A stretch of 36,085 nucleotides of DNA from a virus. Location: positions 1 to 36,085 of IMG/VR virus record IMGVR_UViG_3300035698_006405; one strand, written 5' to 3'. Every line of letters starts with the position of its first letter. Position 1 is the first letter of the stretch. Shown here piece after piece: positions 1 through 36,085 of this stretch. Position numbers and translations under genes: made by a program. Under the pieces are notes generated by a model. That model worked only from the letters and a program-made list of their open reading frames with translations, was not told where the DNA came from and made no database searches.

Positions 1-395
1 ACTTTCTTCTTCGCAAACGCATCCGCGCTATCCTCAATAACTAAAACATCAGCGTCAACCGGAACAGCTTTTACAGCAATGGCATTAATTTCACCGGCAA
101 CATTATCATGAATTGCATCAGGGTCTACTCCACCTATAGACAAACTTGCAAGTGTAGCTTTCTTCTTTGCGTATCCAACATCGCTATCTTCAATAACAAA
201 AATATCAGCATTAACAGGAACAGCCTTAGCTGCTATTAAATTTATTTCATTATCAACATTATCATGAATTGCGTCTGGGTCAGTGCTGCCCCCAGTTATA
301 TCGGCGCTAGCTGCCGCCTCAAGCTGGCTTATGCGCTTGAAGATATCTTTTAGCTTTATTGCCAGATCTCTAAATATATCTTTTATTTCATCCAT
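1..395 (-). CDS. Repeat-containing phage tail protein, C-terminus cut by the window edge
   Basis: This is the N-terminal 131 residues of a protein that continues beyond the left edge. After a short helical start (MDEIKDIFRDLAIKLKDIFK) it holds two copies of a roughly 50-residue unit: DPDAIHDNV, then EI, a KAVPV stretch, then VIEDS and AKKK. The second copy begins at about residue 89. Units of the type 'IEDS...AKKK' are common in phage tail and fibre proteins, where they often precede receptor-binding parts; that role is inference here. The gene starts 8 nt after the stop of the Gp37-like gene and is probably cotranscribed with it. Everything after the second repeat is unseen. Confidence 0.8.
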   Translation of the reverse strand, partial: MDEIKDIFRDLAIKLKDIFKRISQLEAAASADITGGSTDPDAIHDNVDNEINLIAAKAVPVNADIFVIEDSDVGYAKKKATLASLSIGGVDPDAIHDNVAGEINAIAVKAVPVDADVLVIEDSADAFAKKK

Positions 396-402
396 TACTT
401 AC

Positions 403-1566
403 CTATCCCGGTATATCTGCAAACTCAAATTCTTTGCTGCTTTCGCCATGGTTGCTTCCACTAACAGCAACAGCAACTCTAACCAGCCTCTTGTTATATT
501 CTGTGTCACCAAGATAGGCCGTCACCCTATCACCGATAAAGTAATCCACTCCGTACAACGACGCCGGAGAATCACTTGGAATAAATGCAAACTCACTAAG
601 AACCGGACTTGTCTCAAGGTATTCATCTCCAAGATCGGTCATTTCAGCATCTGTACCCTGACTAGATCCGCCTCTCATGGCTTCTCTAAGCTGTAAATAA
701 TCACCGTCAATTCTGTCCGCTGTTTCTGTAGTTATAATCTTTGCAAGTCCGGTTATAGCGTCTCGTCCGAACACAAAGCATCTATTAATTTCAGTGCTGT
801 ATTCCGTACTTATTCTTGCACTAGAAATATTCCCTCTCTCAAGACTAAAAATGTGAGGCGAGTAACCAGCCGCATTCAATCCAGTAGAACTATCTAGACC
901 AACAACGCTTCTATCTGTTCCAAGCTGGTCCTCGTAAGTCTTGAATAAATAATTGCCCAAACCCAGGGTTGGATGTATTATAACATTAAAATCGATCTCT
1001 GCAAAGGTTGCTATATCCTGAAGCGTTGCAAGAACAGCTTTGCCGGAGCGATCTCCACTCCAAGTGTCGCCTAATCCAAAATCGCCATCAACATAGAACC
1101 CCGTAAGATTTGCGTTCTTCTCTCTTCCGTTAGAAGTCAGCGCCTGCGCTCCTCTGTTCTCAAGCACATATTCTTTCATAACGGTTTCTGCAGCGTCGCT
1201 TTTCTTAGAATAGATGCTTTCTGCCTGGTATCCAACCACAACATTTTTCAGTAACACATTAAATCCTCTACCAACAACTGTGTACTGAGTATTTCCGTTT
1301 CCATAAAAGGCAGATCCGAAATCATAGCACAGACCCACAAATTCAATATACCAATCAACATATCCGGGTATCTTTCTTTTTACTACTAGGATACAGTTCT
1401 CTTCAAACAAAGGTCTTTTTGGATCGTTATAACTCATTTGCAACGTAAAGAAGCCAGTATCGTTTACCTTGTGTCCATACTGAAGAGAGCGATAATCATC
1501 TATTATCGCTAAAAGATTTCCGTTATAGTCATACAACCACAGTTGGTAAATCGCGGCCAAGGCCAT
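403..1566 (-). CDS. Gp37-like tail protein (siphovirus ReqiPepy6 Gp37-like family)
   Basis: The 387-residue protein starts with a beta-strand pattern (IYQLWLYDYNGNLLAIIDDY, then a GFFTLQM segment) and a VVGRGFNVLLKN segment. This matches my memory of the siphovirus Gp37-like family, found near the tail tip downstream of the distal tail protein. The likely role is a baseplate-hub or tail-tip component; this is family inference, with no catalytic motif seen. The position fits, as the gene follows the tape measure, distal tail protein and lectin-like tail protein. It has its own promoter after a terminator hairpin, so the tail-tip genes may form a separate transcript. A GAGAG-type ribosome binding site precedes the ATG. 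Confidence 0.78.
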   Translation of the reverse strand: MALAAIYQLWLYDYNGNLLAIIDDYRSLQYGHKVNDTGFFTLQMSYNDPKRPLFEENCILVVKRKIPGYVDWYIEFVGLCYDFGSAFYGNGNTQYTVVGRGFNVLLKNVVVGYQAESIYSKKSDAAETVMKEYVLENRGAQALTSNGREKNANLTGFYVDGDFGLGDTWSGDRSGKAVLATLQDIATFAEIDFNVIIHPTLGLGNYLFKTYEDQLGTDRSVVGLDSSTGLNAAGYSPHIFSLERGNISSARISTEYSTEINRCFVFGRDAITGLAKIITTETADRIDGDYLQLREAMRGGSSQGTDAEMTDLGDEYLETSPVLSEFAFIPSDSPASLYGVDYFIGDRVTAYLGDTEYNKRLVRVAVAVSGSNHGESSKEFEFADIPG

Positions 1567-1618
1567 GCTTCTACTCTCGCTCCGTCTTACAATAACTAAC
1601 TATACAATCTATACACAA

Positions 1619-1646
1619 ATTATATCACAAAAATGATTTATTGCAA
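1619..1646 (-). promoter_or_regulatory. Promoter for the Gp37-like and repeat-protein genes
   Basis: On the minus strand TTGCAA (1641-1646), a 16-nt spacer and TATAAT (1619-1624) sit about 50 nt before the Gp37-like start, just downstream of the terminator at 1660-1692. Confidence 0.55.
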
Positions 1647-1659
1647 CATTCAAAGCGCA

Positions 1660-1692
1660 AAAGACCAACCGTAAACGCTACGGTTGGTCTTT
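1660..1692 (-). terminator. Intrinsic terminator hairpin
   Basis: A perfect 14-bp stem (AAAGACCAACCGTA and its complement) with a 5-nt loop. Arms ending in A and T runs could act in both directions. It separates the 1826-2698 gene from the tail-tip unit. The 1693-1825 stretch next to it holds no recognised feature. Confidence 0.8.
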
Positions 1693-1825
1693 ATAGCACG
1701 AACAACAGATCTATAACACAATTACTTTTTTGTTAATATGTGAACAGCGCTGTCATTTCCAAAGACGCGCCCCACCGAACAGAATTCAAGCACTGTTTAG
1801 ATCTTTAACCCGAAGCAAAACTGTG

Positions 1826-2698
1826 CTACCGAGGCCCAATAGCCAGCCAAGCTATATCAAATGATTCTTCGTTAACTGTATCGCACATCAAATAGGCAGT
1901 AAATCCTTCTGGTGAAATAGTGCCTGAGTTGGTAAATCTAAATAGTTGTGGATCTCCAGCTCCCAACGCGTTGTTCGTCATACTACAAATCACAATTGGT
2001 TCATACGAGAAGGCAACCGGGAACGTCACCACCTGACTTCCGACTGTCGTCAATCCAGGTTTTGCTATAGTAATAACACCACACTGTACCAGACTAGTGC
2101 AAGAAGGCGTGTAATCTGTGGTTCCATTCTGTGCCCAAATCGTTGCGCTTCCTCCTTGCCTGCGATAGATTGGCGTTACGCTAGCTATCACATAGTCTCT
2201 TGTGTCAATAATTGAATCTGCGTCTGCGCCACCACTATCAACAAGAAGTTGTGCCAAACTAATTTCCCATGTTGTTCCGTCTATCTGTGTTACAGCCGGA
2301 GCTGCTGCGGCTGTTGACGCGCCGCCATCACTGTTTCCACCGGCCTCAAGCAACACAAGTCTCACTGTCTGCAACGCAAAATCTTTCTGTAGTACAACAG
2401 TGTACCAATTGTTCCCGGTTGCAGGAACAGCAACGGTGAAATCAACATTGGCAGTATTTCTATACAGCTTTCCATCAACAAACGCAATACCATTCGCAAC
2501 CCTAGCGGTTGTTCCAGCAGGACAACTTACCCCAAGCAAGCCAGTATACCCTGTCTTTGCGGTATCAACAACACCCTGTACTGTTCTGTCATATGCAAGA
2601 AGCTCTGACATCATATCAGTAAATTCATCATCAGAATACGGCGCGTCTGTAGCATCTCCGATAGCTGAGCCGGACCACACAAGACTCTTTTGAGTCAT
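1826..2698 (-). CDS. Tail protein with H-type lectin-like C-terminus
   Basis: The 290-residue protein has a phage-fibre-like body with a low-complexity Ser/Ala/Gly stretch at about 120-135. The last 80 residues (about 210-290) carry the pattern VVTFPVAFSYEP, then GFTAYL, then IAWLAIG. This resembles the H-type lectin fold found at the ends of phage fibre and host-range proteins, which bind sugars. The call rests on pattern only. The N-terminal half (DATDAPYSDDEFTDMMSELL, then VANGIAFVDGKLY) resembles proteins that attach near the tail tip. It lies between the distal tail and Gp37-like genes, so a carbohydrate-binding role at the tail tip fits. An AGGGAG ribosome binding site precedes the ATG. 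Confidence 0.68.
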   Translation of the reverse strand: MTQKSLVWSGSAIGDATDAPYSDDEFTDMMSELLAYDRTVQGVVDTAKTGYTGLLGVSCPAGTTARVANGIAFVDGKLYRNTANVDFTVAVPATGNNWYTVVLQKDFALQTVRLVLLEAGGNSDGGASTAAAAPAVTQIDGTTWEISLAQLLVDSGGADADSIIDTRDYVIASVTPIYRRQGGSATIWAQNGTTDYTPSCTSLVQCGVITIAKPGLTTVGSQVVTFPVAFSYEPIVICSMTNNALGAGDPQLFRFTNSGTISPEGFTAYLMCDTVNEESFDIAWLAIGPR

Positions 2699-2708
2699 AA
2701 TTATCTCC

Positions 2709-3668
2709 CTATATTCCTATATACTTATCAAACCATGTAACCGCAACGCTCGTTGACACAGTTGCCTGCGTTCCAATTACTCTTAATGTGTTCACGCCAC
2801 CGGTAATTTCTGGATCTGGCGCAATATGAAACGTTGCCAAATCAGAATCGCTTGACACAACCCCAATTCTATTAGTTACACCGTTTTCAACAACCGTCTT
2901 AATCCCATAATTCAAATCTATCACAATAGAGCTTCCAGATGGAATAATGTAATTTATTTTTATCTCTTCGTCTGTAGAAACATTATATATTTCCGGCATG
3001 CTTAACGGTCCAGTAATTGTAATCGTTGGATATGTTAGCCAGTTGCCATCATATGTAACGTTAAGGTCTTGGTTAATAAGTCCATCAACACCAAACAAAA
3101 TAGGAAACGTTATTGGGAAAATCAACTCGTTAGTTGACGTTAAAACTCCCCATGTTGCACTGCTTTGCGATGGGTTAAAAATTATAGGATCATGAGCAAT
3201 AAACCTTATAGTTTCGTCAATCGCCCACTCATCCCAATCTCGACCTCTTCCATTAAACGCCGGTCCTTTTTCAAGAACAACATACAAATCTCTTACTGTT
3301 CCATCAGAAATGATTTTTCTTAATCTTCCTCTTTCAAACGAGCCGCTAGCACTACGATTCGGCCTAATTGAATTAATCAATTCCAGCCTATGGTCCCAAT
3401 AATCATCTCTACAGCCACCAGTTCTTCTATGTACGAGCTGAACAATTCGTGGCGTCAGTCTGTAATCAAGAACAGTTACCCCATGCTGGAACGGACCTTT
3501 CTGAGTAACCCAGTCAATTCCCGGCATTCCCCATCCAGAAAAACTCATTAGTGCTTTTTGCGCATTGTCATGAAACGAATACGCGTCTGTCGGATCTGCA
3601 ATTACACCGGCAGTGCTAATCGTCGCGTCTGGTGGAATATAGAAATCCCATTCTATTTGTCTTGTCAT
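2709..3668 (-). CDS. Distal tail protein (Dit, Sipho_tail family)
   Basis: This 319-residue protein directly follows the tape measure gene, the standard place for the distal tail protein. Visible features agree with the Sipho_tail family: an N-terminal segment WGMPGIDWVTQKGPFQHG, then VLDYRLTPRIVQLVHRR and a RLELINSIRPNR segment, and a later beta-rich half with TYPTITITGPL. The family forms the hexameric hub between tail tube and tip. It starts 10 nt upstream of the next gene region with an AAGG ribosome binding site. Length is close to the usual 250-320 residues. Confidence 0.82.
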   Translation of the reverse strand: MTRQIEWDFYIPPDATISTAGVIADPTDAYSFHDNAQKALMSFSGWGMPGIDWVTQKGPFQHGVTVLDYRLTPRIVQLVHRRTGGCRDDYWDHRLELINSIRPNRSASGSFERGRLRKIISDGTVRDLYVVLEKGPAFNGRGRDWDEWAIDETIRFIAHDPIIFNPSQSSATWGVLTSTNELIFPITFPILFGVDGLINQDLNVTYDGNWLTYPTITITGPLSMPEIYNVSTDEEIKINYIIPSGSSIVIDLNYGIKTVVENGVTNRIGVVSSDSDLATFHIAPDPEITGGVNTLRVIGTQATVSTSVAVTWFDKYIGI

Positions 3669-3678
3669 TATTTATGCC

Positions 3679-6600
3679 TTATTGTCTCACACCAGAAAGA
3701 GCCGCCGACACATCATAATAAATTCCGGCTTCGCTTTCATAGTTTCTATATGTTGGATTTACCTCAACGTTTGTTGAATAATAGTTCGTTGTCTGATTTG
3801 TAACCGATTGACCAGCTGCTCTTGTCATTCCGCTAACAAGTCCACCAATCGCACCAATGGGATAGCGTGCGCCCTTCTCAATACCAACTCCCATTCCTAG
3901 AGATACATCTTCACCAATCTCCATAAACACCTTTGACGGTGAACCCTCACGCAACAAATTCTTGGCTGCATTTATGGCACTTGTAACAACGGCCTTCGCC
4001 GCATCAATCACTTTTCCAGCAGCGTCCTTAATACCCTGAGCAAGACCTTTAATTAAGTTGCCACCAACCTCCTTGAACTTGGACGTTAGCATTTTTACAT
4101 TGTCAAGCGTTTTCATCATCCACGTTTTTACCTTGACTGGCAACTCTTTTATTTGATCAATGATTCCTGTAACAAACTCAGTAGCCAGTGCAACAGCGTC
4201 AGCAACAAGTGTTGTAAACCATTCAACAACTTTCGCAACAAGATCGGACACAAGAGCAATGGCGTCAGAGGCAAGCGTTGTAAACCACTCCACAATTGCT
4301 TTAACCATATCTGGTATAATCGAACCACCAACCAGTTTTTCATACAAAGTAGTAAAGAACTGAATGACAGTCTCTATAAATGTTCCAATCGCCAGCACAA
4401 CAGCTAGAAACAAACCCGCAAAAATTCCTACTACTACATTCCATAATCCAGTAAGTATGTTAATGGCACCGCTTTTCATTTTTTCCCATGCTTCTGCAAC
4501 TTGTTCGTTGTTTCCTCTTATCAGACCAATAATCACCTCAACAAGACCAACAACAATATCAATAATCCCAGTTGCCATTTGTACAACGCCAACAAGAATC
4601 TTTGCAAACCCCAAAGCCAACCCAGCAATACCAGCAATCAATCCCGCAAGCACTCCCACTACGATACCAATAGCCGCAACAAGAATACCACCAAGAACCA
4701 AAACAACAGGCTGTATAGCTGTCCACAGATCAGAAAATGCAACTCCAAGCTCTGCAAGAACCGGAGCCATCAGTTCGCCTACGAAACTAACAACACCCGC
4801 AAGCACTTCCCACATAGCTGCAAACGCAGCTCCAAGAGCTTCCACAACAGGAGAAATAGACGACCAATTTGCCGCTATAACCGCAGCAAGCAGCGCAACA
4901 CCAGCAATTACAAGAACTAGTGGTAAGTTAATAGCCGCCAGCGCACCAGCTATAACAGGCAATATAACAGATAAATAGCCACCTATTAAGGCGACAGCTG
5001 AGAAAATACCAGCACCAACAAGCACAGCGGCAACGCCAGCCATAATTGGTATTGCCACCGCTCCAAATCTCGCAATAGCATCTATAATGTTCTCAAAATC
5101 TGCTTGTGATTCTTCACCAAAGGCCAACCCGATTGCGTCCCCAATTCCGTCAAGACCACCGCTTACATCACCCTCAGAGAACGCCTTGAACGCACTTGCC
5201 AAACCAGTAACAACACCTGTAATATCAGTTCCGAACACAGTATCCAAAGCTGCACCTAAAGTTAATAGACCCCCCTCAATATCACCACCTATTAGTGCTT
5301 CAAAGCCTGCTGTTAGCTCTGGAGTAACAGCAGAAAGATCATTAAGATATGGAATAATTGTAGCAAGCCAGTCCGTTGAATATTCTTCGCCAAACACTTC
5401 GAGAAACAATTCTCCAAGTGTTGCTAGTCCACCAAAAAAGTCTCCACCAGTCAGATTGGCCCACCCAGATTCTATTTCTGGACCAACAGCCGCCAGCTCT
5501 TGTAGAAACGGAATAATTTCAGGAGACCACTCAATAGCAACCTCTTCTCCAAACAGCGTACTTATCGCGTTATACAAATCGAGAAAGGCAGCTGACCAAT
5601 CACCCTCAAATATACTATCAATTGCTCCACCAAAGTCTTCAATCACACTTGAATTACCAAACAAAAGAACAACTGCGTTTAGCGCAGTGCCAAAGGTATC
5701 AAAGAATTGTACTATTCCAGGCCCAACGTTTTGTACAAGATCGTTTAATGTAACCATCGCGTTCTTCAATGCTTCATCAAGACCTTGCTCAATCTGAATT
5801 TTCAGTGTCTCAACACTTGAGTCTAAGATTTCAGCCTTTCCTGTAAGGGTGTCCATCATAATAGCGGCCTGCTCTTCAATGCCAATAGCATTGTCAATAG
5901 AGTCTGCCATGTCGTTCCAGCCGCCTATTCCCTGTTCTATTAAAGCAAATGCAGCACGACCACCAACCTGCGTAAAAATATCCTCAAGTTTTGTAAGCTT
6001 TGCTTCATCGGACATTCCCGAAACTGCTTCTCCAAGCTGACCAATAATATCAATCAGTGGATACATCTTTTCTGTAGTTGGATCAAATACATTTATACCC
6101 AAATCTGTGAGAACAGCACCGGCAGCTTTTGACGGATCAATCAAGTTTGTCATCATAGAAGCCAACGACCTTCCGGCTCTTGTTCCCTTAATTCCAAACT
6201 GACTCAAGAGAGCAATGGCGGTTGTCGTATCATAAATAGACAACCCGGCTTGCGCGGCAGCAGGACCAATATAACCATACGCACCTGTTAAGTCTTCAAC
6301 CTCAGCTACAGACGCGTTAGCAGCTCTTACCATATAATCAAAAGAATCATTAACAAAATCAGCTTTTTCTGCATCTGTTTCAAGCTCTCTGCCAAATGTT
6401 GACAGTGTAACAATAGCAGCATCTGCGGCCTGATCAATTGTAAGCGTTGACGCTGCAACAAGATCAAACACACCTCTAACAGCACCACCAAGCTTTGCTG
6501 TTCCACCAAGATAGCCTCTCATATCACCAAACATCGCGTTAATGTTAAGTCCACCCTTATACAAAAGCGCCATTGCTTCAGCTGCACCAACGGCGCTCGC

Positions 6601-6960
6601 GCCGAACACAGTTACATCATTACCAACAGCAATCGCAGCTTGAGAAAGATCTCCAATTGAAATAGTTGGGTCGTCAGACGCCGCCTTAACAATAGCCATT
6701 TGATCTTGGAAGTCAGCACCAACGGAGATAGCAGAAGAAGCAAAATCCCACAATTTATTTATTGCAGCTGGAATTGCTCTTGTTGCTAGATATGCAAAAG
6801 AGTTACCAAGAGCGGTGGATATTGTTCTTCCAAGCATGCTAGCGCCACCGGCAACGTTTTGGTTTAAAACGTTGATCTTGTTAATAGTCTTGATATATAT
6901 GTTTGAGTTTCTTGTAAAGGCAGATATATCAAATACTGCTGTTACGCCTATTCTTTGCAT
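3679..6960 (-). CDS. Tail tape measure protein
   Basis: At 1093 residues this is the longest gene of the tail module. The N-terminal 380 residues look like the TP901-type tape measure core (ALYKGGLN, then a DQAADAAIVTLSTFGRE segment, AYGYIGPAAAQAGLS and LSQFGIKGTRAGRSL). Several hydrophobic stretches follow at roughly 630-880, typical of the part inserted into the host membrane. The end carries the common tape measure motif LREGSPSKVFMEIGEDVSLGMG. Internal repeats around 450-620 (WSPEIIPFLQELAAV, WLATIIPYLNDLSAV) suggest duplication of a spacing unit. At about 1.5 angstrom per residue the tail would be near 160 nm (rule of thumb). Confidence 0.93.
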   Translation of the reverse strand: MQRIGVTAVFDISAFTRNSNIYIKTINKINVLNQNVAGGASMLGRTISTALGNSFAYLATRAIPAAINKLWDFASSAISVGADFQDQMAIVKAASDDPTISIGDLSQAAIAVGNDVTVFGASAVGAAEAMALLYKGGLNINAMFGDMRGYLGGTAKLGGAVRGVFDLVAASTLTIDQAADAAIVTLSTFGRELETDAEKADFVNDSFDYMVRAANASVAEVEDLTGAYGYIGPAAAQAGLSIYDTTTAIALLSQFGIKGTRAGRSLASMMTNLIDPSKAAGAVLTDLGINVFDPTTEKMYPLIDIIGQLGEAVSGMSDEAKLTKLEDIFTQVGGRAAFALIEQGIGGWNDMADSIDNAIGIEEQAAIMMDTLTGKAEILDSSVETLKIQIEQGLDEALKNAMVTLNDLVQNVGPGIVQFFDTFGTALNAVVLLFGNSSVIEDFGGAIDSIFEGDWSAAFLDLYNAISTLFGEEVAIEWSPEIIPFLQELAAVGPEIESGWANLTGGDFFGGLATLGELFLEVFGEEYSTDWLATIIPYLNDLSAVTPELTAGFEALIGGDIEGGLLTLGAALDTVFGTDITGVVTGLASAFKAFSEGDVSGGLDGIGDAIGLAFGEESQADFENIIDAIARFGAVAIPIMAGVAAVLVGAGIFSAVALIGGYLSVILPVIAGALAAINLPLVLVIAGVALLAAVIAANWSSISPVVEALGAAFAAMWEVLAGVVSFVGELMAPVLAELGVAFSDLWTAIQPVVLVLGGILVAAIGIVVGVLAGLIAGIAGLALGFAKILVGVVQMATGIIDIVVGLVEVIIGLIRGNNEQVAEAWEKMKSGAINILTGLWNVVVGIFAGLFLAVVLAIGTFIETVIQFFTTLYEKLVGGSIIPDMVKAIVEWFTTLASDAIALVSDLVAKVVEWFTTLVADAVALATEFVTGIIDQIKELPVKVKTWMMKTLDNVKMLTSKFKEVGGNLIKGLAQGIKDAAGKVIDAAKAVVTSAINAAKNLLREGSPSKVFMEIGEDVSLGMGVGIEKGARYPIGAIGGLVSGMTRAAGQSVTNQTTNYYSTNVEVNPTYRNYESEAGIYYDVSAALSGVRQ

Positions 6961-6985
6961 AGACTATTCGCCTTACGCCTTAGCG

Positions 6986-7258
6986 TTATTTTCTTTTTCG
7001 TTCTTCTAAGAGCTGATCGTATGCACGCATCTTGTTTTCTACTTCATAGACGGCAAGCATCTCAGCTTTAGTATCATCTTCTAAGGCACCCCACCTTTCT
7101 AGATCAATTCCCCAACTCTTCGCAACTAAATCTTCATGAAGCCTACGTGAATAACTCCACTCGCCTTCTTTAACTTTAAGTCTTTCTATTTCTCCTCCAG
7201 ACTTATGCTTTACCTGAAAACATACCCTTGGCAGCTTCTGCCAAGTCCTCCGACACAC
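6986..7258 (-). CDS. Tail assembly chaperone, frameshift extension
   Basis: This open frame overlaps the end of the 177-residue chaperone gene and lies just before the tape measure, the place where tailed phages make a second chaperone by ribosomal frameshifting. It has no convincing start of its own: its only early start is a GTG with no ribosome binding site. The frame is +1 (or -2) relative to the upstream gene. A shift at TTTT (7217-7220), where a TTT codon can re-pair one base on, would add 76 residues to residue 173 and give a 249-residue fusion. The extension is charged (KHKSGGEIERLKVKEG, then an E/K-rich end). Confidence 0.7.
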   Translation of the reverse strand: MCRRTWQKLPRVCFQVKHKSGGEIERLKVKEGEWSYSRRLHEDLVAKSWGIDLERWGALEDDTKAEMLAVYEVENKMRAYDQLLEERKRK

Positions 7259-7736
7259 CGCTCATGCTAATGCCAATTATTGCTTGCATATAACCGTTGA
7301 TATCATCAACAACTTTTAGAACAACGGTCGTCATGAACAGAACTTTTTTGTCATATTCATTTTCTGGTATTTCCAGACCAAGCCATTCCAACTTTGCTTC
7401 CCAGCTATCATCAAATTCAACGTCTTGATCCATAATCATAACGCCAAACATCTTGTCTGTAAGCTCACCATTAAACTCACCTACGTTGGCAAGATATTGT
7501 TCCCATGCTGCAACGTCTTCTGCTGGAGCTTTTTCATCCTTAATTGATTCTTCATCATACTCATAGCATTGCTCGTTATCGCTTCCAGGAAGCGCGACAC
7601 AATACTTTGGTGCATCCAAAGAAACTCCGTTGCTCTCAAATTCTTTCTTGAGTGCTATTTGCACTTTCTGCAACAGGATTGGAGACACAGGAACAATACT
7701 CAATTCTCTATTGTAAGTCGTAACATACTTATGCAT
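7203..7736 (-). CDS. Tail assembly chaperone (short form)
   Basis: An acidic 177-residue protein directly upstream of the tape measure, with a GGGGGAAG ribosome binding site. By position and size it is the equivalent of lambda gpG: it would coat the tape measure protein before tube assembly and be absent from the virion. No family motif is recognised in the sequence, so the call rests on position, overlap with a second frame, and acidity. The last residues (EDLAEAAKGMFSGKA) contain the proposed slip site. Confidence 0.72.
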   Translation of the reverse strand: MHKYVTTYNRELSIVPVSPILLQKVQIALKKEFESNGVSLDAPKYCVALPGSDNEQCYEYDEESIKDEKAPAEDVAAWEQYLANVGEFNGELTDKMFGVMIMDQDVEFDDSWEAKLEWLGLEIPENEYDKKVLFMTTVVLKVVDDINGYMQAIIGISMSGVSEDLAEAAKGMFSGKA

Positions 7737-7802
7737 TTACTTCCCCCATTCTATTGTTGGTAGGCAACCATATTCCAGGTTGCCTACCGCTATCTATAAA
7801 TC

Positions 7803-8648
7803 TTAACCGCTAACCTTAACGATTATGCCGTCATTTCCAACAGCCCAAGCCTTATTAGAACTCAACCCAGTAATAGAGTTTAGTCCTGTGTTGGTTGGAG
7901 TTGTAATTGACTCCCAGCTATGTCCACCATTTCTGCTGCGAATAACTGTTCCAATAGGTCCGCCTGTATTAGACACAGCCCACGCAACAAACTTATTCAC
8001 AACATTAATGCTGTCAACTGTTCCACCAGAAATAGAATACTTCTGAGTCCACGATGTTCCACCATTGAATGTCATGTAAATCTTGCCGTCTGATGTTCCA
8101 ACCATTGCAGTATTCTTGTCAAGCATCTGCACAGTAAGAACGTCAGGTGTACCTGTAATGTCAGTAACCTCACTCCAAGTAACTCCACCGTCATCTGTCT
8201 TTAGAACTTTGCCGCTATCACCACACGCCATGCCATTTTCTGGATCGGCGAAATGAACACCACGAAGATCTTCTGTGGTTACAGTTCCCTCCGATTGTGG
8301 CGTCCATGTTTCTCCACCATCGTCAGAGAAGAAAATATATCCACCACTAATCACAAGCCAGATATGGCGCTTGTCAATAGCAAACAAAGCATCGCTATCA
8401 ACAGCGACTCTTGTTCCAGCCGCTTCAACGTAAACATTTGACCATGCAGCACCAGTGTCATCACTGTAAGCAACCTCAGCGGGATTTGTAGGTGCTGCTT
8501 CAGCGCCACGCGTTACCAACCATCTATTTGCCGAGTTATTTACAGCAAAGCAAACAGCACTCAAGATGTCCTCAGTGGCCGCAAACGGACCAGTGATGGC
8601 ATCAAAATTAACACCACTATCTATCGTATATAGAATTTCAGCAGCCAT
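7803..8648 (-). CDS. BNR/Asp-box repeat beta-propeller protein
   Basis: The 281 residues contain at least five Asp-box-like motifs of the form S/T-x-D/N-x-G-x-x-W: SDDTGAAW, SDDGGETW, TDDGGVTW, TFNGGTSW and SRNGGHSW, spaced about 45 residues apart. This is the pattern of BNR/YCF48-like propellers, seen in sialidases and photosystem II assembly factors but also in phage structural proteins. No sialidase catalytic arginine triad is apparent, so an enzyme is unlikely. It lies between the tail tube candidate and the tail chaperones with a GAGGTG ribosome binding site, so it is probably a virion protein decorating the tail or binding a ligand. There is no signal peptide or membrane segment. Confidence 0.78.
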   Translation of the reverse strand: MAAEILYTIDSGVNFDAITGPFAATEDILSAVCFAVNNSANRWLVTRGAEAAPTNPAEVAYSDDTGAAWSNVYVEAAGTRVAVDSDALFAIDKRHIWLVISGGYIFFSDDGGETWTPQSEGTVTTEDLRGVHFADPENGMACGDSGKVLKTDDGGVTWSEVTDITGTPDVLTVQMLDKNTAMVGTSDGKIYMTFNGGTSWTQKYSISGGTVDSINVVNKFVAWAVSNTGGPIGTVIRSRNGGHSWESITTPTNTGLNSITGLSSNKAWAVGNDGIIVKVSG

Positions 8649-8664
8649 TATTTACACCTCACTT

Positions 8665-9264
8665 TTATGTTTCAGAAGTAGCGATAAACCCATTCTGACC
8701 AAGAGCTATCGCAGAACCACAGCTGTCGGCGCATTGGCTGTCATCGCAGAATACTATATCATTTAGAACCTCAGAGCTTGTAGTTGACACAAGAACTGCA
8801 GCAGCAGATCTCATTTCAATATCAGGCGGCAGGGCGCTAACATCAAAGTTTCTTGTAACTGGATCGTCACTATCCAACATCACAAGATTTGACAAACTTC
8901 TGCTTGTAACCTTTCTTACATCATAAGCAAAAATTGTGTCAGCATTATCAAATACATCTTTTCTTCCACAAGAAGTCATTGTAATGTACATAGAGAACGG
9001 ACAAATCTGTTCTCTCAAATGACTCAATGCGCTTGTAAGTCTCTCCATAATAGAGAATGTAATCATCTCTGGTGGTGAAGAAGACGAACCCACTGCCACG
9101 AAAGCCTTTGGCGTTGCGGGGTTAGGACAATAAAATGGAGTCTCATCTCCCTGCGGAGAATCAACGCTTTCCACCTGATGACATCCAAGGAACACAAGAT
9201 CTGTTCCTGGTCCGTCAGGCTGTATCCACAATCCACCCATACCAGCTGTTAAATAATCACTCAT
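8665..9264 (-). CDS. Probable major tail (tube) protein
   Basis: The 199-residue protein sits between the connector genes and the tail chaperones, where the tail tube protein normally lies. It is cysteine-rich for a phage protein (GCHQV, FYCPNP, EQICPF, TSCGRK and a cluster CDDSQCADSCG near the end), which could form disulfides or bind metal. No family is recognised by motif. The following BNR protein might extend or decorate it. An AGAGGTG ribosome binding site precedes the ATG. Confidence 0.55.
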   Translation of the reverse strand: MSDYLTAGMGGLWIQPDGPGTDLVFLGCHQVESVDSPQGDETPFYCPNPATPKAFVAVGSSSSPPEMITFSIMERLTSALSHLREQICPFSMYITMTSCGRKDVFDNADTIFAYDVRKVTSRSLSNLVMLDSDDPVTRNFDVSALPPDIEMRSAAAVLVSTTSSEVLNDIVFCDDSQCADSCGSAIALGQNGFIATSET

Positions 9265-9275
9265 ATTGACACCTC

Positions 9276-9758
9276 TTAGTATCTATGTCCACTAATCCTA
9301 ATTGATTTCTCAATTGCTCTTGCAAACGCAAGCGACATATTGCGCTCTTTGCTTTTTGCAATAATCACGTCCCATTTCCTGGCCTTTATTCCTGGTCTGG
9401 GTCTGCTTCTACTTACATATGCAACGCCTCCCATACCTCCCCTGGCAGCAATCCTTCCAGGTTTGGTCTTTGGCACAAAGTTTGGAGTCATTGTTGCGTA
9501 TCTAACGCCGGTTCCATCATTCAGATATCCATAAACTTCATCTTCTGTCCACACAGATCCTGTTATTTTTATGTTGAAAACGCCAGTCGTCTTAACTTCT
9601 TTTTTAAACGCAGGCTTGTTGCTGAACGTCGCAACAGAAGAATCAAAATCTTTTTCAACGAGATCAACAACGTGTTCCATTTCATCCTCAAATGGTTTTA
9701 TCATAGCGTTTAGGCTTGGAACACTAGCCTTAATCACTGTCCATCCCGACATATTCAA
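9276..9758 (-). CDS. Head-tail joining / tail completion protein candidate
   Basis: The 160-residue protein has a basic C-terminal half (PGRIAARGGMGG, then SRSRPRPGIKARKWD). It resembles the small HK97 gp10-like or minor-tail proteins that sit just before the tail tube gene, mainly by size, charge and position. Its start overlaps the end of the preceding small gene by 29 nt, which indicates translational coupling. Confidence 0.5.
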   Translation of the reverse strand: MNMSGWTVIKASVPSLNAMIKPFEDEMEHVVDLVEKDFDSSVATFSNKPAFKKEVKTTGVFNIKITGSVWTEDEVYGYLNDGTGVRYATMTPNFVPKTKPGRIAARGGMGGVAYVSRSRPRPGIKARKWDVIIAKSKERNMSLAFARAIEKSIRISGHRY

Positions 9759-9981
9759 ACCCCTTTAAATCAACTATGCACTCAGCGTCGTTCTTGTCAA
9801 TGTTTCTTGTTCTTCCTGGCAAAAAAATATAACGCGCACCAGAAGCACATCCCTCTATACAAATAGTTCTAGGGCCATCATAAACCACATTTATGTTCTC
9901 AACTGTTCTATAATAACTATCAAGATCAACATTGACAGACGGCGATGTTACATACTTTACTCTTCCACAATTTCTGCACAT
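9730..9981 (-). CDS. Small connector-region protein, unknown function
   Basis: I place the start at the ATG at 9981, preceded by GGCGGAGAG with good spacing. The longer frame would overlap the DUF1360 gene extensively. The 83-residue product begins MCRNCG and has a second pair CIEGC, so it might bind zinc. The segment RYIFLPGRTRNIDKNDAECIVDLKG resembles small neck proteins of other siphoviruses in layout only. Its neighbours are the DUF1360 gene, overlapping upstream by 25 nt, and the tail completion candidate downstream. Confidence 0.6.
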   Translation of the reverse strand: MCRNCGRVKYVTSPSVNVDLDSYYRTVENINVVYDGPRTICIEGCASGARYIFLPGRTRNIDKNDAECIVDLKGFEYVGMDSD

Positions 9982-10277
9982 AAGATCTCTCCGCCAGAAA
10001 GAGCCAGTGGTAACATAAGCCACCATAAACCAAGTAACATTGCGACGGCGACCGCTGCTCCAACCCAAACGCTTAGGCAATAGTGGCACTCAAACAGCTT
10101 TCCGAAAAACGTTTCTGGATACCCATGTGGATATCCCATGCTACTATGAATTATTCCAAACATACTTCTAAACTTCGTAAACATCTTCCACGGACCAAGC
10201 TCTTTCATCAATAAACTAGTAAGTCTGTACGTAGCCAAAATCGCAATAATCAAATAAGCTATACTTATATCTTTCAT
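9957..10277 (-). CDS. DUF1360-like small membrane protein
   Basis: The 106-108-residue protein has an N-terminal hydrophobic segment (IAYLIIAILATYRLTSLL), the string FGKLFECHYCLSVWVG and a second hydrophobic segment (AAVAVAMLLGLWWLMLPLAL). The ATYRLT and CxxCLSVW patterns match the DUF1360 family of Bacillus and phages, whose function is not established. Two in-frame ATGs exist (10283 and 10277). The second lies exactly 6 nt past a perfect TATAAT, so the mRNA may be leaderless. No ribosome binding site is visible for either ATG. Confidence 0.75.
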   Translation of the reverse strand: MKDISIAYLIIAILATYRLTSLLMKELGPWKMFTKFRSMFGIIHSSMGYPHGYPETFFGKLFECHYCLSVWVGAAVAVAMLLGLWWLMLPLALSGGEILCAEIVEE

Positions 10278-10283
10278 ATTCAT

Positions 10284-10311
10284 ATTATAGCAAACAATCC
10301 TGTATTGTCAA
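10284..10311 (-). promoter_or_regulatory. Consensus promoter for the DUF1360 gene, likely leaderless
   Basis: Minus strand TTGACA (10306-10311), 16-nt spacer, TATAAT (10284-10289). Transcription would begin at or next to the ATG at 10277. It probably also serves the downstream connector and tail genes. Confidence 0.75.
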
Positions 10312-10318
10312 CAGCAAC

Positions 10319-10345
10319 AAGGGTCATGCATAAAACATGACCCTT
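10319..10345. terminator. Hairpin upstream of the DUF1360 promoter
   Basis: A 10-bp stem AAGGGTCATG with a 7-nt loop (CATAAAA). It lies between the moron gene's own terminator and the next promoter and could be a second terminator. It lacks a T run. Confidence 0.5.
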
Positions 10346-10397
10346 GACTTCCAATTTCTATGTGTTATAATTAACTCATAATAGACATACGCAGAAA

Positions 10398-10436
10398 AAA
10401 TAACCCTTCTGAGCCACGATTGGCTAGGGGTTATTT
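10398..10436 (-). terminator. Terminator after the moron gene, built on a repeated 34-nt element
   Basis: On the minus strand the stop codon is followed by a nested hairpin: outer stem AAATAACCC/GGGTTATTT, inner stem AGCCA/TGGCT, then a T-rich tail. The 10409-10442 portion recurs with two mismatches at 30929-30962, also just after a stop codon. Confidence 0.7.
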
Positions 10437-10442
10437 CTGGTT
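10409..10442 (-). repeat. 34-nt 3'-UTR element, copy 1
   Basis: Two 16-nt identical blocks, AACCAGAAATAACCCC and GCCAATCGTGGCTCAG, flank a variable dinucleotide (TA here, CG in the copy at 30929-30962). The copies are in opposite genome orientation but the same orientation relative to their genes. Confidence 0.85.
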
Positions 10443-10446
10443 GTGG

Positions 10447-10938
10447 TTATACTAAACATACGGGGATGTCATCCATTGCTGCAAACCCTAACAGTAAGGG
10501 GTAATCATCAACCGTGGTGTTGTCGAATACAAGATAGTAGGTAATATTAAAGAAGTCGTCACCAAGATCAACGCCGTAAATTGCAGCAAATTCATAAGCG
10601 AGATCCTTAAACGCTATCAGGTCATGCCTTTCTCCAACGCCTAGATAATCAGGAAGAGCTGGATATATAGAGTGCTCATCCATCTCATTATAGAATACAG
10701 GCACCCCATCTAGAGAGCAGGACACCGGAGCCACCGTACTGAACTGCACGCGGAAATTATCTTCTTTGAACACCACGAACCGCTCAATACCAAATAATCC
10801 TTGGTGAAACTCAATTGTGTCTTTCGGGTTCTTGTGCCAGCAATCGCAAATGGACGGACCATATAAATACCGAATATCCAAAGGTTTAAATGTACCGGCC
10901 TTCCAGTTAGTCACGCTAACCTCAACTAATAAACGCAT
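10447..10938 (-). CDS. Unknown protein in a self-contained transcription unit (moron candidate)
   Basis: The 163-residue protein has no family I recognise. It is acidic and rich in aromatic residues (FKPLDIRYLYGPSICDCWHK near the start, DFFNITYYLVFDNTTVDD near the end), with no signal peptide or clear membrane segment, so it is probably soluble. It has its own near-perfect promoter, a leader of about 85 nt, a strong AAAGGAGG ribosome binding site and its own terminator, while its neighbours are virion genes on the same strand. That is the layout of a moron, a gene expressed independently of the lytic programme. Superinfection control or host modification would be usual moron roles, but nothing in the sequence points to one. 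Confidence 0.75.
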   Translation of the reverse strand: MRLLVEVSVTNWKAGTFKPLDIRYLYGPSICDCWHKNPKDTIEFHQGLFGIERFVVFKEDNFRVQFSTVAPVSCSLDGVPVFYNEMDEHSIYPALPDYLGVGERHDLIAFKDLAYEFAAIYGVDLGDDFFNITYYLVFDNTTVDDYPLLLGFAAMDDIPVCLV

Positions 10939-11023
10939 TTCACAACCTCCTTTACAACAGAAATGGACGGTCGGTTGTCCGTTCCGTCACATTTGCTGCT
11001 CGTATACTATGATTATGTGTACA

Positions 11024-11052
11024 AGTATATCACATTACGCACACTTTGTCAA
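11024..11052 (-). promoter_or_regulatory. Near-consensus promoter of the moron candidate
   Basis: Minus strand TTGACA (11047-11052), 17-nt spacer, TATACT (11024-11029). The leader of about 80 nt includes a possible weak GGAC/GTCC hairpin near 10965-10985. Confidence 0.75.
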
Positions 11053-11070
11053 CATGCATAACTTGTGAAA

Positions 11071-12354
11071 TTAATATGTGTTGATTGTTTTACTTGCAAC
11101 CCTTACGCCAAAGTTCTTTAATGACGAGAATACTTCCATCTCGCCAACCCTAGTTCCAAACGGGTTAACGATATCTTCGGTGATCATATAGCCACCTTCC
11201 GGCTTCATCATTTTTGTGTCGGCCTGCCAGCCTTCAACTTGAATTTGAACGTTGTCGCAGTTGCATAGCTTTCTTGGGATTCTTGAGGTCGCCAGCTTTG
11301 CTACCTGAGCAACCCACCAGTCTGACATTCTATCAGATCCTAGCGAGAACTGGTCTGTAGCTCCACTGTAATAAGAAACCAGAACCTTATGAGGCTCTAT
11401 CCCCTGTGTGAAGTACGTAGATGTGAATAGTTCTGTGTCTTCATCATATGTACCAGGAGCGGCTGACACAACACTAGTTCTCTCGTCGCGAACTTGTATA
11501 CATCCGTCTTGAACGGCGTAGGCACATGCTGTTGTTGAACATGCCTGGCTGCTAGTCCACAAGAATTGAGCTTGTGTTTCTGGATCATTATAAACCCTGT
11601 AGAACACAAGGTCGTCAACGTAGCTTGCAGCAACATCGGCGTCAATAGGGGTTGTAGAGGCACTTAGAGATCTTTGTCTCTGCGGTCTAAACATCTGAGA
11701 CTTGCTAATGTAAACTGTCGCTATGAGTGTCGCGCTGTCATACCTTATCCTAACGTCTCCGATTTGCCATTCTGGATCAGCGCCAACGGACTCAAGTGCG
11801 GTTCTACAATTTACAGCATCGGCCAATGCGTACTCTTTGAAGAACGCTTTAAGCTCTGATGGATTGCTAATAGCCGCTATTGTCCAAACGGCCATGTCGT
11901 CAAACCCATCTCCGGTTGTGTCTATGTCATCGCCTCTTGTTGCGGTTGTTATTAGTGTTGTCGCACGAAGTCCGCCACTAATAACATGACCATAGTTAAG
12001 ACTTATGGTTTTGTTCTCCCATCCAGTGGTTCCGTTCGTAGCCTTGTATCGCCTGTTGTAAAATTGCGGGTATATATGAGGCTCTTGATAGGTCCATCTT
12101 GGCGCAGGCCAATAGCCAATAAATGTAGCTATGTCCTGTTCTGCTCTGGCTATTTCTCTCACAACTTCTTCGCGAGAAACTTTTCCAGCATCCTGATACC
12201 TATATTGGTACCAGATATCATCGCAAGCTCCATCTTGCGTTAGTGTTGAATAGCCGCCAAAGAACCTTATAGGGTCTATGCCCATAAACCTAGCATATCT
12301 AGACAAACTTAACAAGGTGTCTGTTTTAGGTGCTCCATAATAAGTTTCTGTCAT
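11071..12354 (-). CDS. Probable head-tail connector / structural protein
   Basis: The 427-residue protein is not a family I can name with certainty. It begins TETYYGAPKTDTLLSLSRYARFMGID, has a segment REIARAEQDIATFIGYWPAP resembling adaptor-type helices, and a CSTTACAYAVQDGCIQVRDE cysteine cluster. The conserved-looking end is SDWWVAQVAKLATSRIPRKLCNCDN. It lies between the capsid-side genes and the connector genes, so a head-tail connector or large adaptor is the best guess. It starts 27 nt after the glycosyltransferase gene and is probably read from the same transcript. Confidence 0.5.
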   Translation of the reverse strand: MTETYYGAPKTDTLLSLSRYARFMGIDPIRFFGGYSTLTQDGACDDIWYQYRYQDAGKVSREEVVREIARAEQDIATFIGYWPAPRWTYQEPHIYPQFYNRRYKATNGTTGWENKTISLNYGHVISGGLRATTLITTATRGDDIDTTGDGFDDMAVWTIAAISNPSELKAFFKEYALADAVNCRTALESVGADPEWQIGDVRIRYDSATLIATVYISKSQMFRPQRQRSLSASTTPIDADVAASYVDDLVFYRVYNDPETQAQFLWTSSQACSTTACAYAVQDGCIQVRDERTSVVSAAPGTYDEDTELFTSTYFTQGIEPHKVLVSYYSGATDQFSLGSDRMSDWWVAQVAKLATSRIPRKLCNCDNVQIQVEGWQADTKMMKPEGGYMITEDIVNPFGTRVGEMEVFSSLKNFGVRVASKTINTY

Positions 12355-12381
12355 ATGTCTATTGTATCACAATAAACCATG

Positions 12382-15378
12382 TTAGTCAAAGTCGAAGTCA
12401 ATAATTTTTAATATGCCACGGAGTATAGTAACCCTGTTTTTCCCGCCGATCTCGTTGTTGTAAAGTTCTTCAAGCTCTTCCTTGCTAACGTCACCCATGT
12501 TCACAAAGTCAAGTATTTCGGATACCTTGTATTCGTGTGGTGATTGGATATAGCTTTTCTTTTGTCCTTCTGACGTATTGAGTTCGTTTTCTCCGTCAAG
12601 TTCTTCTACGAGTTCTTCTTCATCCACGGTTTCTGCTGCGACCTTGTTAAATGTTCTTTCTATGAACTCGGCGGCTGCTTTTGTCGCCTCTGCTGAAGCC
12701 TCGGCAGCAAAGTCATTAGCGGCCTTCATTTGATCTTTCCATGAGACAGTTTCTACCACAGCGCGCCTTGGGGTTTTGGTGGAAATTGTAGACCCGGTTT
12801 TTACAGGAGCGAGAGACTTGAACAGGGACTTTGACACAAAATCTGCCGCGTCTTGCGGGTGAACATTAATGATTCTTCCATTGTTGGTTCTATATCTTGT
12901 TCTTGTTACTGGTCCGATAAACGTGACTTCATTTTTGTTTCCGGCATTTCTACCAATATATTCCATGGTCACAAGCTCACTTGATGACGCGTCCTGAATA
13001 TCCACTCTGTTACCTCCACATGATTTACAAGCCATTTTTAAATCCCCCAAATTATATGCGTCGTGCAGTCTTTTTACATCAGCAATCTTCATATCTCTTG
13101 ATTGCTCTTGACTCGTTGCTATTTTTCTATATTCCCTTCTATATCCGAGTTGTTGTCTATAAGTGAAAAGCGGCAATGGTAATCTCCCACCGCAATGTCC
13201 GTGCGCTGCAAGCCTTAGATGAAAATCCCAATCTTCTCTGTTGTTTTCTTCATCAAACCCACCAACATCCATAAACATATTTCTTGTGTATAGACATGTA
13301 ACAGCCATAATACCGTGTCTCCACAGCTTGTCAATGTCCCATTCATGGCACTCGAACTTTTCTACACCACCCTCTGTCTGCGTGAATATATCTGTGTACA
13401 CCCAATCAAGATTGAAACGCTCTCGCGCCTTCCTAGTTAGCTCTAAGAATCTTGGTTGAAGATAATCATCCGCATCAAGAAACACAAGATATTCACCAGT
13501 GGAGTTTCTTACACCAACGTTGCGCGCATATCCAGCACCCCGCTTATCCATTGCTTGAATAAACTTAACATGAGGATATGCAAATATAAGTCTGTCGATT
13601 GTATCACTAAGAGCAAGCAGCTCTTTTCTTATGTTAAATACAACAACGCACTCCCATCTCTTATCAGACTGAGCCTCAACACTATCCAGCGCATCTTCAA
13701 GGTATATTTCATGGCCTGGACCAACAGGAATAATAATGCTATAAACCGGCTGGTCGTATTCGGTTACGGCCTTTACATCTTTGTCTCCAAGACATGAGAA
13801 CGGCAACCATCCAGTAGTAATGTCTGTGTGCCACGATAAATAATCAGGTTCCTTATAGTCCTTACTGGTTCCACCACCAAGGTGATAGATGAACAACGGC
13901 TCTTCTGTCACAAGCTTAGCTCTATATCCATGTTTCGTAAACCTAAGCCAAAATTCGGCATCTTCTGCTCCGTACCCCTTTGGACAATAGCGCTGCTTAT
14001 ATCCACCAAGCTTTTGCCAATCTTCCTTTAAGAACACACAGCATGTCGGTACCTGATTGTGGCCTTTGAGCATTTCGTTTGCGTCAAACTCTCCAGGCCA
14101 CTTACTAATGCTTCTGTTTCCGTTTTTGAACACAAGGGTTATTTTAGAGTACGCAAGTCTTATACCTTTGTCTTTCTCAAGAGCGCTAACCATTGTGTCA
14201 ATAAACCCTGGTGCAATTTCGTCGTCGGCGTCAAGGCAGCAGATATACTTTGATGACGCGTGGCTTATCCCTGTGTTCCTTGCGCTTGCCACACCACCGT
14301 TAGACTGCCTAATGTACCCAATCCGGCTATCATGCTGCATAAGCTGCCTGGCAACGTCAGGCGTGTCATCTGTTGACCCATCGTCAACTATAATGATTTC
14401 CTTAACGGTATCGCTTGTTTGCTCACACGCAGATTGAACGGCATTTTGAAGTTCGGCAGCATAGTTATAGCATGGAATGATAATACTCGTTGTTACAGGT
14501 TCGTTTTTCTCTTCTATAACGCTTTTGTACAAATCTCGCAATTTAGACACAGCGTTTAGCCAAGAGAAATCCAACGCTCTTTGTGACGCGTTGTATCCGA
14601 ACTCGTCTCTGTTTTTCATTACAATATCAAACGCGTCTATAAGAGCGGGTTCGTCGCCTGGGCCAACGAGTATTCCGTCAACCCCGCTTCTAACTATGTC
14701 AGCAGCACCACCCCAATTATATCCAATAATTGGTATTCCAGCCGCCATACACTGTAGGATACTAATTCCAAACGTCTCTTTGGTCGTTGCTATGTAGATA
14801 TGAGCGCCAAGCGTAATAGATCTCATTTTGTCAAATGATATAAGGCCAGTCTCATGTATATTTCTTGGTGACGAATCTTCTGCGAAGGTAGTAACAAACG
14901 GAACCGATCTAAACGCTCTTGCCAGCACATTAACAGAATGTGGATCACAGATGTTTGACTTTCTGCTTTTGTCCCACAAAGCATAGCCTTTGCTCTCTGC
15001 TCCCTGCCACTCGTCAGCGTTTACACCATGGCCAACCACAGCGGGATCTATACGCATGTCTCTTCTAAAGTATTGAGCAACGTAGTTTGATGGAACAACT
15101 ACTCTTCTTGCTCTACGCACACTTTCAACGATCAGTTGGTTCTGATCTTGTTTGTTAGAATTTAATGGGCCAATCCATAATCCATGATTGTGATGCACAT
15201 CTGCATTAACGTCATAACCAAGATGTGACACCGATATGTCATATGAAGAGCCTTCTTTAACAAGCTCAACTCCAACTTCAGGAAAGTGTCTTTTGTAGTT
15301 AAGAAGAACTTGACCAACGCCATTATTAACGCCGACTTCCTCATGTGTGGGTTGCATTAAAACTTTTATGTTTGACAA
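12382..15378 (-). CDS. Three-domain glycosyltransferase (GT4 plus two GT2) with C-terminal extension
   Basis: A 998-residue fusion. Residues 1 to about 280 resemble a GT4-type enzyme (VGNNGVGQV-like start, then ETFGISILQCMAAGIPIIGYN with the family's E-x7-E-like donor region). Two GT2 domains follow: the first has SIIIPCYN, IIIVDDGSTDDT and CLDADDE (DxD), and the second SIIIPVG, YARNVG and VFLDADDY. After about residue 770 there is CKSCGG, then a GPVTRTRYR segment and an acidic, coiled-coil-like tail. The start is a TTG with GAGAGAGAG upstream. The gene lies inside the virion gene block. It may glycosylate virion protein or host surface; the substrate is unknown. Confidence 0.85.
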   Translation of the reverse strand: MSNIKVLMQPTHEEVGVNNGVGQVLLNYKRHFPEVGVELVKEGSSYDISVSHLGYDVNADVHHNHGLWIGPLNSNKQDQNQLIVESVRRARRVVVPSNYVAQYFRRDMRIDPAVVGHGVNADEWQGAESKGYALWDKSRKSNICDPHSVNVLARAFRSVPFVTTFAEDSSPRNIHETGLISFDKMRSITLGAHIYIATTKETFGISILQCMAAGIPIIGYNWGGAADIVRSGVDGILVGPGDEPALIDAFDIVMKNRDEFGYNASQRALDFSWLNAVSKLRDLYKSVIEEKNEPVTTSIIIPCYNYAAELQNAVQSACEQTSDTVKEIIIVDDGSTDDTPDVARQLMQHDSRIGYIRQSNGGVASARNTGISHASSKYICCLDADDEIAPGFIDTMVSALEKDKGIRLAYSKITLVFKNGNRSISKWPGEFDANEMLKGHNQVPTCCVFLKEDWQKLGGYKQRYCPKGYGAEDAEFWLRFTKHGYRAKLVTEEPLFIYHLGGGTSKDYKEPDYLSWHTDITTGWLPFSCLGDKDVKAVTEYDQPVYSIIIPVGPGHEIYLEDALDSVEAQSDKRWECVVVFNIRKELLALSDTIDRLIFAYPHVKFIQAMDKRGAGYARNVGVRNSTGEYLVFLDADDYLQPRFLELTRKARERFNLDWVYTDIFTQTEGGVEKFECHEWDIDKLWRHGIMAVTCLYTRNMFMDVGGFDEENNREDWDFHLRLAAHGHCGGRLPLPLFTYRQQLGYRREYRKIATSQEQSRDMKIADVKRLHDAYNLGDLKMACKSCGGNRVDIQDASSSELVTMEYIGRNAGNKNEVTFIGPVTRTRYRTNNGRIINVHPQDAADFVSKSLFKSLAPVKTGSTISTKTPRRAVVETVSWKDQMKAANDFAAEASAEATKAAAEFIERTFNKVAAETVDEEELVEELDGENELNTSEGQKKSYIQSPHEYKVSEILDFVNMGDVSKEELEELYNNEIGGKNRVTILRGILKIIDFDFD

Positions 15379-15431
15379 TTTCTCTCTCTCTGTGTCATTA
15401 GTTGTTGTTATCTATTTCTTGCATAACTCTG

Positions 15432-15470
15432 GTGGCTACTCATGTTCCAGAAAGGAACAGGCTTCTACGG
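15432..15470 (-). ncRNA. 3' end of TnpB omega-RNA (right end of first TnpB element)
   Basis: Just past the TnpB stop the minus strand holds a small hairpin, TGTTCC/GGAACA with a 5-nt loop (15443-15459), followed by GAGTAGCCAC. This resembles the conserved right ends of IS605/IS1341-type elements, which become the 3' part of the omega-RNA. Any guide would then be the flanking bases just below 15432. The 5' boundary lies within the tnpB gene and was not determined. Confidence 0.6.
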
Positions 15471-16574
15471 ATTAGAACCGATGCACGCTAGCCCACGTGC
15501 GAGTATATTCAATGCTGCATTATGATCTCTATCAAGAACAAGTCCGCAATAAGGACAGTCATGAACACGAACAGACAAGCCTTTTGGAACAATCTCACCA
15601 CAGCCAGAACACGTCTGCGTAGTATTGCGTGGGTCAATTCGTGGTGACAGCCTGCCAGCTTCTTCCGCTTTGTAGGCCGTGAAATCCATGAATTGACGCC
15701 ATGCGGCATCAGCTATGCTTTTGTTCATGCCGTGAAAGTTTCTGTTTTGCATGCTTCGAATATCTAGATTTTCAAATACAACGATCTGATATTTGTTTAC
15801 TATCCTCCTGCTGAACTGATGCGCAAAATTTCTCCTGCGATTGGAAATGCGCTGGTGAATGTGTTGAATAACACGCCAGGCTCTACGCCTCTCCGGTGTC
15901 CCGTTTTCTGTTTTGCTCAAGCGCCGCTGTGCTTTGACAAGCACTTTTTCATCTTTGCGAAAGAAGCGAGGGTTGTTTATTTGTACTCCATCTGATAGAG
16001 TAGCAAAATGAGTAAGACCAACGTCAATACCAACAACCTCTGATGACGCCGGTAGAAATTTTGTTTTCATGACTACACTAAATGAAACGTACCAATAACC
16101 AAGATTGTTGCGCCTAACGGTAAGAGTTTTTATTTTACCTTTAATTGGTCGATGCAGCTTAATGCGAACATCTCCAATTTTAGACATGCGTAATTTGCCA
16201 TTATTAAGAATGCTATACCCGCTTTGTGGAAAAGTAAAACTATTATATCTGTTATATCCCCTAAATCTTGGATAGCCTGGTTTTTCGCCTTTTTTGATAC
16301 GGCGAAAAAACGCCTTGAACGCCAAATCAACACGCATGGACGCATTTTGCAATACTTGGCTATGTGCTTTCTTTAACCATTCATTTTCATGCTTCCATTT
16401 TGGTAACATTTTCATCGTGTCATATAAACCAATGCTTTTCTTGTGCTCTCTCCAGAAATCGCGTTTAACCTCAATCGTCTGATTATAAACCCATCGCGAG
16501 GCATCAAGAGTGTCCTGCAATGCTGTTTGTTGTGCTGGTGTTGGGTAAATTCTGTATTTAAAAGCCTTGATCAT
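15465..16574 (-). CDS. tnpB: TnpB, RNA-guided nuclease of an IS605/IS1341-type element
   Basis: I start the gene at the ATG at 16574 (MIKAFKYRIYPT, 369 residues), where the family's usual N-terminus begins; a longer frame adds 46 unrelated residues. The three RuvC parts are intact: GIDVGLTHF (D about 184), VFENLDIRS (E about 268) and DRDHNAALNI (about 348-357). The zinc motif is CSGCG...CPYCG. TnpB cuts DNA guided by an omega-RNA made from the element's right end. No TnpA transposase is present, so the element is a solo TnpB. A consensus-like promoter ends 6 nt before the ATG, suggesting a leaderless transcript. Confidence 0.93.
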   Translation of the reverse strand: MIKAFKYRIYPTPAQQTALQDTLDASRWVYNQTIEVKRDFWREHKKSIGLYDTMKMLPKWKHENEWLKKAHSQVLQNASMRVDLAFKAFFRRIKKGEKPGYPRFRGYNRYNSFTFPQSGYSILNNGKLRMSKIGDVRIKLHRPIKGKIKTLTVRRNNLGYWYVSFSVVMKTKFLPASSEVVGIDVGLTHFATLSDGVQINNPRFFRKDEKVLVKAQRRLSKTENGTPERRRAWRVIQHIHQRISNRRRNFAHQFSRRIVNKYQIVVFENLDIRSMQNRNFHGMNKSIADAAWRQFMDFTAYKAEEAGRLSPRIDPRNTTQTCSGCGEIVPKGLSVRVHDCPYCGLVLDRDHNAALNILARGLACIGSNP

Positions 16575-16580
16575 GAATAT

Positions 16581-16609
16581 ATTATACCACGCTTTATGCA
16601 AATCTGCAA
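16581..16609 (-). promoter_or_regulatory. Promoter of first tnpB, likely leaderless
   Basis: Minus strand TTGCAG (16604-16609), 17-nt spacer, TATAAT (16581-16586), then 6 nt to the ATG at 16574. No ribosome binding site fits in the gap. Confidence 0.7.
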
Positions 16610-16630
16610 GCCGCATAATTATTTTGGGTA

Positions 16631-16658
16631 TTGACATGTCGCTGTTTTCGCGTACAAT
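16631..16658 (+). promoter_or_regulatory. Promoter for the three-gene plus-strand unit
   Basis: TTGACA (16631-16636), 16-nt spacer, TACAAT (16653-16658), followed by AAGGAG seven nt before the ATG at 16678. Confidence 0.75.
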
Positions 16659-16677
16659 ATAAGTAAGGAGAACATCA

Positions 16678-16899
16678 ATGGCACAAAACAAACCACTGGG
16701 AAGAGATACCATCCCACGTATAAACAGAGAAGCAAAGGAGCTGTTTGACGAGGCCTTTTTAATGTTAATTACTTTTGGCGTAGATAAGTTTACAACACAC
16801 GTTCAGACAAAAACGCTTAAAGAACAGCAGTTAATCTTTGACACATTTAGGCTATTTAGGTTATGTATTACAAAAGCGGTCGTAGAACAAAACTCATAA
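16678..16899 (+). CDS. Small protein of unknown function
   Basis: A 73-residue basic protein (MAQNKPLGRDTIPRINREAKE) with no recognised family. A good AAGGAG site and a consensus promoter support it. It overlaps the SLOG-like gene by 37 nt and leads the three-gene unit. Confidence 0.7.
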   Translation: MAQNKPLGRDTIPRINREAKELFDEAFLMLITFGVDKFTTHVQTKTLKEQQLIFDTFRLFRLCITKAVVEQNS

Positions 16900-17279
16900 T
16901 AGCTGGCGACACAAGATTCTTTAACTATGCGTGGTTAAAAGAGAAGGTGGATCAATTTATTGAAACGAATAACATAGACAGAGGGGACGTACAGATTGTA
17001 ATTGGCGCAGATAAGGGAGCGTCATGGCTTGGTGGTGTATATGCAAAAGCATACGATATACCAACCAGAGTGTTTAGAGCAAATCACAGAAGATACAAAG
17101 ATGGAGCAATAGCAAAGCGCAATGCAGCAATGGCAGATTACGCAACTCACTGTATTGTGTTTCCTATTTTTAAGCAATCGATTGAGTCTTATGACATGGC
17201 AAAAAAAGCACTAGAAAGCAAGCTTGTATTAGCAATATGGGAGACAAAAGATGGTAAAATTACACGAGTTGATTTCTAA
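16863..17279 (+). CDS. SLOG-like / YspA-type nucleotide-binding protein (DUF2493-like)
   Basis: The 138 residues follow the pattern of small SLOG proteins: KLIIAGDTRFFNYAWLKEKV at the start (IIAG-x-R-x-F), then VQIVIGADKGASWLGGVYAKAYDIP (GADKGA in place of the usual GGARGAD) and a later AIAKRNAAMADYATHCIVF. The usual family proteins are nucleotide-related sensors or ligand binders found on phages and plasmids; activity has not been shown for most. It overlaps the neighbours at both ends (37 and 29 nt), so the three genes are translated together. Confidence 0.75.
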   Translation: MYYKSGRRTKLIIAGDTRFFNYAWLKEKVDQFIETNNIDRGDVQIVIGADKGASWLGGVYAKAYDIPTRVFRANHRRYKDGAIAKRNAAMADYATHCIVFPIFKQSIESYDMAKKALESKLVLAIWETKDGKITRVDF

Positions 17280-17703
17280 ATACGATATCGATGATATCGT
17301 TTCTGAGGTTGTTAGATGCTATCCAGAACAAGAGGAAGTAGCAGAAGGATACTCTCTTGTTGCTGGTATGCTGAAGGAAATGAAATACGCAACTGATAAC
17401 GGTGAATACAAAATAGAAATCAACAAAGAGATAGACGAAGAATATGGGGATTACTTCAACGTTGTTGGGGTAAAAGACGCTGACGAAATGGCATACGCGC
17501 TAGAGTTTGAACCATGGGAAACATGGATGGCAGCACAGATCACAGACTCGTGTTTTGAATTGTGTTCTCAGTTAGAGGTGGTGGCTCATTGCCTTTATGA
17601 GATGACGTTTGCCGGGTTCGATCAAAAAGAAATACGAAGACAACTAGACATAATTCTAGAGGCCGCAGAAGAAGTAATGGGAGAGGGTGACGAGGATCAA
17701 TAA
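17251..17703 (+). CDS. DUF6557-like protein
   Basis: The 150-residue acidic protein has the segments YALEFEPWETWM and VAHCLYEMTFAGFDQKEI. These match my memory of the DUF6557 family of Firmicutes and phages, which has no known function. It starts with a GGGAGAC ribosome binding site inside the SLOG-like gene and is the last gene of the unit, ending before a strong two-way terminator. Confidence 0.65.
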   Translation: MVKLHELISKYDIDDIVSEVVRCYPEQEEVAEGYSLVAGMLKEMKYATDNGEYKIEINKEIDEEYGDYFNVVGVKDADEMAYALEFEPWETWMAAQITDSCFELCSQLEVVAHCLYEMTFAGFDQKEIRRQLDIILEAAEEVMGEGDEDQ

Positions 17704-17746
17704 CAATCACATAGCAGCACATGGGGTTGGTGCTTATAGTAAATAA

Positions 17747-17779
17747 AAATAGTGGGGATATTTATTATCCCCACTATTT
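17747..17779. terminator. Bidirectional terminator between convergent genes
   Basis: A perfect 14-bp stem (AAATAGTGGGGATA and its complement) with a 5-nt loop, with A and T runs at the two ends. It ends the plus-strand three-gene unit and the minus-strand capsid gene. Confidence 0.9.
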
Positions 17780-17799
17780 GCTTATATGATATTAGAAGA

Positions 17800-19251
17800 C
17801 TACTGGCGCTCGTCAGGGTTCCAATCGCTCCAAAGTGACGGTGCGGTTCCTTCAGTATAACCACCGTCGAAGAAGTAAGCACTATCCTGATCGTAGTCAC
17901 GGAAGTGATGCTCAGGTGAGTATAGAACGTGATTGATACGGCCTGCTAGCTGAGGAACCTTTAGAATAACGCGCGGTTCCAATCTACCAGAAACAGTATA
18001 GCACCACTTTTGCTGTTCAACTACCCACATGAAGCGGCCACTGTCTGATTCCCAGAAGTTTTCCTTACCGCTCAACTTTGAGATATCAGGACTTGCAAAA
18101 CGATAGTCCTTATACTCTAGGAATGTTCCCATTCTGCTACCGAGATAGGTCATAGGAACGAAGTAGAAGTTGCTGGCGTAAAATCCAGCAGGAACATCGC
18201 CGTCGTTGATGTTGGTTGATTCAAAGATTCCGTCGTCTGTTACAACGTCGTATCTTGTTCCGCCAATATCAATGTACATTCCAATTGCCATTTCGTCACG
18301 TAGGTCACGAACTCTTGTGGCGTCGATGGTCATTGTGTTGCCAGCCGGAAGAGCTAGTTCGCGTGTTGAGTAGTAAGCTACCGGCCAAACCTCTAGCAAC
18401 TCGGTCCATGCCTCTGGTCTAAGAGCGATCACCCAGCGTACAGGCATTAGATTCTGGCGTGACGCGTTGTGGCGTAGATACGCAGCCATTGACATCATTT
18501 CGCGGACGATTCTGAACGAGGCGTCTCCGTCAACCGCATAGATATTCCCGTAATCAAAATCTACCACTTGTGAGTGCAGAGCTGTACATGCCGCTCCTGT
18601 ATGAGCGTCAAACTTATTCACACCAATCAGAATATCTAGACCGGGGAATTCCTTGTAACCGTCACCAACATCATTTGCCGGGTTTCCCTGCCAAATCATA
18701 GGAACGGTTGCGTTCTGGAACAGCGCGCCAACTTCAACCATGGCCCACGCGGTTTCAATGTCTAGAGCCTTCTGCATTGACAGAGCTTCGCTTGGCATAA
18801 ACGGATCGCCGTCATTGCCAAGAATCTCATTTACAATCGTAAGATCGACTTCACCGGCATTAATTCTTTCCAGTGTACGACCAATCTCAAGCTCTTTGCT
18901 TTCACGACAAATATAACCAAACTGTGCGGTCTGGATACAAGCCTTTGTCTCGCCGCTAAGACAGGTCGCGCACTTTGTTGAAGGCTCTGTCTGGCCTGCA
19001 ACCTGGCGAATACCTGTGATATAAGGGAACTGCGGATTTGTATAACGGCTTGCAGAAACTTGCATCTGCGATGCAATACCCATAGGGGTAATGCGCGCGG
19101 AGATAACTTGATTGTCAAGTCCCGCAATTCCAAACAATCCGCCTGGTCCGTGAATATAATTGGTAGAAGTAGTTCCGTCAGGAGCCTTTCTGCCAGTAGC
19201 CTTCACGCCAGCCTGAAGCACTCTAATCAAATCATTCATGTTAAAACTCAT
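17800..19251 (-). CDS. Major capsid protein (HK97-fold candidate)
   Basis: The 483-residue protein lies directly downstream of the protease/scaffold gene, the usual position for the capsid gene. It carries a cysteine cluster CATCLSGETKAC...CRES at about 93-115 (possible metal site or disulfides). Long mixed segments follow, including MPVRWVIALRPEAWTELLEVWPVAYYS, whose style is typical of capsid cores. The end is rich in aromatic residues (YFFDGGYTEGTAPSLWSDW). It starts with a GGAGGA ribosome binding site. No HK97 motif can be proved by eye; position and size carry the call. Confidence 0.75.
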   Translation of the reverse strand: MSFNMNDLIRVLQAGVKATGRKAPDGTTSTNYIHGPGGLFGIAGLDNQVISARITPMGIASQMQVSASRYTNPQFPYITGIRQVAGQTEPSTKCATCLSGETKACIQTAQFGYICRESKELEIGRTLERINAGEVDLTIVNEILGNDGDPFMPSEALSMQKALDIETAWAMVEVGALFQNATVPMIWQGNPANDVGDGYKEFPGLDILIGVNKFDAHTGAACTALHSQVVDFDYGNIYAVDGDASFRIVREMMSMAAYLRHNASRQNLMPVRWVIALRPEAWTELLEVWPVAYYSTRELALPAGNTMTIDATRVRDLRDEMAIGMYIDIGGTRYDVVTDDGIFESTNINDGDVPAGFYASNFYFVPMTYLGSRMGTFLEYKDYRFASPDISKLSGKENFWESDSGRFMWVVEQQKWCYTVSGRLEPRVILKVPQLAGRINHVLYSPEHHFRDYDQDSAYFFDGGYTEGTAPSLWSDWNPDERQ

Positions 19252-19271
19252 CTGTATTCCTCCACGCTTTA

Positions 19272-22244
19272 TTAGCGATTAAGCATCCTGTCTCTCATTC
19301 CAGCGATTACACTAGGAACCTCTGGTTTAGAGAACGACTTTGAATCTTTTTCATCTAGCTCATCTTCACGAGCAACGCCACCAACCGACACGCCGTTACC
19401 CCAGAATGGAGTAAAACGCTTCTCTTCGACATGCTCTTCTTCTACCTCTTCTTGTGTATCAAGAGCTTCTACTGCGGCTCCTTTATCACCTTCTTCTAAG
19501 CCGTTGAGCCTTACAGAGAAATCTTCAATCTTTTCTGTAAGCGCGGTCAAAGCGTTTGAAAGACCCTTCAGGCCACTTGAATGAGATTCAAGCATAGTCG
19601 AAAGCTCATCAAGTTTTAGTTCCTCAACCATCTTGGTTGTCATAGCTTTAACCAGCGCAACAGCCTCTTCATCTTCTTCTTCTTCATCGTCTTCTTTTTC
19701 GTCTTCTGGAAGCTCTTCTTCTTCTTCTAATTCGGCTTCAAGCTCAGCTTCAAGCTCGGCCTCTTCTTCAGGATCGACTTCTTCATCAGAACCAACCTCT
19801 ACGGCAGGTTCAAGACCTTCCTCAGCTCCTACCGCGTCGTCAGCGCCAACTTCTAGTTCAACACCTTCGACCGGAGCGACATCTTCGATAACTGGTTCCT
19901 CAGCGAAAGTAGCAAGAGCTGTAACCAAATCCTCAGCCTGCATTCTTGTTTCCTCTGGAAGTTCAGCAACAAGCTCCATAAGCATTCTATAGATTGCCAT
20001 AACATCTGACTCTGGCTCCATAATTTGCTCTGACATCTCGCCTATAGCTGCTTTTTCCTCTTCGCCGGAAACCAACTCTGCAAGTTCACCCATCTTTACT
20101 GCGATTTGGTTTCTGTCCATTAATTTCTCCTCTACAGATTCTGACGCGGACGCACCAACGGACTTAAATTGAATCTTTTCATCCTCAAGAATTTCAGTAC
20201 GTCGTTCGCCAACCTTTATAACAACTTCAACTAGGTCAGGCGCACCAATTGCGTCACCTATGGTTTGAAGTCCTTGCTTCTGCTTCGCTGAAAGCTTCAT
20301 TAAACTTTTACCTCCAATTCCAAACTCACTTAATGTAAATGGATTTGCAGCTTCTTGTAACGGCAATACAGTTGACTTTTGTTTTGAGAACCAATTGTAA
20401 ACGCCATCTTCTCTGTCATGTGGTACATACTTGTACTCATGACTGCAACCCCATCCATAAGGAGCCATTTCTGGATGTCCGTTTGGATGTAGCTCAAAGA
20501 AACTCTTAAACCAATTACCAACTTGGTTGTCGTCAAATTTACTAACCTCAACCATAAATCTGCCAACGCCACCCTGCCACATAATAGATGCAAATTCAGA
20601 TCCTGGAATATGCCAGAAGTCACACTTGCTTCCCTCTGGAATACCATCTTTATCAACCCCTGCTAAATATGTCTCTATAGACTTTGTAGTAAAGATTTCT
20701 TCTTCTCTGTCTACAAACGCGTTGGTTGTCCAGGTTAAAAAGTATCCGCCATCAAAACTCTTAAAATTAACAAAACTCTTAGATCCTGTAGAGTCATTCA
20801 TAAACTCAACTGCTACATCGCCAGATCCGTTGTCAAGCGCCTTCATCATCAGTATGCCGTAACTAGTAAGATATCCGTTTTCAATAAGTCCCATTGCTTC
20901 AAGCTCCGCAATGGCTTCAGCGCTAGACCCATCTGTTTTACCAATCCATGCTCTAATAAGAGCATCGGCCTGTTCTGCCGTTATATGTCCATCGTTAACG
21001 AGTTCGGTTGCTGTATTAGCTCTAACATTTTTTGCGGCGGCTTTGCGATTACGCATACCCTGCGCAGATCTCATTAATGTATCAATAGCGTCTCTTGCAT
21101 CGCCACTCTTAAATTTGGCTATAAGCTGCTCGCCTCTTGATGTCATATAGAGTTCGCCGTTGTCATCCATTTCCATAAGACCAAGATCAACTAGTTTAGC
21201 AAGTCCGGTTTCTGGAACCGCTGTACCACTATCAAACTCAAACAGAGCACTAATATCTTCCTGTGCCATTTTCTTTTGTTCAACCATCGCGGCAGATACA
21301 GCGTCAATATTATCCTGCTCCTTGGTGCTAGGAGCATCTTCTTCATCTTCTTCCATGCTGTTAATAGCTCTTGAATACGCGTCTAGCGCGTCTCTCAGGT
21401 CGCCTTGTTTCAGATTCGTAACAAACGATCTTCCGCTGGTTGTCATAAACATGTTGCCTTCTGCGTCTGTTGCAATCATTCCCATATCTATGAGCGCTTG
21501 CAATGCCTCACTTGATATTTCTTCACCAGCCGCAAAATCAACAAGAGCGCCTATCAACTCTGCCGTCATGCTAGTCTTGCTAACAACGTCGTCAATTAGA
21601 TCGGCAACGTTCTGAGCCTGTTCTTCTTCCTTGCTTGGTCCAGCCGCTGCGCCGCCACCACTACCACCGCCGCCGCCTGTCGGTTTCAATACGGCAGTTA
21701 GGTTCTTTGGCTCTCCGCTCTTAATGGCATTAATAATTTCATTAGCCTTTGACTGCACCATGCCAGCTTCATTCACAAGACCCGCGCTTTTGAGATCTTT
21801 CATCACGCTAGCAGAAACACCAGCACCTTCACCGGCAAGAAGGCCTTGCATTCCAACAAACATATCAGGAGTAATGCCAACATCTTCAAGTGTACGCATC
21901 ATCTTCCCAATATTTCTCGCGCTGGCAAATCTTCCGCCTTCACCACGCATCAAATTACCAATAATAATCTGGCCGACCTTTGCTGACCAGTTTGCGCCAC
22001 CACCACCAGACGAGCGCGGCGCTGTTGTGCGCTGTTGCCTAGATCTTTCTACACTGCCTCTAGTTGCTTCACCGGCCTTCAAGTCTACAACAGAATTATC
22101 CTCAATTACAATGTCTTGTTCGTCAATGTCTCTGTATTCAGCAAACGCAAGAACAGCACGCGCGTTATTGACGATCTCTTTCATGAGAGCGACCATTGAC
22201 CTTCTTACGCGGCGACCAGCCTTTTCATCTAACTGTATGCTCAT
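19272..22244 (-). CDS. Prohead protease-scaffold polyprotein with repeated N-terminal modules
   Basis: I place the start at the ATG at 22244, where an AGAGAG site is spaced correctly; a GTG at 22250 would touch it. The 990-residue product has four parts. Residues 130-485 hold four winged-helix-like modules. Residues 490-660 look like a prohead serine protease, with FWHIPG (His about 545), CSHEYKYV and KSTVLP (Ser about 624), the triad pattern seen in the family. Next comes a very acidic scaffold stretch, about 800-880, with long Glu runs. The end is a coiled-coil region finishing in SVIAGMRDRMLNR. It would cleave the scaffold during capsid maturation. The modules are unusual for the family. 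Confidence 0.8.
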   Translation of the reverse strand: MSIQLDEKAGRRVRRSMVALMKEIVNNARAVLAFAEYRDIDEQDIVIEDNSVVDLKAGEATRGSVERSRQQRTTAPRSSGGGGANWSAKVGQIIIGNLMRGEGGRFASARNIGKMMRTLEDVGITPDMFVGMQGLLAGEGAGVSASVMKDLKSAGLVNEAGMVQSKANEIINAIKSGEPKNLTAVLKPTGGGGGSGGGAAAGPSKEEEQAQNVADLIDDVVSKTSMTAELIGALVDFAAGEEISSEALQALIDMGMIATDAEGNMFMTTSGRSFVTNLKQGDLRDALDAYSRAINSMEEDEEDAPSTKEQDNIDAVSAAMVEQKKMAQEDISALFEFDSGTAVPETGLAKLVDLGLMEMDDNGELYMTSRGEQLIAKFKSGDARDAIDTLMRSAQGMRNRKAAAKNVRANTATELVNDGHITAEQADALIRAWIGKTDGSSAEAIAELEAMGLIENGYLTSYGILMMKALDNGSGDVAVEFMNDSTGSKSFVNFKSFDGGYFLTWTTNAFVDREEEIFTTKSIETYLAGVDKDGIPEGSKCDFWHIPGSEFASIMWQGGVGRFMVEVSKFDDNQVGNWFKSFFELHPNGHPEMAPYGWGCSHEYKYVPHDREDGVYNWFSKQKSTVLPLQEAANPFTLSEFGIGGKSLMKLSAKQKQGLQTIGDAIGAPDLVEVVIKVGERRTEILEDEKIQFKSVGASASESVEEKLMDRNQIAVKMGELAELVSGEEEKAAIGEMSEQIMEPESDVMAIYRMLMELVAELPEETRMQAEDLVTALATFAEEPVIEDVAPVEGVELEVGADDAVGAEEGLEPAVEVGSDEEVDPEEEAELEAELEAELEEEEELPEDEKEDDEEEEDEEAVALVKAMTTKMVEELKLDELSTMLESHSSGLKGLSNALTALTEKIEDFSVRLNGLEEGDKGAAVEALDTQEEVEEEHVEEKRFTPFWGNGVSVGGVAREDELDEKDSKSFSKPEVPSVIAGMRDRMLNR

Positions 22245-22279
22245 ATACACTCTCTATTAAGAACAATCTTATTTACTTT

Positions 22280-22307
22280 ATTCTATCATGTTTGTTTTTA
22301 TTGTCAA
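22280..22307 (-). promoter_or_regulatory. Promoter of the protease/capsid unit
   Basis: Minus strand TTGACA (22302-22307), 16-nt spacer, TAGAAT (22280-22285). It is divergent from the plus-strand promoter at 22327-22355. Confidence 0.7.
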
Positions 22308-22326
22308 GTCCTGTCTGCAATAATGT

Positions 22327-22355
22327 TTGACTATATCTATTTTGTGTGATAAAAT
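22327..22355 (+). promoter_or_regulatory. Promoter of the 22.4 kb virion-like gene
   Basis: TTGACT (22327-22332), 17-nt spacer, TAAAAT (22350-22355), then a GGAGG site before the ATG at 22384. Confidence 0.7.
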
Positions 22356-22383
22356 AGAGTAAACACGTGGAGGTATATAGATA

Positions 22384-23586
22384 ATGCAAAGATCACTAAT
22401 ATTAGGCGAAGACGGAAACGCTTTGCCAAAGACAATAAGAGTAAATGCTAATGGAGAACTTAGAGCTGAGGTTGTCAGTGGAGATGTAACCGTTGATGGC
22501 TACACCGGAATGCTAGATGAAGATGGTGTGGCCTATGGTGTTAAACAGGTTGACGGAAAGCCGCGCGTCAGCTCGGTGCCATATGCCTACGATATCGCAG
22601 AGGGTCTTGTTACTGGTCATGTGCCGTGGAACAGTTTTGGCTATACGCCAACAATGAATGCGACCAAGAGCGACCTATGGAGTAAAGCCGGTCTCTACGT
22701 CTATCCTACGTCGGCGCAGCAAATGGAGATGTATTCAAGCGATAACGCACAGGATATTGGAACAATCATCAAGGGTGACGCAACAGGGAATACTGTACAA
22801 TCTGACGCTACTGGTACCACTACGACGCTCGATGATTTAGATGTAGACTTCACAGCGGCAACGGCGGTAGCAGTTGGAGATCATCTCATTCTAGACCCGC
22901 ATGCGGCGCATCCAGGACCAGAGTACGGCGTCATCACAAATGTTGCCGAGCACAGGCTTACAGTGGCTAGGGGTTTCCAGAAAGGCGGCTCAGGCGCAAG
23001 CCGTTATTACGCTGTTATCGACAAGTCAGCGTATACCGGAGCGCAGGCTGTGTGGATTCAACACCTTGATGGCGATTATACAAAGCACGGCGAGATCGTA
23101 GTGCTGAACGGCACAACTCCCGTGAACACAGTAAATACTAACATATTCCGTATCAACTCAGTGCGGGTAATTGCTGCTGGGTCTGGCAATGTTCCGGTTG
23201 GTAATCTGAGCCTACGCAACACAGCCGGTGCCATTACATACGGCTACATCACACTTGGCTATACCGTTGATCGTTCATCCTTCTACACTGTACCTGATGG
23301 CTATACGTTGTACGTCACGCAGGTTACGTTTGGCTTCGGTTGTTCAAACGCTAATCGACAATATGCGCGGCTCCATGTACACTCAAATAGAGATCCGACG
23401 CGGGATTACCTAGTGAGCGATCTGCGCTATCCAGAGACAGAAGCGATAGCTGCTAATGAATCAGTTCCTCTTGTGTTCACTGTCCCACTGAAATTCTTTG
23501 AGCACACTGAGCTAAGCGCGGCAGGCGACTCAACTATAGAGGGTATTGCATTCGTCACTATGCGCGGCTGGCTAGAAGCAGACTAA
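22384..23586 (+). CDS. Probable virion structural / decoration protein
   Basis: The 400-residue protein starts with a beta-strand pattern (MQRSLILGEDGNALPKTIRVNANGEL) and is rich in Gly, Thr and Asn throughout. The middle has a beta segment (GDHLILDPHAAHPGPEYGVI) and the rest a jelly-roll-like strand pattern. This is the composition of phage surface proteins, but no family is recognised. It is on the opposite strand to the capsid genes, with its own promoter and an inverted-repeat terminator starting at its stop. Base use is visibly more G+C rich than the surrounding genes, so it may have been acquired separately. Confidence 0.5.
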   Translation: MQRSLILGEDGNALPKTIRVNANGELRAEVVSGDVTVDGYTGMLDEDGVAYGVKQVDGKPRVSSVPYAYDIAEGLVTGHVPWNSFGYTPTMNATKSDLWSKAGLYVYPTSAQQMEMYSSDNAQDIGTIIKGDATGNTVQSDATGTTTTLDDLDVDFTAATAVAVGDHLILDPHAAHPGPEYGVITNVAEHRLTVARGFQKGGSGASRYYAVIDKSAYTGAQAVWIQHLDGDYTKHGEIVVLNGTTPVNTVNTNIFRINSVRVIAAGSGNVPVGNLSLRNTAGAITYGYITLGYTVDRSSFYTVPDGYTLYVTQVTFGFGCSNANRQYARLHVHSNRDPTRDYLVSDLRYPETEAIAANESVPLVFTVPLKFFEHTELSAAGDSTIEGIAFVTMRGWLEAD

Positions 23587-23633
23587 TAGAAAGAGACATG
23601 TTGACATTCGTTGTCACAAACTCTTTCTATTAG
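23583..23633 (+). terminator. Large hairpin terminator after the virion-like gene
   Basis: CTAATAGAAAGAG (23583-23595) and its complement (23621-23633) give a 13-bp stem that includes the stop codon. An inner TGACA/TGTCA stem sits inside the loop. It lacks a long T run, so its strength is uncertain. Confidence 0.6.
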
Positions 23634-23688
23634 AGGTCTTGTTTCGGTTATTTGGCGCGACTAAAAAACAGGGTTGATCTCCCAACAG

Positions 23689-23749
23689 GTTCTTATGCAA
23701 ATCGCAGTTTGTGATCATACGAGTCACAAACTGCGATTTGCATAAGAAC
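23689..23749. repeat. Perfect 26-bp inverted repeat (long hairpin)
   Basis: Two 26-nt arms (23689-23714 and 23724-23749) are exact reverse complements, with a 9-nt loop TCATACGAG. Shorter outer repeats (AACAGGG/CCCTGTT) flank it. It lies between the plus-strand virion gene and the minus-strand gene ending at 23761, close to the previous hairpin. The stem is far longer than a normal terminator needs. Confidence 0.9.
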
Positions 23750-23760
23750 CCCCCCCTGTT

Positions 23761-23979
23761 TCAACCTCTTATTATTACATTTCCTGCTTGCGAAATCTTC
23801 TCAACGATGTAACCTAATTTTTTGTTTGCGAGAGGCCAACTTCCCTCTTCTGACACAAAAAAGCTAAGGCCGTTTGGTGTTACCATAAAGATTTCAAATT
23901 TCAGGATTGGCGTTTGTCTTATCTCAAATCTAGATCCGTCCTGGCATACAATCTTGCCTGGATAAGCGATATAGATCAT
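23761..23979 (-). CDS. Small protein of unknown function
   Basis: A 72-residue protein (YPGKIVCQDGSRFEIRQTPI) with no recognised family. It starts next to the stop of the 23981-24283 gene, so the two are coupled. It ends at the long inverted repeat. Confidence 0.65.
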   Translation of the reverse strand: MIYIAYPGKIVCQDGSRFEIRQTPILKFEIFMVTPNGLSFFVSEEGSWPLANKKLGYIVEKISQAGNVIIRG

Positions 23980-23980
23980 G

Positions 23981-24283
23981 CTACCTTCTCTGCTTATTCA
24001 TTGCTTTTGTAAGCTTGTTTCTCTTTAGCCTTTTTCTCTTTTCAATCGCTCTTCTTGTCTTCCTGTTCAATCCAGACCTAAGAGCTTTAACATCTGCGTT
24101 CTTCATTATATGTCTAACAACAGGCTCTAACTCATTAATGTCAACACAGTCTGTTGTTAGATGTGGTCCGTACTCCGCATCTAATGAGATGATGTGTTGA
24201 TCTGCAATTTCCTCAGACAGATATGGGCCACCAACGGCGTTGCCACTGTTTGATTTCACATACCACTTCATATTTGGCTTCAT
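23981..24283 (-). CDS. Small basic protein of unknown function
   Basis: A 100-residue protein with a folded-looking N-terminal half and a very basic end (NRKTRRAIEKRKRLKRNK), which suggests binding to nucleic acid. No family is recognised. A perfect promoter lies about 26 nt upstream. A second Met at residue 5 is a possible alternative start. Confidence 0.7.
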   Translation of the reverse strand: MKPNMKWYVKSNSGNAVGGPYLSEEIADQHIISLDAEYGPHLTTDCVDINELEPVVRHIMKNADVKALRSGLNRKTRRAIEKRKRLKRNKLTKAMNKQRR

Positions 24284-24308
24284 TATAATCTCCGTTCTCT
24301 ACAACTTT

Positions 24309-24337
24309 ATTATACACGGTTTATTAACACCTGTCAA
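24309..24337 (-). promoter_or_regulatory. Perfect consensus promoter, minus strand
   Basis: TTGACA (24332-24337), 17-nt spacer, TATAAT (24309-24314). Its -35 box is 5 nt from that of the plus-strand promoter. Confidence 0.85.
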
Positions 24338-24342
24338 TGGGG

Positions 24343-24371
24343 TTGACAAATCGAATCATACAAGATATAAT
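24343..24371 (+). promoter_or_regulatory. Perfect consensus promoter of the portal gene
   Basis: TTGACA (24343-24348), 17-nt spacer, TATAAT (24366-24371). An ATG at 24379, 7 nt past the -10 box, opens a 16-codon frame (MKILQKVKYGRRTIRI) that overlaps the portal start in another frame; it may be a leader peptide or chance. Confidence 0.85.
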
Positions 24372-24403
24372 ATAGTTAATGAAAATCTTGCAAAAGGTAA
24401 AAT

Positions 24404-26005
24404 ATGGCAGACGAACTATTAGAATCTAGTGTACAAAGAAAACCATCCGTAGAAGAAACAGGCCATATGGTGCTCCAGATAATGGGTGCATTCAAGAAAG
24501 ATCTTCCTCCGTGGTGGTCGCCGCGTAGGGACGCTTTCTTTAGAGATTTCTGGAAGAGCGAGAATATACTTGCAAGCGCCATATATTCAATCACAGGCCG
24601 CAACGCTGCCTTTGGGTGGAAGCTGTCTGGTCTTCCTGACGATGTTAAAGACTCACAGTGGCTGTTACAATCCGCTGATTTTGGTGGCGGCTGGCAGCAA
24701 CTCATAAGCAAAACCACAGAAGACTTTCTCACATCTGACAACGGCGCGTTTTGGGAAATCATTAGACCGTCAAAGGTTACTATAGACGGCTTAACGCTAC
24801 CGGCTGTCAAACAATACTTTGAAAACAACGAGCGTGCAGAGTGGTTTGCTATTAAGAAGAACGGCAAAAAGATTAGGCTACGTGGCAGAAACTACAAGCT
24901 ATTTGACTCTCCTCTTGACCTGCCAATTGGCATTGCTCACTTTGACAGTGCTCAGATACAAAGAACAGGAGATCCAGAAATACCGGCAATCTACACAGAC
25001 AGAGACGGCCACAGACACAGACTAAGATGGTGGCAAGTCATAAGCTTTGTTGATATGCCGTCACCAATAGAGAGCATGAACGGACTGGGATTCTGTTCTG
25101 TCAGCCGTATTTTCGAGCATGCACACACGCTTAGATCTCTGGCAACATACAAAGACGAAAAGCTAAGTGGCCGGTTCGCAAGAGCGATTCATATCACAAA
25201 TGCCAATCCTCAACTGATTCAAGACCAGATGAACGAGGCTAAAATGAATGCCTCAAACGCAAATCTAACACGATACTCACAACCTGTCATTGCGTCAACA
25301 TTCGATCCAGGCGTTGTTCCAACGGTTGCCACAATCAATCTGGCAAACATGCCTGACGGATTCAAAGAAGAGATCACGCTTGAGTGGTACGTTTCAACGC
25401 TTGCTCTTGCTCTTGGTGTTGACTATGGGTTCCTAGCACCGCTTCCTGGCAAGGGTCTTGGAACAGCGTCTCAATCAGAGACAATGGCAAAGCAAAGTCG
25501 TGGAAAGTCGTCACGTCTATTTATGGATATGACATCAAACGCAATTAACTTTAGGGGACTTCTACCGTCTGCGGCCAGATTCTCATACGTTGAGCGCGAC
25601 ACAGATCAAGAAATGGCAGAGGAAAATGTAAAGAAAGCTCGTGCAGAAACCAGATTCACAATGATTAAGAGTGGTGAAATCTCAGCTCAAATAGCACGAC
25701 AAATAGCAACTGATAGTGGAGACCTTAGCAACAAATATCTACAAGCAATGGGAGAGGAAGACATGGTTCCCGGCATAGAGGTTGACGGCGACGATAATCT
25801 TGAAGCAGCCACTGAGGTACTTGATTCAGTTCCAGACATTCCTGTACAACCTCAGTTCCAAGAAGAAGAAACAGGAACAGGTCTAGCGAAAGGATTGAAT
25901 ATTGACGAAAATAAATCAGGCGAAGATGTGCGCGATGCCACACAAGCAATTGGGTTGGTTACTAAAATCTCAAATGCGGCGCGTCAAGCGTTCAGGAAAA
26001 AGTAA
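24404..26005 (+). CDS. Portal protein
   Basis: The 533-residue protein has the usual portal length. Typical traits include the N-terminal SENILASAIYSITGRNAAFGWKL and WWQVISFVDMPSPIESMNGLGFCSVSRIF (the loop-helix region before the clip). A helix-rich stretch covers about 330-440 (LEWYVSTLALALGVDYGFLA, then SQSETMAKQSRGKSSRLFMDM), and the tail is acidic. It would form the dodecameric ring through which DNA is packaged. It is divergent from the small genes upstream, has a perfect promoter and an AAAGG site, and is on the opposite strand to the capsid and protease genes. Confidence 0.8.
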   Translation: MADELLESSVQRKPSVEETGHMVLQIMGAFKKDLPPWWSPRRDAFFRDFWKSENILASAIYSITGRNAAFGWKLSGLPDDVKDSQWLLQSADFGGGWQQLISKTTEDFLTSDNGAFWEIIRPSKVTIDGLTLPAVKQYFENNERAEWFAIKKNGKKIRLRGRNYKLFDSPLDLPIGIAHFDSAQIQRTGDPEIPAIYTDRDGHRHRLRWWQVISFVDMPSPIESMNGLGFCSVSRIFEHAHTLRSLATYKDEKLSGRFARAIHITNANPQLIQDQMNEAKMNASNANLTRYSQPVIASTFDPGVVPTVATINLANMPDGFKEEITLEWYVSTLALALGVDYGFLAPLPGKGLGTASQSETMAKQSRGKSSRLFMDMTSNAINFRGLLPSAARFSYVERDTDQEMAEENVKKARAETRFTMIKSGEISAQIARQIATDSGDLSNKYLQAMGEEDMVPGIEVDGDDNLEAATEVLDSVPDIPVQPQFQEEETGTGLAKGLNIDENKSGEDVRDATQAIGLVTKISNAARQAFRKK

Positions 26006-26034
26006 AAGAAGGGAGCTAACCAGCTCCCTTCTTT
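26005..26034. terminator. Bidirectional terminator after the portal gene
   Basis: A 13-bp perfect stem with loop AACC, with A and T runs at the arm ends. It lies between the convergent portal gene and the 26036-26320 gene. Confidence 0.9.
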
Positions 26035-26035
26035 G

Positions 26036-26320
26036 TCACATTTCAAAGAAATCGTCTAACTCACAGTATTCAGCGTTCAGCCATTGCCAAACTGTTTCAT
26101 CACAGTGGCTTTCTATAGGAGCGCTTAATAGACACTTTGACAGATAATCAATCACATCAATCATCCACAAAAGATCTGCCACACCATGCTCCCATGCAGT
26201 GAGGTCTTTTACGCTTTCTATAATAGAGCAATCTGCAGCCGCTCTATCAGAAAGCTTGCTAATCATCGCTAGTATTTCACTCTTGTTTCGTGCTAGTATC
26301 TTTTCCACAACAAACTCCAT
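26036..26320 (-). CDS. Small protein of unknown function
   Basis: I take the ATG at 26320, immediately after the stop of the upstream gene (TAG-T-ATG), giving 94 residues; the longer frame would overlap that gene. No family is recognised. It contains an amphipathic helical core and ends in an acidic, aromatic tail (WLNAEYCELDDFFEM). Confidence 0.65.
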   Translation of the reverse strand: MEFVVEKILARNKSEILAMISKLSDRAAADCSIIESVKDLTAWEHGVADLLWMIDVIDYLSKCLLSAPIESHCDETVWQWLNAEYCELDDFFEM

Positions 26321-26321
26321 A

Positions 26322-26540
26322 CTACTCTCTTGATTCAATACATGTCTCCATCCATTCATAAAGGGTGTCTTCAACGTACTGTACTACTTCTTCTAGAGTT
26401 GCGTAGGACTGTGTTGTACACCACAGTTTAAGTGTGTTGTCGTATTCCGGGTGCCAAAAACCATTACCGTCTTGTTCGACATGACAAACAATCTGACCGA
26501 ATAAAACAAACGTATGTCTTTCATTTAACTGTTTCCACAT
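26322..26540 (-). CDS. Small protein of unknown function
   Basis: A 72-residue protein rich in Trp and Glu (MWKQLNERHTFVLFGQIVCH). No family is recognised. It is coupled to the following gene (1-nt gap). Its upstream region carries a weak minus-strand promoter that overlaps a strong plus-strand promoter. Confidence 0.6.
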   Translation of the reverse strand: MWKQLNERHTFVLFGQIVCHVEQDGNGFWHPEYDNTLKLWCTTQSYATLEEVVQYVEDTLYEWMETCIESRE

Positions 26541-26544
26541 CTAC

Positions 26545-26573
26545 TTGACAAGCTCCCAATTCTAGTATATAAT
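26545..26573 (+). promoter_or_regulatory. Perfect consensus promoter with no gene after it
   Basis: TTGACA (26545-26550), 17-nt spacer, TATAAT (26568-26573). Only a short untranslated stretch and a terminator follow on this strand. Confidence 0.85.
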
Positions 26574-26579
26574 ATATCT

Positions 26580-26634
26580 ACATTAAGCACAAGTGCGCCG
26601 AGAAATCACTACACCCACGGGTTGGTGATTTTTC
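26580..26634 (+). ncRNA. Candidate small RNA of about 55 nt
   Basis: From the predicted start near 26580 the transcript has no start codon with a ribosome binding site. It reaches a hairpin AAATCAC/GTGATTT (26603-26609/26625-26631) followed by a U run. A perfect promoter plus an intrinsic terminator this close is the layout of a bacterial or phage small RNA. It lies opposite the leader region of the 26322-26540 gene and could be antisense to it. There is no match to any known RNA family that I recognise. Confidence 0.55.
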
Positions 26635-26639
26635 TGTTG

Positions 26640-26873
26640 TTATCGCTCTGACGCCAGTTGATACACCACAAGGTTTTCTCTTTCAACGCAATAGATGTTC
26701 TTGTCACCATCAATTACGGCTATCTCCGTCCGCCTAAACTGACAGGCTCTGTTTGCTGTGCTGTACGTTTCAATAAGTTTATTATCTGCTCTGTATCCGC
26801 CAGCCGCTCCTGTAATAAAAACAGTTGCAATAATCACTAAAACTAATAAAATACCAACTTCTCCGTCTTCCAT
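26640..26873 (-). CDS. Small single-pass membrane protein
   Basis: A 77-residue protein with one N-terminal membrane segment (VGILLVLVIIATVFITGAAGGY) and a C-terminal soluble part with two cysteines (CQFRRTEIAV...YCVERENL). AAAGGAG lies just before the ATG. The topology is similar to small phage membrane proteins; the function is unknown. Its upstream flank is the right end of the second TnpB element. Confidence 0.75.
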   Translation of the reverse strand: MEDGEVGILLVLVIIATVFITGAAGGYRADNKLIETYSTANRACQFRRTEIAVIDGDKNIYCVERENLVVYQLASER

Positions 26874-26890
26874 TTAAATCTCCTTTTTCT

Positions 26891-28093
26891 CTATACTCTT
26901 ATTATACGTGACGACTCTCTCCGTTTTAGTGGAGAGCTTCTCAGGCTACGCACAGTCCCATGACTCACGTTAACGCCTGATGGCTCCGTCCGAGCCAGCT
27001 TAAGAATATTAATTGCAGCATTAACATCTCTATCTAGAATTAGACCACAATAAGGACAATTATGAACACGAACGCTCAGGTCTTTAGGCACAATCTCTCC
27101 GCATCCAGAGCACATTTGCGATGTGTAGGCAGGGGGTACGGCGACAACTTGAGAGACAGTATTTTCGACTTTGCTCTCCAGCATCTGCCGGAACATTCCC
27201 AAACCAGCGTCGTGCGCGCTCAAGGCGAGATGATGATTGTGGGTCATAAAGATGAGATTTAGATCTTCAATCGCAATCAACGTATAGGTGTCTGCGAGCT
27301 TGCGCGTTTCCTTATGCCAAAAGTCACGCCGTTGGTTAGTAATGTGGCTATGTTGTTTTGCGACTTGAAAGATTGCTTTTCTCCTACGACCAGAACCCCT
27401 CTTACGCCGAGAGATTCGACGTTGTTTAACGCGTAGCTCCTTGAGCGATTTCCTGAGCCAGCGGGGGTTATCAACAAATGTTCCATCAGAGAGCGCCAGA
27501 AGATTATGCAATCCAACGTCAACGCCAACCTCAGACGGTAATCGATCAACGATCTCTTTATCAGGCATCTCTATCTGCAAGCAAACATACCACCTATCGA
27601 GACTGCGTTTAATTATGACATGCTTAATCCTGGCGTCGTCGGGAATATCCCGATGATACTTTACTTTGATCTCACCAACGCTTTGTACGTAAAGCAATGT
27701 GCGTCCAGTACCACCCAACCTTAATTTACAGCCATTGCCATACGTGAACTCGATACTATGCCAGCGGCTAGCGCTCTTGAAACGCGGAAATCCAGCCTTC
27801 TCTCCGGCCTTGACTCGACGGAAGAATGCGCGATACGCTTTGTCAAGACGTCTAAGTGTCTGTTGCATACAGGTGAAGTTTAGTGTTCCTAGTCTGTCTG
27901 GATCTGCGCGTCGAAGGTCTCCGAAGCGCTTGCACTGTGCGGCATAAGTCACGCCATAACCATTCTCTCTGTAAGCTACAATTCGTTGTTCGAGTGCCGC
28001 ATTGTACACGTCACGCGATAAACTGAGAAGGTAATTCAACCCCCTTGATTGGCGAGCGTGTGGGTATAAACGGTACTTGTAGGTGCGGATCAT
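26891..28093 (-). CDS. tnpB: TnpB, second, distinct element
   Basis: A 400-residue TnpB with intact motifs: EVGVDVGLHN (D about 192), IAIEDLNLI (E about 276) and DRDVNAAINIL (about 354-364). The zinc motif is CSGCG...CPYCG. It differs in sequence from the first TnpB, so it comes from another subfamily or an older event. It is preceded by a 48-residue ribbon-helix-helix gene whose stop overlaps its ATG (ATGA), so both are one operon. The last residues run through the right-end hairpin, so the coding sequence overlaps the omega-RNA end. No TnpA is seen. Base use is more G+C rich than the neighbours. Confidence 0.93.
   Translation of the reverse strand: MIRTYKYRLYPHARQSRGLNYLLSLSRDVYNAALEQRIVAYRENGYGVTYAAQCKRFGDLRRADPDRLGTLNFTCMQQTLRRLDKAYRAFFRRVKAGEKAGFPRFKSASRWHSIEFTYGNGCKLRLGGTGRTLLYVQSVGEIKVKYHRDIPDDARIKHVIIKRSLDRWYVCLQIEMPDKEIVDRLPSEVGVDVGLHNLLALSDGTFVDNPRWLRKSLKELRVKQRRISRRKRGSGRRRKAIFQVAKQHSHITNQRRDFWHKETRKLADTYTLIAIEDLNLIFMTHNHHLALSAHDAGLGMFRQMLESKVENTVSQVVAVPPAYTSQMCSGCGEIVPKDLSVRVHNCPYCGLILDRDVNAAINILKLARTEPSGVNVSHGTVRSLRSSPLKRRESSRIIRV
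26910..26945 (-). ncRNA. 3' end of omega-RNA of the second TnpB element
   Basis: On the minus strand a hairpin CTCTCC/GGAGAG with an 8-nt loop (26917-26936) ends with GTCGTCAC, in the style of IS605-type right ends. The guide would begin in the flank just below 26910. The 5' end lies within tnpB and is undetermined. Confidence 0.6.
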
Positions 28094-28236
28094 TCGATGT
28101 CTTCGCGTTTAGCAAGCGCTCGAATAGCCAGCTCTAAGACGGCGGTTAGACTGACGCCTAGCTTGCTTGACAAGAGATAGCGCAGCCGAACTGCCTCATT
28201 TGTGAGTCGGACGCTAGTCTGTTTTTTAGTGATCAT
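28090..28236 (-). CDS. Ribbon-helix-helix repressor-like protein upstream of TnpB
   Basis: A 48-residue frame (MITKKQTSVRLTNEAVRLRY..., ending AKREDIE) with the layout of ribbon-helix-helix DNA-binding proteins: a short strand (TSVRLT) followed by two helices. The stop overlaps the TnpB start by 4 nt. Its promoter holds a 17-nt palindrome, TAACACAAACTGTGTTA, between -35 and -10, so autoregulation is likely. The start is 6 nt past the -10 box. It would control TnpB expression. The frame is short and rests on coupling, promoter, palindrome and fold-like pattern. Confidence 0.7.
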   Translation of the reverse strand: MITKKQTSVRLTNEAVRLRYLLSSKLGVSLTAVLELAIRALAKREDIE

Positions 28237-28242
28237 AATTGT

Positions 28243-28270
28243 ATTGTAACACAGTTTGTGTTATTGTCAA
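28243..28270 (-). promoter_or_regulatory. Promoter of the RHH-tnpB operon with an internal operator palindrome
   Basis: Minus strand TTGACA (28265-28270), 16-nt spacer, TACAAT (28243-28248), with a palindrome at 28247-28263 (7-nt arms, 3-nt centre). The start lies 6 nt from the -10 box, implying a leaderless mRNA. Confidence 0.8.
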
Positions 28271-28284
28271 TGGTCAATACCCAG

Positions 28285-28313
28285 TTGTAAATCTGGCGAT
28301 TTGGTGGTATAAT
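28285..28313 (+). promoter_or_regulatory. Promoter of the ribonucleotide reductase gene
   Basis: TTGTAA (28285-28290), 17-nt spacer, TATAAT (28308-28313). A leader of about 70 nt and an AAGGAG site follow. Confidence 0.6.
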
Positions 28314-28390
28314 AGGAAGAACAACCCACTTATATTGCGCTTGCAGAAAGGCATTCGCAGTACTACTTTTTTATAAGGAGCTATAACAAG

Positions 28391-30310
28391 ATGGATTTTC
28401 ACCTGGACCCCTTTGCGGTAAATAAGAAGTATTTCGACAATCAATTATCAGAGTTTGTATATTATTCCAAGTATTCGAGGTATAGAGAAGATTTAGGTAG
28501 ACGCGAGACATGGAGCGAGACGGTTGACAGAGTTGTTGATTACCTTAGATGGTTAAGCGACGACAAATTAGAGAACGATGACTACGTGCGCATTAAGCAT
28601 TACATTCTTAATATGAAGGTTATGCCTTCAATGCGCCTAATGGCAATGGCAGGAAAAGCAGCAAAAGCACACCCGATTAGTATTTACAATTGTTCAGGAA
28701 CTCCAATGGATTCACTCAAAGCATTCTCTGAGATTATGTATCTATCGATGAATGGTGTGGGGGTTGGGTTCAGCGTTGAGAAAATGTTTATTGACAAGCT
28801 TCCGGCTGTAAGCAGACAAACCACGCAGCCGCGCGGATTGTTTAAACTTCAAATCGCAGACACAACAGAGGGGTGGTGTAACGCGTTTAACACTGGCATA
28901 AACACATGGGTTAACGGGTTCGATATTAAGTTTGACTTCTCCAAGATACGAAAGGCCGGTTCTCCACTGAAAACCAAGGGTGGAACAGCGTCAGGTCCGC
29001 AGTCGCTAGTGGATCTGCTTCGGCTTACGAGAGAAGCGATTCTTGCGAAACAGGGAGAAAGATTATCGTCTGTAGATGTCTATGATATAGTTTGCAAGAC
29101 GTTTGACTGTGTTATTAGTGGCGGCGTGAGAAGGTCTGCGGGTCTTTGCATGTTCGACAATGACGACACAGAGATGCTAAACGCCAAGAACGGAGACTAC
29201 TGGAATTATGCACCGTGGAGATCGAATGCAAACAACAGTGTTGTGTTCACCGGAAGACTTAGCAGAGAAGATGTAGACGAGTATTTTGAGAGAATGCATG
29301 ATGGACTTAACGGAGAGCCTGGATTCTTTTCGCGTTACGCTGCCGTGAAAACAATGCCTTTGCGCAGGGATAAAGAACATATGTTTATGATTAATCCTTG
29401 CGGAGAATCGATCCTTAGATCTGGCTCTAACGGCGGCGGTCTTTGCAATCTAACATCTGTTGTTGCGCGGCCTTATGATACCCTGTCTACACTTGCAGAT
29501 AAAGCTGAGATTGCATCAATTATTGGAACAATACAAAGTATGGCAACGGACTTTTTATATCTAAGAAGTGGATGGAAAGAGAATGCAGAAGAAGAAAGAT
29601 TGCTTGGTGTCGATATTACTGGTCATTTCGACTGTAAGGAAGTTAGAGACTGGGGAACTCTGATTACTCTAAGGAGTGTGGTCGTGAGAACAAACAGAAA
29701 GTATGCAGACATACTTGGGATTAACAGAAGCGCGGCAACGACTGTCGTTAAGCCTAGTGGGAACAGCGGTGTTCTATTGAATGTGAGTAGCGGTGTACAT
29801 CCAAGGTGGAGTAAGTATTACAAGAGAAATGTTAGAGTGAACACTGATAGTCCGCTGTTCCAGGTTCTAAAAAGCAGTGGAATTGAAATGATCAAAGAGA
29901 GCAACAAGACTTATGTGGTTGGGTTTGCCGTTAGAAGTCCAGCTGGATCTATAACAAAAGACATGGTAACTGCAATGGAACATCTTGAGTACTGGAAGAC
30001 GGTTAAGTTAAATTATACAGAGCATAGCGTGTCAATGACGTGCTATTATGACGCAAACGAAATCGAGGCAATCAAAACCTGGATTTATGATAATCAGGAT
30101 ATAGCCACCGGGTTAACATTCCTTCCAAGAAGCGACGCTGTATATGAGAACGCTCCTTATATAGATATAACCGATGATCAATATAGAAAGCTTGTTCTAA
30201 ACGAGCCTGTCATTGATTTTGGTTTGTTAGGAAGCCTAGAGAAGACAGATAGAACAGAATCGAGTAGAGAGATGGCATGCTCTGCTGGTCAATGTGATTT
30301 ACAGATGTAG
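28391..30310 (+). CDS. nrdJ: Class II (adenosylcobalamin-dependent) ribonucleotide reductase, monomeric type
   Basis: The 639-residue enzyme converts ribonucleoside triphosphates to deoxy forms. Cys 101 in YNCSGTP and Cys 337 in NPCGES correspond to the redox and thiyl cysteines. Cys 352 (LCNL) is the likely partner. The C-terminal ACSAGQCD holds the CxxxxC pair (630/635) that re-reduces the active site. The monomeric, roughly 640-740-residue, C-terminal CxxxxC design fits the Lactobacillus-type triphosphate reductase. Cobalamin must be supplied by the host. It supports phage DNA synthesis and is followed by the methyltransferase 34 nt downstream. No intein is seen. Confidence 0.93.
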   Translation: MDFHLDPFAVNKKYFDNQLSEFVYYSKYSRYREDLGRRETWSETVDRVVDYLRWLSDDKLENDDYVRIKHYILNMKVMPSMRLMAMAGKAAKAHPISIYNCSGTPMDSLKAFSEIMYLSMNGVGVGFSVEKMFIDKLPAVSRQTTQPRGLFKLQIADTTEGWCNAFNTGINTWVNGFDIKFDFSKIRKAGSPLKTKGGTASGPQSLVDLLRLTREAILAKQGERLSSVDVYDIVCKTFDCVISGGVRRSAGLCMFDNDDTEMLNAKNGDYWNYAPWRSNANNSVVFTGRLSREDVDEYFERMHDGLNGEPGFFSRYAAVKTMPLRRDKEHMFMINPCGESILRSGSNGGGLCNLTSVVARPYDTLSTLADKAEIASIIGTIQSMATDFLYLRSGWKENAEEERLLGVDITGHFDCKEVRDWGTLITLRSVVVRTNRKYADILGINRSAATTVVKPSGNSGVLLNVSSGVHPRWSKYYKRNVRVNTDSPLFQVLKSSGIEMIKESNKTYVVGFAVRSPAGSITKDMVTAMEHLEYWKTVKLNYTEHSVSMTCYYDANEIEAIKTWIYDNQDIATGLTFLPRSDAVYENAPYIDITDDQYRKLVLNEPVIDFGLLGSLEKTDRTESSREMACSAGQCDLQM

Positions 30311-30344
30311 GGTTTGATAGAAAGGAAAAACAGGGGAAATTAAA

Positions 30345-30929
30345 ATGAAAGGGAAGAATTATTCTAGAAACAACACCGGCAAAAGAAAGAAATCGGATCT
30401 ATATGAAACCCCATATAGTCTCACTAGGTTGCTTCTGCAACAAGAGGGGTTCGGCTCGTCTGTTCTTGAACCGTGTTGTGGGAACGGAGCGGTTGTTAAA
30501 GTACTGCGTGAGTTTGGATATAAGGATGTGACATCATATGACTTGCAGGCAGACGGACTTGACTTTCTAGACGAAGACAGAATGTTTGACAGCATAGTTA
30601 CTAATCCGCCGTACTCACTGTCGTATGAGTTCATTGTAAAAAGTAAGAGCGTGTGTAGGAATAGGTTTGCTCTACTTCTTCCGTTGACATATTTGCAGGG
30701 TAACAAAAGACTCAAAGATATCTGGAAAGATTCATTTTTCCCACTACAAAGAATATATGTGTTCTCTAGATATCCACTACTAGGAGAAAAGCTTAGAGAG
30801 GACGGCAAGGTAAATACTGGAATGCAAACTTACGCTTGGTATATTTGGGATAATAATTATTCAGGAGAGCCTGTCATACGCTGGATAGATTTGAATCCAT
30901 GGATTATAAGGAAACGCGATATAGAATAA
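30345..30929 (+). CDS. DNA N6-adenine methyltransferase
   Basis: The 194-residue protein has SAM motif I (LEPCCGNGAVV, residues 41-51) and the catalytic NPPYS (87-91), in the I-before-IV order of small phage N6-adenine methyltransferases. It would methylate adenine in phage or host DNA, perhaps protecting the genome from restriction. The target site is not predictable. Gene order with the reductase suggests one operon. Its 3' end carries the 34-nt repeated element and a T-rich terminator. Confidence 0.82.
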   Translation: MKGKNYSRNNTGKRKKSDLYETPYSLTRLLLQQEGFGSSVLEPCCGNGAVVKVLREFGYKDVTSYDLQADGLDFLDEDRMFDSIVTNPPYSLSYEFIVKSKSVCRNRFALLLPLTYLQGNKRLKDIWKDSFFPLQRIYVFSRYPLLGEKLREDGKVNTGMQTYAWYIWDNNYSGEPVIRWIDLNPWIIRKRDIE

Positions 30930-30962
30930 ACCAGAAATAACCCCCGGCCAATCGTGGCTCAG
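30929..30962 (+). repeat. 34-nt 3'-UTR element, copy 2
   Basis: It begins at the last base of the methyltransferase stop codon. It is identical to copy 1 (10409-10442, reverse strand) except for two bases. A separate hairpin terminator follows directly. Confidence 0.85.
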
Positions 30963-30968
30963 TAGGAG

Positions 30969-30996
30969 AGAGGTGGTTGTTAGCCACCTCTTTTTT
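30969..30996 (+). terminator. Intrinsic terminator after the methyltransferase
   Basis: AGAGGTGG/CCACCTCT with a 7-nt loop, then a six-T run. Confidence 0.85.
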
Positions 30997-30997
30997 G

Positions 30998-31267
30998 CTA
31001 GTATGGAGTGTATCTGGTTATGTGGGAATTGAAATAGTTGTATTCATGCTCGTCTGCGGGGGTGTATAGGGGGACAGAGTAAAGGCCTTTAATGTAAGCA
31101 TGAAGCTCGGCTAGTGATGATTGTTCTGTGAGGTTGTGGTGGTATAGACGTGTTGTGGTTGCAAATTCGTCGCTACCATGATTACGACATGTGGCATCGA
31201 AGCTTTTTGGTTTACGATACGGGGTTCTTCTGTCTTTACGGTTGGGGTAATAATTGTCAAAGCTCAT
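30998..31267 (-). CDS. Small protein of unknown function
   Basis: I choose the ATG at 31267 (MSFDNYYPNRKDRRTPYR, 89 residues), preceded by GGGAG at good spacing; the longer frame adds six residues from an unlikely TTG. A basic N-terminus is followed by FDATCRNHGSDEF. The FDxxCRNHGS pattern recalls a family of small phage zinc proteins, but the second cysteine pair is missing here. Confidence 0.6.
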   Translation of the reverse strand: MSFDNYYPNRKDRRTPYRKPKSFDATCRNHGSDEFATTTRLYHHNLTEQSSLAELHAYIKGLYSVPLYTPADEHEYNYFNSHITRYTPY

Positions 31268-31294
31268 TGAAAACTCCCTTTTCAACTATGTCTT

Positions 31295-31323
31295 ATTTTA
31301 TCATAGAAATTGGGTATTGACAA
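31295..31323 (-). promoter_or_regulatory. Promoter of the 30998-31267 gene
   Basis: Minus strand TTGTCA (31318-31323), 17-nt spacer, TAAAAT (31295-31300). It shares its -35 bases with a plus-strand promoter. Confidence 0.7.
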
Positions 31324-31345
31324 GTGGGGTCGGAACACGTATAAT
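31317..31345 (+). promoter_or_regulatory. Perfect consensus promoter, plus strand
   Basis: TTGACA (31317-31322), 17-nt spacer, TATAAT (31340-31345). No gene starts close by. The transcript would run antisense to the 31437-31643 gene toward the gene at 31793. Confidence 0.8.
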
Positions 31346-31436
31346 AGGGGTAGAGGAAGAATGAGAATCTAATTTAAGTCAGATAAATGGGTTGGGTGAT
31401 CTTGTGGTGTTCTGGAAGATCTAGTGAGAAGTGAGA

Positions 31437-31643
31437 TTAAGATCCTTTGCGAATGACGCGAGTAAGAGATTGTTTGAGATTGTTGATTAGAGACTTTCTG
31501 TTGGATAGGGGGGTGTCACAGATGGGGACGGAGGCATGACACGAGGTTATAGCTTCCTCTCTGGATAATCCGTCACTCATCGCAGCTGATATGCAATTTT
31601 GCATAGCGGGGGTTCGACGTATAGGCATTCCTGGAAATGGCAT
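31437..31643 (-). CDS. Small protein of unknown function
   Basis: A 68-residue protein (MPFPGMPIRRTPAMQNCISAAM start, basic end) with no recognised family. AAGGAG lies at good spacing before the ATG and a perfect promoter lies upstream. It has three cysteines. A plus-strand promoter at 31317 would transcribe it antisense. Confidence 0.65.
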   Translation of the reverse strand: MPFPGMPIRRTPAMQNCISAAMSDGLSREEAITSCHASVPICDTPLSNRKSLINNLKQSLTRVIRKGS

Positions 31644-31670
31644 TGTGTGTCTCCTTATAAGTATAGTTAG

Positions 31671-31699
31671 ATTATAGCATGTCAGTGGAAGAATGTCAA
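31671..31699 (-). promoter_or_regulatory. Perfect consensus promoter of the 31437-31643 gene
   Basis: Minus strand TTGACA (31694-31699), 17-nt spacer, TATAAT (31671-31676). Confidence 0.85.
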
Positions 31700-31792
31700 T
31701 GTGAGTGTTATGAAAGATGCGTGGAAGAGTTAACAGGTGTTTGGTGTGAAAAAGAGGGGTTTGTATTTTTGGGAAAATGAGAGGGGTATATA

Positions 31793-32239
31793 ATGAAGCT
31801 GGTGAAGTTTAGAGCGGGTGGTGAGCTGGAAATTTGTAGACGGTTTAGATGGATGCCGTTTATCAGAGATAACGCTTTGGTGTGGTTTGATTACATTTAT
31901 GTGGCTAGGGTGTCTGGCAAAGTTGAGGATATTACAGACGCATTGTTTTTCAGGTGGAGACGGCTTGATGTGGTTAGTAAGAACACATATGATCTGTTGG
32001 ATATGATTGAGAAGCGGTTTGGCGTGGTTAGATGTAAAGCAACGTTCGCTAGATCCGCATATGGCTGGAATGTCGGAGACTGTAATTCTGTACGGCTTAG
32101 AGTTAGTGATACTACGGTTAATGCGGATACTATTGAGGAAGGTATTGAAAAGCTTTGGAATGCATTGTATGAGAAGTGCTATGAGGGTGTTGATGTAAAA
32201 CACCAGCGCCACGAAGAGCTTGGAGGATTGCATGGATGA
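31793..32239 (+). CDS. Protein of unknown function
   Basis: A 148-residue protein, first of a coupled pair, with GAGAGGGG upstream. It has aromatic-rich segments (FRWMPFIRDNALVWFDYIYVARV) and no recognised family. It overlaps the next gene by 8 nt. Confidence 0.65.
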   Translation: MKLVKFRAGGELEICRRFRWMPFIRDNALVWFDYIYVARVSGKVEDITDALFFRWRRLDVVSKNTYDLLDMIEKRFGVVRCKATFARSAYGWNVGDCNSVRLRVSDTTVNADTIEEGIEKLWNALYEKCYEGVDVKHQRHEELGGLHG

Positions 32240-32765
32240 AGACATGGCGACTATAAAGAGAAGCGATCTGGTGAAGGCTTTTAGGATGAAGGAAGAGGGG
32301 GTTCTGTATGGACTGACAGGAAAGGAGTTGAGTGAAGCTGTCTGCAAAGCTCACGATTGGATTCTGGTTAGCCTTTATGGTCTTGAGGGGTGGCGTAAAG
32401 AGAAAAGAGATTGTACACGCTATTCTGTGGGTGCTTCTGGATATAGCTATATATGGGAACCAGGATCGATGTATGAAGCAGAGTATTCGCCAAGCACTGA
32501 TAGAGCGCAGGCAATGGACTTGATTGTGGAGTTGTGGGACGGAAGACACCCCAGGCAACATAATGATGCGCCACCAGTTGTATCAGTTGTGAAAATAACG
32601 CTGTCAGACTCTATACCCCAAGAGGTGTCAATGACCGCGTTTAGTCCTACTCTCGCAGATGTGCATATGAGTGGGGAAGATTTCTGTGAAGTCGCATGTA
32701 AGTTGTATCTCAAAGTGGTGGGGTGGACACCAGAAGAAGAAGAAGAAGAACGGTCTAAAAACTAA
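32232..32765 (+). CDS. Protein of unknown function
   Basis: I choose the ATG at 32232 (MDEDMATIKRSDLVKAF, 177 residues), preceded by GGAGG five nt upstream; an earlier TTG start is less likely. It is acidic with a Glu-rich end (TPEEEEEERSKN). No family is recognised. It overlaps and is coupled to the upstream gene. Confidence 0.65.
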   Translation: MDEDMATIKRSDLVKAFRMKEEGVLYGLTGKELSEAVCKAHDWILVSLYGLEGWRKEKRDCTRYSVGASGYSYIWEPGSMYEAEYSPSTDRAQAMDLIVELWDGRHPRQHNDAPPVVSVVKITLSDSIPQEVSMTAFSPTLADVHMSGEDFCEVACKLYLKVVGWTPEEEEEERSKN

Positions 32766-32861
32766 TCTCTAGACCTTCTTCCCCACGTGTGATAAGTAGC
32801 CTCATGATACAGTAAATGTTACACGTGTCAAGTGTTGGAATATGTGATAGGGGAAAACGTG

Positions 32862-32957
32862 ATGAAAGGTGAATTTGAAAATTTTGTATGACCGCCAAAA
32901 TTGTAAAACGTGATGGGGTAAAACGTTATGAAAGGTGAATTTGAAAATTTTGTATGA
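32862..32957 (+). repeat. Two 30-nt direct repeats, 66 nt apart
   Basis: Copies at 32862-32891 and 32928-32957 are identical and each opens with ATG and ends with TGA, encoding MKGEFENFV. A looser match (GTGAT...GGGG...AAAACGT) extends about 18 nt upstream of each copy. Confidence 0.85.
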
Positions 32958-33068
32958 ATATGTAAGAGGTAGGGCTACTGTATCACACTCACAAAAACAG
33001 ACCTTTTTCAAACCGTTGAAAAAATCAATAAAAAAATCAACTTTTTTGAACTTTTTCGAGGAAACTTT

Positions 33069-33131
33069 AATAATTTTAAGTTCAAACTAAATAATTTTAA
33101 GTTTAGACTAAATAATCTTAGAGTAGAACAT
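33069..33131. repeat. 21-bp tandem repeat, three copies
   Basis: Units begin AATAATTTTAAGTT and end with a CTA-type sequence: 33069-33089, 33090-33110, and a decayed third at 33111-33131. Confidence 0.8.
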
Positions 33132-33198
33132 ATGTGCTAGTTTCTATCTTAAGATATAGCATACTTTCTTTGTGAGTGTAGGTTAAGTGCTTGCAAGA

Positions 33199-33311
33199 TT
33201 GCAATGCATAGCTATAGCTGCAATAAGAAACTACAAGGTATCTTAAGGTAGCTCAAGGATACTTGCAATGCATAGCTATAATTGCAATAAGAAACTACAA
33301 GGTATCTTAAG
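33199..33311. repeat. 49-bp direct repeat, two copies 64 nt apart
   Basis: Copies at 33199-33247 and 33263-33311 differ at two bases. Each holds inner palindromes (TTGCA...TGCAA, ATAGCTAT) and ends in TATCTTAAG, which also forms the palindrome at 33145-33156. Confidence 0.9.
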
Positions 33312-33386
33312 ATTAGAATAAGTAAGACAAGCATCTGCACTTCGCGTAGTCACAGTAAGACCTCAGAACGCACATGCAAGCCTGGA

Positions 33387-33426
33387 CACATGAGCACACA
33401 TGCAGGCACATGAGCACACATGCACA
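33387..33426. repeat. 20-bp tandem repeat, two copies
   Basis: CACATGAGCACACATGCAGG at 33387-33406 and again, with a changed end, at 33407-33426. It is followed by GC-rich alternating sequence. Confidence 0.75.
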
Positions 33427-33527
33427 AGCGCGCGCAGCCGCGCGACCCGCGCGCGTAGACTACGCGAAATCAGCCATTGAATAAACAAGACCGATATGCG
33501 AGATATTCGACTTTTGGAATTTGGTAC

Positions 33528-33555
33528 TTGACAAGCCAGAAATACAGGTTATGCT
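33528..33555 (+). promoter_or_regulatory. Promoter of the 33606 gene
   Basis: TTGACA (33528-33533), 16-nt spacer, TATGCT (33550-33555). An AACTAGCA box (33584-33591) and AGGGAG precede the ATG. Confidence 0.5.
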
Positions 33556-33605
33556 GCAATAGCAGCACAGAAAACGACCGAACAACTAGCAGTAAGGGAG
33601 ACGGA

Positions 33606-33935
33606 ATGAGCGCAAACAACTTGACTGAAGGCACACTACTGAAGACCACAACCGCTAGAGGCGACAAGGCAAGACATGTGGTCTACATTGACCGCCGACT
33701 GCAGATCCTCAAGACAACCGCAAACGACAACTCGGATTGCAGGGAGATGATTCTAGACATTATTTCTCACTATCCCTCATATGCTGATGCGGTAGAATCG
33801 CTGCAATACATTGCAGCAGTCTACAACGAGACCCACACTGACAGCTCATACTTCATTGAGCTAGACAGCGGCAAGCTCATCAGGAATTGGAGAAATGCAC
33901 TAGTGTCGCTACACCAGAAGTTTCAGGCAGCATAG
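33606..33935 (+). CDS. Small protein of unknown function, first gene of a cassette series
   Basis: I take the ATG at 33606 (109 residues), with AGGGAG upstream; an in-frame TTG 43 codons earlier has no site. It is mostly helical by composition (REMILDIISHYPSYADAVESLQYIAAVYNE). No family is recognised. It shares the AACTAGCA box before its ribosome binding site with the 35093 and 35658 genes. Confidence 0.65.
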   Translation: MSANNLTEGTLLKTTTARGDKARHVVYIDRRLQILKTTANDNSDCREMILDIISHYPSYADAVESLQYIAAVYNETHTDSSYFIELDSGKLIRNWRNALVSLHQKFQAA

Positions 33936-33943
33936 GGGGAGAA

Positions 33944-34066
33944 GTGAAGACTTTAATTGCAGTGCTGGCGGTCACGGTAGCGGCAGTAGGATTGACGGTC
34001 TTTCCAGTCTTTGAGACACTGGCTGCAAATGTTCTTGCGCTAAGCCAATTTCTAGGAGGTGTATAA
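33944..34066 (+). CDS. Small membrane peptide (40 residues)
   Basis: A GTG start at 33944 with GGGGGAG just before gives KTLIAVLAVTVAAVGLTVF and a further hydrophobic stretch, so a single membrane pass. Its stop overlaps the ATG of the next gene (TAATG) by one base, and a GGAGG site for that gene lies inside it. It could be a small holin-like or regulatory peptide. Lack of any family match keeps confidence moderate. Confidence 0.55.
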   Translation: MKTLIAVLAVTVAAVGLTVFPVFETLAANVLALSQFLGGV

Positions 34067-34257
34067 TGCCGGGTCTATCTCAAACTCATTTTGAGTACAT
34101 CCTGAAGAACGCACAAAAAAATGCAAGGCCAGGTCTGCTTGACAGCCGTGGCTGGCAAGATAGAATGCCGAACTTCGCCGCGATGCAAGAAAAAAATGCA
34201 CAGGTTTTCTTGCGGGAGACCGAGGATGCAAAAGCACAAATTGTACCGGCAGAATAG
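34066..34257 (+). CDS. Small protein of unknown function
   Basis: A 63-residue, hydrophilic, helix-prone protein (MPGLSQTHFEYILKNAQKNA start). It is translated from an overlapping TAATG with GGAGG inside the upstream gene. It ends before a strong terminator. Confidence 0.6.
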   Translation: MPGLSQTHFEYILKNAQKNARPGLLDSRGWQDRMPNFAAMQEKNAQVFLRETEDAKAQIVPAE

Positions 34258-34276
34258 GGGGAGAAAACAAAATTGC

Positions 34277-34302
34277 AAGGCCAGGGAAACCCGGCCTTTT
34301 TT
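34277..34302 (+). terminator. Intrinsic terminator after the 34066 gene
   Basis: AAGGCC, a bulged A, GGG, loop AAA, CCC, GGCCTT, then a T run. Confidence 0.85.
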
Positions 34303-34491
34303 CTTGCAGCCGATCCGCGATGCCACACTATGACTACGCGAAATGAAGACCGTATGATTAGAAATACAGCCGTCTGGTTAATTGCCGTTTCTGCAAGTTT
34401 TCATTGCAAACTTTGAAATTTCTGCAGCGCTGAAACTGGCGTTCTCTAAAAGCAGCCGTCAAGTGTACGCTGAAATAGCCGTTTGGGAGAA

Positions 34492-34572
34492 TTCCCCACT
34501 TTGACCCTGAAAACAGCTCAAAATAGGGTGGGTTCCCCACTTTGACCCTGAAAACAGCTCAAAATAGGGTGG
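34492..34572. repeat. 41-bp tandem direct repeat, two copies
   Basis: Units at 34492-34532 and 34533-34572 share at least 40 nt. Each contains ACCCT...AGGGT arms that can form a hairpin. Confidence 0.85.
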
Positions 34573-34639
34573 ACGCCCCACTGAAAAAACGCGAAAATGG
34601 TAACGAAGACTCCTGGTAAGTTGCAAGAAACAGCCGTCG

Positions 34640-34730
34640 CTGCAAGAAAAAAATCAGCCAAAGAGCGTCTGGATGCTGCCGCAAAAAAATATTGCAAGCC
34701 GCCAAAAGTGCTGCAAGAAAAAAATCAGCC
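34640..34730. repeat. 20-bp word repeated twice
   Basis: CTGCAAGAAAAAAATCAGCC at 34640-34659 and 34711-34730, 71 nt apart, so in different frames. Looser variants (TGCAAGAAA, CAGCCGTC) recur nearby, which argues for a DNA-level rather than a protein-level repeat. Confidence 0.75.
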
Positions 34731-34974
34731 GATGGCGACAGACCCAGCTCTGCAAGAAAAACTTGCAATCCAACAAATCGCTGCAAAGAAAGAATCAGCT
34801 AGAGGTCGCCGTCTGCCGCTGCAAGAAAACATGACCGAACGGTTCGGTCGCTCTCATTTTATCTTGCGCTTCCATGGTAGTGCGAAAAACGCGCATGAGC
34901 GCGCATGTACGCGTAGACTACGCGAAATGAGGACAACCATCTGACTAATTATTTCTAACCGTATTCAAACAGTC

Positions 34975-35059
34975 TTGTCAATAGTACTTTAGTACTATAT
35001 AGAACATTTGCGCCTAGTACTAATTTCCTATTGCGTCTGGGTTGACCGTATGATAGAAT
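34975..35059 (+). promoter_or_regulatory. Operator-promoter block, copy 1 (tandem promoters)
   Basis: First promoter: TTGTCA (34975-34980), a 17-nt spacer holding TAGTACTTTAGTACTA (34982-34997), TATAGA (34998-35003). Second promoter: TTGCGT (35031-35036), 17-nt spacer, TAGAAT (35054-35059). The second operator, which in copies 2 and 3 abuts the -35 box, has decayed here. Confidence 0.75.
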
Positions 35060-35092
35060 TGGATTAAGTTTAACTAGCACAAAGGAGCAGAA

Positions 35093-35434
35093 ATGGACGA
35101 GACCACGGCAGAATTCGCGATTAAGACCGTCATCCGGGGAGATCACGTAGAATGCGAGGTAGACACGCGAACACAAAAAGATCGCGGGTTCATCGAGACC
35201 TCAATCTTTTTTGCAGACGAGGACATGGTTGTTTTTTCAGACTCTGTAGAACCTGAAAGCGCACTCTGCGACCACCGGCGAGCCGTCAGAGCTGCAAGAC
35301 TAGCTGTTAGCCGGTTCGATGAAATCGCGAATGAGGAGTACAGCCGTCTGCTCAATACCTTATGCAAGGTGACAACCTGCGCAATGGTCGGGATCGAAGC
35401 TGACAAGCGCGAATGGCACGAGAAGCCATTCTAG
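35093..35434 (+). CDS. Small protein of unknown function, cassette gene
   Basis: A 113-residue, slightly acidic protein (MDETTAEFAIKTVIRGDHVECEV). AAAGGAG and AACTAGCA precede the ATG. No family is recognised. It sits between an operator-promoter block and a strong terminator, as a single-gene unit. Confidence 0.7.
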   Translation: MDETTAEFAIKTVIRGDHVECEVDTRTQKDRGFIETSIFFADEDMVVFSDSVEPESALCDHRRAVRAARLAVSRFDEIANEEYSRLLNTLCKVTTCAMVGIEADKREWHEKPF

Positions 35435-35446
35435 CAACACAAAATG

Positions 35447-35473
35447 AGACCGGCAGAAATGCCGGTCTTTTTT
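35447..35473 (+). terminator. Intrinsic terminator after the 35093 gene
   Basis: A 9-bp perfect stem AGACCGGCA with a GAAA tetraloop, then a T run. Confidence 0.9.
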
Positions 35474-35485
35474 CTTGCGTTGACT

Positions 35486-35598
35486 TTGCAATTTCTTATG
35501 TATGACTACGCGAAATGAACACGTCCATCTACTTTAATATTGTCAATAGTACTTTAGTACTATATAGAACATTTGCGCCTAGTACTAAAGTACTATTG
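35486..35598. repeat. 113-bp repeat block, copy 2
   Basis: As read by eye, identical to 35973-36085, which is cut by the window edge. It spans the box at 35504-35518, the first promoter-operator and the second operator. The offset between the copies is 487 nt. Confidence 0.9.
35504..35518 (+). promoter_or_regulatory. One-way box GACTACGCGAAATGA (one of five)
   Basis: Same-strand copies lie at 33458-33472 (last bases CA), 34332-34346, 34916-34930, here and 35991-36005. A partial reverse copy lies at 33341-33351. They lie between cassettes or at their borders. Confidence 0.75.
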
Positions 35599-35624
35599 CG
35601 TCTGGGTGAGCTGCATGGTACAAT
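35540..35624 (+). promoter_or_regulatory. Operator-promoter block, copy 2
   Basis: First promoter: TTGTCA (35540-35545), operator TAGTACTTTAGTACTA (35547-35562), TATAGA (35563-35568). The second operator TAGTACTAAAGTACTA (35580-35595) abuts TTGCGT (35596-35601), then 17 nt and TACAAT (35619-35624). Confidence 0.8.
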
Positions 35625-35657
35625 TGGATTAAGTTTAACTAGCATCAAGGAGGCGAG

Positions 35658-35921
35658 ATGACCACCATAACGACCCTGAAGCAGCAGTACATGGCGACCT
35701 TAGTCCAGGAGTTGGCTATCTTCACGTTGGACATGCATGTGGTGCAAGCATCGCGGCACTTCGATGTTTTCAGTGGAGTTTTCCGTGGAGTCGAGTTCGA
35801 GATGTCATTTTATGATGGCAAGATCGGCTGGATTGAACCAGATCTTGACAAGATCGCTCCGCACGACGTGGAGGCATGGTACACCGATCTCGACACAATA
35901 TGCGGCATCGATAGCGCATAG
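35658..35921 (+). CDS. Small protein of unknown function, cassette gene
   Basis: An 87-residue protein (MTTITTLKQQYMATLVQEL start) with a beta-rich middle (HFDVFSGVFRGVEFEMSFYDGKIGW). AAGGAGG and AACTAGCA precede the ATG. No family is recognised. It is a single-gene unit with the same upstream block as the previous cassette. Confidence 0.7.
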   Translation: MTTITTLKQQYMATLVQELAIFTLDMHVVQASRHFDVFSGVFRGVEFEMSFYDGKIGWIEPDLDKIAPHDVEAWYTDLDTICGIDSA

Positions 35922-35934
35922 CAACATAAATTGC

Positions 35935-35958
35935 AAGGCCACCGCAAGGTGGCCTTTT
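35935..35958 (+). terminator. Intrinsic terminator after the 35658 gene
   Basis: A perfect 9-bp stem AAGGCCACC with a GCAA tetraloop, then a short T run. Confidence 0.85.
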
Positions 35959-35972
35959 CTCTTTCCGCGATC

Positions 35973-36085
35973 TTGCAATTTCTTATGTATGACTACGCGA
36001 AATGAACACGTCCATCTACTTTAATATTGTCAATAGTACTTTAGTACTATATAGAACATTTGCGCCTAGTACTAAAGTACTATTG
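35973..36085. repeat. 113-bp repeat block, copy 3, cut by the window edge
   Basis: As read by eye, identical to 35486-35598 over its whole visible length. It holds the one-way box (35991-36005), TTGTCA (36027-36032), operator 1 (36034-36049) and operator 2 (36067-36082). A further cassette gene is expected just beyond the right edge. Confidence 0.9.

Follow-up and report, generated by a model that had tools for sequence, protein, structure and literature searches.

What controls the small genes that a tailed phage carries in tandem, each behind a near-identical promoter block? The question arises from the end of IMGVR_UViG_3300035698_006405, an IMG/VR record that we analysed at its full length of 36,085 bases (the window). 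A tape measure gene and tail genes identify the window as phage DNA, with a siphovirus-like tail module, an adenosylcobalamin-type RNR and, by eye, two TnpB-like genes; the record is a tailed-phage fragment and its genome is partial. An earlier note on this DNA had proposed that one repressor silences all of the small genes, in the manner of prophage immunity.

The array comprises three blocks (Table 1). As the earlier note had described, a 16-nt operator, TAGTACTTTAGTACTA (O1), lies exactly inside the 17-nt spacer of a putative promoter, P1, which in each of the three blocks reads TTGTCA-17-TATAGA. The operator has 7-nt arms around TT (TAGTACT-TT-AGTACTA) and forms a perfect inverted repeat, so the 'reverse complement' copy that forms a second operator, O2, differs from O1 only in the central TT/AA. 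That O2 abuts the −35 box of a second putative promoter, P2, in both complete blocks holds for block 2, where the site is intact, but not fully for block 1, where the sequence has decayed to TAGTACTAatttccta and retains a half-site only. The centres of O1 and O2 are 33 bp apart, around three helix turns, placing them on the same helix face. Allowing up to three mismatches, TAGTACTTTAGTACTA matches the window 11 times compared with 0.38 expected, a count attained in none of 100 shuffles, and every match falls within the last 1.1 kb, as do 17 of the 18 occurrences of TAGTACT (3.8 expected).

Table 1. Coordinates of the cassette array at the end of the window; promoter assignments are putative.
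Feature	Position	Strand	Details
GACTACGCGAAATGA element before block 1	34916..34930	+	further copies at 33458 (ends CA), 34332, 35504 and 35991
Block 1 P1	34975..35003	+	−35 TTGTCA 34975-34980; 17-nt spacer with O1 34982-34997; −10 TATAGA 34998-35003
Block 1 degenerate O2	35015..35030	+	half-site TAGTACTA kept, other half lost; 3 mismatches
Block 1 P2	35031..35059	+	TTGCGT-17-TAGAAT; TGA before −10
Small gene D	35093..35434	+	113 aa; ORFan
Intrinsic terminator of gene D	35446..35469	+	GAAA tetraloop, T run; −18.5 kcal/mol, fold z −4.8
113-nt stretch	35486..35598	+	identical to 35973-36085 (blocks 2 and 3)
Block 2 P1	35540..35568	+	O1 35547-35562 in spacer
Block 2 O2	35580..35595	+	intact
Block 2 P2	35596..35624	+	TTGCGT-17-TACAAT; TGG before −10; −35 abuts O2
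Small gene E	35658..35921	+	87 aa; ORFan
Intrinsic terminator of gene E	35935..35956	+	GCAA tetraloop; −17.4 kcal/mol, fold z −4.9
Block 3	36027..36085	+	P1 with O1 36034-36049; O2 36067-36082; contig stops inside block

Between blocks 1 and 2, 106 of 121 nucleotides match and the first 49 are unchanged. The 15 differences comprise three in O2, six in the P2 spacer, one in the P2 −10 box and five around the ribosome site; thus, the −35 box of P2 is conserved whereas its spacer is divergent. In both blocks a TGN precedes the P2 −10 box and may compensate for the weak −35. A simple sigma70 consensus scan passed neither P1 nor P2 and returned a chance-level count of matches (6 versus 4.4); because the scan does not single out these promoters, their assignment rests on the conservation of the blocks. 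Over 113 nt, block 3 repeats block 2 without a single difference, as the earlier note had reported, and because this identity includes non-functional flank, we take the duplication to be recent. The third block does run off the edge: the record ends at 36085, 3 nt past O2, so any P2 of block 3 is not visible. Short-read assemblies typically break at repeats, as this contig does.

Each complete block is followed by one short, unrecognized gene and a tetraloop terminator, again in agreement with the earlier note; both terminators are strong and carry GNRA tetraloops. Searches of PDB, Pfam, PHROGs and PADLOC yielded nothing significant on the function of either gene. For gene D, AlphaFold2 gave a fold too uncertain for structure search (pLDDT 45), and the predicted helix–four strands–helix fold of gene E (pLDDT 70) had no significant match in the PDB. 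The two genes are unrelated to each other and are separated by near-identical terminator–promoter stretches, the arrangement by which PeSL cassettes are recognized. Such promoter–terminator cassettes of T4-like phages, as far as they are presented where they are named in PMC4503421, likewise have unrelated small genes between near-identical, potentially recombining stretches.

This likeness raises the possibility that the repeats are simply PeSL-like recombination boundaries or the product of recent duplication, and that the palindromes are hairpins or terminators and not regulator sites. The perfect identity over 113 nt, flanks included, fits such an origin, as do the good folding of O1 and O2, which with their 3-nt flanks form a 19-bp inverted repeat, and the terminator-like T run that follows several IMG/VR copies of the 16-mer. 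However, the palindromes in the window are not followed by a T run, the real terminators are located elsewhere, and O1 occupies the promoter spacer in all three blocks. A role as boundaries would, moreover, be compatible with a regulatory one, and we consider a purely structural origin of the palindromes very improbable.

If the palindromes are operators, their sequence points to LexA. All five intact copies fit RGTACNNNDGTWCB on both strands, with 11 strand-hits in the window compared with 0.26 in shuffles; this is the consensus of the cyanobacterial (Nostoc) LexA box, a correspondence that does not identify the host. They also nearly fit the wider cyanobacterial LexA consensus, AGTACWNWTGTACT; both consensuses are published (PMC3091678). 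The window operators share sequence class and length with the cyanobacterial boxes but differ at position 9 of the 14-mer, which is A in the window and mostly T in the published sites. Scored with a cyanobacterial matrix, the best operator reached 15.3 bits, which is less than the training median (16.4) and falls in the range of random maxima (mean 13.2, up to 18.1); the score of a single site is unexceptional, and it is the repetition of the site that is exceptional. The block contains no LexA motif of the E. coli or Bacillus type, and HIP1 (GCGATCGC), which would point indirectly to a cyanobacterial host, is absent. The RNRs nearest to that of the window, from Streptomyces and Roseobacter phages, are only about 40% identical, and IMG/VR searches with the RNR, capsid-candidate, gene D and glycosyltransferase proteins found no close relative. 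An assignment of the host from the TnpB and tail proteins was dropped, as their matches were distant only (Thermus plasmids, 44%; a Methanoculleus virus, 27%; Paenibacillus phages, 24%).

We scanned 84,980 genomes (species) for TAGTACN4GTACTA within the spacer of a TTGACA/TANNNT promoter, without use of gene function, and obtained only seven matches. Three lie at LexA- or SOS-type genes: a Microgenomates match has a LexA-like S24 gene and then a Y-family polymerase gene downstream, an Elusimicrobia match (L190) precedes a LexA_DNA_bind N-terminus, and a Wirthbacteria match precedes a Y-family polymerase gene. In the Wirthbacteria genome, TAGTACN4GTACTA has just one further site, which lies before a UmuD-like S24 gene (the reversed-pattern control found none), and GTACN4GTAC also occurs upstream of a LexA-like gene. 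This genome (G003; loci L187, L200 and L234) probably holds a GTAC-type SOS regulon that includes the LexA-like, UmuD-like and Y-family polymerase genes. Another genome (G212) has a single site, TAGTACTATAGTACTA, that deviates from the window operator at one base; it lies before a DUF763 gene in which a helix-hairpin-helix-like stretch was recognized by eye. The earlier note had made its reading depend on the repeat being found before genes elsewhere. The block itself matched no sequence in GTDB genomes, IMG/VR, phages or plasmids, whereas the operator class does precede lexA, UmuD-like and Y-polymerase genes. Exact matches to TAGTACTTTAGTACTA occur in 108 viral stretches, and because many of these look terminator-like or lie in unrelated contexts, the 16-mer has no diagnostic value by itself.

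The 6.0 kb of sequence upstream of 30 Patescibacteria LexA relatives contains four GTACN4GTAC sites, compared with one in 96 kb elsewhere; one of the four (L231) belongs to the Microgenomates locus from which the search had started (L191). The longer motif, TAGTACN4GTACTA, was at chance level overall in 287 Patescibacteria genomes (8 sites versus 11 for the reversed control). Among the 30 best Elusimicrobiota LexA-domain loci, the motif was absent but for a single site, which falls in a LacI-type reading frame, and that locus (L208) was dropped as a LexA match. Most Patescibacteria and Elusimicrobiota genomes therefore do not use TAGTACN4GTACTA. The scan indicates that the range of the GTACN4GTAC LexA operator extends past cyanobacteria to one Elusimicrobia genome and to some Patescibacteria. 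For the latter group, the GTAC-type motif may already have been described in a 2017 study of its SOS network, which is cited in PMC8565304.

The operator class is not exclusive to LexA, because the scan matches also include Cro/CI-type, TetR and HTH_3-adjacent genes. A Cro/CI-type HTH gene of Traorella (L185) bears it in its own promoter, and a further match (L188) is an ORFan with HTH_3 and endolysin-like genes as neighbours. Both would suit a phage immunity repressor (CI-like, S24 or MrpR-like) that is encoded beyond the fragment, keeps the cassettes silent in the prophage and confers superinfection immunity, as would the restriction of identical operators in this record to phage small-gene promoters; SPbeta MrpR operates in this way through its SPBRE elements (PMC10516654). 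However, 36 kb of sequence contains no recognizable S24, LexA, HTH_3, tyrosine-integrase or serine-recombinase gene, albeit in a record that is a fragment, and the operator fits LexA boxes and occurs on lexA-, umuD- and umuC-type genes. An immunity repressor is thus unlikely in our view, though far from negligible. What stands of the earlier proposal is common repression through shared operators, which is the best reading of what is indeed a phage; the immunity repressor has no candidate gene in the fragment. The earlier note had also suggested looking for a phage repressor gene with a TAGTAC operator of its own, and there is none in this 36-kb part of an incomplete genome.

The scan similarly bears on whether another host or phage regulator, responding to a signal other than DNA damage, could read these sites. 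A TetR gene of Sarcina (L189) adjoins two such operators, and the window encodes a 48-aa protein (28090-28236, minus strand), adjoining a TnpB-like gene, that by eye resembles ribbon-helix-helix repressors but has no Pfam match; a protein of this type might read the 8-nt spaced direct repeat TAGTACTT-TAGTACTA. Regulators of either kind are nonetheless improbable, given that three of the seven promoter-spacer matches, and a second site in one of those genomes, lie at LexA/SOS-type genes.

The LexA of the host is favoured as the binder because the operator fits LexA boxes and, in other genomes, lies before lexA, UmuD-like and Y-polymerase genes. We therefore lean, on the strength of sequence comparisons, towards a reading in which host LexA keeps PeSL-like small-gene cassettes silent until the SOS response induces them, and we rate this as somewhat probable. 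Each cassette of the tandem phage array has its own promoter block and terminator, and its repression would act through SOS boxes of the LexA type. A LexA dimer, most likely that of the host, would bind O1 between the −35 and −10 boxes of P1, the classical position for repression, and block RNA polymerase. LexA on O2, just upstream of the −35 box of the extended −10 promoter P2, would block either P2 itself or read-through from P1. DNA damage, or an infection that activates RecA, would then lead to LexA self-cleavage and turn on all cassettes together; block 1 would be expected to be leakier, because its O2 is only a half-site. We infer both the identity of the binder and SOS induction from these sequence features. 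A bolder version, in which the LexA of an uncharacterized host, and not a phage repressor, governs an expandable array of ORFan cassettes with two operators and two promoters each, and in which host-takeover or anti-SOS proteins are deployed only when DNA damage or infection is sensed, is rather doubtful.

To our knowledge, no PeSL carries repressor operators, and the siphovirus-like tail module of the window is a further difference from the T4-like phages. The claim that no described system resembles this arrangement was nevertheless too strong, as several phages show parts of it. In the Bacillus phage SPbeta, SOS (LexA) boxes lie at yolC/yolD, yorB and yopS/yopT (PMC8270828); as in the window, the genes are phage genes mostly of unknown function, with one or two LexA boxes (for host LexA in SPbeta) in their promoters. 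The SPbeta boxes, however, are of the CGAACN4GTTCG type and scattered, whereas those of the window are of the GTACN4GTAC type and stand in near-identical blocks before tandem single genes. At promoter P1 of GIL01, the full box dinBox1 and the half-site dinBox1b cooperate, with the half-site contributing modestly (PMC4551915). Block 1 resembles this promoter in that a half-site lies close to a full LexA box within a single phage promoter region, but GIL01 has a single such promoter and the co-factor gp7, and the window has three blocks and no known gp7. The SPBRE elements of SPbeta, with a 15-bp motif bound by the master repressor MrpR, a phage protein of recombinase fold (PMC10516654), likewise repeat a single element ahead of numerous phage genes without known function, with one repressor for all; the window differs in that no MrpR-type protein was identified in it and its motif is LexA-like.

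Host SOS boxes before phage small genes, one repressor acting at many sites and PeSL cassettes are thus each already known, and what the window adds is their combination. An arrangement in which every cassette has a pair of LexA-type operators and a pair of promoters, repeated as near-identical blocks, was absent from PMC8270828, PMC10516654 and PMC4503421, the last as far as its account of PeSLs goes, and from the collections searched. If the LexA reading is correct, host-LexA control would extend from single phage promoters, as in GIL01 and SPbeta, to a modular small-gene array, and conserved SOS-box blocks would offer a way to find damage-induced phage effectors in unculturable hosts.

The array contains a second repeated element, GACTACGCGAAAT(G/C)A, which the first reading had overlooked. 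It has five copies, one ahead of each cassette, and a motif scan for it returned seven matches compared with 0.35 expected. At 33452 and 34910 the element is preceded by CGCGTA, yielding the palindrome CGCGTAGACTACGCG. It is possibly a second regulatory or recombination element. Nearby, in a stretch without an obvious gene (34485-34566), lie two tandem 41-nt repeats (93%) with GGGTTCCCCACTTTGACCCTGAAAACAGCTCAAAATA.

Several further observations concern other sequences and other parts of the window. A set of related viral contigs (L006, L008, L046, L058, L110 and L076) has TAGTACTTTAGTACTA, a T run and a TTGACA promoter, with the look of a terminator–promoter junction. In 76 IMG/VR stretches (L114-L184), many viral contigs have TAGTACANNTGTACTA in arrays, and palindromes like GAGAATGATTCTC, which resemble Fur boxes, often lie between the copies; these arrays are possibly picocyanobacterial. 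Within the structural gene cluster of the window, at 12382-15378 on the minus strand, lies a gene for a 998-aa protein in which several glycosyltransferase-like domains are followed, by eye, by an unrelated C-terminal region.
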